From Bedellia somnulentella (Eukaryota; Arthropoda; Insecta; Lepidoptera; Bedelliidae), in contig OY755172.1 in the NCBI GenBank assembly GCA_963576735.1, forward strand, positions 744,001 to 808,000: a DNA stretch of 64,000 nucleotides, in the 5' to 3' direction. A program made the position numbers and the translations under genes. Positions 1 through 64,000 of the stretch are shown one piece after another. The notes beneath the pieces are model-generated. The model worked only from the letters and a program-made list of their open reading frames with translations, made no database searches and was not told where the DNA came from. The stretch's first letter is position 1; each line of letters starts with the position of its first letter.

Positions 1-61
1 TAACAACAGACTTACTCGTATTTAATAGCTTTTATATCACCTTGTTGTTGATGCTGTTTAC

Positions 62-282
62 AGTCGGCTTAGAATAGTACTACTCCATATCTTCCCGTAG
101 GTTTCCGTAAGAGACGGCTTACGGGTATTGGGGCCTTTTAAGTGATTTTTGGGCGAGGCGGTTACATTTAGTTGACAAACTTTTCCCCATTCAACTTCCA
201 AAAGTGGCTAGGGAATTTCTCACTCTGAAGCTCCGGCTACCCAATCTAGGGATTTATAGCCGTGATTATATGTATGTATGCG
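62..282 (+). mobile_element. SINE-A copy 1 (B-box, TATG tail)
   Basis: Degenerate member of the commonest repeat here, called SINE-A in this annotation. Family model, oriented head to tail: head GCCGTGTAGTGCCGGC, a pol III B-box-like GGTTGGAGACC (one mismatch to GGTTCGANNCC), then a tail ending GCCGTGAGTATATGTATGTATG. About 240 bp. In this copy the head and B-box region are eroded but the body and TATG tail are clear. Confidence 0.75.
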
Positions 283-531
283 TGTTGTTTAATCATTATA
301 AACCCCAAACTTAAACAGATTATAAATCGTTGTGTAAAAAACTCATAAACAGCTAGTTGTATGCATGAAAGGCACGATACCCTAATAGCGCGTGGTCTAA
401 TTTATTTAATCCTTTTTGGGACAGCAATTAGGAACGCGGTAAATGAATACACTTTATCGTGTATGGAAACTATTATGCTCGATTTGCTTTAGACTAGAGA
501 CATCTACAATTAATAAATTTAGTTAATGTAT

Positions 532-780
532 ATACATACATACATATACTCACGGCTATAAATACCTAAAAGGGGTAACCAGAGCTTTGGAATGATAAAT
601 TCCTCAGCCACTTTTGGAAGTTGATTGGGGAAAAGATGGTAATAATAAAAGTTTTTGGTGACGGGTCTCCAACCACATCGCCCAAAAATCACTTAATAAG
701 CCCCTATACCCTTAGTCGCCTCTTTCGATCACCCAAGGGTAGAAATGGGGTAGTGTTATTCTAAGCCGACACTACACGGC
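532..780 (-). mobile_element. SINE-A copy 2
   Basis: Full-length antisense copy: starts with the CATA-type tail complement and ends at the ACTACACGGC head. The complement of the B-box-like motif (GGTCTCCAACC) is intact. Confidence 0.82.
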
Positions 781-1071
781 AATGTATATAGTGTCGGTTA
801 AAAATAGGACTAGCCCCATTCCTTTCCTCCTGTGTCTAACGAGGTGGTATAGGGTTTCAGAGCTTTATGAGTAATGATTGTTGGGCAATGTTGCTTAGAT
901 GGAGACCCATAACAACCAAAATTCTACCAGAAACCCATTCTGGGATATATTGCCGTGATTAAGATTGGCATTTTGCAAATAAAGGTATCCTACAACAAAT
1001 TTAACAATGGATATTTTTGTAATGTCACAATCAATTTTTTTTGTACTGTGTACCGTTTAATGAGGATTAAA

Positions 1072-1278
1072 ATACATACATATATACTCACGGCCATAAA
1101 TCCAAAAAAGGGGTAGCCAGAGCTTTGGAGATAGAGATGGTAGAAATAAAGTATTGTTGGTGATGGTTCTCCAACCACATCGGCCAGATACCACTTAATA
1201 AAAGCCCAATACCCTAAATCACCTCTTACAACACTCGTGGGTAGAAAGGGGCAGTGACATTCTAAGCCAGCACTAAAC
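1072..1278 (-). mobile_element. SINE-A copy 3, internally deleted
   Basis: Antisense copy lacking part of the body near the tail; the B-box region and the head (CAGCACTAAACG) are recognisable. Confidence 0.75.
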
Positions 1279-1565
1279 GAAATAAAGAATTAGATACCAT
1301 TATAGTTAAAATATCACGTGATATTCTGTAGCAACTTTCATCAGAGTCAGGTGGGCGTATAAACATTAACAGAGCATTACATTTAGACTTAACACAATAC
1401 AGAATACTAGCATCTAAGTATCCTTGACGCTTATAGCGCATAAATTTGTCAATCTTTATTTTACTCCCTAGTTAAACTGACTGACAAATTGGCCGCTTGG
1501 ATGATGACCACGTTTTATTGATCATTATCACACTGCTTTGTTACTCAATACTCAACTCAAATACT

Positions 1566-1661
1566 CACAAGTTCACGCCGAATATCCCCGAAGGGGTAGG
1601 CAGAGGTAGTAATACTTCTGAAGATCACGACATGACATTGCCACCTGGTTGTTGTTGTGCG
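1566..1661 (-). mobile_element. SINE-B 3' fragment
   Basis: Matches the 3' end of the tRNA-derived family called SINE-B here. Full members (for example 33898-34262) begin with a tRNA-like GTGATAGCYCAGTGGGTAG and end with a TTATG-repeat tail. Only the segment complementary to CTTCGGGGATAT plus about 70 bp remains. Confidence 0.65.
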
Positions 1662-1889
1662 TTGTTGTAAAACAATTTAGATTCTGTCTGTCCAGGCAAA
1701 CTTTGTTTTGTCATAAAAATTATTTCTAGAATATTTCTAGTCAAAAAAAAGAAATCAAAAGGTTTGAAGTGGCACCTAATATAATAACTTATCACTAAAT
1801 AGCATAAAAAAATATTATCTATTCTCATAACTACCTACCGAATGTGCATGCAAAATTTCTGGTGACAAACACTGTGACACGTAAGTTTT

Positions 1890-2132
1890 ATACATACATA
1901 TACTCACGGCTAAATTTCCCTAGAAGGGGTAGCCAGAGCTAAGGAATTATAAATTCCTCAATCACTTTTGGAAGTAGAGCGGGGAAAAGATGGTAAAAAT
2001 AAAGGTTTTTGGTGATGGGTCTCCAACCGCATCGCCCAAATATCCAATAAAAAGCCCCAATACCCTTAGTCGCCTCTTACGACACCCGTGGGTAGAAAGG
2101 GGTAGCGACATTCTAAGCCGGCACTACACGGC
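1890..2132 (-). mobile_element. SINE-A copy 4 with long target duplication
   Basis: Full-length antisense copy. It is flanked by a near-perfect direct repeat of about 19 bp (CACGTAAGTTTTATACAT on the left; one extra G on the right), the expected product of target-primed reverse transcription, so both ends are well defined. Confidence 0.88.
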
Positions 2133-2216
2133 TACACGGTAAGTTTTATACATTAGATTATACATTTATATTCACAACATAACAGATTTTCCTGAACTTT
2201 TCTTCAAAGTTCATAC

Positions 2217-2440
2217 TAGTGGTTAATTTATCTTGTGAGGGATGTCATCGTGAGGAAACCCACATGGCTAAGTTGTACTTTGTAATTTGTACAGAACTTT
2301 TTGAAAACGGCGATAGGCCCACCCCTTGTCACGTAAGTACACTGTCAGGTGACAATGACACGTGATGTTCAGAAGTATAAGTAACTCTGCCAACCCCTGT
2401 AGGTATATAATGTGTGAACGTTTGAGTTTTGATAACATTT
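2217..2440 (+). mobile_element. SINE-B copy, 5' truncated
   Basis: Begins inside the body (after the tRNA-like head) and runs to the GTGTGAACGTTTGAG end; sequence diverges from the better copies at 23630 and 33898. Confidence 0.72.
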
Positions 2441-2496
2441 CGTCGTTTTACCAGAGATGACTAAGATTCAGTATTGTAGACATTGAGAGCTCTGAA

Positions 2497-2724
2497 TACA
2501 TACATACATATACTCACGGCCATAAATCTAAAAAGGGGGCAGCCAGAGCTTCAAAACTAGAAACTCCTCAGCCACATTTAAAAGTTGATAGGGAAAGTAT
2601 CGTTGGTGATGGGTCTCCAACCGCATCGCCCAAAAACCATTCTAAAAAGTCCCATACGCTTAGTCGCCTCCTACGACAGCCGTGGGTAGAAAGGGGTAGT
2701 GACATTCTAAGCCGGCACTACACA
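2497..2724 (-). mobile_element. SINE-A copy 5
   Basis: Antisense copy with tail complement, B-box complement and head (CCGGCACTACACAG). Confidence 0.8.
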
Positions 2725-3610
2725 GAAACAGTATTGGAAACAAAACAAGATTAGTATTAAAAACATCATTCCCAGGTTTTTTATGTGAATGAAAAATACC
2801 TATACATTTTTTATAGCCTGAATTCAGAACTTTTGGTTCGATGTCAGGGATAAGATTTTACGACTATTTTATGACTTTTTAGTTTACGACAATTTTGCTG
2901 GAACGTGCTTAATGTAATTTGTAGACGTTTGCCGATTGACACTTTAAATATTTATAGTATTTTATTGGGAGACATAAACTCCGTGTTTTATTCTGCATTA
3001 AAATTAAAGACCATGAGAAATTCCGCGTTCTGTTCAAAATAAGTTGGAGATCATCAAAATTCCGTATTTTATCTTCGATCTGTTGATTGAAGAACAGATT
3101 AAGGTCTATACTATTATATCTTATCTTATTTTACCTTATTTACTAGACCATTTCAGTGGATGTGCTTGCGAATAATTTGTATGCTTTTAAATCATAATTT
3201 AGATTTGATTTTTCAACATTACAAATAAATGATGAAACATGAAACAAATGACGTTCGTTTAAATTTACTTTTGCCTGGGCTATTTTGGAGGAGTATTGTT
3301 TAAACCCGTAAAAAACTCAATTACTGTATTTCTAAGTCGAAAAGTAAAGGTAAGTAAAGTAATAATGGTTCTGGTGTATACCTACAAAAATCCCGCACAA
3401 AGCTCATAAATAATATAAGCTAATAGCATGAAGCAGATTCACCAGGGTAAGACTGGTGGTGTCATCGCTCCGATACTCTAGTGTAACGATGGAGTATTTT
3501 TTGTCCACACTGATACTGACGCATTAAGTAAAAATGGTGGTGAAAAAACCCATAGCCTTTCTTTTAATGTTTTAATATTATATATATATTTAATAGTTAT
3601 AATGATAAAA
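2725..3610. other. AT-rich intergenic stretch, nothing recognised
   Basis: No open frame with family resemblance, splice pattern or repeat match within the window was seen here; only low-complexity AT-rich sequence. Confidence 0.5.
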
Positions 3611-3613
3611 TCC

Positions 3614-3812
3614 AGTGTAGTGGTTGGGAGACCCGTTTCTCAATCAGTCATATGTTCGATCCGTGCTGAGAGAAATTATTTGTATGAAGAATATAGGCGT
3701 TTGTTGCTTAGTCCTGGATGTCATTTTGTATGCGTATTATACATAATTATGTCGTCAAGGTAGTATACCGCACCACAAGCCGCTATTATACTCTTTAATG
3801 GGCTAATATGAT
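3614..3812 (+). mobile_element. tRNA-derived SINE (family D), degenerate
   Basis: GTAGTGGTTGGGAGACC followed 25 bp later by GTTCGATCCGTGCTGAGAG resembles A and B boxes of a tRNA-derived SINE; the downstream body (RTTTGTTGCTTAGTCCTGG and the ACCACAAGCC motif) matches a family I recall from lepidopteran genomes. Single copy in this window. Confidence 0.55.
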
Positions 3813-3819
3813 CGACAGA

Positions 3820-3900
3820 TGTATACATACATACACTCACGCTATTATTTCGCATTAGAGTAGGCAGAGACTATTGATCGCCACTTTGTATGATCTGGGA
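3820..3900 (-). mobile_element. RTE LINE 3' tail fragment
   Basis: ACATACATACACTCACG followed by GTAGGCAGAGACTATTGATCGCC is the complement of the 3' end of the RTE LINE seen in better form at 35150-35322. Truncated by divergence after about 80 bp. Confidence 0.65.
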
Positions 3901-4497
3901 ACCTGTCGAAGGGGTTGTCCATTAATCACATGATCTTTTTTAGCATTTTTTAGTTTATGCCAATAAAATAGTTCCACTGAAAATGAATTGCAGTTAAACC
4001 TCAAAACTATAAATGTTTTCAGTATCTAACTGTAGTTAATGTTATAAATGATTGGTGGGCGATGCAATCACAATCATCGGGCTACTTAAAGTCACAGCAA
4101 ATAGGAAAATCATTTAACCTCCCACCCACTTACGGTTGAATGGAGTGTTTTATTCTGTATCGAATAAAACCTTAGCTTTCTTTTAATCCCTCCATATACA
4201 TTACTCAAGCCATTACTTCCTTTTGGCTTTAGCAGAGACTATCGACCGCCATTTTGGAAAATTTGGGCGATAGTTTAGGCAAATTGCGGCCCTTTTGCTT
4301 GCCAGTAATTTTTCAATTATTTTTCGAGACAGAAACGTATCTTTTCTCGACAAATAAGACATTTTTAGCTTCTTTTGAAATAAAATACGAGTGGAAATAG
4401 AATTGCGTTTCAGTTCTTCTTGCACTCCATCTATGCTCAATAACATCATGTCAACGGTCCTACAAGTATTTAGATCTATGTGGATCTTCGTTGCAAT

Positions 4498-4733
4498 AAC
4501 ATACTTACTTACTTATACTCACGGCCATAAATCCCAAGGAGGGGTAGCCAGAGCATCAGAGCTAGAAACCCCTCAGACACATTTGGAAGTTCATAGGGGA
4601 CAAGATAGTAGAAATAAAGTATCGTTGGTGATGGGTCTACAATCACTTAAAATAGTCCCATACAGTTAGTCGCCTTTTACGACACCCATACGTAGAAAGG
4701 GGTAGTGAAATTCCAAGCCGACACTGCTAAGCA
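4498..4733 (-). mobile_element. SINE-A copy 6
   Basis: Antisense copy, tail to head (GCCGACACTGC), with a partly deleted B-box zone. A short piece at about 4225-4262 (GCAGAGACTATCGACCGCC) is a likely RTE 3' remnant next to it. Confidence 0.78.
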
Positions 4734-5025
4734 ATTTCATCGATTCGTAAAACTGACTAAACATTGACATCTCGATGAAAACTTACCTTTGCGATTCATT
4801 TAGCTTTTAAAATATTAGAATTGTTAGATTAAAAAATATGTTTCAACTCTAATGTTCCTAAATAGTGGTGCATTTTGTAGTTTTATCACTAAGACGATCT
4901 TTTGCGGACCACCTGAGTGATAAGGTCAATAAATACATAGAAGGACATAATAGGTGTATGAGCTAAACATACTAAGGTTAATGAGGTAATTTTATTTTAA
5001 CTATTTAATACAAAATTTAAATCTT

Positions 5026-5170
5026 TTTGTTCATGTGAACCTCATGTGGGGATTATTACTAATAAATAAAGAATAAATAAAGGAAAGAAAAACCTCGACA
5101 CAAGCGGGGATCAAACCCGCGACCTCGGGTAAACGCACCGACGCTCTGCCAATTGAGCTACCGTGTCAAT
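5026..5170 (-). mobile_element. SINE-C copy (tRNA-like)
   Basis: Family called SINE-C here. On the complement: GACACGGTAGCTCAATTGGC (A box), a TTTGATCCCCGC B box, then a TTTCTTTCCTTTATTTATTC stretch and a 3' part whose plus-strand complement reads CCTCATGTGGGGATTATT. It looks like a tRNA gene but sits in a family with a shared non-tRNA tail. Confidence 0.75.
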
Positions 5171-5321
5171 TGGCTGCCAGTGCGAAATTCTTCTATTCTT
5201 TATTTCTTTTACACGTTTAAGTAGTGTTTGCGTTTCCTACCTCCGAATTTTTACTAATTCGGAAGGCCACTTGTCTACCTTTTCAGATAGAATGCAAATG
5301 TTGAAAACGCCTAACTATCAC

Positions 5322-5545
5322 ATAATTTAAATCTTTTTGTTCATGAATACCTCATTCATCTTGTGGGGATTATTACTAATAAAAATAAAAAAGACATAAA
5401 CGTTCACGCCGTTTATCCCCGAAGGGGTTGGCAGAGGTACCAATACTCCTGAACTCACATGGCTATTACTAATAAATAAAGAATAAATAAAAGAAAGAAA
5501 TGTGTGGAGGTTTTTCTTTCCTTTATTTATTCTTTATTTATTATT
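5322..5545 (-). mobile_element. SINE-C and SINE-B debris
   Basis: A SINE-C 3' part (CTTGTGGGGATTATTACTAAT) at 5322-5391 is followed by a 60-bp SINE-B 3' fragment (ACGCCGTTTATCCCCGAAGG, 5402-5463). Then comes a short inverted stretch of SINE-C spacer: AATAAAAGAAAGAAA against TTTCTTTCCTTTATTTATTC, 5463-5545. Confidence 0.6.
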
Positions 5546-5847
5546 TAATACAAAAATATTAGTTCGGTTAAACCGTAAACCTAGAAATAATCGATAGTGA
5601 CACTACATGCTTAGTTAATGTTATTAATCTTTGATATTTCGATATAGGTTATACGGCATAGCGGTTTCCACAAAACATATATTAAATAATGATTATGGAG
5701 TATACAAAATAATAAGTGACAAAAGTACAATGTCTTCTAATCATTACGTGTGACGTGACATTCAGTCTACCGGGTGCTGGGACTCTCACATATTTTTCCC
5801 GAAGAGCATAATTACAACGCCAATTACTGCAGCCTTTGAATTCACCA

Positions 5848-5999
5848 TACAACGTCTTACGCCCGATTTCTTAAATGTGTATTCAAGCTAAGAACGGCTT
5901 AAATATCGTTTTGTCTCATTCAGTTGTTAAGATTTCAATGCGACAGAACGATATTTAAGTGGTTCTCAGCTGGAATACTCAATTCAGAAATCAGGCGTT
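5848..5999. mobile_element. Hairpin MITE with TTA target site
   Basis: Imperfect inverted repeat: CGCCCGATTTC at the left against GAAATCAGGCG at the right, continuing inward as TTCAAGCT...AGCTGGAA and AACGGCTTAAATATCG against CGATATTTAAG. Flanking TTA on each side suits the PIF/Harbinger pattern, which is an inference. A related hairpin lies in Sec22 intron 2 (32862-32962). Confidence 0.55.
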
Positions 6000-6011
6000 A
6001 GTGTAATTCAA

Positions 6012-6367
6012 ACTCAAACGTTAACGCTGTATATCCCCGAAGCAGTTGGCAGAGGTACTTGTACTTCTGAACATCACGTAACTTTGTCACCTGGCGTTCA
6101 GAGTACCCACATTTTGTTTAGACAGTGTACTCTCGTGATAGGGAGCAGGCCTTTCGCCGCTTTGTACGTATACACTGTCACATGACAAACTACAACTTAG
6201 TCATGTGGGTTTCCTCATAATATTTTCTCACACCGTTTACAACCATAATAAATTAACCACACAAATAACTTTAGAAAAGACAAATTGGTGTAGACCTGAC
6301 CCGGGATTTGAAACTTCATCGTCTGCACGATCAGCGGTGTTCTACCTATTGAGCTATCACGGTTGCT
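6012..6367 (-). mobile_element. SINE-B copy, near full length
   Basis: Antisense. The complement starts with GTGATAGCTCAATAGGTAG (tRNA-like A-box region), has a TTTCAAATCCCGGGTC B box, and ends at the ATATACAGCG side with loss of the TTATG tail. Confidence 0.82.
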
Positions 6368-6399
6368 TAACGTAATTCAATAATGTGAGTTTCCTCACG

Positions 6400-6642
6400 A
6401 TACATACATATACTCACGGCTATATTTTCCTAGAAGGGGTAACCAGAGTTAAGGAATTCTAAATTCCTCAGCCACTTTTGGAAGTTGAGTGGGGAATAGA
6501 TGGTAAAAATAAAGGTTTTTGTTGATGGGTCTCCAACCGCATCGCCCAAAAATCCAATAAAAAGCCCCAATACCCTTAGTTGCCTCTTACGACACCCGTG
6601 GGTAGAAAGCGGTAGCGACATTCTAAGCCGGCACTACACGGC
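6400..6642 (-). mobile_element. SINE-A copy 7
   Basis: Full-length antisense copy inserted beside SINE-B sequence. Flanks share TTCCTCACGAT, a likely target duplication. Confidence 0.85.
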
Positions 6643-6993
6643 ATATTCCTCACGATGATTTCCCAAATATATGTGCCCCATCTGAATATGACTTCACATT
6701 ATAAATGTAGTTCTAGTTCGACTTGGGACTCAAAGCCGTTTCTCTTAGCATTACAGGCTTCAATCTCAGCATTGAGCTAACAAGGTTCATAAATTATTTT
6801 TTCATTATAAAACCAAACTTTTCTAACTTCATAGGTTCTTTGCTCATGTTATTTGCGTAATTTCATATTCACCAAAATTAATAGCATTTTCTTATACCAT
6901 TATTCCATTCATGGAATTATATCAATTTGAGGTAATTTTTATTCTTGGAATTCAACGAGCGTGAAATAAAATGCTCTGTATGAGATTTACATA

Positions 6994-7240
6994 ACATAAC
7001 TTATACTCACGGCTATAAATCCCTAGAAGGGGTAGCCAGAGCTAAGGAATTAGAAATTCCTCAGCCACTTTTGGAAATGTGAGTGGGGAAAAGATGGTAA
7101 AAGTAAAGGTTGTTGGTAATGGGTCTCCAACCGCATCGCCCAAAAATCCCTTAAAAGCCCCAATACCGTTAGTCGCCTCTTACATACACCCATATCGGTA
7201 GAAACGAGGTAGTGCTATTCTAAGCCGACACTACACGGCA
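6994..7240 (-). mobile_element. SINE-A copy 8
   Basis: Full-length antisense copy, TACTCACGGC to ACTACACGGC, with short tail. Confidence 0.83.
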
Positions 7241-8810
7241 AGATTTACATGAGATGATTATTTATTTACATACATAAGAGTATTTAATTTGCACAAAATA
7301 CTTTACATATGTTATGTTTTAATAAGAAACTGTCACATAAATTTACATACCTCGTCATTTTATACACACTATAATCACGACATTACTTACTTCGCTTCGA
7401 CTTCGCACGGATATGGTGTTAAGTATTTGTCACTGTTTACCCTCTACGATATTCAGCGTGATGTAAAAAAATGATTCTGGATTTCTCTTTTTATGTAAGT
7501 AAGCACTAAAAGAAATTTAACCCCCAAGGGAGTATATTATATTGGAGTAAAGTTTATACGCAACTTTTTTGATTGTGGCCTTAGAAGTATGAAAATTTGA
7601 GGGAGAAACATGACAACATTCTTTAAACATTTGTGTAGAGAACAGGAACACATTTATTGTATCAGTTAGCAATTTAAAGGAATATTTAGGATATTTTATA
7701 ATAGAAAATTGGGAATTCTATTTTTTAATAATTATGGGCTTAAAAGAATAAAACTGTTATTAATGTTTTCGATTTCGATTGAAATTAAACTATATAGGCG
7801 GGAGGGAAACTATTCTCTTCATGGAAAATTTAATTGTTTGTTTAGATTCCTGTCACTCTGTCAGGCCTCAACAACAGAAAATTTATGTAAAGGATTCATT
7901 TAATCCTGCGCAAATTTAATGAATTTTCAACAAAAAAAAACTAAATAATTATCTTATTTTTTCATATATAACCAAGTACCTTAACTCATACTCAATTAAA
8001 TTTTTAGTTAGTCTAATATCATGTTGACAAAGAGGTCAAGTAATATTTGAGTATAATAGCGACAGCAGCAAATTATTTCTTTCATGACATTTCTAAATAA
8101 ACAGGGGTATTTCGTGGAGAGAATAATCTCATATATCTGTTTTTTTTATTTAATAATATTATTATAATTGAACGTAGTAAATTAAAAACTAAAATTTTAT
8201 TTTATATATAACATATATTTTCACCATTATTTCAGATTTCAAAATTGGTAAAGGTGGTGGTAAGCTTTTTCAAATTGCAAATATCTTGCCGATTTCTTTC
8301 ATAAAGGAGTAAAACAATTTCTTTTTATGTAATAAAATCGCATTTATATAACTTATATTATACTACCAGATACGCTTCTTATTAATGTTTTTTTATAATA
8401 TTCATTTATGTAATATAATAAGTTTCTAGGGAACGATGAATAAGATTTTAAATTACATTCGAAAAGAAATTGAATCATCACAGTTAACATTTTTCCCAAA
8501 CTTCAATTTGCGCCAATAATTATATTTCGGCTTTTTCAAACTAAATAAAACAAAAAATAACTATTGTCAAATGAAAAAATACACTACAACAAATACATAC
8601 CTCTTCAATTAATATTCCAAAAATCCAAGTGATTTGCAAATCTTCTCACCAACTAACACACTATAACAAATCACCTAAGACTAAATCACTATCACCGAAG
8701 CACAAAAAAACTTTAAATCACTCGTCAAACTTCATCACCAATCACTTTACACCACTTTCCTTGTTTTCAGCACAAAAAATATATAAAACAACCGTATTTA
8801 TTACTCCGTA
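7241..8810. other. AT-rich intergenic stretch
   Basis: About 1.6 kb with no recognisable gene, repeat or RNA feature. A few short open frames (under 65 codons) have no family resemblance and no splice context. Confidence 0.5.
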
Positions 8811-9060
8811 ACTTTCTCGCGGTTATTTCGGGACGATACAGCGGCGGGCGCGTGAGCTCGGCCGGCGATAAACCAAAGACTACAGTCAGTGACGTTATGA
8901 AAATTCGTGGAGCCATCCCCTCTGGAAAATGTACTGAAGTCACGCTCGGTGTCATTTCCTGTTGTGGGCGAAGAAAGACGGCATTGTTTCCTATGATTTA
9001 GAACTGCACTCGAAAACACATTGGATTTATTTATAAACGTTATGTCTCGGTCGTCGCGAG
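8811..9060. promoter_or_regulatory. GC-rich, CpG-bearing island, possible promoter
   Basis: Sharp change from strongly AT-rich sequence to GC-rich sequence with many CpGs (CGGCGGGCGCGTGAGC, then CTCGGTCGTCGCGAG near 9045). Overlapping open frames of 60-72 codons occur on the minus strand and a 40-codon frame (from ATGAAAATTCGTGG) on the plus strand, none recognised. It may be the promoter or first exon of an unseen gene, or a remnant of a GC-rich TE. Confidence 0.3.
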
Positions 9061-9503
9061 TGATTCACAAAGTGCATGTGTTGTGTGTAGGAGATGTATT
9101 AATTTAAATGCTTCTGTTTGGCCTACTTATTCGTTGGGTCATTTTGGTCAAATTATTATAATTTAACTTTTTACTAATTTTTTTTATCTAAATGTGTTGT
9201 TTCTGTACAGTGAACGAATGCCCTTATTTTATTCCTCCGTTGTGTGTGTTTTAATATTTTAGTGATTTGTCTGACTTGTACTAAGCCATTTTTTAATAGT
9301 GTATTTGTAGATACAATTTCCAGAAGGGCAAGCACAAGTGTTTAAACTAGTTATCGCGTGGGATAAATCAGCCATCTCTTACGCACTTACTTAGTATCGT
9401 ATACTGCCATCTTACTCTAACCGTTATCGTGTCGATAAAATAGTGCTCGTGCTTGTCTGCAGGCCATAAGACAAAATTCGAAACATTATATCATAGAATA
9501 TAA

Positions 9504-9884
9504 TGATTGGTGTAGAGCCGTGACTGTGCCCCTGTATAAAGGGGTCAGGAAGATAATGGGATGTATAAATCAAGTCTTCTCCTTAGGTGCATCACAGAGA
9601 AATTTTTGGCAAAAAACCAAAAGGTGTATTGCACCTTCTTTGATTTGGAGAAGGCTTATGATAGGGTAATAAGAAAGTATTTGTGGAAGGTGTTGTCTAA
9701 GTTCAGTTTGGGGAGCCAACTTATACGTACATTGGAGTCACTCTATTAGGAGTCCAATGCATGTGTGAGAGTAAACGGAGAAGACACGGACTGGTTCGAG
9801 ATCTCTTGGGGTGATCGGCAGGGTTATGTGGCTTCTCCGTGGCTCTTCAATTTGTTCATGGAGGACTGTTTGAAAGAACTGCGG
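9504..9884 (+). pseudogene. RTE LINE reverse transcriptase fragment
   Basis: Translates, with a stop after LESLY and a deletion early on, to DWCRAVTVPLYKG, FFDLEKAYDRV, RVNGEDTDWF and GYVASPWLFNLFM. These are the RT blocks of the RTE family that is better preserved at 45341-48960. Both ends are truncated, the first catalytic block (F-D-L) is present and the YADD box is missing. No coding potential remains. Confidence 0.88.
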
Positions 9885-9992
9885 CGGGGTTTGAACCCGC
9901 GACCTTGTGTCAATGGCTTTCAGAGCTTCTTCTACTTGAAAAATGTAAAATGTCGAAATTTTTCTTCCCTCTATTTATCTTTTATTCATTAG
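9885..9992 (-). mobile_element. SINE-C-like fragment abutting the RTE piece
   Basis: GCGGGGTTTGAACCCGCGACC is a tRNA B-box/T-arm complement, followed by TTCTTCCCTCTATTTATCTTTTATTC as in SINE-C. It truncates the RTE fragment exactly at its 3' side. Confidence 0.5.
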
Positions 9993-9995
9993 TAA

Positions 9996-10308
9996 CTAGT
10001 GGATCGGCCCAGCTTCGCACGGGTAGCGTTGTTTTTTAAATATCTGAGGTTTCTTTCTTCAGTAACTTCTCAAGCATTGTGAAATTTAGCGCAATGTTTT
10101 CAATTTATTAAATTTATAGCACTCCCTGATCATTGTAGTTTGGTGATTTTTAATGCGCTTTTATGAACGGTTCAGTATTTCCGTTTATTAGCAAATTTTG
10201 GAATAAAACGCTATGAATTATTTATAATAATCTAAAAAAGAAATCATTACGTGATGTAGGATGCAATTTCTGGCGCCATCTAGTATGTACTATGTAAATT
10301 AGTAACAA
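9996..10308 (-). mobile_element. Helitron 3'-end unit, tandem copy 1
   Basis: Read on the complement it ends GCTACCCGTGCGAAGCTGGG followed by a CTAG terminus, the 3' hairpin plus CTRR end expected of Helitrons; the flanking base beyond the terminus is an A on the plus strand. Only the 3' 313 bp of the element is present and it joins directly to the next unit. Confidence 0.75.
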
Positions 10309-11127
10309 CTAGTGGATCGTCCCAGCTTCGCACGGGTAGCGTTGTTTTTTTGAATATCTGAGGTTTCTTTCTTCAGTCACTGCTCAAGCATTGTGAAATT
10401 CAGCGCAATGTTTTCAATTTATTAAATTTATAGCACTCCCTAAACAGTGTAGTTTGGTGATTTTGAATGCGCTTTAACGAACGGTTCAGTATTTCCGTTT
10501 AATAGCAAATTTTGGAATAAAACGCTATGAAGTATTTATAACAATCTAAAAAATTAATCATTACGTGATGTAGGATGCAACTACTGGCGCCATCTAGTAT
10601 GTTATATGTAAATTAGTAAAGATTTGGTTTTGGTCACGGGCGCGATGGCTTATTTTATGTATAATTTCGGTGTTTCTCTACCGATTTCTATGATTCTTTT
10701 TTTAATTGAATAGTTAATAATGTTACCTTTTTTAAATTAGGGATGAGTGAGAGGTTTACAAACGTAAGAGTAAACAAATATAATCAGAATGTTCCGAACT
10801 GCTAAGCTATCAGGAATTACACGTGTTATTGTGAGTCAACCGTAAAAGATAGACATAAACTGTTGCGGGAACTTTTTTAGACAATTTTATGAAGAATTTT
10901 TCCGTGATACATGATTTCTATGTAAGTTTCGCCATTAAGGCTGCACACGCGACGGAAGCTTAAAAAATGGAGTAACTTCTCCCGTTTTCCCAAAATTTCC
11001 CAAAATTCCCCTTTACTACTCGGTTGGAAAGTATACAAAAACCTGCCCAGGAGTATGAAGAATAATTGTACCAAGTTTCGTTAAAATCCGTCTTGTAGTT
11101 TTTGTTTCCATAAGGAACATACAAACC

Positions 11128-11161
<34 letters not shown>

Positions 11162-11280
11162 AATTTTACTGATTGCATTTTTGGCATCAGTATTGATCCC
11201 TAATCACAACCTGATAGTTATTTTGAAAATATATTTCATGTACAGAATTGACCTCTCTACAGATTTATTATAAGTATAGA
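10309..11280 (-). mobile_element. Non-autonomous Helitron, full unit
   Basis: Complement begins TCTATACTTATAATAAATC (5'-TC terminus typical of insect Helitrons) and ends with the CTAG terminus at 10309-10312. It is 972 bp, has no Rep/helicase frame and contains a GACA microsatellite. It is closely matched by the opposite-strand copy at 54669-55651. Confidence 0.8.
11128..11159. repeat. (GACA)n microsatellite
   Basis: Eight tandem tetranucleotide units inside the Helitron; the mirrored array is at 54791-54830. Confidence 0.95.
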
Positions 11281-11565
11281 TTTGGTTTTGGTCACGGACG
11301 CGATGTATAATTTCGGTGTTTCTCTACCGATTTCTATGATTCTTTTTTAATGAATAGGCAAAAATGTTACCTTTTTTAAATTTAAAAATTCAAAAAAGTC
11401 AAAAAGTTTATTATTCAAAATTAAGTTAAAAACTATCATTTTTTGAAAGTTTTTTTTTTAAATTTATCTTTAGTCCGTTGCTTCGGAAGGTGTTCGTAAA
11501 AAGAAAAATTTGGGATGAATGAGTGTATTATAAACGTAAAAGTAAACAAATATAATCAGAAATAT
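11278..11565 (-). mobile_element. Helitron internal unit, tandem copy 3
   Basis: Repeats the segment starting GATTTGGTTTTGGTCACGG found at 10620 within the preceding unit, but without the 3' hairpin end. With 9996-11280 it forms a head-to-tail array of three partial or full units. Confidence 0.7.
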
Positions 11566-11595
11566 TCAAAAACATATTTGTTTATATAATATTTC

Positions 11596-11682
11596 CTAAG
11601 ATCGTACTAAGTGGCGATCGATAGTCTCTGCCTACCCCAATGGCAATAATGGGCGTGAGTATAAGTAAGTAAGTAAGTAATA
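11596..11682 (+). mobile_element. RTE LINE 3' end fragment
   Basis: TGGCGATCGATAGTCTCTGC through GGGCGTGAGTATAAGTAAGT: extreme 3' end of the RTE family, here with an AAGT-repeat tail variant. Confidence 0.75.
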
Positions 11683-11998
11683 TTTCCTTACATGGAGTGA
11701 TGATTACTAATTTTTATCTTTATTTTTTTTATTCAAGAAATGTTATTATTATTGACATATAAAAATATTTGAAGTATATATTTTTACGAAGGCAAAACCA
11801 ATCAAAACAGCTTACAGCTGTAATTTCCTGTAAAGCTTTATTTTCCCTAAAGATCACAGAATAACGAGTTTTTTTAAAAACAAATTGTTTTCCCTTTTTG
11901 CCAAAAACTCATTTTCAATGAAGCGGCTCCCATTTCATTAACCCTTGATAAGGCAGAACTATTTTCAAAAATTCATTGTATTTCACTTCATCATAGCC

Positions 11999-12228
11999 AC
12001 ACTCACGGCTATAAATCTCTGAAAGGGGTAGCCAGAGCTTCAGATACTGAAACTCCGCAGCCAATTTTGGAAGTTAAGTGGCGTATTTTTTTTTTAATAT
12101 AGGCTGTTGGTGGTCTCGATCCGCATCGGCCAACAATCAACTAAAAAGCTGAGAAACCCATAGTTGCCTATAACAAACACTCGTAGGAAAAAATGGGTTA
12201 GCGCTATTCAAAGACGATACTACTCAAT
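11999..12228 (-). mobile_element. SINE-A copy 9, divergent
   Basis: Antisense, clearly older than the other copies: a T-run replaces part of the body and the head reads GACGATACTACTC. Confidence 0.7.
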
Positions 12229-12415
12229 ATTATTTTCGACTGAGGTTATTGCTTAATGCAATTGGTCATACATTTTTGGAGCCATACCAAATATACCTTT
12301 AGCATACCAAGTACTATGATAAGATGTAATTTTAGGTTTATTACTTTATATGTTCATAGTTTAAAATAGATTGATGTTGCATTTGACAAACATTTGTACT
12401 TCAAAAATATACAAG

Positions 12416-12850
12416 GTATTATCTGGAGGCACGGCAGTGCCTCCGCCAAGTCAAGCGCGAAGCAAACTCTGCCGTACCATCCTTTTCTGGAACCGTTTCG
12501 CCGCATTTTCAGAGCCCTATTCGAGAACTTCTGGATAGGATTAAAACGCTGAAATTTTAGTCACCTAAAAATTCGTAATCACACACTTTAAATCCAAAAT
12601 TTCAAGTCGGTAGATCAATTAATTCCGAAGTTATGCTGATGCAAAATTTCGAATTTTCGACACTGACTGACTGACTCACTGATCATCAAAATAGAACTAG
12701 TACTTCCCATAGCCCTAGAGAGCTGAAATTTGGTACAGAGGTAGATTTTGACGCCCACATAAAGAAAAAACTATCAGAACAAGGTTTATGGAAGATCTGG
12801 ACTACCTGGTGACGCTGTTGAGAAAACATAATAAGAGTACTGCCAAACTA
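12416..12850. repeat. Unclassified interspersed-repeat-like segment
   Basis: GC-richer block (GGAGGCACGGCAGTGCCTCC hairpin at about 12425-12444) followed by a TGAC-type run (GACACTGACTGACTGACTCA). The composition and motif string resemble repetitive DNA I have seen in insect genomes, but there is no second copy in this window. Confidence 0.35.
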
Positions 12851-12883
12851 TAATAAGCGTATTTACGAGAAATAAACATAATA

Positions 12884-13107
12884 TAACATATACTCACGGC
12901 TATAAATCCCTAGAAGGGGTAGCAGAGCTAAGGAATTAGAAATTCCTCAGCCACTTTTGGAAATTGAGTGGGGAAAAGATGGTAAATTAAAGGTCTCCAA
13001 CCGCATCGCCAAAAATCCCTTAAAATCCCCAATACCGTTAGTTGCCTCTTACGCATACCCATCGGTAGAAATGGGGTAGTGCTATTCTAAGCCGACACTA
13101 CACGGCA
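12884..13107 (-). mobile_element. SINE-A copy 10
   Basis: Antisense, short internal deletion between the body and the B-box complement; both ends intact. Confidence 0.8.
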
Positions 13108-13249
13108 AATACGAGACTACGAGAAATAGTAGTCAATTAACTGTATTCTACTCAATAAATAAAAATATATAGTCCAATAATTATTATTATTTATGTACTA
13201 GCACTAAGCCGCGGCTTCGCTCACGTTATTAAACATTAGTACCAGTACA

Positions 13250-13292
13250 CAGAATGGGAATGAACGGCGTGAGTGTATGTATGTATGTACCA
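13250..13292 (+). mobile_element. RTE/SINE-A type 3' tail fragment
   Basis: GGGAATGAACGGCGTGAGTG followed by a TATG repeat: the last 25 bp of an RTE copy plus tail. Confidence 0.5.
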
Positions 13293-13486
13293 GTACACGT
13301 CACTAGATGGCGCTGGCTGTATTTCAAATCCCGGTAGCGTATTTATTTACACATTTAAACGTTTTTTCGTGCACTTTAAAGATATGAGAAGTCGTGAAGT
13401 TTATTTTTATTTGATTTCACAAAATAATATAAAAATAAGACAATGTGACCATTCAATCAGCCTTCGTCCTGTCAAAAAGAAGTGAA

Positions 13487-13920
13487 ATCCCAACAAAAAC
13501 ATTCTGTAAAAAACTAGCCAAGTCTTAATAGAGCTGCTTGTTTATTTCTAAAAAGTAATGAAATCCCTAAAACAAGTGGAGCCAAGTCTAAGGTTCCTTA
13601 CTGTGATAAATTTTACGTGACTTGGCCGTTGAATTTTATTGACACGTTTCTAATCTATCTTTATTTTTGGTTGTAAGAACTCTGGTGGTTTCTATATTTT
13701 TCTATATATGTTTCCCTTAAACTTAAATCATAATCTACTAATTACAAGTCAACGGCGTCGTCAGTCAAGTCACGTAAAATTAACTTTTATAATAAATAAA
13801 TTGCAGTAAGGAACCTTAGACTCGGCTCCACTTATTTTAGAGATTTCATTACTTTTTAGAGATAAACAAGCAGCTCTATCGCGACTTGGCTAGTTTTTTA
13901 CATAATATTTTTGTTGGGAT
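13487..13920. mobile_element. Fold-back element with about 150-bp arms
   Basis: Left end ATCCCAACAAAAACATTCTG; right end is its inverted complement ATATTTTTGTTGGGAT. The arms stay highly similar inward (AGAGCTGCTTGTTTATTTCT, AAGGTTCCTTACTG) for roughly 150 bp each around a short AT-rich loop. No coding capacity and no clear target duplication. Confidence 0.82.
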
Positions 13921-14261
13921 AAGTATTTCAGAATAAGTACAGAATGGTCGGCATCGGTCAACTTTGTTTAAACTATGCTAAGCATTTATATGATCGATTA
14001 AATTTCTCCAAATAATACTTGTATGTCATTATTAAGAAGTCAAATATTTTGGGAAATAAATAAATTAATATTTGAGGCACTATAAGTTTGTAATAAGCTA
14101 TATAACAACAGATGATGAAAAAAAAGAAAAGAATTTTTTTTTATTTAGCACGCATATACAGTATTTAATGACATAATTTAAAGAAATGGTTTCGCTAAAT
14201 TGGGCCCACGATCAGTAATTTCTGATTTGTGTATGATTTTCATTATGAGTTAAATTATGCT

Positions 14262-14376
14262 CGTTTGAGGGGTCTCTAACCACATTACCAAACTACCACT
14301 TGAAATGGCACAATATCTAAGTAGCCTCTTACAAACACCCTTGGGGAAAATGGGGTAGTGCTATTCTAAGTAGTCA
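14262..14376 (-). mobile_element. SINE-A head fragment
   Basis: GAGGGGTCTCTAACCACATT to GGGGTAGTGCTATTCTAAG: B-box zone and head only, divergent. Confidence 0.6.
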
Positions 14377-14645
14377 CAGGATAACTATATTGTTATTATA
14401 AACAAGTTGATTTTAACAACATTTGTCATGCTAATAAAATGTATGCATTTAAGAAAGAAAGAACAAAGTTTGTTGGCCATTTTAGGCACAAAAAAAACAT
14501 AAACAAACAACACAAACAAGATAGCAACTATGCAAAATAATTTTAATCGCAATATTCATTGAGCCCGCCGGGCTGGGTCGAAAGAATTATGTCTAACCTA
14601 TGTATGAAAATTAGGACGCCGACAAACAGTTGCCGACATATGTCG

Positions 14646-14930
14646 ACATATATAATTTAAATAATTAGACTCAGTTCCTTAATTTCAAACTAAAACATAA
14701 TAAAAATGTATTGTATTCTATCGATTATAGACCCGACAATATCTCTTCCCGGTACAACCAGTTCCAAAATGTCAGAGACTAGTGCCAATCATGTATTACG
14801 CCAACGAGTAATTGATTTTAATGCTCTATCTACCCATTTGTGCAAATGCTACCGTGAGTATATTTCAATTGTAACGACCGCTGTTTTATAAAGTTAACAA
14901 TACGTTTTAGGAACAATCCCACACCTTTCC
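14646..14930 (+). other. Possible small gene or first coding exon
   Basis: A TATA-like ACATATATAATTT (near 14646) lies about 25 bp before an arthropod initiator-like TCAGTT (14672). About 100 bp further an ATG in good insect context (CAAAATGTC) opens MSETSANHVLRQRVIDFNAL and continues 9 more residues to a GTGAGT donor. A 57-bp intron-like gap ends in TTTTAG and would add only about ten codons before a stop. I do not recognise the peptide and this may be chance. Confidence 0.2.
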
Positions 14931-15595
14931 TACCATCCGTGAATATTAGTGAACAATATTTAAGTACTGTAAAGAGTAAAGAAAATTATAACTGTTCTAT
15001 TCTAACACAACAAAAATAGGAATTCTTTTATTCCAAAGTCCACAGGTGGCAGAAAATTATGTAAAAAAGAACAAGTAAAGAAAAAGGAGAGTATTAAAGC
15101 ACTCACTTAACAGAAATTGAAGGAAAATCGTCTCAAAATTCCCTTCATTTTCTTAATCAAGTAATTAATATTCAACTGTAAGCACAATGAAAACCACTTA
15201 AAGAATTTTAATCATATTTTTATTTTTAGTTCAATTGTTAGTGTTTCAGGTGATATTAAATTATACAGGACTTAAGCAAACAGAGCGTAGTTCACTAATA
15301 ATGAAAGATACTTATCCCCACATGAGGTTTTCATGAACAAAAACATTCAAATTAGAGCGTAGTTCAGAACAAAAATTGCTGAAAAATACACTAAAACCTA
15401 ATTGTCGAAATACGTAGTCCCTGCACCCTAATTGGTTGATTCAATGATCTGACTAGTTTTGTTCATACATATGCTTCGCTTTATTCAATGGAAACACACT
15501 GACTGAACCACTTACGGATATTGACATTCTTCGTTTTATCTCTATTTAGCTAAGTCTTCTTTATATGAAACTAACTGACCCGACAGAATTTGTAC
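14931..15595. other. AT-rich stretch, little recognised
   Basis: Nothing supported except a 35-bp SINE-C tail piece (TCCCCACATGAGGTTTTCAT, about 15316-15346). Confidence 0.5.
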
Positions 15596-15823
15596 TACTA
15601 ATATTAATAAATTTCTTCGCTTAATTCCGCTAAATAATACCTGCAGTCTTCATGCAACATGCACTGTGCACCGCCCGCCCTCTCACTTACAAGAAATCGA
15701 AAAGCAGACAATGCACCACACACACACCCGCAAGCGAAAACCACAGGCAACCACAAACATGCGACGCGTTTCGACTCAACACGAGTCATTGTCGAGCAGT
15801 AGACAGTTCGGCAGCTGACCACC
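15596..15823 (-). repeat. Inverted partial terminal repeat of the Penelope-like element
   Basis: About 228 bp nearly identical, in inverted orientation, to 16179-16404: AATTTCTTCGCTTAATTCCG at the left pairs with CGGAATTAAGCGAAGAAATT at the right. Penelope-like elements are known to carry such inverted partial copies of their terminal repeat upstream. Confidence 0.9.
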
Positions 15824-16107
15824 GAACACGGGGATACGGGGAGCACGTGGCAGCATTCAGAAACGACCATCCAGAAAGGTCTCACTTTGCGAAACATCTA
15901 TTGGATACTGGAAACGTTCTCCCCGATAATCATAATCTGGATATTTTACATACTTGTAATAAGGGATTAAGATTATGTCTTTTAGAGAAACTTGAAATCT
16001 CCAAATATGATAATGATAATCCCGTTGCACTGCTGAATGAACAGCTGGGCTACACCGTTTCCCCACTTTTGACATTTTTTTCCAATAATATAGTCACTCG
16101 TCATTGA
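15823..16107 (+). CDS. Penelope-like element: GIY-YIG endonuclease C-terminal part (terminal repeat)
   Basis: Open in frame to a TGA at 16107. The peptide runs GYGEHVAAFRNDHPERSHFA, then LDILHTCNKGLRLCLLEKLE, and ends NNIVTRH. This is the C-terminal segment of the GIY-YIG endonuclease domain that Penelope-like elements carry after their RT; the GIY and YIG strands themselves are absent, so the domain is incomplete. It belongs to the left terminal repeat, not to the ORF that starts at 16410. A second, frameshifted copy follows the hAT remnant at 20433. No independent function is expected. Confidence 0.8.
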   Translation, partial: RTRGYGEHVAAFRNDHPERSHFAKHLLDTGNVLPDNHNLDILHTCNKGLRLCLLEKLEISKYDNDNPVALLNEQLGYTVSPLLTFFSNNIVTRH

Positions 16108-16409
16108 TATTCTTTGGGTGGGGGAGTGGGGAGCCTGGCCTATAAATATAACCGCAAAATCGTATGACCGGCACTCGGTGGTCAGCTGCCGAACTGTCTA
16201 CTGCTCGACAATGACTCGTGTTGAGTCGAAACGCGTCGCATGTTTGTGGTTGCCTGTGGTTTTCGCTTGCGGGTGTGTGTGTGGTGCATTGTCTGCTTTT
16301 CGATTTCTTGTAAGTGGGAGGGCGGGCGGTGCACAGTGCATGTTGCATGAAGACTGCAGGTATTATTTAGCGGAATTAAGCGAAGAAATTTATTAATATT
16401 AGTATTGCT
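16108..16409 (+). repeat. Penelope-like element terminal repeat / 5' leader
   Basis: GGGTGGGGGAGTGGGGAGCC then CTATAAATATAACC (a plausible TATA box near 16140) and the 226-bp block repeated inverted at 15596 and directly at 23026-23283. The direct copy also includes the first codons of the RT ORF, as expected of the tandem-like pLTR arrangement. Confidence 0.8.
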
Positions 16410-17528
16410 ATGGATTTCCGCAAAGTAACGCCTGATTCAATCCAATATCTTAAATCGGTCAGCATAACCGAACAGGCACGATTATACATTAAACTAAAGA
16501 AGCTCCATCGAGTGGCGGTCCAAAACGTGTGGTTCAATCAGCGGTGCAAACAATTAAATATAATACCGAATTACATTCACATTAACACTCGTAGCAATAG
16601 TCGTGCCGCGTCTGTTGCATTGGACAAAGCGCAAAAAATTTGGCTTAGTGAGGAATCGCGTCATTGGTTTACAGTTCGCGACAATTTAAAATTACGCCTT
16701 AAAGTTTTACATTCTGAACTATCTTTCTCATTACACCAAATTGAGTTTGATTTTCTTGACCAGAAAGCTAGAGATCTGGCTTCTCAGGTGGCTTATAGTA
16801 AATACATTGTTCAGTGCAACAAGATTCGGAGACTAACACAAAATCGTTTTAGTGCTTCTTCTAACAACAGCAATGTTCAATCTCACGATTTTGGCCCTCG
16901 CGTTAAGAATTTGACCGATACACAGTTTTCTCCTAGTGAAATTGCGTTGTTGGAAAAAGGATTAAAACATAACATAACACCCTGTTTAAATACTAAATCT
17001 TTAGAAACTTTGGCGGTGGATGCGGAAGTTGCTGTAGTCACTAACAAAAGGGATGGCATTGTTAAGAGTCTCATAGCCAACGATATCAAAAATTCGTTGC
17101 CTATTCAGAATACCTGTAATTCAGGTTCAGAGTTGGCCACGATGAAGTCAATTAAGCGGAGGTTAGATTCTAACGATCTTGTTCTAACCAAAGCTGATAA
17201 AGGTAGTACAATTGTCATCATGAGTCGCGATTCATATACAGAGAAGGTTAACAATGTCATCCTAGGGGACGATTTTGTTCGACTTGGGTCGGATCCTACT
17301 AAGAAGTATGCCTCGGAGTTAAAGAGAGCAATCTCAGAATCATCCTATGTATTTTCGAACCCCGACAATGAGAAGGACAAGATCGTTCCTATGAATCCAC
17401 TACCCCCAATTCTTTACGATTTGCCAAAAATTCACAAAGATAATATTCCGATCCGTCCTGTTGTTTCTTATGTAGCTGCGCCGGCATACAATTTAGTAAA
17501 ACAACTTAACGCCATTTTGAAAGCTTAG
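16410..17528 (+). pseudogene. Penelope-like element reverse transcriptase, N-terminal part
   Basis: Opens MDFRKVTPDSIQYLK and stays open 372 codons. The first 180 residues are the PLE N-terminal region. The PLE RT signatures follow: LVLTKADKGSTIVIMSRDSY and PPILYDLPKIHKDNIPIRPV (the LPKIHK box is diagnostic of Penelope-like RTs). The frame ends at a TAG in NAILKA-stop; the duplicate of the same segment at 18432 reads AAG there, so a single substitution made the stop. The RT finger and palm continue only in that second copy. PLEs are retroelements that reverse-transcribe at nicked DNA. This copy is dead: stop, hAT insertion, loss of the YxDD palm. Confidence 0.93.
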
Positions 17529-17673
17529 ACTAATTTTAATCCGATTTTCACTTTAAAAAACAGTTTGGATCTTATTGATAAAATAAAGGATGTTGTTCTT
17601 CCTTGCAATGCCAAGCTCGTTTCTCTGGATGTAGAAAGTCTGTTTTCAAACGTACCATATAAATATTGCTTAC
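17471..17673 (+). repeat. 203-bp direct duplication, copy 1 (PLE RT)
   Basis: Matches 18432-18634 with only a couple of differences (AAGCTTAG versus AAGCTAAG; GCTCGTTTCT versus GCTCATTTCT). Brackets the hAT fragment between them. Confidence 0.92.
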
Positions 17674-18431
17674 AATTTCTCAACAATTCAATTTCTTCTC
17701 GTAATTCGTAAACCCTACTTAGAACTTTGCCTCTTGATAACCAACGTACCTCTGTATGGTACAAAAGAGCATTAAATCTAGCACCAACTTCATCGCACAA
17801 AACTTTGAATAATCTTGAGTTAGTAGCGCTGCCCCGAATATGATTAACAATTTTTACTATGTCACTCAATGTGTTTAGCAAATCTGGTGGAAGCGTTTTC
17901 ACAGCCAAAGCGTAACGGTGTATCAAGCAATGATAACCTAAAACTTGAGGAGCAACTTGTTTCACGAGTGCCTGAAAACCAGAACGGATGCCCATCATGG
18001 AAGGCGCCCCGTCGTCTGTGCAAATACCAACCAGCTTTAACCAGTCCAGGCCATTTTTCTCAACAAACTCTTTTAGCGTTTTAAATACGTCTTCGACGCG
18101 AGTAGTAGTGGGCAAAGACTTTCAGAACAAATATTCCTCCTTTACATCATCATCTTTAATATATCGTGTATACATCAATAGTTGTGAACACGAAGCAACA
18201 TCTGTGGACTCGTCCAACTGCAGCGCAAACATAGGACTTTCCTTCATTTCAGAAATAATGGTTGCTAGAATATTGTCACTCATTTCACAAATGCGACTTT
18301 GAATAGTAGTGTTTGAGAGTGAGATTTGTTTAATCTTAGCTAAATGTTGCTCACCAATAACAAGTGTTACTGCATCTAACAAGCAAGGTTTGATAAGGTC
18401 CTCGCCTATAGTGTGTGGTTTTTTTATTACG
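17674..18431 (-). pseudogene. hAT transposase fragment (ZBED/FAM200-like), middle part
   Basis: On the complement: KPHTIGEDLIKPCLLDAVTL, LQLDESTDVASCSQLL, a TGA where one residue is expected after EEYLF, then [30 protein letters not shown] and [20 protein letters not shown]. These are conserved blocks of the hAT catalytic domain in ZBED5/FAM200/SCAND3-like proteins (DESTD, TDGAPSM, CxxH, RWLS). The piece has no BED finger and no C-terminal dimerisation region, and is spliced abruptly to PLE sequence on both sides. Confidence 0.9.
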
Positions 18432-18870
18432 TGTAGCTGCGCCGGCATACAATTTAGTAAAACAACTTAACGCCATTTTGAAAGCTAAGACTAATTTTAA
18501 TCCGATTTTCACTTTAAAAAACAGTTTGGATCTTATTGATAAAATAAAGGATGTTGTTCTTCCTTGCAATGCCAAGCTCATTTCTCTGGATGTAGAAAGT
18601 CTGTTTTCAAACGTACCATATAAATATTGCTTACGTTTCATCTCAGAATTCATGGTAACTCAGCGACTACATCCGGAGGAAAGATGCCAGCTATCAAGGC
18701 TTACTTCCATCTGTATGCAGCAAAATTATTTCATGTTGGATAATTATTTCTACCAACAGAGAAAAGGTCTGGCAATGGGTTCTCCATTGAGTCCCTTGAT
18801 GGCTGACATTTTTATGGATAATTTTGAGCGTAACAACATTGTTGGGAGGAGTAATATACTTTATTACTAT
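18432..18870 (+). pseudogene. Penelope-like element reverse transcriptase, central part
   Basis: Repeats the 203-bp segment, then continues as [25 protein letters not shown] (the first catalytic Asp block), NYFMLDNYFYQQRKGLAMGS, PLSPLMADIFMDNFE and finally ILYYYR, where the next residues should be the YVDD palm box. The sequence departs from PLE at about 18870, exactly before that box. Confidence 0.9.
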
Positions 18871-19554
18871 AGGCAACTGGCAGCTCAAAAAACCGCAAGC
18901 GCCGTAAAGTGTCGAAACGTCAAATTTTGGCAGCAGCTGGCACGCGCGCGGGGTGTACTTTTTACTTAATTTTTTAATAGTTTGGCTACTCTGAGATACA
19001 ACTCAGCCTATTTAATACACTCTGTGTTAAACAAGGAAATGAATGAGTTACTTTTGTTCTATGCTTTACTTGCTTTTTTTTTATTGCCAAGCATTCAAAG
19101 TTTGTTGATCGTTTTTTTCGCGGCAATAAAAGTTTCTTAGTGCGGTTTTTTGCAAATATCTTTAGTTTTTTGTGGCCTTTATGAATGAGATAAGTGTGAA
19201 AACGGTAGCTAAGTAAGTGTTCTATTATATAATGGCTTTTTGCAATAGTTTTTGCATATATTTTTGTAAATATGAACCTTTAACTTATTTGTTTATCTTA
19301 TCATTAATTTGTGTTTATCTTATCTTTAACTTATGTTTATGAAACTATGGGTGTAATTTAGTACTATATTAGTTATATATTTCACTAGGTTATTTATCGG
19401 TGATTCCATCGATACTAGACGCTTATAAAGCTGCCATACAAAAGTAAACAGTAATTTGAGTTATTCCGACGCTCCTCCTCGGACGGACGGACCTCCCACT
19501 TACGCCACTTAGTCGCTGCCGCTCCGCGGCATTACGACCTAGCGCCCGCCACCG
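18871..19554. other. Unassigned insert between PLE and hAT remnants
   Basis: 684 bp: GC-rich at the left (GCTGGCACGCGCGCGG) and right (CTGCCGCTCCGCGGC) ends, AT-rich in the middle. No reading frame was recognised and no terminal repeats were found. It may be the UTR of a TE. Confidence 0.4.
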
Positions 19555-20432
19555 GAAGGGATAGTAGTGTTTGAGAGTGAGATTTGTTTAATCTTAGCTA
19601 AATGTTGCTCACCAATAACAAGTGTTACTGCATCTAACAAGCAAGGTTTGATAAGGTTCTCGCCTATAGTGTGTGGTTTTTTATTACGTGCAATGCGATA
19701 AGCAATTTTGTATGAAGCTTGAAGGCATGATTCATTTGCTTTCTGTATATTGCCTGTAGAATCCATGCGCGAAGACTTCAGAATCTTCTCCTTTTTCTTA
19801 AAAAAATCTATATTTTTATCTGCGAACTCCTTGTGAACTTTAGCAAAATGTTCTTTTAATTTGCTCGGTTTCATGCTTTCTGGATTAAGCACTTTATTAC
19901 ATAGAACACACTGAGGCTTTTCTATATTTTTGTCTATGATGCTTGTGAAACCCCATTGTAGAAATGCTTCTTTATAAGTGCGCTTTTTGCCAGATGAAGT
20001 AGAGGCCATGTCAAAAAAAACTTGTAGGTACCTAAAACAAAAGTCAACTAATACATCACACGTAAACAAATCACTCGTGACAATATTATAAAAACAATAT
20101 TAACGTGACGATATTAACAAACGCTGCTTACCTTTGAATTTAATCAACAATTCAAAAATACGATTTCTGCAAGTCGCGGCGGTAAACAAAATGAACGTCG
20201 CCGCGCGTCGCCGCTCGGTCCAGCCACTGCCCCGCCCTCTTCACCCCACCCTCACACCGCCTGCGCCGCTCACACGCCGCCGCGCGCATCAGAGCGCCTT
20301 GCAGCCGTTTATCGTACTATTATTTTGTTTATTGTTGCTATTTTAATACTATTACGTGCCATCCCATGTTACCCCCCTAGAATCTCCGTTTTACCCCTGC
20401 GGGGGTAATTACCCCCAGGTTAGGAACCGCTG
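19555..20432 (-). pseudogene. hAT element 5' end: TIR, leader and BED-finger N-terminus
   Basis: The right end on the complement is CAGCGGTTCCTAACCTGGGG, a canonical hAT terminus, directly abutting PLE sequence at 20433. After a GC-rich leader an ATG at 20009 opens MASTSSGKKRTYKEAFLQWG and continues through a BED-type zinc finger (CVLCNKVL ... KLKEHFAKVH). It then overlaps, for about 130 bp, the segment also present at 18301-18431 (KPHTIGENLIKPCLLD). The frame breaks at 19555. Together with 17674-18431 it represents two truncated pieces of the same family, not one interrupted element, because of that overlap. Confidence 0.88.
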
Positions 20433-20697
20433 ATCTATTGGATACTGGACACGTTCTCCCCGATAATCATAATCTGGAGATTTTACATACTTGTAATAAG
20501 GGATTAAGATTATGTTTTTAGAGAAACTTGAAATCTCCAGATATGATAATGATAATTCCATTGCACTGCTGAATGAACAGCTGGGCTACACCGTTTCCCC
20601 ACTTTTGTCAATTTTTTCCAATAATATAGTCACTCGTCATTGATGTTCTTTGGGTGGGGGGGGGGAGCCTGGCCTATAAATATAACCGCAAAATCGT
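20433..20697 (+). pseudogene. Penelope-like element GIY-YIG C-terminal remnant and trailer
   Basis: Near copy of 15896-16170 (CTATTGGATACTGG ... GTCACTCGTCATTGA, then GGGGAGCCTGGCC and a TATAAATATAACC box). A missing base in ATTATGTTTTTAGAG shifts the frame relative to the left copy. Confidence 0.85.
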
Positions 20698-20709
20698 ATG
20701 ACCGGCACT
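20698..20709. repeat. Left target-site duplication of the jockey insertion
   Basis: ATGACCGGCACT here and ATGACTGGCACT at 22291-22302 flank the jockey element; one mismatch. Confidence 0.8.
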
Positions 20710-21402
20710 CAACACTCATGCGTCCAACAAGCACATCGCTTTACCGAGCATGGATGGACCGATGGATTCAATGACACATACGAGAAACAGACGGGCGCCG
20801 TCTTCTTTGATGTGGCTAAGGCATTTGACAAAGTCTGGCATAACGGTCTGCTATACAAGCTATACCAGATCGGTATGCCAGACAAGCTCGTGGCTATAGT
20901 CCGCGACTACTTGTCGGATCGCCGATTCCGCTTCAAAGTGGAGGACGCCCACTCACAACACCACCCCATACACGCGGGAGTCCCACAGGGCTCCACGCTC
21001 TCACCCACACTCTTCAATATATACACTAACGACATCCCGCGTACACCTCTGGTGGAGTTAGCACTCTTTGCAGACGACACACTACTCTATACGAGTCACC
21101 AAAATCACAACTTCATACGGCTTCGCCTTCAGCGAGCCGTAACACAACTCGGAGAGTGGTTCAGGAAGTGGCGGATTGAGGTTAATCCCTCCAAAAGCGC
21201 AGCCATGATCTTTCGGAAGGGAGGCCCCTCACTTGACCCGCCGCCGCCTGTTCAACTCTTCGGCACACCTATTCCGTGGGTGAAAAAGACTAAATACCTC
21301 GGTATTGTCTTTGATTCCCGGCTTAGTTGGACACACCACATCAGATACATACGAAACATAGCCTCATTCGTCCTGAATAAGCCGTTTACTTACTTACGTT
21401 AA
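20710..21402 (+). pseudogene. Jockey reverse transcriptase fragment
   Basis: Continuous frame from CVQQAHRFTEHGWT through GAVFFDVAKAFDKVWHNGLL (first catalytic Asp), GVPQGSTLSPTLFNIYTND, LALFADDTLLYTS (the catalytic FADD box) and TKYLGIVFDSRLSWTHHI. It lacks the endonuclease and ORF1 because of 5' truncation. The frame ends where the fold-back begins. An LVKxx thumb region follows only after the inverted segments. Confidence 0.92.
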
Positions 21403-21667
21403 CTTTGTGACGCAGTAAGTTATCACTGCGTCACAAAGTTGTTTATCAATGGAGGTGGTTTATCAAGCCCTCTCTGGCGTGTGCGAACGCAACACTACCG
21501 TACGAGAGGACCGAACGTATACATGTTTTGTATAGTGTAACTTTGTGACGCAGTAAGTTATCACTGCGTCACAAAGTTACACTATACAAAACATGTATAC
21601 GTTCGGTCCTCTCGTACGGTAGTGTTGCGTTCGCACACGCCAGAGAGGGCTTGATAAACCACCTCCA
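21401..21667. repeat. Serial inverted duplications inside the jockey RT
   Basis: A 16-bp arm hairpin (21401-21416 against 21425-21440, loop AAGTTATC) is followed by a 105-bp arm palindrome (21450-21554 against 21563-21667) around the same AAGTTATC loop. The right arm reads in frame as jockey coding (SLRHKVTLYKTCIRSVLSYG), so the right arm is original and the left parts are copies. Confidence 0.93.
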
Positions 21668-22016
21668 GGTGATACAGAATAGGTTCATGCGCAAGGCGGT
21701 AGGGGCGCCTTGGTATGTTAGGAACTATGATCTCCACAGAGACTTAGGACTCAATACAATCAGGGATCACTTCAAACAAATCTCACGTAGATACTTTGAT
21801 AAGATCCCCGATCACCCCAACCCCTTACTCCGAGCCTCGCTCGACTACACGATTTCCCCGGACGCCGGGATTCGACGCCCACGTAGCGTGCTCTCGGATC
21901 CCGACGACGACATCACCCGCGAGCTCGAGGCCTCAGGGGCCACCGGCGCTCGCGGTCACACCAACAACTACTACCGCTCCCGACACCGACCCCGCCGGCG
22001 AGGTCGTAGAACTTAA
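21563..22016 (+). pseudogene. Jockey RT C-terminal region and stop
   Basis: In frame: VTLYKTCIRSVLSYG, FAHAREGLINHLQVIQNRFM, APWYVRNYDLHRDLGL, then a proline/arginine-rich end and TAA at 22014-22016. This is the usual C-terminal part of jockey ORF2; it is separated from its RT core by the fold-back. Confidence 0.88.
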
Positions 22017-22302
22017 CACTAACCTTAGAGTCACACCAGACTCAACTAGAGTCTATTTTATTTTTATACTCACCCTATCCGACTTAGCTTAGGTACACTC
22101 CTTTTCACTGCCAGGGCGGCCTTCAGCCGCCCGGCACAACACATCAAGGTGACGCCGCATAGGCCGCAGGGCCAGCAGCACCGAGCCGGAGGGGTTTTAG
22201 TCGGTAAAAGTCCGACATACCCCCGTCGCTCTCTCGAGCGACGGGGGATCCATGAGGATTTCCCCTCCGGTAAACAAAAAAAAAATATATATGACTGGCA
22301 CT

Positions 22303-23020
22303 TGTAGGCTTGGGTAGATCCAGCTCCGCGAGGTGATTCGAGTCACCAGGTTCAGGCCCAGTTCGGTACTGAATCCTCTTAACCGGGCCGGACCGCTTAT
22401 CGAATCCGGCTCGGTTAAGAAATTCAGAACTGAATCAAACAACCAAAAATACCACGCTTACTTCGCGGAACGTAACGATTGCTATTGACATACATTTAAA
22501 AATCAATTAACTCATATGTATAATGTATTAACTCATTCTGTTTGTGTACAGGCTAGGTTCGCTAACATACAAATATTCATATGTAAAAAATTAAATAATA
22601 TTTAGAAACATCTTAACAACATCTTATAACAATATCTACACATAAATATATGCAAATCAGAAAGTTACACAACATAAAACACCATTATTTATGAAAAGAT
22701 TGATAAATCTATTAAACGAAATTGGCAAACAAAGAACACAAAAGGACAACTCTCTTTTCGTCTCTGTCTCCCGAGTTCAAATTGTATTACATTCTTGTCT
22801 CGCTCTTACATTCAGCAAGCAAACGTAACGGTAATAATCGAACCGATCCTGAACCTGATACCTGAGCCTGTTGTTCGAAAACAATAGAACCGAGCCGGTG
22901 CGGAGCGGCCCGGTTAAGCGAACCTGCACCTGATAAGAAAGAGTGGGGCCGGTTAGGCCAATCAGGCTCACGCAGGGATTCGAATCATTTGAATCCACCG
23001 AGCCGGACCTACACACGGCT
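22303..23020. mobile_element. TIR-like insert between jockey and the PLE terminal repeat
   Basis: 718 bp, GC-rich ends and AT-rich middle. Starts TGTAGGCTTGGG and ends with CCTACACACGGCT, so the outer six bases are inverted; long inner parts are loosely inverted too (CCGGCTCGGTTAAG against CGGCCCGGTTAAG-type motifs). It sits exactly between GGCACT and GCACT of the PLE sequence. Class not determined. Confidence 0.5.
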
Positions 23021-23025
23021 GCACT

Positions 23026-23283
23026 CGGTGGTCAGCTGCCGAGCTGTCTACTGCTCGACTATGACTCGTGTTGAGTCGAAACGCGTCGCATGTTTGTGGT
23101 TTTCGCTTGCGGGTGTGTGTATGGTGCATTGTCTGCTTTTCGATTTCTTGTAAGTGGGAGGGCGGGCGGTGCACAGTGCATTTTGCATGAAGACTGCAGG
23201 TTTTATTTAGCGGAATTAAAGAAATTTATTAATATTAGTATTGCTATGGATTTCCGCAAAGTAACGCCTGATTCAATCCAATA
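23026..23283 (+). repeat. Penelope-like element right terminal repeat
   Basis: CGGTGGTCAGCTGCCGAGCT to the first RT codons (ATGGATTTCCGCAAAGTAAC, then GATTCAATCCAATA) repeats 16179-16456 directly with a 9-bp and a few single-base differences, then stops. This closes the PLE unit. Confidence 0.9.
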
Positions 23284-23454
23284 GACTTTGTACTTTCAGA
23301 TTTGCTTACGACAAAGCTTAAGGCGTTTTTTTCGGTAGGTACTCTTAGTTCAATCAGGCGTGAATATGTTATTTTTCAAATTTTTCCGGGATAAAAAGTA
23401 TTCTATGTTATAACTTGAATCATTATCTAGCATTATGCCAAATTTCATTTGTAT

Positions 23455-23600
23455 ATGTTACGGCTAATAGCCAAAGTGCGGCTGCACCTAGGTTTAGTCG
23501 GCTAATACTAGGTGCAGCCAAGGGTAGTTGGCTAATCCTAGCTTTAGCCTGCTGATTTCGGCTACACCTAGTTTTATCCGTTGTCATATTAATAGGATAG
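23455..23600. repeat. Small hairpin-rich repeat
   Basis: GGCTGCACCTAGGTTTAGTC against GGCTAATACTAGGTGCAGCC forms a hairpin, with further GGCTAATCCTAGC-type iterations. Unclassified. Confidence 0.5.
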
Positions 23601-23629
23601 GATAATGGTATATCAGAAACCAGATGACG

Positions 23630-23998
23630 GCGTGATAGCTCAGTGGGTAGAACACCGGTTGACATGCAAGCGACTAGTGTTCAAATCCCGGGTCGGGCCT
23701 ACACCAATTTGTCTTTTCTAAAGACATATGTGTGGTTAATTTATCACGGTTGCTAACGGTGAGGGAAAACATCGTGAGGAAACCCACATGGCTGAGTTGT
23801 AATAAGTCATGTGACAGTGTATTCGAACAAAAACGGCGATAGGCCTGCCCCCTATCACGTGAGTACACTGTCCATGCAAAACGTGGGTACTCTAAACACC
23901 AGGGCACAAAGTCACGTGATGTTCAGAAGTATTAGTACCTCTGCCAACCCCTTCGGGGATATGCGGCGTGAAGGTTTATGTTTATGTTATGTTACAAG
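23630..23998 (+). mobile_element. SINE-B copy, full length
   Basis: Head GTGATAGCTCAGTGGGTAG (A box region), GTTCAAATCCCGGGTCGGG (B box), body with ATCGTGAGGAAACCCACATG, end CCAACCCCTTCGGGGATATG and tail TTATGTTTATGTTATGTT. One of the two best copies; the head is a tRNA-like 73-mer. Confidence 0.9.
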
Positions 23999-24414
23999 TT
24001 GCAAAATCACAAATATAATCCCAACATCAACAACGGAAATTGCCTCTTGTCATTAGAAACATTTCCTTTAGCATCGGCGACATCCTCTCACATGCTACAG
24101 TGCTTTGAATAGCGATCGATTGTAATGAGTGTAAATAAATAAGTAAGCATTATTTTGCAGTTGCGGCGACGACCAAGAACAGTGTAAATAGGCCTTTTTA
24201 AGGCTTTTATAGCCAACAGATATAAATTTAAAGTTATTTGCGGTGTAATGTCGGCTTAATGATAGAACGCCCAGAGTCCGTCGAACAGGACTTTACGACC
24301 TACCGGTAAGACGCAACGTTTATAAGTTATATAAGGCATTCAAAGCCTTCTAGCAGGATATAATAAACATAGTTGCATAGTGCATCTCTTTCTGATTCGG
24401 CAAGTTTTTGAATT

Positions 24415-24836
24415 CGGTATGCAAAGTTTTACTAAAGTGATGCTGATTACAAAACCATTTCGAGATATTATGGTTATAAACAATATTTTCTTGAAATTAT
24501 ATCAATTGAAGCTAAGATGACTGTTATTTTATAAAAAAAACTGTAACAGAGTTTGACCTTCAATATAATATCGTAATAATTTCATTTGACATCACAAATT
24601 CGTATTATGTTTTACAATCAGCAACATTTTTTTTAAACATTTCGCTTCATTTGCATGTCGCTACGTGGTTTTATCAATCGATGACGTCATTAAGTACAAA
24701 AGTTGAACAATCTTTAAAAAATCATAACTCTACAATTACTCATTTTAAATGGAAAATATTCAAATTAGTCGTTTATTTCGTGTTTAATATCGAATAAAAA
24801 TATTTAATAAATACCAAAAAAAAACTTTGCATACCG
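24415..24836. mobile_element. TIR element E1 (CGGTATGC ends), copy 1
   Basis: Ends CGGTATGCAAAGTTTT and AAAACTTTGCATACCG, flanked by AATT on both sides (24411-24414 and 24837-24840). No coding capacity. It is 422 bp and lacks a 67-bp block present in copy 2. Confidence 0.85.
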
Positions 24837-24840
24837 AATT

Positions 24841-25329
24841 CGGTATGCAAAGTTTTACTAAAGTAATGCTGATTACAAAACCATTTCGAGATATTATGGT
24901 TATAAACAATATTTTCTTGAAATTATATCAATTGAAGCTAAGATGACTGTTATTTTATCAAAAAACTGTAACAGTGTTTGACCTTCAATGTTGTTTCAAA
25001 GACATACGGTTTTGCAGTTTATTAATAGAATATCGAAAATCATAGGTTTGTTTAGTATAATATCGTAATAATTTCATTTGACATCACAAATTCGTATTAT
25101 GTTTTGCAATCAGCAACATTTTTATAAAACATTTCGCTTCATTTGCATGTCGCTACGTGATTTTATCAATCGATGACGTCATAAAGTACAAAAGTTAAAC
25201 AATCTTTAAAAAATCATAACTTTACAATTACTCATTTTAAATGGAAAATATTCAAATTAGTCTTTTATTATCGTGTTTGCTATCGAATTAAAATATTTAA
25301 TAAATACCAAAAAAAAACTTTGCATACCG
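24841..25329. mobile_element. TIR element E1, copy 2
   Basis: Same termini and same orientation as copy 1, 489 bp, flanked by AATT at 24837-24840 and 25330-25333. The two copies share the middle AATT, producing a perfect 36-bp palindrome at the junction. Confidence 0.85.
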
Positions 25330-25333
25330 AATT

Positions 25334-26454
25334 GTGTTTCTACGATCAGTCTGGTCAAAATGGCAGCAGGTATAAGATGTGGCGTTCCTTCCAGCAGAAC
25401 CAGGATCACCCAGCCTACAATACTTTTTTTTATTTTATTCTATTAAACATAGCAAGATTGTTCATCATGAATTATAACTTTTATACTTTTTACAGTATAT
25501 TGGAGGAAAAAGATTTCTTAATTATACAAGTTTTAGACCTCGTAAAGTAACAAAATTGTACCATGACGATTTTCCTATCATCACACACATTATGGTGGAG
25601 GGTAATTTACCCATCAGCCCTTAGAACTAGGAATCCGCAGCCGTATATTCTTAATTCAATGCAACAGCCCCTATACTAAAATAAGTACTTTATGCCCCCA
25701 ATAGAGATAAATTTGTAATCAAATCCGACCCTGGAGACTTCGCGTAAATTTTGGCAATTAGTGGAAGTATGTCATCGCATATTGCGGAATTTCTCCACAA
25801 TAGAGATATAGTTCACAATGTTTATCATATCCCCGAGGATGTCGCAGAGAATTTTTTTTTTTTAACGTTTATATTAGCTTCACCTGTATAATACTATCCG
25901 CCAAAAACATTTTCATGTAAAATGTTGCCAAGACGAGCTCATATGACTCGCACTGACAAAAAGTTATCAGATCTCATGTAGAACCAAGCTTCTATAACTA
26001 TACGCCCTAACTCTACAAGGCCTAACTTCACAAACTCTTCACCTTTGTCAAAATGTGTGGCTTGGCCATTTTGCTACATTCACATCGGGGCGTAAGGTGA
26101 AAAATTAATTGACTCTTCATTACTTTTGTGTTATATAATAGTTCTTGTAGTAACATAACGCCAAGCCACATATTTTGACTAAGGTGTAGAGTTAGTGCCC
26201 CCAGATGTATGTAACCCACTCCTTTAAAATTTTGATCCACTACTACTGCTACTACAACACTAAACGGACTGATTACATCCAAAATTTTTACACTTTTCAA
26301 GAATCAGTGACCATGCAATAATTTTATAGGTTCATTCCATCATCTTGATCAGGGTCGCCAGGATTAAATAATTTCAAATGTTTCAGCTCTAAAAAGTAAA
26401 AAATAAATATAGTTTAAAAAAAACTGAAAAACACTATTAGTTGAATTAGAATGT
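25334..26454. other. Intergenic, nothing recognised
   Basis: Only short open frames without family resemblance. Confidence 0.45.
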
Positions 26455-26578
26455 TTTCGTTCATGAAAACCTCAAGTGGGGATTATTTCTCATAAAGAAA
26501 GGAAAGAAAATTTCGAAACCAGCGGGGACATCCGGGTATACGCTCCTGTCGCTCTGCCAATTGAGCTATAGTGTCACG
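26455..26578 (-). mobile_element. SINE-C copy
   Basis: Antisense: TTCATGAAAACCTCAAGTGG tail part, then AGCGGGGACATCCGGG and GCCAATTGAGCTATAGTGTC, the complement of the tRNA-like A box. The T-arm is partly deleted, so no tRNA function. Confidence 0.72.
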
Positions 26579-26940
26579 ATTAGTTGAATGTGCTTCAAAA
26601 GCGTGTGTTTTTCAGTGTTTTATCTAAATTTTTTAAGATCATATGTATCATTTATTGACGTTTTGTCGTTACATGAACTGTTGCCTAAGAATTGCATTAA
26701 CCTGTGTCTCCGCGTCGATGTTGTTATAGGATAGTAAGGAACCTTATGCATCTGAGGCCGTGTTTATTTATTTATTTATTTGGATAAACAACAGCCATAT
26801 ACTACAATAATCTTAAATATAATATTACTAATACTAGGTAAGCATACCGCCTTAAACGTTCATCACTAAGACACACACACAAACTGATGTGTTCTTTCCA
26901 CTTGGCTACCAAGAACATAACTACATAATACTCAAGTCAT
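26579..26940. other. Intergenic with (TTTA)n run
   Basis: Contains a short TTTA microsatellite near 26760-26780; otherwise nothing recognised. Confidence 0.5.
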
Positions 26941-27215
26941 TACATACATACAAACACAATTCTCACGTCGTTAGTTCCCATTGGGGAAGGCAGAGACTAT
27001 CGATCGCCACTTTGTAGGATGCTGGCAAACCTCTCTAGCTCCGTTTACACTCATGAATCTTTTCATACATGCTCTGTTATTCTCCATTTACTCAAGTCAT
27101 TAGTGGCCGTTATATCGATCGCCAGTAAGTACGATCCTGACAAAGCTCTCGAATTTCATTTTACCAATCTTTTTATACGTGCCCTTTTATTCTTCACGCC
27201 TGCCATTTTAATCGT
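26941..27215 (-). mobile_element. RTE LINE 3' end fragment
   Basis: Complement of the 3' terminus: CATACATACAAACACAATTC tail, TTCCCATTGGGGAAGGCAGA, CTATCGATCGCCACTTTGTA, then codons for the MKRLMDVNEAxEVC C-terminus. A second, diverged run of the same segment follows at about 27095-27215. Confidence 0.78.
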
Positions 27216-27420
27216 ATTTTCTATTTGATCTGAATGCGTGACATACAATAACTCATGTTTTTTTGTAAAACTAAACATTTTAATTTCAGGGTTAGGTTGT
27301 GATTTTAATTGTCTGGTTCCAATTGCAATAACATTCGACAATGATAGATCCAAGAGATGAAAGTTTGAAAGTGAAAAAAAACGGAAAACATTAAAAAGCA
27401 TTTTTTAATTAATATAGTAA

Positions 27421-27645
27421 ATTGCCGTGTAGTGCCGGTTTAGAATGTCCCTACCCCTTCCTACCCACGGGTATGGGACGACTAAGAGTATGGAGCCTTT
27501 TAAGGCTGTTTTTGGGCGATGCGATTGGAGACCTATCACCAACGATACTTTAAATGTAAATACTTTCCAAATGTGGCTGAAGAGTTTCTAGCTCTAATAC
27601 TCTGGCTTCCCCTTTTTGAGATTTATGGCCGTGAGTAAATGTATG
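27421..27645 (+). mobile_element. SINE-A copy 11
   Basis: Sense copy: TGCCGTGTAGTGCCGGTTTA head to GGCCGTGAGTAAATGTATG tail. B-box zone slightly altered. Confidence 0.83.
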
Positions 27646-28311
27646 TAATAAATCTGTAGAAGCGTTTGAAAATAACATAATTATATTATTTTTAAAATGA
27701 TATTGATATTGTAGAACAATACACACCACGAAATGGAGAATTTTAGTCTTACAACGTAGAACATTCAAACTCGCGAACAATATCAGTTATATAATCGGCT
27801 ACAAGTATAATGTAACACTTAACTTTTTTCGATTTTATTTAATGAGTGAGCAAATTTATGTGATTATTATTTATGACTTATCTGATTGTTGAAAGTTTTT
27901 TTGTCATGATAGAAAAAAAACATTGTTTTTGTTTATTCTTTAAAAAATGGGCAATTCTTTGCTAGTTTAACTATGCATGCCATCATTTCACATACGTAAG
28001 TGCTTTATATATTAAGGGGTGGCAGACGAAATGCTTTGTTCTTTGGTGATCAGATTTATCGATTACATAGTTTTGATAGAAACCGCTGCGGCTTACTGTA
28101 CCCATGAAAGCGACGATAATTCAATTTCGTATTTGATTAATGAAACGTTTTATGTAGTTATAATAGAACATACATTTTCCTGTACTGTGAGTAATGGTAT
28201 TTTGGAGGCTGGAGCGATGTAAATGCTTCTGTGTAACGGTACATGGATTGAATACTGTTTGATTTTTATTGTAGTTTTATAAATGAAAAGGCTTTTCATG
28301 TTTGTGTTGTG

Positions 28312-28540
28312 TAGTGCCGGCTTAGAATGTCACTACCCCTTTCTACCCACGGGTGTCATAATGGTATCGGGCATTTTTAAGTGGTTTTTGGGCGATACAC
28401 TTGGAGACCCACCAACAATGATACTTTATTTCTACCATCTTCTCCCCTATCAATATACAAATGTGGCTGAGGAGAAAAATTGCTAGATCTAAAGCTCTGG
28501 CTATCCCTTTTTGGGGTTTACGGCCGTGAGTATATGTATA
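28312..28540 (+). mobile_element. SINE-A copy 12
   Basis: Sense copy, GTGTAGTGCCGGCTTAGAAT to GGCCGTGAGTATATGTAT. Confidence 0.82.
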
Positions 28541-28598
28541 AACGTTTCATGTTTATACAAATTTTAAACCGAATTTCTTTTAACATAATTTGGTTACA

Positions 28599-28742
28599 GC
28601 CTGCTCGGAAGTTGCTGGAAGCGACAGGGCTTGCCAAGGCGTGGGACTTCTGATATCTGAAAGGATGGCTCAGTATATGAAAGGTTACAAATTTGTGATT
28701 CCAAGGAGCTTGGGGGTAAAGTTGAAAACCGGAGGTGCATAA
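28599..28742 (+). pseudogene. RTE-type LINE endonuclease fragment
   Basis: Forty-seven codons then TAA: the frame includes CQGVGLLISERMAQYMKGYK and VKLKTGGA. The GVGxLISERM block resembles the strand-loop region of APE-type endonucleases in insect RTE elements. Short and isolated, so only a tentative call. Confidence 0.4.
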
Positions 28743-28786
28743 TTTGATAGCATGCTACGGACACGAGCTGCCATTTCAACTCAGCT

Positions 28787-29146
28787 CAAACATTCACGGC
28801 TTATATCCTCGAAGGGGTTGGCAGAGGTACTAATACTTCTGTATAATATCAGACAGTGGCACCTGGTGTTCAAAGTAGCCACGTTTTGCTTGGACAGTGT
28901 ACTCGCGTGACAAGGAGCAGGCCTATCGCCGTTTTGTACGAAAACATTGTCACATGACTAAGTACAACTCAGCCATGTGTGTTTCCTCACGATGCTTTCA
29001 CTCATCGTTAACAACCAAGATAAATTAACCGCACAAATGACTTAAAAAAGACACATTGGTTTAGGCTGGACTCGGGGATCGACCCGACACCTCTTTGCAT
29101 TATAAGCGCATGATTTAACTACTGACCTATTTTGGTTGTTATCTTG
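28787..29146 (-). mobile_element. SINE-B copy, near full length
   Basis: Antisense, from CATTCACGGCTTATATCCTC to the tRNA-like head complement, which is degraded at its end (CTACTGACCTATTTTGG). Confidence 0.8.
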
Positions 29147-29908
29147 CTTTTTTGGTATATTTTCAATAATGAAAATTTAATATTATTTCCCCTTGCTCTG
29201 AGGTGACTGGATTACAGACTTGTCATTCGCAAGCAATGGTAGAAGGTATGGTGGAAAGGAGGACCATCTCTTATGGGAATCCCACATCCTTCCAGATTGA
29301 AGTTAAAAGTTGCCGATATAATTAAATCATAGTTTGAGATCTGTCCAAATTGGCCCTAGAATAAGAAGAGAGTGTGATATGAATTTAACAGTTCAAGACA
29401 AGTTGAAGTGAGTTGTATTGAGTTTGGTATAAAATAAGTTTACCGGATTGGTAATTATGGTGTGGAGTGGTTAAAAAAAACTACAAAACTTCTTTGTCAA
29501 CTTGCAAAGCAAAACCTTTTCTTTACTTGATAATCTTTTCTGATATTACCGCTTCCTTACTTTGTTTATTCATTTATGTGCTATACCCTTATTTGATGCT
29601 TTTAGGCAGACGCTTCTATCCTAGAGATGGTAACCTTACCTCTCTCCTACATAGGTCTGCGATTTGTAGTACTAATTGAAATTAATTTGGTATAATGCAA
29701 ACTTTAACTAAAAATAATATAACAAATAAATTCAGGTTCTGCGGAATGTTCCTTGGGGCCACCCATAAGCCGCTAACATTATTTATTTTACATTGGATGC
29801 CTATGTACCTACTAAAATTATGTTTTTAGTTACATATTTAGTTATATCTGTAAACTTCATGCTAAAACAGTTATGCATTTAGTTGTTATGGTTAAATATC
29901 GTTAGCTG
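29147..29908. other. Intergenic, nothing recognised
   Basis: No feature supported; one 70-codon frame near 29467-29679 has no recognisable resemblance. Confidence 0.45.
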
Positions 29909-30151
29909 TGTAGTGTCGGCATAGAATAACACTACCCCATTTCTTCCGGTGGGTGTACGTAAAAGGCGACTAACGGTATTGGGGCTTTTAAGGGATTTTT
30001 GGGCGATGCGGTTGGAGACCCATCACCAACAACATATATTTCACCAACTTTTCCCCACGCAACTTCCAAAAGTGGCTGATGAATTTCTGATTCCTTAGCT
30101 CTGGCTACCCCTTTTAGGGATTTATAGCCGTGAGTATATGTATGTATGTAT
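29909..30151 (+). mobile_element. SINE-A copy 13 with target duplication
   Basis: Sense full-length copy flanked by ATCGTTAG on both sides; intact GGTTGGAGACC. Confidence 0.87.
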
Positions 30152-30179
30152 CGTTAGTCTTTAAAGCTTGTTTGTGTTG

Positions 30180-31086
30180 TAATGTCATGGGATGAGTTTA
30201 AACATCTCATTATTTTAGAGTTGCTAAAACATTTTCCGATCTCCATGTTGAAAAGCATAAATAGCAGAGGCCCCAAAAGGGAGCTCTGAGGGACACCGGG
30301 TGGAATTGGCAGCCAATGTGACATGTAGCCATTAACTACAGCTGCTTGGGACCGATTAGAAACATAAGGTGAACCAGCGTAATAGGTCACCTGGTATGCC
30401 AGTCTCAGCCAACCTTCTTACAAGAATGGGATGGTATATACGGTGAAATTATTTTTTATAATTGGTGAGTGAAGTGAGTAAATGGGTGAGAGAAAACATC
30501 GTGAGGAAACCCACATGGCTGAGTTGTACTTAGTCATGTGACAGTGTATTCGTAAAAAAACGGCGATAGACCTGCCCCCTATTACGTGAGTACACTGTCT
30601 AAGCAAAACGTGGGTACCTTCTCTGGAAACTTAATGGCGCTTGCCATGTGAGTTCAGGAGTATTGGTACCTCTGCCAACCCCTTCGGGGATAAACGGCGT
30701 GAACGTTTATTATGTTATGTTATTTTTTATAATCGGTATTAACAGTCGACCTACCCATATGTTATGGCACTATTCATTGGTGACGATTAGGTTTGAAACC
30801 GTAGATCGATGACGCAAGAAACCGTTCTGCTCTTCACTAAAACATTTTTTTAGGGCACTATATAGTTTATCGTATACTAATCTCTCGAAAACCTTTGCGA
30901 AAAGGCACAGTTAAGATATTGTAGTGTGATCTCCACTTTTGTGTAACGGGTGATAAATGCCGACTTCTATATGCTAGGGATATGACCCTCCGAGAGAGTT
31001 TCTTCCAACTTTCAAGTGAAAAATCATGGTACTTGTAAAAGATGGTAACTGGAAAAAAATAAAGACGGTTTTGTTGATTATCAGTC
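30180..31086 (-). pseudogene. CR1/jockey-like LINE reverse transcriptase remnant, split by SINE-B
   Basis: On the complement, from 31086 down: WKKLSRRVISLAYRSRHLSP, then codons for a KVFERLVYDKL block near 30880-30905. After the SINE-B insert comes SPYVSNRSQAAVVNGYMSHW and GVPQSSLLGPLLFMLFN. These are RT blocks 1 to 4 of a non-LTR RT. Several frameshifts; no YxDD region is seen. Precise clade uncertain. Confidence 0.72.
30483..30726 (+). mobile_element. SINE-B copy, 5' truncated, inside the LINE remnant
   Basis: GAGAAAACATCGTGAGGAAA to GCGTGAACGTTTATTATGTT. The interrupted LINE sequence resumes with TATAAT on both sides (ATTTTTTATAATTGGT versus TTTTTTATAATCGGT). Confidence 0.8.
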
Positions 31087-31211
31087 ACTCATTCATAATA
31101 TAGTATACTTGCATGATGTAAACATGACTTTACTCTATCATGTTTTCTAAAGTGTGATTTGATTTGAACCGGCATCAAGTGACAGTGACATTGACAATAA
31201 CAATTGACGGA

Positions 31212-31218
31212 TGACGTG
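31212..31218 (+). promoter_or_regulatory. UPRE/CRE-like TGACGTG upstream of Sec22
   Basis: GATGACGTGTT contains TGACGTG, the core bound by ATF6/XBP1 (UPRE) or CREB/ATF factors, about 130 bp before the Sec22 start codon. A 7-mer can occur by chance; the link to ER stress is inference from the gene's ER role. Confidence 0.25.
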
Positions 31219-31347
31219 TTGCTAAAGTGGCGAAAGCTTGAACTGTATGAAACGTAAACTTTCGGAATGTGATGAAAACTTTAATAATATTAGAAAACTG
31301 CCTGTGTTCTTTTGATCTGCCTGATATAATAAAATAAACTAATCAAA

Positions 31348-31422
31348 ATGGTTCTAATGACTATGATTGCGCGCGTCATAGACGGCTTGCCGCTAGCGGC
31401 TACTATGCAAGAAGATGAGCAG
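31348..31422 (+). CDS. Sec22: Sec22 exon 1
   Basis: 25 codons, MVLMTMIARV to QEDEQ, phase-0 end at CAG before GTTTGT. First strand and helix of the longin domain. Confidence 0.96.
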
Positions 31423-34400
31423 GTTTGTTTTTATACCTTTCTTCAAGATTTTCGATGCTTTTAACATAATAACATCATTTTTAAACATTGTGGCATGATT
31501 TCAGAGTGGTTGCAATATTTTGGAGTATCAGAATCAAGCAAAACTGTTGTTTAGAAAGTTGAGTCCACAGTCTCCCAGTAGATGTTCCATTGAGACCGGG
31601 GCTTATTTATTTCAGTGAGTGTTCTCATTTATTGTAATATTTGCATGTAGAAGCCGATTCTCTTAACTCTGTCTTAATATTATTTTAAAAAATCAGCTTA
31701 TCATAATCTTAATAGGATTCTTTTATATCATGTAATAACTGACTAATCACATCAATCATCATCAATTACACATAGGAATTGCTAGGAAACAAGATAGCGT
31801 TAGACCGCGCAAGGGGCCTAGACAAATAATCATTAAGTTACTAAGTCTCAGTAAATGGACTTAAATTTTTTTATGTCATTTCTTTGTTTACATGATATTT
31901 TAAAATAAAATTCATATGACTGTATTACTATTAATTGTGCAGTATTTATCTTAATCTTACTCTAACACATAGCCTTTTAAACATGGAGTGGACTAACACA
32001 GAGTATCAAATTTTAGTAATTGCAATGCAGATTCACAACTTAATAAAACCAATTAAAAATAACCCAGCAAGTAATGGTATCTATGACTAGACATTCAAGC
32101 GTTAAAATTAGTTGTCTTCTACAACTAAGATGATAGTGGATATTAAACATCCCTAGGTCAATGTCCTGCTTCTTAAAAGAAGGCCTTAAGCTAATGGATT
32201 ATCAAAGAAGGAGAAGATATTTTCTGTCCATAGTCTTTTGTCTGTAAATAATATTGAGAGCAAAAAAGTTCTTGTAGAGACACCTAGATACTGGCCACCA
32301 GAATATATTCCATATGGACGAAAGATTTGAAGAGAATTTGATCTGTCTAAACTATAGGCAATATGCACTACACATAAACACATACACTATATGCATTCTG
32401 AGGTAATTCTGAAGGTTGTAAGAGGCTGGAACCCAGCATTTGTGATGGTTTAGTGGGGTGTGTCCTACAACGGCATCACAAACCTCTATTGTTCCAAACT
32501 AGGTTTGAAAACACAAGAGACCAACTAACAAAGCCATTTTTTTAGAGAAAATAGTAGAGCAACCAAAATTAACACTGTATTTGCTAGTAGACAGTGGATA
32601 TTTCAAACAAGAATCAGTCTTTGCGCACACAGCCAAATAGACATAGTGTTGGTTGGACATATAATTAACAGATTTCATCACATCTAACAATGGGCATCCT
32701 GCAAGACTTGATCTTATTCCTTTAAATATTGCTTCTTAAATTTATTAAGCTAAAAGTCCTCAATATTCAATTAAGATTTAGTAAACTTCCAAAAGTGGCT
32801 GAGAAATTTCTAATGCTTTTAAAATTTCATATCACTTTATTTCATAACCCTAACGACCAATTTCTGAATTGAATATTCCAGCTGAAAACCACTTAAGTGT
32901 TGTTCTGTCGCTATACTTAAGTCGTTCTCAGCTTGAATACTCAATTCAGAAATCAGGGGTATGAGTGTTTATTTGAGAAACAGAATTTATGGAATAACTA
33001 GGAATAAAATAAGTACAAATGTCACTGGTTGGACCGATGAATCTTTATAAAAGTTGTACAAGCGGTACAACTGTCATTTCTGCTTGTCTCAATCAAAGAA
33101 TTACAGAGCTATTAACATTGAAAAGTATAAAATAAAAAAAGGTTTTTCTTATTTCAGTTATTTAATAGAGAATGAAATATGCTACCTGGTACTATGCGAA
33201 CGGAATTATAGTAAACGCCTGGCATTCAGTTATTTAGAAGAAATTGCACAAGAATTTCATCAACAATATGGAAAAAGGGTGAGATACTATTTTATTTGTT
33301 TTGTTACTAATCTGTTATTAACTTGTTCCTAGTGTGGTATTTTTGCTCAATCTATTATTTAACTCAAAAAAATGTTTTTGATTCATTACATATTTTTGAT
33401 ATGTTTTTAAGTCAGAATCCAAAACTGTGTTTGTAATGAGAAAAAGCAACAAAAAACTATAATATTAAGATAATATAACTACAGTAGAACCCGTTTAATA
33501 CGATCACGCTTAATACGATTTCTCGCATAATATGCCTTTTTACACCAGTCCCTGCAACTTGAAACATATTTTTATACATTTCTTAACGCTTAATACGATT
33601 CGTCTTCCCGTTTAATACGCCTTCCCGATCGTCATTTCTTGACTTGTCGCGCGTACCCTTTGATTGTTTTGCAATAGTGCATTATTTATTCGTTACAATA
33701 TGACTACAATTACGCGAAAGGCAGTGTCACTTAAAAAAAAGAAATTTGTATTGAGAGTTTTCGATAAAAAGCCACAAACAACGAATAAAACTCAGTTAGC
33801 TGCTGAGCTTCAATACCTATTTCTACGTTACCTACCATTTTAAAGAATAGAGAAGAAATTAAAGAAAGATACAGATTGGGAGGTGTGCAGAGTGAAACCG
33901 TGATAGCCCAGTGGGTAGAACACTCGGTTATCGTGCAAACGACTAGTGTTCAAATCCTGGGTCGGGCCTACACCAATTTGTCTTTTCTAAAGACATATGT
34001 GTGGTTAATTTATCATGGTTGTTAACGGTGAGGGAAAACATCGTGAGGAAACCCACATGGCTGAGTTGTACTTAGTCATGTGACAGTGTATTCGTACAAA
34101 ACGGCGATAGGCCTGCCCCCTATCACGTGGGTATACTGTCCATGCAAAACGTGGGTACTCTGAACACCAGGTGACAAAGTCACTTGATGTTCAGAAGTAT
34201 TAGTACCTCTGCCAACCCCTTCGGGGATATTCAGCGTGAACGTTTATGTTATGTTATGTTTTGGTCGAATGGCTTTATCAAGCACGAGCTTTAAATCTGC
34301 CCATAAGTGGCCCCATAATATGCGAGAAAGCGCCTAAGGCAATATCAGCTACATTTAAGACACTATGTGCGTCTTGACTTTGGATGAAAGTGAAGACGCA

Positions 34401-37400
34401 CTGCAAAAGTTTAATTAAGTTGAAATTCTGAAAAACTGAAATAAGTGATTATTTTAAATAATGTATTGAATGTACATAATTTCAAATATTATTATATATT
34501 GCCGTGTAGTGTATGTCGCTACCCCTTTCTACCCACGGGGGTCGTAAGAGGCGACTAAGGGTATTGGGAATTTTATTGGATTTTTGGGCGAATCGGTTGG
34601 AGACCCATCTTCAAAAACCTTTATTTTACCGCCTTCTCCCCGCTCAACTTCCAAAAGTGGCTGAGGAATTTATAATTCCTTGGCTCTGGCTACCCCTTCT
34701 AGGGAATTATAGCCATGAGTATATGTATGTATGTATGTTGAAATATTATGAACAAAATACATAATATGTAGTACGTTCGTTTTATTTTGCCTTTCCCGCA
34801 TAATACGATTTCACGCTTAAGACGCGTTTTGGTGGGGTCCCTCAGAAATCGTCTTAAGCGGGTTTTACTGTATTCTAATTACTTCCTATAACTTTCACTG
34901 TAAGCAAAATTACCACATGTAATCATTATGATAACAGTAAGAAAACTTTGATCTTTGAACAACTGAATTTGATATATTTCACAACTCATTAAATTGGTTG
35001 CTATATTACTAATGAAGCAAAACATTTTCCATAATTTTGTTCATGGCTATATTTTTTGTGCTAATTATAATACTTTGGATGTTCTCTCGTTTCCATGTGA
35101 CCATGAATATGTTATTTTTTTTGACATGTATTGTTTTTTTTATAGAAAATGTGTTCAAAAAGGCAGGTGTTCGAAATACGAAGAATAAAAGAGCATGTAT
35201 GAAAAGATTGATGGATGTGAATGAAGCTGGAGAGGTTTGCCAGGATCGTACAAAGTGGCGATCGATAGTCTCTGCCTACCCCAATGGGAACTAACGGCGC
35301 GAGAATATGTATGTATGTATGTATTGGTTCGGTTTATCCAATCCTTTTCAATTCACATAACATTTCATTGAAAATGCATAATAAAATATATTACGTCAGT
35401 ATAAAGTCAAAACGGCAGACAATAAAAAAATAATGTTTTTTATACTTTTGTGCACTACAACAATAAGTTAATATCATAAATGCTGTATACTTTGAAGGGG
35501 TGGCAGGAGTTATAAATTTTGTGACATTTTGTCCGCTTTTCCTTCCATACAACAATCGTCATAGCTCAATGGCTAGAATTAATGGCTTTCATGCAGACAG
35601 GCGTGAGTTCAAATACTGGGTCAGGCCTACACCAATTTGTCTTTTCTATAGTCATATGTGTTGTTATTTTATCATGGTTATTTAAATTGAGTGAAAACAT
35701 CATGTAGCTTAATAGCAAGTCATACGAACGTACATACCTACATATACTCACGGCTATAAATCCCTCAACGGGGTAGCCAGAGCTTGGGAATGAGAAATTC
35801 CTCAGCCACTTTCGGAAGTTGATTGTGTAAAAGATGGTAATAATAAATGTTATTGGTAACGGGTCTCCAACCACATCGCCCAAAAATCACTTAAAAATGC
35901 TCCTATACCCTTAGTCGCCTCTTACGATCACCCACGGGTAGAAATGGGGTAGTGTTATTCTAAGCCGACACTACACGGCAATACGAACGTATAGATAGAA
36001 CTATCAACATTATTGCAACTTAAAGCACTATTCCTATTGCTATCGCAAAATACACTCATTGCACTTAAGAAGCTGGTATCGAATAAAAGTATACATACGA
36101 TATAATAACTGTTAATTTACCTTTCAAAATTTTGTAGTGTTTGCGTTGAATATCAAATACCTTTTAGAGATTATTATGTATGTGTGGGAAAAGCAAAGAT
36201 ATACTGGCCAGTACACCCTGCTGCGTACCAACTTATAATTTGTATTTTTGCTTTGCTTGAAAAACATTTACATACCGCGATGTAGGACTATGAGTGAGAC
36301 GCTGCTATGTGCGAGTGAGTCCGTTGTAGTGTGCGCTCCAACAATACTCCCACATATGTCTTTCGATTTTAAGTGGCTGAGAAGTGTCTCAATTCGGAAG
36401 CTCTAATAACTCTCTGGGATTTATAGCTAAAAATATATCTAAAGATTGCCAATTTGTTCCACTGCAGGTAAACACAGTAGTCCGGCCATACTCGTTCATC
36501 GAGTTCGACACGTGGATGCAGCGCGCGCGGCGGCAGTACCAGGAGGGGGGGCGCGCGCGGTCCCGCACCGCCGCGCTGGAGGGGCAGCTGGGGGACGTGC
36601 AGCGGATCATGATGCAGAACATTGACGATGTGCTTCAGAGGGGGACTGTGCTTTCTGGTAAGTATTTGAGATTAGTCTTCACAGCACATATAGGTTGCAA
36701 GAAGCTGGAACCGAGCGCTTTACCGCAAGACTGTAGTTTTTTCTACTGTTTCGTCTGAATATTGAGGAACTGCCGCACTAGAGGGGCAGCTGGGGGACGT
36801 GCAGCGGATCATGATGCAGAACATTGACGATGTGCTTCAGAGGGGGACTGTGCTTTCTGGTAAGTATTTGAGATTAGTCTTCACAGCACATATAGGTTGC
36901 AAGAAGCTGGAACCGAGCGCTTTACCGCAAGACTGTAGTTTTTTCTACTGTTTCGTCTGAATATTGAGGAACTGCCGCACTAGAGGGGCAGCTGGGGGAC
37001 GTGCAGCGGATCATGATGCAGAACATTGACGATGTGCTGCAACGGGGGACTGTGCTTTCTGGTAAGTATTTGAGATTAGTCCTCACAGCCGATATAGGTC
37101 CCGAGAGGCTCGAACCTAGCCTAGTGTATTGGGACCTAGGTTGTTTGAGTGATTTACCGCAAGACTGCAGGATAGGGTTTAGGTTTTTTCTACTAAGTCT
37201 GAATGTCGAGGAACCGCCGCGCTGGAGGGGCAGCTGGGGGACGTGCAGCGGATCATGATGCAGAACATTGATGATGTGCTGCAACGGGGGACTGTGCTTT
37301 CGGGTAAATATTTAAGATTAGTCCTCACAGTCGATATAGGTCCCCATTAGGTAGGATACAACCCAAGAGTTTCTGATTGCCGGAGCGCTTAACCGCAAGA

Positions 37401-38722
37401 CCATATAGACAGTTCAGTTTTCTACTATTTTGTATGAATATCCGCGGATCATGATGCAGAACATCGACGATGCATTGCAGCGAGAGACTGTGCTTTCTGG
37501 TAATTGTTGATCTCTCAGAACAAATTTCTAGCCCTCGCAGCCCATATAGGTCCCCTGTGTGAGGCTACCTTCTACCAGGATCCTGCAACGAGAACATCGA
37601 CGATGTGCTTCACAGGGGGCTGTGCTTTCTGGTAATTGATGTTCTCACAGTACGTACATATACTACTATTACATTTAAACATACATTTTTCTACTATTTC
37701 TTCTGAATATCGAGGAACCGCGCTTAAGATGGGCAGCTGAGAGACGTGCGACAAATCATGATACAGAACATTGACGATGTGCTTTAAAGAAGGAATGTGT
37801 TTTCTGGAAATTGGTGGTGTTTCAAGGTCTTTTTTAGTCCTCACAGGGCATATTTGGGACATATTTATGTCTCGAACCTACCTTAGTGGGTGAGTAAAAT
37901 AGGATAGATCCCAAGAGCTTCGAATTACTAAGCGCTTTTCCGTTAAACCATGCAGGCAGTTTAGTCTTTTCTTCTATATCGTCTATCGAGGAACCGAAAG
38001 GGGAGCTGGGGGTCGCGCAGGGGATCATGATGCAGAGTATTGATGATGTACCGCAGCGGAGGACGGTGCTTTCTAGTAAATAGTAAAGCAGCTTCTCACG
38101 GTCCGCGATATTGACGCATCACCAAAAGGGTCCCATCCGTGCTAGCACAGGCCGTCTTTGGCAGTGCGTCTGTATCCGCCGCATGGGGGTAACTTCAAAG
38201 GAGCAGCTGGGAATTTTTCACGAATACCACGAACGCAGCTGCAATGACGATAGTTTCTTTGTCGACGAAATTTTCAGAATCAGAATCACGCCCCTTTTTC
38301 TTTATATAAGGGCACAACCACGGCTTTGCACCAATCTTTTGGTACTCTCCACCACCACTTCACTAGACCAGCACTTCTAGAAAAGGAAGTACAACCAAAA
38401 AGCTACCAATTTTTACCAGTGCCTCAGCATTTCGATATATGTCTATATTTACCCTGCCCTACCCTGCTGCTTTCCCTGCTTCCACACTTTTAATTGCTTT
38501 CACTCTAAATTATGGAGTGGGAATATTTGGAATAAACTACTACACTGTTAATGACAATTTATTTTATTTCCAGAACTGGACACAAAAACGCAAAACCTAT
38601 CGATGATGTCAGCCAAATACAAGAAGGACGCGACCTACCTCAACACCAAGTCGATGCTGGTGAAGCTGACGGCCGGCGCGGTCACTATTCTTGTCGTTGT
38701 ACTCTATTTCTGGGTGCTTTAG
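31348..38722 (+). CDS. Sec22: Sec22 R-SNARE (vesicle-trafficking protein SEC22b orthologue), complete, 5 exons
   Basis: Coding exons 31348-31422, 31505-31614, 33158-33278, 36468-36657 and 38574-38722 join in frame to 214 codons plus TAG, matching the usual 215-residue length. All introns are GT-AG. Residues 1 to about 120 are the longin domain (MVLMTMIARVIDGLPLA at the start; ICYLVLCE; RPYSFIEFDTW). The R-SNARE helix follows with the zero-layer Arg in DDVLQRG, then a C-terminal membrane anchor (TAGAVTILVVVLYFWVL). The protein pairs with Q-SNAREs in ER-Golgi vesicle fusion, facing the cytosol. The start has an AATCAAAATGG context. A polyadenylation signal AATAAA lies at 38783-38788. Intron 3 is packed with TEs, and intron 4 carries copies of exon 4. 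Confidence 0.97.
31505..31614 (+). CDS. Sec22: Sec22 exon 2
   Basis: SGCNILEYQNQAKLLFRKLS and on to ETGAYLF; acceptor TTTCAG, donor GTGAGT; splits the His codon with exon 3. Confidence 0.96.
32862..32962. mobile_element. Hairpin MITE in Sec22 intron 2
   Basis: ATTTCTGAATTGAATATTCC against GAATACTCAATTCAGAAATC, with AGCTGAAAACCACTTAAG against ACTTAAGTCGTTCTCAGCT. Same family as 5848-5999. Confidence 0.6.
33158..33278 (+). CDS. Sec22: Sec22 exon 3
   Basis: YLIENEICYLVLCERNYSKR and on to QQYGKR; acceptor ATTTCAG, donor GTGAGA. Core of the longin domain. Confidence 0.96.
33898..34262 (+). mobile_element. SINE-B copy, full length
   Basis: Best-preserved copy: head GTGATAGCCCAGTGGGTAG, B box GTTCAAATCCTGGG, CTTCGGGGATATTCAGCGTG end and a TTATG repeat tail. 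Inserted in the transposase-derived codons of the pogo remnant. Confidence 0.92.
34499..34737 (+). mobile_element. SINE-A copy 14
   Basis: Sense copy inside the pogo remnant, flanked by AAATATTAT on both sides (probable target duplication); TATG tail of four units. Confidence 0.85.
35150..35322 (+). mobile_element. RTE LINE 3' end, well preserved
   Basis: Codons FKKAGVRNTKNKRACMKRLM then DVNEAGEVCQDRTKWRSIVS and YPNGN-stop, the RTE ORF2 C-terminus, followed by GGCGCGAGAATATGTATGTA and a TATG-repeat tail. Severely 5' truncated. Located in Sec22 intron 3. Confidence 0.88.
35562..35705 (+). mobile_element. SINE-B 5' fragment
   Basis: GTCATAGCTCAATGGCTAG, GTTCAAATACTGGGTC and ACACCAATTTGTCTTTTC: head and first part of the body only. 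Confidence 0.75.
35728..35980 (-). mobile_element. SINE-A copy 15
   Basis: Antisense full-length copy flanked by ATACGAACGTA on both sides. Confidence 0.87.
36190..36354 (+). repeat. Unclassified repeat, copy 1 (Sec22 intron 3)
   Basis: GATATACTGGCCAGTACACC to TGTAGTGTGCGCTCCAACA; an inverted diverged copy lies at 43975-44140. Confidence 0.7.
36468..36657 (+). CDS. Sec22: Sec22 exon 4
   Basis: VNTVVRPYSFIEFDTWMQRA, then QLGDVQRIMMQNIDDVLQRG and TVLS; acceptor CACTGCAG, donor GTAAGT. Carries the end of the longin domain and most of the SNARE helix. It is strikingly GC-rich and CpG-rich compared with exons 1-3. Confidence 0.96.
36579..38080 (+). repeat. Tandem array of Sec22 exon-4 3' halves
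   Basis: Seven further copies of the exon-4 3' part with its donor and the start of intron 4. GAGGGGCAGCTGGGGGACG recurs at 36781, 36983 and 37225 (periods 202, 202 and 242 bp), and more degraded copies follow near 37443, 37585, 37725 and 37995. Copies 2-4 keep the reading frame and the TCTG/GTAAGT donor, but each lacks the original 3' splice site and first part of exon 4. Confidence 0.92.
38283..38490 (-). mobile_element. RTE LINE RT fragment in Sec22 intron 4
   Basis: Diverged match to 47155-47350: CTTTATATAAGGGCACAACC, GACCAGCACTTCTAGAAAAG and CCCTGCTGCTTTCCC encode, on the complement, the VPLYKG and AAGYDRI-type blocks. Confidence 0.78.
38574..38722 (+). CDS. Sec22: Sec22 exon 5
   Basis: LDTKTQNLSMMSAKYKKDAT, then MLVKLTAGAVTILVVVLYFW and VL-stop; acceptor TTTCCAG. 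End of the SNARE helix plus the membrane anchor. Confidence 0.97.
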
Positions 38723-38782
38723 GTTCAATTTGCTCTGGCTACCTGTGTTTGTATTAAATGTATCATAATGTTATTATTTTCC

Positions 38783-38788
38783 AATAAA
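38783..38788 (+). terminator. Sec22: Sec22 polyadenylation signal
   Basis: AATAAA 61 bp after the stop codon. Confidence 0.75.
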
Positions 38789-38983
38789 TTATTTTATATG
38801 AAGGTCGATTTAACTTTTTATTACCTGGGTTCTGGACGTGTTCTCTCTGTACAAGACGAATGGTGGGTCCTCAATAATTGTACCTGTTATAGAATATTGA
38901 CATTGATGTTTTTTTAGTTTGAATTAAATATATGTTTTCTTTTTATCTTAAGATTCTTAATAAGTCTAAAAAAACATATTCCC

Positions 38984-39560
38984 GAAGAAGTTGCAGAGGT
39001 ACTTATAATTATGAAAATCATTTGATTGTTTTTTACCTACACTTAAGAGTACCACTTAAGAGAGTATATGCCGTGTAGTGCCGGCTTAGAATGTCGCTAC
39101 CCCTTTCTACCCACGGGTGTCGTAAGAGGCGACTAAGGGTATTGGGGCTTTTTATTGGATCTTTGGGTGATGCGGTTGGAGACCCATCACCAAAAACCTT
39201 TATTTTTACCATCTTTTCCCCACTCAACTTCCAAAAGTGGCTGAGGAATTTATAATTCCTTAGCTCTGGTTACTCCTTCTAGGAAAATATAGCCGTGAGT
39301 ATATGTATGTATATGTACTTAAGAGTACCCACTTTTTACTTCGCCAGTACATTCACGATATAGCCCTCCCTCCTATATTTAAACTATCTCCGCTGTTTTT
39401 ACTAACTGTCTAAAGACTAAGTACTATTCAGCCATGTAGATTTACTTACGGTGTTTTCCCTCACCATTAACAATTTTGATAAATAAACACACATATGATT
39501 TAAAGGAAACCACATTGATGTGACTGACTCAGGATTCGCCTCTCTCGAAGAAGGAGTGAT
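38984..39560 (-). mobile_element. SINE-B copy split by a SINE-A
   Basis: CCCGAAGAAGTTGCAGAGG at the left and ACTAAGTACTATTCAGCCAT ... TCAGGATTCG at the right belong to one antisense SINE-B; the SINE-A at 39070-39318 interrupts it. Confidence 0.75.
39070..39318 (+). mobile_element. SINE-A copy 16
   Basis: Sense full-length copy; ACTTAAGAG(TAC) occurs on both sides as target duplication. Confidence 0.88.
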
Positions 39561-39827
39561 CTATCAATAATAAACGTTCGTTCACGCCGTTTATCCCCGA
39601 AGGGGTTGGCAGAGGTACCAATACTTCTGAACTCACATGGCAGCGCCATCTAGTGTCCAGAGAAGGTACCCACGTTTTGCTTAGACAGTGTACTCACGTG
39701 ATAGGGGGCAGGCTTATCGCCGTTTTGTTCGAATACACTGTCACATGACTAAGTACAACTCAGCCATGTGGGTTTCCTCACGATGTTTTCCCTCACTGTT
39801 AACAACCATGATAAATTAACCACACAT

Positions 39828-40298
39828 AGTCCAGTCAAATTAGCACCAAAAATAGGGGTAAGGTTACATTAATTCGCACCTAGCTAAAAATTGGCATGGA
39901 TGTTGAGAACCCTATTACAAATAATTTGTCAATTATCCACATCAATCCGGCGTGTGCAAAAAAAGTTATTCAAGGTCAAATGTTGCAAAAATCGGTTTTT
40001 TGAGTTTTCCAGCTAAACGGTAAGTTTTATCATAAAAATAGGTGAGACAAAAATTATTCATTATGCAATTATCTATAAAAATTGTTCATACACTTTTTTT
40101 CCTAAGAATCACCATTTCGGAGATATAGCGATGCAAAAAGTTGAAAAAATTGTGTTACTCATAATATGCACACGTTTCCGCGCCACCCGTGAGGTAGTGT
40201 ACATGGCGCGTTTTTTTTTTACGTGGTTTCCCCGGTAGGCCTATTCCACGATCTATTGTGGTTCAGTTGAGTTAAAAAGCTATTGTATTAAATTGGAA
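39828..40298. repeat. Left long terminal inverted repeat
   Basis: Pairs with 41722-42183. Contains GCGCCACCCGTGAGGTAGTG and ends inward at AATTTGGAA-type sequence shortly after the gene's stop codon side. Confidence 0.9.
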
Positions 40299-40345
40299 AT
40301 GGTACTATTGTAGATGACAAGAGCAGTGTAAGTAATTTGAGAAAA

Positions 40346-41722
40346 TTATTCGTCTGATTGATACGCATCTAATGGAACATAATCTATATTGTCTTCTTCT
40401 CCTTCTTCTTCTTCTTCATTTTCTTCTTCCTGCTGGGTACAAATAAATTGTTCAAAGAGCGATGCATCAGATGTCTCCTCGTCTATATCGTAAGAATCCT
40501 CTTCTACTAACGATTGAACATTGGAGCACGACTGGCCTCGACAACTGATACATGCTAATGAACAGAACAACCCAACTTTTTTACAGCCACATTTAGCATT
40601 ACACCCCTTTTTGCAATTGCAAAAAATTGAATTGAGGAGTTTTTCCGGTGCAGGAAGAAGTAAAGTCTGAACTGGTTCCAATATGTTGTCAATTAACTTC
40701 CAACCACAGTCTTCTGGGTTTAGTTTATTACCGAGCCATACTTGAACTTGATAATATACCCGAAATAGATGTTGGTGAGCAGCAGCAGAGGTTGGAGGAA
40801 GACAAGCTAATTGTACTTGTTTTTTTTTATGCGTATTTTTTGCAAAAGATAAGTATCGAAACTTATCTAAGCATGTTAATTTTTTTGGAGCTCCGTAAAC
40901 GGAAAGAAGAAAGCGAATTCCGTTGGTGATTATAGCTTGTGGAGTAGAGGTACTTTTTTTGAAAACGTTAGAACAATCAACTAAATCTTGTCTCTCAAAC
41001 AATTTCAAAACTGTTCTTTTACCCCTTCTGAAAAATGCTGATGTCGTGTCGCAACCAGTTACTGCATGCAGAAATAATATATGATTTTGGCATTTTGAAA
41101 AAGCAGATAAACTCTTGGATGAATACATATTTGATTGTTGTTGAGCCTTCCCAGGTTTTAAAAAATAAATATTTTTTTCGGTTGGCGTTCGAGCAGTAAG
41201 TAATACCAACAAATCAACATCTTCACCAACAACAATAGTTGAATTTGTCGAGTTAAATTGTTCTATTGCTGTTTCAACTATTAGGACATCAGCATCATTA
41301 TCAGCTTGCTTTACAGAGATATTTTCAGACGTAAATTTTTCTTTCAACATTGTAATGAACTGAGACTTGTTGTGTGTATTTGCGAAAAATTTCTGTTGGC
41401 TGGTGGTAAATGTCATAAATTCACCAAAAATGACGTCCGAACATGAAGATGTTGTTGTAGCTCGACGACGTTGTTCCGCAGCTTTAATATTTTTTGCACA
41501 ATCAGTATAGCCATCAAATACTACAGTCACTCTATGGTCAAAATGTCTATGTACATACCGCACATAATTATCTAAAATATGGCCAAATGTTTCTTCGTGA
41601 TCCCACACTACACGGTGTAATAGATATCCTCCGTCGATTATGTATGTAGCATTTATGTTGTCAATATCTATGTTTACTATTTCAAAACAATCGTAGATGG
41701 CTGACTTTTGTGATTTACGCAT
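40346..41722 (-). CDS. FEN1/XPG-like nuclease with C-terminal CXC domain, sole gene of the TIR element
   Basis: 458 codons, no stops; the ATG is the first base run inside the right TIR boundary, so the promoter must lie in the repeat. Acidic residues match the PIN/FEN1 nuclease core: D30 (YIIDGGYLLHR), D70 (VVFDGYTD), D141/D143/D145 (QADNDADVLIVE) and E167/D168/D170 (VVGEDVDLLVLL). HAVTGCDTTSAF around D225 then resembles the FEN1 GCDY helix-hairpin-helix start. Residues 368-401 are cysteine-rich (CNCKKGCNAKCGCKK, CSLACISC) like tesmin/TSO1 CXC DNA-binding repeats. The C-terminal tail is poly-Glu. No DDE triad is apparent. Inferred role: DNA cleavage for mobility, guided by CXC binding. It could instead be a passenger gene. 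Confidence 0.82.
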   Translation of the reverse strand: MRKSQKSAIYDCFEIVNIDIDNINATYIIDGGYLLHRVVWDHEETFGHILDNYVRYVHRHFDHRVTVVFDGYTDCAKNIKAAEQRRRATTTSSCSDVIFGEFMTFTTSQQKFFANTHNKSQFITMLKEKFTSENISVKQADNDADVLIVETAIEQFNSTNSTIVVGEDVDLLVLLTARTPTEKNIYFLKPGKAQQQSNMYSSKSLSAFSKCQNHILFLHAVTGCDTTSAFFRRGKRTVLKLFERQDLVDCSNVFKKSTSTPQAIITNGIRFLLSVYGAPKKLTCLDKFRYLSFAKNTHKKKQVQLACLPPTSAAAHQHLFRVYYQVQVWLGNKLNPEDCGWKLIDNILEPVQTLLLPAPEKLLNSIFCNCKKGCNAKCGCKKVGLFCSLACISCRGQSCSNVQSLVEEDSYDIDEETSDASLFEQFICTQQEEENEEEEEGEEDNIDYVPLDAYQSDE

Positions 41723-42183
41723 TCCAATTTAATACAATAGCTTTTTAACTCAACTGAACCACAATAGATCGTGGTATAGGCCTACCGGGGAAACCACGTA
41801 AAAAAAAAAACGCGCCATGTACACTACCTCACGGGTGGCGCGGAAACGTGTGCATATTATGAGTAACACAATTTTTTCAACTTTTTGCATCGCTATATCT
41901 CCGAAATGGTGATTCTAAGGAAAAAAAGTGTATGAACAATTTTTATAGATAATTGCATAATGAATAATTTTTGTCTCACCTATTTTTATGATAAAAGTTA
42001 CCGTTTAGCTGGAAAACTCAAAAAACCGATTTTTGCAACATTTGACCTTGAATAACTTTTTTTGCACACGCCGGATTGATGTGGATAATTGACAAATTAT
42101 TTGTAATAGGGTTCTCAACATCCATGCCAATTTTTAGCTAGGTGCGAATTAATGTAACCTTGAATGTCTAATTTGACTGGACT
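41722..42183. repeat. Right long terminal inverted repeat
   Basis: Inverted copy of 39828-40298. TTCCAATTTAATACAATAGC at its inner edge lies directly upstream of the nuclease start codon. Confidence 0.9.
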
Positions 42184-42291
42184 ACACATATGACTTTAGA
42201 AAAAACAAATTGGTGTAGGCCCGACCCAGGATTGGAACTCACGCCCTTCTGTTTTCGGGCGGGTGTTCTACCCACTGGAATATCATGTCTG

Positions 42292-44309
42292 ATCTATCAA
42301 TGTAAATAAAATAATCGAAAAATAGAATCCAAGAAAGAAAGGGTTTTTTCCTACCCCTAAAAAGAAAACCTTGTAGGGTCAGAAAGGTCAGGTTATCTTG
42401 AGACCCGAAGAAATTTAAATTAACTCGTCTCAGAAAAACAACACCTAAATAAATTTTTAGTACTTATGTATACTTTTAACCGCTGACTCGTCAGAACTCT
42501 CATAAAAACACATTTCTTTGTCGTAATTTAGTTTATTCAATACGTTGAAATTGGTAGAAACTTACAAAATAATATTTACACACTATTTATACAACATTAC
42601 GTATCTAAGATGGTAACCAAATTATGAGATTACTATTTACATTATTTTCTACATCGTCACTTATAAACGGATTAGTTTAACGATACTTGATACCTACTTG
42701 GATAGCTGTAGGGTATGGGTCGATTATACTTCAACTAGACCAGGAAAAAACTGAGGCTTATTGCTTATTCATAGTCGGCAATTCATGGCCAAGCCATGAC
42801 TGGATCATGGAGACTAAGATGTCAGTTTATCGTGCACAGATTTAATGCAAAACCTTGAACTATTAGCGCTCGGAAATCTTAGATAAGTCATAAATACAGA
42901 TCGGTAAGTAGGACACTTTTTTCAGAATACAAGAGTGTTGAATTAAAAAGGCCAAAAAGATGTATGAAATAAATATGAGTGCGAGAGGAAGTGTCTACCT
43001 AAATGATATGAATATATTTTTGAATAAACATTAAAAAATCCTTATAACTATTATAGCATTGTATTATCTGTTACAATTCAAAACTATCTTTGTTTTGTTG
43101 ATTTAGCATAAGTAAGATTTGCACATTTAGAGCCCCAAGGCTTAATCTTAATGTTGTTTGCTTTATCGTCTTACTTTTTTGATCCGTTTATAAATAACAA
43201 TGCTTTATTAATATTTTAAATATAATAAAATATTCAGATCGATTTCTCTCTTAATATTAACACTTATTTAATTTACACATAGCGATATATTTTCATGATA
43301 TACAAAGAGACGCTTCTTTGTATGTATTTCTTTGATAAATTAATATTATCAGAACAAAACTTATTTATTTTGCAATAAGCTACAACTGCGTGGCAAGTTA
43401 TAGTTAATTCTTTAAAAATAATTTGAATCAAAACCTTTCAAATTCAAGATAAAGTATAATTTTTTTGGTCAGAATAAAATATTCTTTTATTTTTTGTAAA
43501 TAATTACAAAATAGGGCACAATACGCCCTAAATAAATATGTAATTTTATCTAACCGTTACATTCTTTTTATCATCTCAATTTAATAGCTAAATAATGAGC
43601 AAATCATTTAAAACTAGAACATATTTTTGTACTTTATCACAATAAAATATTTGTACTGGGAAGAAAACTTTAGACTGCATTTACAAAAATTATGGTATTA
43701 AATCCAAAACCTAATATTGACATAACATTCATATCTAGCATATTTTAAGATGATTATCTTATCTGCAGATTGTTACCAGTACCAGATGTTGTCATTCTAA
43801 TTACAATTATTTTAGATATAATTTACACATCGTTACATGATCATAAATTTGAAGAACACACTGTACCAAGTTAAAAAAGACAGCAACATAACATTGTTGC
43901 GACACTTATTTCAGTTATTGATATTGATTCAAATCGTACCGAACCCACTCTGTCCTAGATGATACTTCAAAGAGTCTATGGGAGTCATGTTAGAGCGCAC
44001 ACTACTGCGGACTCACTTGCACATAGCAGCGTCTCACTCATATTCCTACATCGCGGTGTCGAAATGTTTCTCGAGCTAAGCATAAAATACATTATAAGTT
44101 GGTACACATCAGGGTGTACCGACCAGTATATGTTTGACGGTTATGTACGGGGGTGAAAAAAAGTTAAATCGATACTAGATTATGGAAACTATATCGATCA
44201 TTGATATAGAGTCTATTTTTCCTATCTTCTATTTAAAAGACCACAAGTTCGTCAATCTTAGACCCCTGGTGATACAATCGGGTAAAGTGGGTTCGTCACG
44301 TTGTAATAA
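42292..44309. other. Intergenic / 3' UTR of the NRF-6-like gene
   Basis: AT-rich, with many TTTATT (AATAAA complement) candidates, so the 3' end of the minus-strand gene cannot be fixed. Contains the inverted repeat copy at 43975-44140. Confidence 0.5.
43975..44140 (-). repeat. Unclassified repeat, copy 2
   Basis: GTTAGAGCGCACACTACTGC to GGGTGTACCGACCAGTATAT; inverted counterpart of 36190-36354. Confidence 0.7.
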
Positions 44310-44438
44310 TCAAACTCTATGCGGTTTCCTCTGCGGTGAGACGATCTTCAGCATGGTGACCATGGGTGCCTCGAACGCCACGGAGATAAGGAACGCCAGG
44401 AAGTATGATATCACAGTCAGACCTAAGAATAAGACGAA
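44310..44438 (-). CDS. NRF-6-like exon 13 (last)
   Basis: FVLFLGLTVISYFLAFLISV, then EAPMVTMLKIV and RKPHRV-stop. Last membrane helix and short cytosolic tail; acceptor TTCCACAG. Confidence 0.94.
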   Translation of the reverse strand, partial: FVLFLGLTVISYFLAFLISVAFEAPMVTMLKIVSPQRKPHRV

Positions 44439-47400
44439 CTGTGGAAGAAGAACAAAGATTAATTTTCGTTCTATGCAAATATTTGGAAAATCTTACAGTT
44501 AAAAAGTTAGTTTGCCGTATGCATTGGTATAATTTATGGCCATAGGTAATAAAAGACCTACTCAACTGAATAAACATAACTTAAGTCATTCAAGGAACAC
44601 TGTGTGAAAAAAAGATACAATAAATTTAAAATGATAATTGAATTAAACAATAAGTTACTCAGCCTTTATACTTTTGGACCAACCGTGAGTACATCCATCT
44701 AGTTAAAAACAAAATATCATTCAACCAATGTCACGCAAAAAATCGAAAAAACAACCTTCGTAACATCAATGAAACTACCGCAAATTTAACCTAAATCATA
44801 TACCACCTAAACACCGATCAACTTACCACAAGCAACTCCCCCAAGTGTATGGGATGCGTGAGATGCATGGCGACGTAGCGCAGCACGACGGGGTGCACCA
44901 GGTAGGCGCAGTACGTCACGCGCGAGAACGGGTAGAAGAGCGGGGATGCTAGCAGGTCGCGCACCCAGCCTGGAATGAAGATGTTGGTACAGTGTTTTAT
45001 ATTGGAGATTTAGGTGCTTTGATGAGGAATGTACTTGAAATATCGCTAAATCTAAAGTAATTTGATTAATTGATGGAAGAGTTTAATTTGGTTGATATTG
45101 AAATGAATATATTTTGTTCAATAAGACTTTCCAAAGCCGAGAGCTTTGGTATTTATCCTTGTTTAAGTTAGTTCTACTTTTGAACCATCACTATTGTTAA
45201 CATGTATAATGAAACAAATAGGTTGATATAGGAAATTTGTAATGCGTAAAAGTCTCAACTCTTTAAATAAATCGAGTAAGTGTGATCATGATAAACTTTT
45301 TGCAGATAATATGATGTGCAGTGTCCAGGTGTGTATATAAATACATACATACATACATATTCTCACGCCGTTAGTGGCAAACCTCTCTGGCTTCGTTTAC
45401 ATCCATCAATCTTTTCATACATGCTCTTTTATTCTTCATACTGCGGACACCTGCCTTTTTGAGCACATTTTCTATTTGATCCAAATGTGTCCTCCGAGGT
45501 CGTCCTCTACTAACATTACCTTCCACATTGGCTCTATATATCTCTTTCACCAATTTACTGTCATCCATCCTCTCTATGTGCCCAAACCATCTCAACATTC
45601 CTTTTTCTATCTTTCTTACAATATCATCTTTTACACCACACCTTTCACGAATCACATCATTCCTCACACGATCACATAACCTTACATTACACACTTTTCT
45701 GAGGGATCTCATTTCTACTGCATTCACTCTGCTTTCATGCTTCTTCTGCCACACCCAACATTCACTGCCATACATAAGCGTAGGAACGAGGACAGCATCA
45801 TGCACAGCCATTCGGGCCTTTTCAGACACCGACTGACTAGACATTAGACTATCCAGTGCTCCATTTACCGCATTACCCTTTTTCACTCTTCTCTCGATAT
45901 CATCACACTTTCCATCCCTAGTAAACAAACTTCCCAAATATACAAACTCTTTCACTTGTTCCACTTTCTTACCATTCATCTCAATCACGCATTCGGTCAT
46001 ATTCACCTCTCTCTCAATCATCCAATGCACTAACTGTCTGCAATTTCGTTTTAGACTTGAGAGCCCCAGAACTAATATTGTCTTTAAGAAAAAACACCCT
46101 CTTCACACGAGCATGCACTAAAGCCATGGAACACATAAGACAAGGTTCTCTAAACAAATAAATATCATATCCTGTGCATAAATATGGCCCCACTGATTCT
46201 TTATCGGCAACATCTTTAGTAGCCTTTTCTTCTTTATTATTAATCTTTCGAGCACCAAATTTAAGATCCGTATATTTCATTTTTATATGTTGGAATGCTT
46301 CGTCTTGTAATCCTCTTAGTGAAACATCTTTTTTATTATGCGTTTCTGGATCAGATATCCAGGAACCGCCATTCTGCGATTTCGCAACATTGTCTATGGC
46401 CAGCATCACTGAATTTTGCGTGGGGTGTTCTGATCTGTGATCACTTGCAATAGCCACTATGGCTTGCATACTTGGGTCCACCACAACTGAAGCATTGTTG
46501 GTTATTGTCAGTAAATCTCGTAGTTTTTGTTTTATCCACATTCACCCTCATTCACTTTTTTTCAAAACACGCACATGCAATATTCATCATCTCTTGCAGC
46601 TCTTCCACCGATGATGCAAGTAGCACTTGATCGTCGGCATATAAGAGGCATTTAATGATGAATCCACCCATTCTCAATCCATAATCACTTTCACGCAACT
46701 CTGTTAAACAGTCATCCATGAACAAATTGAAGAGCCACGGCGAAGCTACACAACCCTGTCGGACACCCCGAGAGATCCCGAACCAATCAGTATTTTCCCC
46801 GTTTACTCTCACACATGCACTGGAATCCTCATAGAGTGATACCAGTGCACGTATAAGTCGACTTCCCAAACCGAACTTGGATAACACCTCCCATAAACAC
46901 TTTCTTACCACCCTATCATACGCCTTCTCTAAATCAATGAAGGAGCAATACACCTTTCGGTTCTTAGCTAAGAACTTTTCGGTGATGCTCCTTAAAGAGA
47001 AGATTTGGTCCATACATCCCATTCCCTTTCTAAATCCTGCTTGCACATCCCAAATTTTATCATCCGTTTCATTCATCACTCTTTCAATCAAAACCTTTGC
47101 ATACAATTTACCGACAATGCTGAGTAGGCTAATTCCACGGTAGTTTCTAGCCTCCTGGTGTGACCCCTTTCCTTTATATAAAGGCACAATTACCGCTTTG
47201 CACCAGTCTTGTGGCACTTTGCCACTCGACCAGCATTTTTGGAAAAGGAAGTACAACCAGGAAGCCACCACCCCTTTACCAGCCCTCAGCATTTCAGTGT
47301 TTATCCTGTCATACCCTGCCGCTTTCCCTAGTTTCATACTTTTCATTGCTTTCATTATTTCTTCCATACTGATCTCACTGTCACTAAAGTCACCCATAAC

Positions 47401-50400
47401 GTTGTTCCAATCAACATTACTGCCGATTGGCGAAGAAATGGATGTATCCTCTTTTTCAAAGAGTCCCTCAAAATATTTCTTCCATACTCGCCTTATGCTA
47501 CTTTCATCCGTCGCTAATTCACCCTGTTCATCTCTCACAACATTCACTCTCGTGTTTTGGGAAACTCCCTTTTCTTTCCGGATATATTTCCAGAACAACT
47601 TTTGGTTATTCCGGAAATTATCGGAGAGTTTCCTCTCACACCATTCAGGGCCGCGCCGACCCCAGGCAGCGCCTGTGTGCGGAACCTCTGAAGCGCCTCC
47701 TTTTAAGGTTCCCTATCAAAAGGTAAAACGGGACCCAATTACTAAGACTTTGCTGTTTATCTGTCTGTCTGTCTCCAGGCTGAATCTCATAAAACGTGAT
47801 AGCTAGAAAGCTGGAATTTTCACAAATGATTTATTTCTGTTGCCGCTATGACAACAAATACAAAAAAAAATCATTTCATACAATAAACGTGTTTTTATAT
47901 CGCAAAATTTTTTTACAGAATATTTTCTTGTATATCACCTTTCAAAACAAATAATTTCATAACAGTAAAGTAAACAACAAAGGAGGGCTCCCATACAAAA
48001 ACGTAATTTTCTATTATAGATGATAGTGCGGAACCCTTCGTGCGTGAGCCGACTCGCACTTGGCCGGTTTTTTAACGATTTTAGACTTTTAATGAATATT
48101 TTTAATTGTAAATTTTGACTGAAATAAATTTGTAATATTTAAATCACAGCTTTAACGAAATGCTTACGTTAGTTACGGTGTAAGCATTTGGTAAAAAGTA
48201 CATAAAATAAAATATCATTAATTAATGTCTGTTCCTTCCGCGAAGTCTCTAAAACAGACGGGAAAAATGATTTTTTTCTATTCATAATTAGTTTTTTGTT
48301 TTATATCTTAAACAGAACTTATATTTATTTGTGTAGAAAATTACATAAAAAATCATACCGACCACTACTTGAAGCGTTTTTTAGTTAGATTTAATAACAC
48401 TTTCATCGATGACCTGACTGGTTTCTGTCTCTTATGATGGTGTCCAAATGGATGGTTGAGCTGTAAACTAAACCTTACACACAATTGCAATCAAATGATT
48501 GTTCAATTGTTTTGTTTTGTCTTGGCTATCTCGTTCATTGTATCGCACGCATCGCATCGGGTTGTGTACACAACACAACCTCACTAATACATACTAATAC
48601 AAACTCGACGCCTCTACGGCTCAAAAGAACTGCCGCCGTTTTAACTTTGAGCTCATAAGTAATGTAAAATAAAACCCTTAGCGTAAAATGAAACCTTAAA
48701 CGTGAATAATAATAAACATTAAATATTGAGAGACTTGTTCAATGAGCGTAATAGATGTTTTGTTGTTTACAAGGCGTATGTTGGGCCTATTCTACCTACT
48801 TACTTCTTAATCTTTTAGGTAACACGGTAGGTAGGTAACAAAAATAATTAAGGTGGCGCGGGTGCGGCGCCCCTATAGTCCTGGCGCCTGTGTGCGCCGC
48901 ACACTTCGCACATAAGGGCGGCGCGGCCCTGACACCATTCTATCATAAATAATTTCAGTAAAATCACAGTTGCATATTTATGTAAGTATGCATATCTCTT
49001 TACAATTTTAAAATTTAATGTGCAAGTAACATGTTTGTTTTACATAAATTAGTCCAACAAAGTAAAAATTTCAACAATGGTCCTTTGACCCAACTCTTAT
49101 TTTTGAAACTCCGAAACTGTATGAGAACGCTCTACAATTTTATGCAAACTTGTGCTATTTATATGCGACCTGTATAACATATTCAACCACAAATTAGAAA
49201 TTGACATCTTTCATGACTCCTTTAGTTTGTTTAAGAAAAAAAATTGTCAGAAATACTAATAATTGCCATGTTAATTTTGTTAATCCTGTTTAGCTCTAGT
49301 TTTAACTTTGTTATAAACTCTTTTTATGTATTAAATATTATTACATTATAATTATATGTTTAGTCAGTGTTGTCGCTAAGGTATTATAATTAAACAATGT
49401 CGTGTACGCCTTTAAGGGTTTTCACAACGAAATTTTTATTAATGTAAAATTAACGACTATTATGTCTGTTGTGTTAACTGCCGGTGTGCCTTATTTAAAT
49501 AAATAAATAAATACTCACCGCTAAGTGACAGTTCTCACTCAAACTCATTATAAACAACAACACCTTAGCATTATAATCTCGGGCGTACAAGAATAGCCAA
49601 AACCCGACCTTAATATACACATTATTTATATACACGACCATACCTCCATGTCCAGTGGAGCACGCGACGATGACCCACCCGACGGCCGCCGCCCACAGCG
49701 AGTGTGACAGCGCGCTGTACACCGCCGCCGCCGCCACGCCCAGCTGCGTGTTGTACAGACCGAAGATCAGGAACAGGAACGTGCCAGAGCACGTGGTCCA
49801 GCCGACTGATACCCATAGCTGGAATGAGGGGTGTTCGGTTAGTTAGGTGGTTTTTTGGTTTAGGGCGTAGGATTGGCTAGTGAAAATTATAATCGTTCTT
49901 GACTTTTTGATAATGATGTCTTGAAAGATATCTACAAGGAGCAAGCTTGAGCTGCCATTATCCATTGACATTTCTAGATCTTCACCTATAGACGTTTAGA
50001 GCCAATTATAGAGAGGTTACACTGTGTTACTTGGTATGGAGAATCCATTCGAGAAACTTCCAGCTCAAATAGTAATTAGTCTATGTAAGGGAAGAAGAAC
50101 GTATAATATTTATTAAATTAAGAACTAAGTGAGATCAGGCGGTGCCATACAAAATGTTAATAGTTAGTTATCATACAGTTGTTTTATTTGTTGAAATAAA
50201 TAACTTGACTCACTTTGCTCATTGGTATTTTCAAGTTAGTCTTAAACAGAATCCATCCCGTAGCCATTCCGACCAAATACGGCCCCAATCTCGTCCAGGG
50301 TTTGTCGTAGATCTTGTCGAATGACGTGAACGGGTCGTCTCCGGTTTGGATGTGGTCGTTGCTCCAAGATACGAAGCCGGTGGTCAGCAGAGATGAGATG

Positions 50401-53400
50401 AAGAGGAGGCCAGTGAGGATTGCTGATAGTTTGAAATGACTGTAAAAGGAAGTAGTAAAAAAGTTTTCATGATTTTGAGTTCTTTAATAAAACAAGAGCT
50501 CACATAAAGGGAACAAATGGGTATGAAGACAAATATTTCAAAGCAAATAAACATTGGTATTTACCTGGTAGCTAAAATGAGAAGAATGGCGCTGACTGCG
50601 TAGAACTGAGTGTCGTCTGATAAATACCAACTCCACAGCATGCACTGAAACAGAATCGTTACTATGACTATATCAATAAATGACACAACTTTAATATAAT
50701 ATAGCATTTACTCACACTCTGACATACACACACAAACACACATCTTTACTCTCTATCTCACACTCACTAACTCACGCAAACACATACACACACAAACTCA
50801 CAGCAAATAACGTTTAATAAAATTGTTTTTTGTTTTTATTTTCTCACAGTTTTACTATTGTTAATTTTCTTTACATTACTTTTATTTAATAGACAATTTC
50901 TCTTAGATTTTGTATAAATTAAACTCATTTAATAATTATTTTGTTTTGTACGTTACAATGGTTGTATCTCAAACTTTTAAGTCGTATTACGGGCCCCCAC
51001 GATACAGGCTAGGCCTAGTGTAGGGGCTACCAATATTATCAATAATGTAAACACGGTTAAATGTTGCACTCAACCTACTCTGTAAACTATATAAATCTGT
51101 AATGTAATTGTGCAATTGGAATTTAAATAAATTATTATTATTACTAATATAATATCTCTTTGTAAAACACTAACATAAAATTTCAATGGGAACTATATTT
51201 TCTGTCACCAAAATTTATGTTTGTCATCAAGTTGTATCACCTAATAAATAGATCTATCGCCACGAAATATTTTCGTTCTCAGATAAACAAAAATTGTTCC
51301 CAGGTATGAATAATCAAATTAATGTTAATATATGTGTAAAATAAGAGATCGATAACCAATAAAATTATATTGCATTACATGAATATAAACTTCGTTCTTA
51401 TAATAACAGTTTTGTTACTTAAATAATAGCTCTGTGCTCAGAATGGTAGATCTGTCACCAATTAAATCGATTATCGATCCCGGACTGCGACTCCTTTTTA
51501 TTTGATATTTTGTCACCAATACAGTAGTAACATTTTATTTCGTTCAGATATTAAATTAATAGTATTCTTTACCAATTTAATACATCAATTTATAATTTTA
51601 ATGAAAAAATTATCAAAGGGGCGGAGACAAATTGGCGCGCTTTAAAATTTGACCACTCCGACCTCAACGATGGGTAGTATTTTTTATGGGTAGTTATTAT
51701 TTTTAAACAATAAATATTGATTATTTTAACTTTAATTAAGTGTTTTATCTACTATTCTGCTAGCCATACGCCAGCTATTTTAAACCAGCGCTGATTGTTC
51801 AGTGGTAATTATTTTAAACAATAAATATTGATTATTTTCACTTACTACTTTTCATTTACTACTCTGCAAAAAATAAATTAATATCATTTATACTACCAGT
51901 AATGATGACAACCCTATTTTTTTTTTGCACTTAATGCAATTTTCTAGTAACATAATATGATTTATTGGTGATCTCTTTAAATTAGTTTGCTTAAATACTT
52001 ATTAGGACACACCTATTATATTACATAAAAAAACATTTATTTGGTACTAGACCTTATATTTCAGGATTTTAGGTGATTTATTGTGGAACTGATTTTGCAT
52101 TGTTTGGTGACTACATTTTGGTGACAGATCTACCATTTTGAGGACAAACCCTATTATTTAAGAAACACAGAACTAATTAAATTGGTGATAGCTTAAATGA
52201 TACCCAATTTCAATTGGGAATGACTTCACGACCGCTATTATACACGCGTTTTATTCGAATTGATAAAAAGATCCATCCACTAAGAGAGAAGTTTTTCTTC
52301 ACACCAACTTGCAACTTTATACGACCAATCACTTCGACTATGCGTTGCCATTCAGCCAATCAGTTAATCAGTCACCAAACATTATACACATTGCTTTACA
52401 TCCCTTTCTTTTCCTTTCATTCTACAAAATCTCTTTCCCACCCACACTCACGTCACACAAGAAAACAACATATTTCCCCACTCACCATCTGATCAACCGG
52501 GAACAAAGTGTTGATGTACAGCAGATTCCTCCACCAGTACTGCGGGCAGGTCTCGTGGTCCATGGCCGGCGGCTCGAACACCGCGTTGTGCGCGAACCAC
52601 TTCATCGTCACCTCTACCACGCCGAGCATGAACAGGTATGGGGCTGTAAGCCTGGGGAAAGGATTATTTGAAAAGCTATGTAGTGTAGCATAGAGAGGAT
52701 GGATGTTAGGAAATTGGTAAAAGAGATTTACAGAGCTGATGTGGATGGTAATGTCAGTAGAGAACGACCTCGGAGGACACATTTGGACCAAATTGCGAGT
52801 GTACTCAAAAAGCCAGGCGTCTAAAGTATGAAGAAAAAAAGAGCATGTATGAGAAGATTGATGGATGTAAACGTATGGAGACCTTCGATCATATATAATA
52901 TACCAAAGATACACCAACAAAGCATGAAAAACGGCCCGGCCAAACAGTGCTTTTTTATATGATAAGCTGTTTCACTGACAATCGCGTGCTATATCTTGCA
53001 ATAAATAATAAGTCTTAAGAAAATGCGGTAAGGTCGATCATTGTAGCAAAATAAATATTCAATTGTCAAACAGTCTTGTCATTGTCGCGGTCCACTTTTG
53101 TGCGTTGAATTTGTATGGAGTGCGGCATCTCTGTTATATATGATCGAAGATGGAGACCCATCAAAACTAATACGCACGGAGTAGCATGCGACACAGATTG
53201 ACATTAGCTATTGAAATCAGTGGCTGGTAAAAAAGTAGTTTGTGTGCAAAAGGTATATTATCATATCATCTTGAAATAAAGATCATTATTATGAACTTAC
53301 CTAGCAAATCTGTATCCTATTAATCCAAGCAGTTGTAGAATCCCAGAAGTAAGCTTCCTTCTGCCTTTGGTCAACAGGTCGAGCTTGCCTTTTGCATTGG

Positions 53401-54787
53401 TGCGGAAGTACAGGAACGACACCAGCATACCCCTGAGCATGAAACATTTAACTGAATAATTTAAAATCGTAGCAAATTAATAAAATAATTTGTTTAACAA
53501 TGGTCAGGCAAAAAAAGGCTATGAGACTCATACTGAAAAAACACATACACACAACGAAAGAAAGTAATATTGGCTCATTCTTTATACACATTTAACTTTA
53601 AGACCGTGCAAAGCAAATATGCAAACAACTCCTTTATTGCAACAACATATGGTTGCACCCGTCCTATGAAAAATAAACTAACCCTAAACAGAAGAAGGTG
53701 TCAACGCTGTACACCGCGCTGATGATGAGCTGGAACCAGAAGCTCTTCTCCAGCATGGCGCGGAGAGCCGTGTTGTCCGCGTACTTGAACACCACGATGC
53801 ACGTGTGACCGAATATTACCCACACCTGGAACAAGATATTTTTAAGAAACATTAGGCTCTACAATTAAGGGTTCAATAATTAAACAAAGGGTTTATGGGT
53901 TATTATGGGAATAGCGGATGACGCAGTGTGGGTAGGCCTTCCACAAGGTAGATCGATAATTTGGTCAGAGCGGGAAGCCGATGGATGAGGGCAGCACAGT
54001 ACCGGTCGTAGTGGAGCTCTTTGGGGGAGGCCCATGTCCAGCAGTGGACGTCTATTGGCTGATAATAATGATGATGATGAACATACATACATACATATAC
54101 TCACCATAAAATATTATAAATCCCTAGATGGGATAACCAGAGCTAAGGAATTAGACATTACTCAGCCACTTTTGGAAATTGAATGGGGAAAAACGGTAAA
54201 ATAAAGGTTTTTGGTGATTGGGTCTCCAACCGCATCGCCCAAAATATCCCTAAGTAGCCCCAATACCGTTAGTCGCCTCTAAGGTTCATCCTCCGGAAGA
54301 AATGGGGTAGTGCTATTCTATCCGACACTACACAGCATGATGATGAAATGGGTTATTAGAAGTTATGGAAAAAGCAAATGGCGGAGTTACAGGTTCTTAC
54401 ATTTGAAAGTGTTTCGGTGACTCTTTACACATTGTTGGTGACAAAAAGGGGTAACTTCGGACATTAAATGTTGTTGCTTCTGCAGTCATTGTTGGGAACT
54501 GCTCCTTTAGCATCTTTCGAGCAGGTAATAAACCCATGGAGTCACATTAAATAATCCTCTAAGAGCGGCAAGCCTGATATAGAGCTTTAAAGGCCTAATC
54601 TTAGAGAAATTATAATGTTTTTTGTTCATGAAAACCTCATGTGGGGAATATTTCTAATTCAAATATCTTCTATACTTATAATAAATCTGTAGAGAGGTCA
54701 ATTCTGTACATGAAATATATTTTCAAAATAACCATCAGGTGGTGATTAGGGATCGATACTGATGCCAAAAATGCAATCAGTAAAATT

Positions 54788-54829
<42 letters not shown>

Positions 54830-57800
54830 GGTTTGTATGTTCCTTATGGAAACAAAAACTACTCGACGGATTTTAATGAAACTTGGCACAATTATTCTTC
54901 ATACACCTGCGCAGGTTTTCGTATACTTTCCAGCAGAGTAGTAAAGGGGAAATTTGGGAAATTTTGGGAAAACGGGAGAAGTTACTCCATTTTTTAAGCT
55001 TCCGTCGCGTGTGCAGCCTTAATGGTTAAACTTACATAGAAATCATGTATGACGGAAAAATTCTGCATAAAATTATCTAAAAAAAATCTTTTACAGTTTA
55101 TGTCTATCTTTTACGGTTGACTCACAATAACACGTGTAATTCCTGATAGCTTAGCAGTTCGGAACATTCTGATTATATTTGTTTACTCTTACGTTTGTAA
55201 ACCTCTCACTCATCCCTAATTTAAAAAAGTTAACATTATTACCTATTCAATAAAAAAAGAATCATAGAAATCGGTAGACAAACACCGAAATTATACATAA
55301 AATAAGCCAGCGCGCCCGTGACCAAAACCAAATCTTTACTAATTTACATATAACATACTAGATGGCGCCAGTAGTTGCATCCTACATCACGTAATGAAAT
55401 GATTTATTTGTTAGATTGTTATAAATACTTCATAGCGTTTTATTTAAAAATTTGATATTAAACGGAAATACTGAACCGTTCATCAAAGCGCATTTAAAAT
55501 CACCAAACTACACTGTTTAGGGATTGCTATAAATTTAATAAATTGAAAACATTGCGCTGAATTTCACAATGCTTGAGCAGTGACTGAAGAAAGAAACCTC
55601 AGATATTTAAAAAAACAGCGCTACCCGTGCGAAGCTGGGACGATCCACTAGTTTAATAATAATTTCGCACTAGAAACCATTGACACTTTAGCTCAATTGG
55701 CAGAGCGACGGGGCGTATATCCGGAGGTCGTGGGTTCGATCCCCGCTGGTGTCGAATTTTTTCTTTCCTTTATTTATCCTTTATCTTAGAGAATTTAGTG
55801 TTTAGGATCTCACCATCGACAAAGAGCGAAGTCCATGCACCACGGCCACGGTGTCAGCGCCGACGGACTGGTCGAAGATCTGCAGCACGTTGGCCTTCAT
55901 CGAGAAAGACAGGAGCAGCTCCGACCACACGCCTGCAAAGTTAGCTTTAATATTTAATCTTTACAGTTTGATTTAGATACATTTATGATTGATGTCTTGA
56001 TTTTACATTTGCGATTGTAAATATTTTGAGGTATTACGTAAATAATGGACTTGACATGGTGTGTTACTTATAACAGCACAAATATCATGTCCATCTATGT
56101 CTGTATCTTAATACAATAAAATTGTGATACTATTTTTGGAAAAATGGGAGGCTAAAAATTGTAATGTTCAGCAACAAAATGTTGCCCACAAAACTTCAAA
56201 GATAGTTTAGAGCTTTATTTATTAATACTGCCGAAATTCATCGAATCAAGTGATGCCCATTTATAATATTTATTCCTTTGTGGCTTAGGAAGCCTTTCAT
56301 TACATATATTGGTTCGACTGGAGGTATTTCTTTTAAGGTCGTGAAGTAAATATCCGTTACTATTAAACAAGCTATTGTACTCACTAAGTTTAAGTTCCTC
56401 ATTCGTGGAAGCTGTTTCACCAGTGAGCCTCTCCTCGGAGTTGTTGGTGTTCATTGTCAAGTTGTTGTTCTCTTGGTACATTTTAGCTGAAATCATATTT
56501 TAATAAATAATCATAGCACATATTGAGGTGCTCGAGCTTGACCAGGATAGTATGACTTCTATCTTGTCCTGGGTATTATAATATCCATTTGATTTGAGTA
56601 AAACTACGTTAAATCTTACAAATTTATAAAGTGAATTTTTGCCTCTGATACCCCGTTTGTAATCCGAACGCTCTAACACTAGCTCACGAACACCACCCAT
56701 AACATTTCTATAAAACAATTATAATTTGTGTTAATTTTAAATGAATTAGAAGCCAAATAGAATACTTTTTATTTTTTTAAATTATGTTTTCACTTAAATC
56801 TTATAGTCTTAAAAACAAATGAAGTACATTATATTAACCTTTAGACACGGTAATAGACTCGAGTCCATTCCGTCCGTTCTCGACGACCATGTTCTCGACC
56901 CGACGTCTACGCCGGCGCACCTCGCGCGCCAACTTCACATCGTAGATTGTTGCTACTATCAACAGCACTCCGACAATCAGACACACACCCCTGGAACAGA
57001 AATCAAATTTTAGTTTTTATTGTTTGACTTGTGATACATTTAAGAAACCGTTACAGCCGTCCTAGCCTTATTCTTTATCACACAGGTTTTTTATTGTATA
57101 AAAAAAAGAATTCTTCAGAATATCATCCGTTTTTGCCGCCCGCCTTAGGGCACAACCATTACTATCAGATATCACTCTGAGTAATTGCTGTTTAGTGTCG
57201 GCTTAGAATAGCACTACTAGTATTTGTAAGAGGTGGCTAAGGGTATTGTAGCTCTTTAAATGATTTTTGGGCAAGGCGATCACCCATCACCAAAAACACT
57301 TTACAATCTCTTCCACACTCATTTACCAAAAGTGGCTGAAGAATTTCCGAAGCTCTGGAAGATTTATAGCCGTGAGCATATGTATGTTTATATATTTCCT
57401 ACTATATTTATCAGTTTAATTAAACCACAAACAATACTTACAACAAACACTGAAACGTGGGATCATCAATATAAGTATAGACACCCTGCGCCGGCGCCCT
57501 GATGGCGAGCACGGCGTGGCTCAGCAGAGGAGACCTGGTTGCTGTCAGCAGGTTGTGCACGTCGCTGGAGCTGCAGCTGCGCGGGAAGCAGACGCCCAGG
57601 TGGATGGTGCGGCGCTGGGGTGGGAAGAATAATTTATTTAGTTATAACAATTTACGAATTGGATATTATTGGAATGTTGTGCACGTCGTTGGTATTGCTA
57701 CGCGGGAATCAGACGCCCAAGTGGATGGTGCGGCGCTGGAGTAAAGAAGAGTTTCTAAATTATGGTTCATTCGCTTAGATAGTGTCGCTCTTTTATCGCA

Positions 57801-58600
57801 CCGTCTTGGCGCGTGCCGCAGATTATTAAAGGATGCTGCCGCTTAATCATAGGATCCCACGAGTGGCGTACCCACGCAGGTAAAATTGGCGACTTTGGTA
57901 AAACGATAATGTTGGATTGTTGGTATGGATTTCGTACAGATAATTATGAATCCGGCACTTCGAGCGATAAAGAATAATATTAGTTTATGTATCATACTCA
58001 TGTTTTTCATTAAAATTGTTTCTGCACCACGAACTTGTGTTCTGCACCTAGTTTGTCTGAATTATGTACGCACGAGAGTACCGACAATATCAAATAACAG
58101 GTAACTAAGGTAACGATTATATGTGTATGTATATATATCTTATACAGAAGCTTCACAGGTGTGTGTGTGTGTACACAGGCCACCTACACTGGGATCTAAT
58201 AGCCTGAGCTTATATTAGTACCTTTCGGTTCGCCTTTTAAATGCGCATTCACAGGCTCTTAAAATTTGGTCTCATAATATATAAACTATGGATATCTTTA
58301 TACTTCGTTGTGCATGAAACCTCATGTGGGGCAAATGTGGGGATTATTTTCGAACTCGAGTCCTGCTGGGATCGAAATTTTTCTTTCCTCAATTGATTAG
58401 TATGAATATTTTTTTCAGATTACAGCATTGTATATTATACAACCCCAATAAAAGTAAACTTACAAAACTGTTCAGCTGAGAATCATTGGTAGGAGTGATG
58501 GACATCCGGGCGCTGTAGAACACGGTCTCGAAGGGAGCCTCCGCGCCGCTCGTGGACACGTCATCGCGCCACGCCGAGAATATCTGGGAACCGCTGCTCT
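44310..58600 (-). CDS. NRF-6-like (nose resistant to fluoxetine) membrane acyltransferase, 13 visible exons, 5' end missing
   Basis: Exons in transcript order: 58464-58600, 57442-57614, 56839-56990, 56385-56486, 55814-55932, 53683-53825, 53301-53432, 52486-52651, 50565-50644, 50214-50439, 49644-49818, 44827-44969 and 44310-44438. All junctions are GT-AG and keep frame, giving 624 residues to a TGA. The first two exons are the extracellular NRF domain (VCFPRSCSSSDVHNLL). A membrane segment follows (VCLIVGVLLIVATIYDVKLA), then an acyltransferase-3 domain with about ten hydrophobic helices. Its conserved Arg-x10-His motif lies in LRSLSMVWVIFGH, across exons 5 and 6. LTYCAYLVHP-type sequence marks the C-terminal part. 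The family is implicated in lipid or drug uptake in C. elegans. The signal peptide and the start of the NRF domain are not seen; they may lie past 64000. Confidence 0.94.
44827..44969 (-). CDS. NRF-6-like exon 12
   Basis: WVRDLLASPLFYPFSRVTYC, then AYLVHPVVLRYVAM and HPIHLGELLV. Highly conserved YLVHP block; donor GTAAGT. Confidence 0.95.
44970..45340. other. NRF-6-like intron 12, 3' part
   Basis: AT-rich intron sequence with no feature seen. Confidence 0.6.
45371..46025 (-). pseudogene. RTE ORF2 C-terminal region
   Basis: Open frame IEREVNMTECVIEMNGKKVE, EFVYLGSLFTRDGKCDD, MYGSECWVWQKKHESRVNAV, GHIERMDD, RRTHLDQIENVLKKAGVRSM: the domain downstream of the RT palm in RTE-like elements, including the YLG thumb block. 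Joined at 46025 to the ADAT3-like block. Confidence 0.93.
46026..46520 (-). pseudogene. ADAT3: ADAT3-like deaminase fragment captured inside the RTE
   Basis: Uninterrupted, intron-less frame: NASVVVDPSMQAIVAIASDH, then [48 protein letters not shown] and GALKSKTKLQ. This is the deaminase domain of ADAT3/Tad3, the non-catalytic partner of ADAT2 that makes inosine-34 in tRNAs. The family usually has H-A-V-M at the zinc-ligand position; here it is N-S-V-M, so one zinc ligand is lost, while PCLMC is kept. The N-terminal region and the last C-terminal residues are missing. It replaces roughly 25 codons of RTE ORF2 and shares its orientation. No poly-A and no target duplication were seen. Confidence 0.85.
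46521..47645 (-). pseudogene. RTE reverse transcriptase core
   Basis: From EWCERKLSDNFRNNQKLFWK through MKLGKAAGYDRINTEML, VPLYKGKGSHQEARNYRGIS, CSFIDLEKAYDRVVRKCLWE (catalytic Asp), RGVRQGCVASPWLFNLFMDD and CLLYADDQVLLASSVEEL (catalytic YADD). The RT is complete and open for 348 codons until FEKK, after which an indel puts stops before the NVDKTKT codons at the ADAT3 junction. Reverse transcription for target-primed insertion is the family role; this copy cannot encode a full ORF2. Confidence 0.94.
47638..47645. repeat. hAT-type 8-bp target duplication (left)
   Basis: ACACCATT at 47638-47645 and again at 48932-48939. Confidence 0.92.
47646..48931. mobile_element. Non-autonomous hAT-type element (1286 bp) in the RTE
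   Basis: TIRs CAGGGCCGCGCC and GGCGCGGCCCTG, 8-bp target duplication ACACCATT, no transposase frame. The ends are GC-rich (GCGCCTGTGTGCGG against CCGCACACAGGCGCC-like), the inside AT-rich. A further repeat is nested at 47703-48075. Confidence 0.9.
47703..48075 (+). mobile_element. Nested repeat ending GACTCGCACTTGGCCGG
   Basis: AAGGTTCCCTATCAAAAGG ... CGGGACCCAATTACTAAGAC ... GTGAGCCGACTCGCACTTGG. I recall this string as a very abundant lepidopteran interspersed repeat; class not determined here. Confidence 0.55.
48961..49643. other. NRF-6-like intron 12, 5' part
   Basis: AT-rich; a TAAA run near 49495-49510; nothing else. Confidence 0.6.
49644..49818 (-). CDS. NRF-6-like exon 11
   Basis: LWVSVGWTTCSGTFLFLIFG, then QLGVAAAAVYSALSHSLWAA and GWVIVACSTGHG. 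Two hydrophobic helices; GC-rich. Confidence 0.95.
50214..50439 (-). CDS. NRF-6-like exon 10
   Basis: HFKLSAILTGLLFISSLLTT, then KIYDKPWTRLGPYLVGMATG and WILFKTNLKI. The KPWTRxGPYLVGM block is typical of the family. Confidence 0.96.
50565..50644 (-). CDS. NRF-6-like exon 9
   Basis: CMLWSWYLSDDTQFYAVSAI then LLILATS; one hydrophobic helix, WYLxxDxQFY block conserved in the family. Confidence 0.95.
50645..52485. other. NRF-6-like intron 8 with an inverted repeat structure
   Basis: Contains AATGGTAGATCTGTCACCAA (51449-51468) and the inverted TTGGTGACAGATCTACCATT (52117-52137). They are accompanied by TAAATAATAGCTCTGTG against a related ATTATTTAAGAAACACAGA, suggesting an old TIR element of about 0.8-1 kb (roughly 51400-52190). 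Confidence 0.45.
52486..52651 (-). CDS. NRF-6-like exon 8
   Basis: LTAPYLFMLGVVEVTMKWFA, then CPQYWWRNLLYINTLFPVDQ. The CPxYWWRNLLYINT block is the family's best-known signature. Confidence 0.97.
52676..52883 (+). mobile_element. RTE LINE 3' coding fragment
   Basis: With frameshifts encodes KLVKEIYRADVDGNVSRERP, RRTHLDQIASVLKKPGV and RACMRRLMDVN. Opposite in strand to the host gene. Confidence 0.85.
53301..53432 (-). CDS. NRF-6-like exon 7
   Basis: GMLVSFLYFRTNAKGKLDLL, then GRRKLTSGILQLLGLIGYRF. Acceptor GCTCAG, donor GTAAGT. Confidence 0.95.
   Translation of the reverse strand, partial: GYAGVVPVLPHQCKRQARPVDQRQKEAYFWDSTTAWINRIQIC
53683..53825 (-). CDS. NRF-6-like exon 6
   Basis: VWVIFGHTCIVVFKYADNTA, then FWFQLIISAVYSVDTFFCLG. 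Contains the conserved GH of the acyltransferase-3 motif. Confidence 0.96.
53900..54080 (+). mobile_element. LINE 3'-end fragment (GATGAT tail)
   Basis: TTTGGGGGAGGCCCATGTCC then AGCAGTGGACGTCTATTGGC and a GATGAT-rich tail. The same ending recurs at 58975-59025. Confidence 0.7.
54084..54338 (-). mobile_element. SINE-A copy 17
   Basis: Antisense copy placed in the GATGAT tail of the LINE fragment; ATGATGATGAA on both sides. Old, with small indels. Confidence 0.8.
54622..54658 (-). mobile_element. SINE-C tail fragment
   Basis: TTTTTTGTTCATGAAAACCT and CATGTGGGGAATATTTC only. Confidence 0.55.
54669..55651 (+). mobile_element. Non-autonomous Helitron, full unit, opposite orientation
   Basis: 5' TCTATACTTATAATAAATCT (or 3 bp earlier, after an A) and 3' CGCTACCCGTGCGAAGCTGG followed by ATCCACTAG then T. 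983 bp, high similarity to 10309-11280. Internal (CTGT)n at 54791-54830. Confidence 0.85.
55681..55790 (+). mobile_element. SINE-C head, tRNA-like
   Basis: GACACTTTAGCTCAATTGGC and GTCGTGGGTTCGATCCCCGC fold as D and T arms with pairing acceptor ends. The anticodon stem is poor and the loop lacks U33. The adjoining TTTTTTCTTTCCTTTATTTA is shared with the other SINE-C copies. Confidence 0.7.
55814..55932 (-). CDS. NRF-6-like exon 5
   Basis: VWSELLLSFSMKANVLQIFD, then VVHGLRSLSM. Start of the acyltransferase-3 domain; holds the conserved Arg. Confidence 0.96.
56385..56486 (-). CDS. NRF-6-like exon 4
   Basis: KMYQENNNLTMNTNNSEERL, then TGETASTNEELKL. Polar linker between the first helix and the acyltransferase domain; donor GTGAGT. 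Confidence 0.9.
56839..56990 (-). CDS. NRF-6-like exon 3
   Basis: VCLIVGVLLIVATIYDVKLA, then REVRRRRRRVENMVVENGRN. First membrane helix followed by a basic cytosolic stretch. Confidence 0.94.
57190..57394 (+). mobile_element. SINE-A copy 18, divergent
   Basis: Sense, GCTGTTTAGTGTCGGCTTAG to TAGCCGTGAGCATATGTATG; B-box zone partly lost. Confidence 0.75.
57442..57614 (-). CDS. NRF-6-like exon 2
   Basis: RRTIHLGVCFPRSCSSSDVH, then NLLTATRSPLLSHAVLAIRA and YIDDPTFQCL. The C-x3-C of CFPRSC is characteristic of the NRF domain. Confidence 0.95.
57677..57745 (-). pseudogene. Duplicated fragment of NRF-6-like exon 2
   Basis: About 69 bp repeating the first part of exon 2 and its acceptor side, with a TGA replacing the Cys codon of VCFPRS. 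Offset about 124 bp from the real exon. Confidence 0.85.
57746..58463. other. NRF-6-like intron 1
   Basis: AT-rich with a GT run near 58158 and a short SINE-C remnant at 58308-58395 (ACCTCATGTGGGG, CGAAATTTTTCTTTCC). Nothing else. Confidence 0.55.
58464..58600 (-). CDS. NRF-6-like exon 1 visible
   Basis: SSGSQIFSAWRDDVSTSGAE, then APFETVFYSARM and NDSQLNSF. NRF-domain part; phase 1 at its 5' side, so at least one exon lies upstream. Confidence 0.88.
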
Positions 58601-58837
58601 CTGAAATAACAAATTTAAAAATGCATTACTTTAAGTCTATAAGGTTCAAACCTGTTTAGAATTAAATATAAAATTGTTATTGATATAGCATAGCGCGAAA
58701 GTGTTGGATGTTCCGTGCCATGATTCAGTCAATAGTGCACGAAAATGTCTACACATGTATGCAGTTTAAATCAAATGATTAATTATATGAAGCTATAATA
58801 GGCAACGTTCGTGGACAGTCACTGGCGTAGGCAGGAG

Positions 58838-59027
58838 TTACATTGCAGGCAGAACCGACAACCGTTGGGGCAAGATTCTAAAGTAGCTGTCACGTTCCGG
58901 ACTGTGTCGTGTGGCCTCCCATAAGTTGGAACTATGCCGTTGGATTAGGGCAGCGCAATTGTATAATTGTTTTGGGGAGGCCTATCTCAAGCAGTAGACA
59001 TCGATTAGCTGAATGATGATGATAAAA
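58838..59027 (+). mobile_element. LINE 3'-end fragment (GATGAT tail), copy 2
   Basis: TTGGGGAGGCCTATCTCAAG, CAGTAGACATCGATTAGCTG and GATGATGAT; family of 53900-54080. Confidence 0.68.
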
Positions 59028-60490
59028 TCAAATGACGTTGTCTGTTTCAAATATAATAAAGTTGTTTTAGCTTTTAATATTATAAATATTATAAAGTTAT
59101 TTAATATTGTTAAAAAATCTTCATATTTAAATTACTTTTTAGCAATTTTTCTGTTTAACATAGTTGATTTTTTTTTCGTTCCTATCGTGTGGGTTCGGGG
59201 TTCGTATACCGAACACAAGTAAATAATATATTCACCATCAAATCTGCAGGTTTTAGTTTCTCGGTGTAAAAAAGGAAGAATAAATAGCGATGCAGTTACG
59301 GCGTGCGAAGATATCGAGAACTTTATTGATAGTAAATGAGAAAAGCTAAGAACTTTATTGGAGTGCGGCTAATCTGTACGAAACGAAAGCAGAATCTTAT
59401 CTTGCTTTAAAACTGTTCGCAATAAACTTTTCACGTTGCTAAAACATATCTACGCAATTTATCGAGTCTAAGCTTTACCGTCATGAGATCACTGGTATAA
59501 GAGGTTACCGGACTGTGAAATAGGATGCCCCTACATGACTTTCCGTCGCAATGTCCGGAAACTCTGATTCCAGGAAGATTACACAACGCAGATGACAAAA
59601 CAATGATGTGTTGTAATCCGATGTCCGATGCATTGTATGCAATTTTGCTGATTCTAGCTTTTTTGAAGCGATTTTGGAATGGTCACGTTTTAGTGTTTTT
59701 TAAATGATCATTTGTATATAAAAAACTTTTATTTATATTAAAAAAAACACAAGTCACAAGTTTTATTTGTGTATATCTTATAACTGTCAATATTATAGCT
59801 AGGAGTTTAAAATTAATATACCTATTAAATCTTTTTCTGGGAGAAGCTGCAGCAAAAAAGCAATGGAAATTATTTTATCTACTCTATCTCACTAACCAGA
59901 GCGGAAAAAAATACTTATGCTGTTATTTTATTACACATAATTCGAAATGTTCCAAAAATTATGAAAGGCATATACAGGCAATACAGGTGCCTTTCATCAC
60001 TGTCATTTCATTATATATAGGTATATAGTTATCAACTTTAGTTATTTCGGCTACAAACTATAAATAACGAAGTCTGAATATATTGGGAGGTAAAATGTTT
60101 AAAATGTACTTTCTATTAGTCAAGGTCGCCTGCAAGGTTGCGCTTGAGATAGATCATGTTTTTATGATCGATTACATCAGAGAAGGCATTGACTTGCGGG
60201 TCCCACCGTACAATGCGGTTAGTAGCCCGTTCTATTTATTTTGAGTAACTTATAAAACATCTTATTGTGTAAAACATCTCATTTACTTCATTACAAATTT
60301 TTTATATCTCTATGTTTCAAAGTCATGAAAGACAATGTGGATAAAATATTGATGTGACATACATTTTAACATGTGAAACTAAATTATTATCATGCTAAGT
60401 TTAAAATTTGTACAGAATAACCTTAATCTATGAGTTTTAAATATATATACAAAAGAAAGAAATAATAATTAAACAATATAAAAAATATTT
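59028..60490. other. Upstream of visible NRF-6-like exons, nothing firm
   Basis: AT-rich. A minus-strand stretch at about 60115-60228 reads without stops for 37 codons but I could not assign it. Confidence 0.45.
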
Positions 60491-60497
60491 TCAAAAT

Positions 60498-60738
60498 CAC
60501 TGCCGCTGCGGGGAAGGATTCCCAAAAGGCTGAGCCGAAACCCTCCACCAGCAGGCCTGTGGAGGAACCAGAAGCTCTCCAAGAGGCCGTGGACCAGCTC
60601 GGTCGGCTGGCATGCAATGACCTCGTCCCGGATCCCTGGGAAGAGGCCATGATGACTTCATCGCCCAGGACACACTCTGAGTTGGACCTGGATGAGGAGC
60701 TGGAAGCGGAGATCCTTAAAGATGCTCCCCCCTCCTAA
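60498..60738 (+). CDS. LINE ORF1 C-terminal tail (5' truncated element)
   Basis: Frame TAAAGKDSQKAEPKPSTSRP, then PEALQEAVDQLGRLACNDLV, ending EILKDAPPS-stop. Eighty codons of an acidic, proline-rich tail of an ORF1 protein; the preceding sequence switches abruptly to AT-rich host DNA at about 60490, so the element is 5' truncated. The stop overlaps the start of ORF2 by 17 bp. Confidence 0.7.
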
Positions 60739-63700
60739 AACCATCTCAATCCTCCAGACCAATATCCAGCACAGTCAAGCGGCGACGGCTACCCTACGCA
60801 CAGTGCTGGATAAAAACATCAACAGTATTGCTCTGATTCAGGAGCCGTGGATCAGGGCAAACCGTATATGTGGTCTCAGTAACATCGGAGGTAAGTTAAT
60901 CTGCGACACCACATGCACAAACCCAAGGGCATGCATTTATATTCCTAAATATATTCAAAGCATGCCACTCACCCAATATTGTTCCAGAGACCTGATAGCT
61001 ATCAAGATCACAACAGCTAGCAGGGTGATCCCAGATGTGGTCCTAGCGTCCTGCTACATGCCCGGTGACGCCGACTGCCCACCTAAAGAAATGGTCGACC
61101 TGGTGCAGTACTGTGAGCAGTCCGGTACTGAGCTCATCATCGGAGCCGATGCAAATGCGCATCATCCGCTGTGGGGCTGCCACGCGGCCAATCAAAGAGG
61201 ACAGGTATTATCAACCTATTTATTCTCTACTAACCTTAGCATAGCAAATATAGGATCGGAGCCCACATGGGTTACATCCAGGGGCCAAACTATCATTGAC
61301 ATTACACTAGTTAGCACCGGGGCGTCCCACTTAGTCTCAAATTGGCACGTGTCAAAAGAACTAAGCTGCGCTGATCATCGGCGGATCTGTTTCAACATTA
61401 CCAGTGACTACACACTACCCCCTCCTAAACGTAACCCTCGAGTTACGAATGTAATCTCATATAGATCGTCTCTAAAAAGTAAGCTAAATACACTCACCAA
61501 CGAGAATATAGATGGCCCTACACAAATTGAAAATGACCTTAAAGTAGTAACCGCAGCTATAATCGAGTCTTATGAAGCCTCCTGCCCACTTAAACAACCA
61601 ACAATCCCAGGGAAAGAAACCAGTAGGTGGTGGACCCCGGAGTTGGAAAAAATGCGCGGTGAACTACGCAAACTTTTCAATAAAGCTAAAAACTCCAGGC
61701 TACCTACAGACTGGGAAAACTATAAAAGCATGTTAGCCACCTACAAAAAACGAATCCGATCTAGCAAAAGGCAAGCTTGGCGAAAGTTTTGCGGATCAAT
61801 AGAATCGAACAATAAAGCGGCTAGGGTTCGAAAAATTCTGTCTACCGATAACAACCTCACCGTAGGGCCGCTCAAAACACCTGATAATACATACACCACG
61901 ACAGATACAGAAACACATAAATTGCTCCTAGACTGCCACTTCCCAGACTGTCATCATACTGATGATATTGACTGGAATGAGGAGCATATTACGCCTCCTA
62001 CCGAAGCGGACAGGCTCTTCTCACGAGACCTTGTCACTAATGACCAAATTGAATGGGCGGTTAAGTCTTTCAACCCCTTCAAATCACCAGGCCTAGATGG
62101 AATCTTCCCTGCTTTGCTCCAGTGGGCAAGAGACATCCTATCCCCCTGGCTGGTCAAAATATATCAATCATGCATCACTTACAGATATGTACCGATACCA
62201 TGGCGCGAAGTCAAAGTAACTTTCATACCCAAACCCGGTAAGTCGGACTATACCGACCCGAAGTCCTTTAGACCCATCAGCCTCACATCCTTTCTCTTAA
62301 AAACTCTGGAAAGACTCTGTGACAGACATATAAGAGAAAAATCACTTGCGAAAAAACCCCTCCATATAAACCAACACGCTTTCACTAAAGATAAATCAAC
62401 TGAGACTGCACTACACAACGTTATATCTAAAATTGAATGTGCACTCAGCACCAAGCTATCCACACTAGGCACCTTCATAGATATTGAAGGTGCTTTCGAT
62501 AAAACTAACATACCCTGTATCGAGAAAACTCTGAAAGACTTCCGTGTTAACTCCACACTCAGGGGTTGGGTTGTTAACATGTTGAGACTCAGAGCGGTCC
62601 AAGTAACCTTAAAAGACACCACCAGAGCCATTGTGACAAGAGGATGCCCCCAAGGGGGGGTCCTCTCCCCACTCCTATGGAACATGGTGGTCGACTCTCT
62701 ACTTAGGAGGCTTAATGCCCGAGGCTACTTTACTGTAGGCTACGCGGACGATCTCACTATCCTACTAAATGGAAATCATGTAAACACGCTCTGCAATCAA
62801 ATGGGTCAAGCATTAAGAGTAGTGGAGACATGGTGTAACGAATACGACCTGAAAGTAAACCCTAAAAAGACTGAACTAATTCTTTTCACTCACAAAAGGA
62901 AACTCCCCCCTTTTGAACTTCCAAAACTCTTTGGAACCCAACTCACTCTTTCCAAGACTGTTAAATATCTAGGAATTACCCTAGATGACAAACTGAGCTG
63001 GAAACCACATTTAGATAACACTTTAAAAAAAGCCAGCGCTATGCTATGGCAGTGCAAGCGGATACTAGGTAAAAACTGGGGATTAAAACCTAAGATCGTA
63101 CACTGGCTTTATACCACCATTATTAGACCTGTGATAACCTACGGCTCACTGGTCTGGTGGTCGAGAACTAGATTAACAACAGCCCAAAACGACCTAGAAA
63201 AAATGCAACGGCTTGCCTGTATGGCCATCACGGGCTGTATGAGAACCGCACCCACGGCAGCTCTTCAGGTGCTACTGAATCTGCCGGCCTTACACTTACA
63301 CATACAGCAAGAGGCAGCGATGTCCTCACTTAGGCTGAAAAAGGCAGGACACCTCAAAAATGACTCCAGAATCCTACACACTAATATTTATACAGCGGCC
63401 ATCCAATACCAGCCCTTACTTACTGCACCATGTGATAGGATAACAAAAACCATTATAACCAAGCACAATTACACTGTTGTACTCGAAGAGGAACAACATG
63501 ACTACTCCGATATTAAAGAGGTGCGTGTGTATACAGATGGCTCCAAGACCAACCAAGGGACTGGAGCGGGCGTATACTCACAAGACCTCAATATCAAAAT
63601 CTCCAAAAGCCTAGGCCACCACAATACGGTATTCCAAGCGGAGTGTCTTGGAATAATTGAGGCGGCAATGGCAATCAAAGCCCGTGCGCTGTCCGATATG

Positions 63701-64000
63701 CATGTCAAAATCATCTCGGACAGTGCATCTGTGCTACAGGCTCTGGATCGTTGTGTGTTCACTTCAGGACTAGTCCTGGAGTGCCACGGTGCTCTGGAGG
63801 AGGTAGCCGGGAAAAACATTATAACCCTTCAATGGATTAAAGGTCATAGCGGCTCATTGGGAAACGACGCGGCTGACGAACTGGCTAGGGCGGGGTCGGC
63901 CAGGAACCTGCAGGGTCCTGAACCGATTATCCCCCTGCCTTTTGGTCAGCTGCGTGCGTGGCTAAGAGAACGCACACACTCTCTCTCCAAGTCACACTGG
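60722..64000 (+). CDS. LINE ORF2: APE endonuclease, reverse transcriptase, RNase H (I/LOA-like), open to window end
   Basis: 1093 codons without a stop, starting MLPPPKTISILQTNIQHSQ and overlapping ORF1 by 17 bp in another frame. Endonuclease: ILQTNIQH, IALIQEPW, IIGADANAHHPLWG, IIDITLVS and the closing CADH. RT: FIDIEGAFDKTN, RGCPQGGVLSPLLWN and the YADD box (VGYADDLTILLNG). RNase H: VRVYTDGSKT, QAECLGII, IISDSASVL and WIKGHSGSLGNDAADELA. All expected catalytic acidic residues are present, so this ORF looks undamaged. RNase H in ORF2 suggests the I or LOA group over jockey, which lacks it. The copy may be young. Transcribed opposite to the NRF-6-like gene. Confidence 0.93.
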   Translation, partial: MLPPPKTISILQTNIQHSQAATATLRTVLDKNINSIALIQEPWIRANRICGLSNIGGKLICDTTCTNPRACIYIPKYIQSMPLTQYCSRDLIAIKITTASRVIPDVVLASCYMPGDADCPPKEMVDLVQYCEQSGTELIIGADANAHHPLWGCHAANQRGQVLSTYLFSTNLSIANIGSEPTWVTSRGQTIIDITLVSTGASHLVSNWHVSKELSCADHRRICFNITSDYTLPPPKRNPRVTNVISYRSSLKSKLNTLTNENIDGPTQIENDLKVVTAAIIESYEASCPLKQPTIPGKETSRWWTPELEKMRGELRKLFNKAKNSRLPTDWENYKSMLATYKKRIRSSKRQAWRKFCGSIESNNKAARVRKILSTDNNLTVGPLKTPDNTYTTTDTETHKLLLDCHFPDCHHTDDIDWNEEHITPPTEADRLFSRDLVTNDQIEWAVKSFNPFKSPGLDGIFPALLQWARDILSPWLVKIYQSCITYRYVPIPWREVKVTFIPKPGKSDYTDPKSFRPISLTSFLLKTLERLCDRHIREKSLAKKPLHINQHAFTKDKSTETALHNVISKIECALSTKLSTLGTFIDIEGAFDKTNIPCIEKTLKDFRVNSTLRGWVVNMLRLRAVQVTLKDTTRAIVTRGCPQGGVLSPLLWNMVVDSLLRRLNARGYFTVGYADDLTILLNGNHVNTLCNQMGQALRVVETWCNEYDLKVNPKKTELILFTHKRKLPPFELPKLFGTQLTLSKTVKYLGITLDDKLSWKPHLDNTLKKASAMLWQCKRILGKNWGLKPKIVHWLYTTIIRPVITYGSLVWWSRTRLTTAQNDLEKMQRLACMAITGCMRTAPTAALQVLLNLPALHLHIQQEAAMSSLRLKKAGHLKNDSRILHTNIYTAAIQYQPLLTAPCDRITKTIITKHNYTVVLEEEQHDYSDIKEVRVYTDGSKTNQGTGAGVYSQDLNIKISKSLGHHNTVFQAECLGIIEAAMAIKARALSDMHVKIISDSASVLQALDRCVFTSGLVLECHGALEEVAGKNIITLQWIKGHSGSLGNDAADELARAGSARNLQGPEPIIPLPFGQLRAWLRERTHSLSKSHW

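Follow-up and report, generated by a model that had tools for sequence, protein, structure and literature searches.

AcademX, a lineage of DNA transposons, carries a nuclease of the XPG type. The Academ superfamily to which it belongs is described as having a DDD/E transposase (PMC9587614), and the published account of its lineages gives target-site duplications (TSDs) of 3 or 4 bp for AcademX and of 9 or 10 bp for AcademH, links this difference to the encoded nuclease and helicase, and suggests that the accessory enzyme relates to TSD length (PMC10045372). The same principle, a transposase paired with an accessory nuclease, is described for KolobokP, KolobokE and KolobokD (PMC9587614), in which the DDE transposase is accompanied by nucleases of folds other than the one reported below (His-Me finger, lambda exonuclease-like and DEDDh). 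Against this background, we analysed a mobile element in a 64,000-nucleotide stretch of DNA (hereinafter the window) and conclude, with a probability of about 0.86, that it is non-autonomous and derives by internal deletion from a DNA transposon with a full-length protein of ~1480 aa. Its closest published lineage is most likely AcademX, an assignment made by likeness to the published description.

An earlier interpretation of the window from its letters alone (the sequence-only reading) had placed here an element with long, near-identical inverted arms, perfect outer ends of 16 bp and one undamaged 458-codon gene starting at the edge of the terminal inverted repeat (TIR). These features withstood reanalysis: the arms, of about 470 bp, align over 473 columns at 96.4% identity (6 mismatches and 11 gap columns), with 99% identity along runs of 361 and 88 nt, the perfect inverted repeat at the outer ends extends to 17 bp, and the intact ORF begins at the right arm's inner edge (Table 1). 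Between the arms we found no long frame beyond this ORF, and no DDD/E transposase in the window copy. The termini read TAGTCCAGTCAAATTAG...CTAATTTGACTGGACTA; the span first given, 39828..42183, thus marked a real element, with ends that a comparison of 16 copies shifts to 39827-42184. In these copies the T preceding AGTCC is present in 16/16 and the A following GGACT in 15/16 (the exception, L015, has a damaged end). Because these bases recur across copies, the element is TAGTCC...GGACTA with a CACA duplication; the letters ACACAT are indeed duplicated at this locus, as had been claimed, with the left T and right A being the element's own bases, and a six-base TSD is accordingly ruled out.

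Table 1. Features of the element and its insertion site (positions in the window)
Feature	Position	Strand	Basis
Whole element, 2358 bp, TAGTCC...GGACTA	39827..42184	.	Inverted-repeat alignment and copy comparison
Left inverted arm, 472 bp, 3′ side of gene	39827..40298	+	
Right inverted arm, 463 bp, upstream of gene	41722..42184	-	
Intact 458-codon ORF, C-terminal third of DDE-FEN1-Cys protein	40346..41722	-	ORF reading and L059 alignment
FEN1/EXO1-like nuclease domain, residues 6-337 of 459-residue translation	40715..41710	-	Structure comparison
C-terminal Cys cluster, residues 369-400	40526..40621	-	Conservation and homologue names
Target-site duplication CACA, left copy	39823..39826	.	
Target-site duplication CACA, right copy	42185..42188	.	
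Host repeat split by insertion, left part	39579..39826	.	
Host repeat split by insertion, right part	42189..42285	.	

The element interrupts a repeat, as the earlier interpretation had held. This host repeat is a dispersed one; the 12 other copies whose match crosses the junction position all lack the element, and CACA directly precedes the join in 11 of the 12, providing an empty site. Further copies of the host repeat lie inside the window itself (e.g., 34242-33901, 23972-23679 and 30713-30486). Copies of the TIR in the genome (G000; 548,867,130 bases) were counted by searching it with the left arm at the DNA level; 40 of 646 candidates were scored and 40 matches obtained. Of these, 32 are the two arms of 16 copies, and the remaining 8, at 72% identity, represent a second family, from which five copies were retrieved (L024-L028). 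All copy counts are lower bounds. Within the window family, TSDs are mostly of 3 bp (11/16), with 4 bp in two copies (CACA in the window copy and TATT in L022) and none in three (L010, L012 and the damaged L015). Across 24 elements of three related families (16 of the window family; L024-L028 with the longer element L059 from the second; L043 and L045 from the third), matching TSDs of 3 bp occur in 19/24 and of 4 bp in 2/24, frequencies that argue against chance since mismatched flank pairs match at 6.2% and 0.7%, respectively. The copies range from 1294 to 4480 bp in length, and the 458-codon ORF is intact in 2/16, namely the window copy and L009. These two are 99.7% identical over 2358 columns with differing flanks and duplications, and are therefore separate recent insertions, in line with the recent activity proposed earlier. 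The longest copy, L021 (G000:C12:2022508-2028987; 4480 bp), has an insert of ~2 kb inside the gene.

The origin of the gene became apparent from longer relatives in the same genome. A genome search with the window protein (92 of 1223 candidates scored) returned at least 93 matches, and one with the homologous protein P0244 (55 of 205 scored) at least 59, with several open frames near 1440-1510 aa among the matches listed. The one complete element read in the latter group, L059, is 5576 bp long, with TAGTCCGG ends, a 3-bp TSD (TAA), inverted arms of ~350 bp (333 columns, 92%) and a single ORF of 1479 codons that contains both a DDE-like and a FEN1-like part. Residues 1026-1477 of the L059 protein share 70% identity with the window protein, and the ATG of the window gene falls on a Met inside the L059 ORF; by this alignment, the window gene amounts to the 3′ third of a longer gene and begins at such an internal Met. 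A copy with the same TIR as the window element, L014, retains a fragment 63% identical to residues 125-203 of P0244 beside FEN1 residues, and in L011 some codons that immediately precede the internal Met are preserved. Since these two keep upstream pieces of the long gene, the 16 copies resemble a mixed set of internal deletions, and it is because the full-length L059 ORF contains a counterpart of the window gene and L014 keeps an N-terminal fragment that we read the window element as an internal-deletion derivative. A full-length copy with exactly the ends of the window element was not seen among the scored share of candidates.

The DDE-like part shows conserved D, D and E residues. For P0240, a homologue from the family of this N-terminal part, the closest solved folds to the predicted structure are those of the P element and Hermes transposases; a Foldseek search with the DDE-like model gave no match at E ≤ 0.001. 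The part missing from the window copy is likely a DDE transposase, and its predicted P/hAT-like fold is a useful lead. P element and hAT TSDs are 8 bp long; those found here are of 3-4 bp, predominantly 3, and the protein additionally carries FEN1 and Cys parts, which sets it apart from both groups and from the P element superfamily by TSD length. The proposal that a FEN1-like nuclease stands in for the DDE enzyme is rejected on the L059 ORF, the L014 fragment and the P0240 fold, removing a false case of a DDE-free transposon. The sequence-only reading had itself stated that its TIRs in a DDE-bearing element would tell against it; in substance this is what L059, with related TIRs and a 3-bp TSD, presents.

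The earlier assignment of the nuclease itself was upheld. The predicted fold of the window protein is that of FEN1/EXO1 over the domain in Table 1; FEN1 has seven active-site carboxylates, and the corresponding acidic positions are all present (7/7). This likeness to the FEN1/XPG/EXO1/GEN1 nucleases is combined with features that set the element's protein apart, namely the joining of its relatives to a DDE-like part, the C-terminal Cys cluster and an identity of only 10-15% in most structural comparisons. The cluster, rightly placed after the nuclease in the first interpretation, is conserved, and homologues are named Tesmin/TSO1-like CXC in databases; no Pfam match to such a domain was found at E ≤ 10. 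No sequence match to the window protein scored better than E 0.12 in Pfam or E 0.32 in the PDB, and 72 homologues gave scattered weak Pfam matches only (best 5_3_exonuc_N, E 4.9e-6, 26.8 bits with the cut-off at 34.3). The titles and abstract openings searched on CXC and FEN1/PIN domains included none pointing to a FEN1-Cys transposon arrangement.

Several lines of evidence bear on whether the FEN1-Cys protein that the deleted copies encode does anything on its own. Between the window and L059 (451 codons), dN is 0.17 and dS 1.30, which indicates constraint on the gene across the wider family. The picture is different among copies of the window family: the ratios of non-synonymous to synonymous changes against the window are 2:1 in L009, 18:0 in L010, 14:3 in L011, 17:2 in L012, 15:0 in L016 and 9:1 in L021 (the remaining nine are shorter or contain more gaps), and dN/dS exceeds 1 in 9 of 15 copies, lies below 1 in three (L009, 0.53; L014, 0.86; L020, 0.89) and is undefined in three, values to be read in light of the copies' shared ancestry and of small frameshifts, which can raise non-synonymous counts. 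There is thus no clear depletion of non-synonymous changes across these 15 copies, and, judged by substitution patterns, the genes in deleted copies fit passengers better than working genes. This weighs on a minimal autonomous element moved by the FEN1-Cys protein alone, through GEN1-like resolution of cruciforms formed by the arms and subsequent integration at a staggered break: with non-synonymous changes mostly not depleted (e.g., L012 and L011), a start codon that is an internal Met, a DDE-like part in the same ORF in L059 and 3-bp TSDs common to that DDE-bearing element too, we consider such a mode of movement very unlikely. The autonomy ascribed to the element by the sequence-only reading is accordingly not borne out, its gene being the last third of an L059-type ORF.

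Some truncated P-element proteins are repressors, and the FEN1-Cys protein encoded by the deleted copies might by analogy be a trans-acting regulator or helper kept by family-level selection. The open frame, the conserved catalytic positions and the strong constraint across the wider family speak for such a role; the absence of the full frame from 14/16 copies, together with the substitution pattern just described, makes it highly improbable. More broadly, that a FEN1-Cys protein made from the internal Met acts in trans, whether in a DDE-free, structure-specific mobilisation of TIRs or in regulating the full-length element, appears unlikely. The capture of a host FEN1-like gene as a passenger by an unrelated TIR transposon finds support in the breakage of the gene in most copies and in nothing further; homologues elsewhere have the FEN1 part fused to a DDE-like part, and between the window family and L024-L028 and L059 the TIR (69-72% at the DNA level) and the gene (70-75% at the protein level, with one 48-residue piece at 60%) diverge together. 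Such co-divergence in at least two families leaves capture with a negligible probability, and we discarded it.

On our preferred reading, that of an internal-deletion derivative, the full-length protein would comprise, in order, an N-terminal region, the DDE-like (RNase H fold) transposase part, the FEN1-like nuclease part and the Cys cluster. The DDE protein supplied by a full-length element would bind the TAGTCC ends, excise the element and insert it at a cut staggered by 3-4 bp. The FEN1 part may trim 5′ flaps or branched intermediates as ends are processed or gaps filled, and the window copy would most likely be mobilised in trans. Its long arms are probably the product of a faulty gap repair in which the 3′ end was copied, inverted, over the 5′ part: the right (upstream) arm aligns with the 3′ end of L059 along 457 columns (72%) but with the 5′ end along only 272 (69%).

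The first interpretation could match the element to no named superfamily; a matching lineage is published in AcademX (PMC10045372, as described there). Shared with it are an encoded nuclease, TSDs of 3-4 bp in 13/16 family copies and of 3 bp in L059, and a DDD/E transposase predicted in that full-length relative; the window copy differs in lacking the DDE part and in arms lengthened to about 470 bp. The length of L059 (5576 bp) is near the mean of 5565 bp reported for bivalve Academ elements (PMC10294476). By the rule stated for Repbase, non-autonomous elements with the same TSD length and at most one mismatch in terminal positions 1-11 belong to the same superfamily (PMC4455052); the window family and L059 differ at one of these 11 positions (TAGTCCAGTCA vs TAGTCCGGTCA) and share a usual TSD of 3 bp, that of the window copy itself being 4 bp, and on this rule they are placed in a single superfamily. 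No paper in the literature searched contained both 'Academ' and 'XPG' as whole words. The genome offers what is most likely an AcademX-type system with a full-length open-frame copy, young deleted copies and an empty site, in which the role of a FEN1-type nuclease joined to a transposase is now testable.

Related families in the genome display other deletions. The second family (L024-L028; 1.35-1.48 kb), also with TAGTCCGG ends, retains just the 3′ part of this gene; ~45 matches of near-equal score in the window-protein search, 66-71% identical to residues ~245 to 459, may reflect a recent burst of deleted copies of this type. A third TIR variant (TAGTCCAGTCAAAATAG; L043 and L045, 2.0 and 1.8 kb, with 3-bp TSDs) yielded only N-terminal fragments of the long gene, deletions complementary to that of the window copy. 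More distant is L060 (G000:C18:4782300-4790300), a 6814-bp element with TAGT...ACTA ends, a TAA TSD and inverted arms of 519 columns at 98.8%, whose protein is 24% identical to that of L059 and has DDE- and FEN1-like motifs (HAFTGCDYT) without the C-terminal Cys cluster; among the 11 near-equal-score matches listed for its group in the P0244 search, 10 have open frames of 1437-1455 aa, L060 itself having 1063 codons from stop to stop.

The homologue search also confirmed the many arthropod relatives anticipated for the gene; scans of viral contigs yielded no relative. A predicted protein of Polistes exclamans (P0016) joins a retroviral-type integrase core (rve, E 1.9e-6, 28.5 bits against a cut-off of 32.6) to a FEN1 fragment, possibly as a gene-model artefact over nested insertions. 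The shorter ORFs P0001 and P0244 are both listed on a 5111-bp contig and may be parts of a single element. Homologues with 60-82% identity along the aligned portions (P0004, P0105, P0003 and P0005) come from records named for the bee Andrena, the butterfly Parnassius, the firefly Aquatica and the spider Araneus, a scatter that may reflect horizontal transfer.
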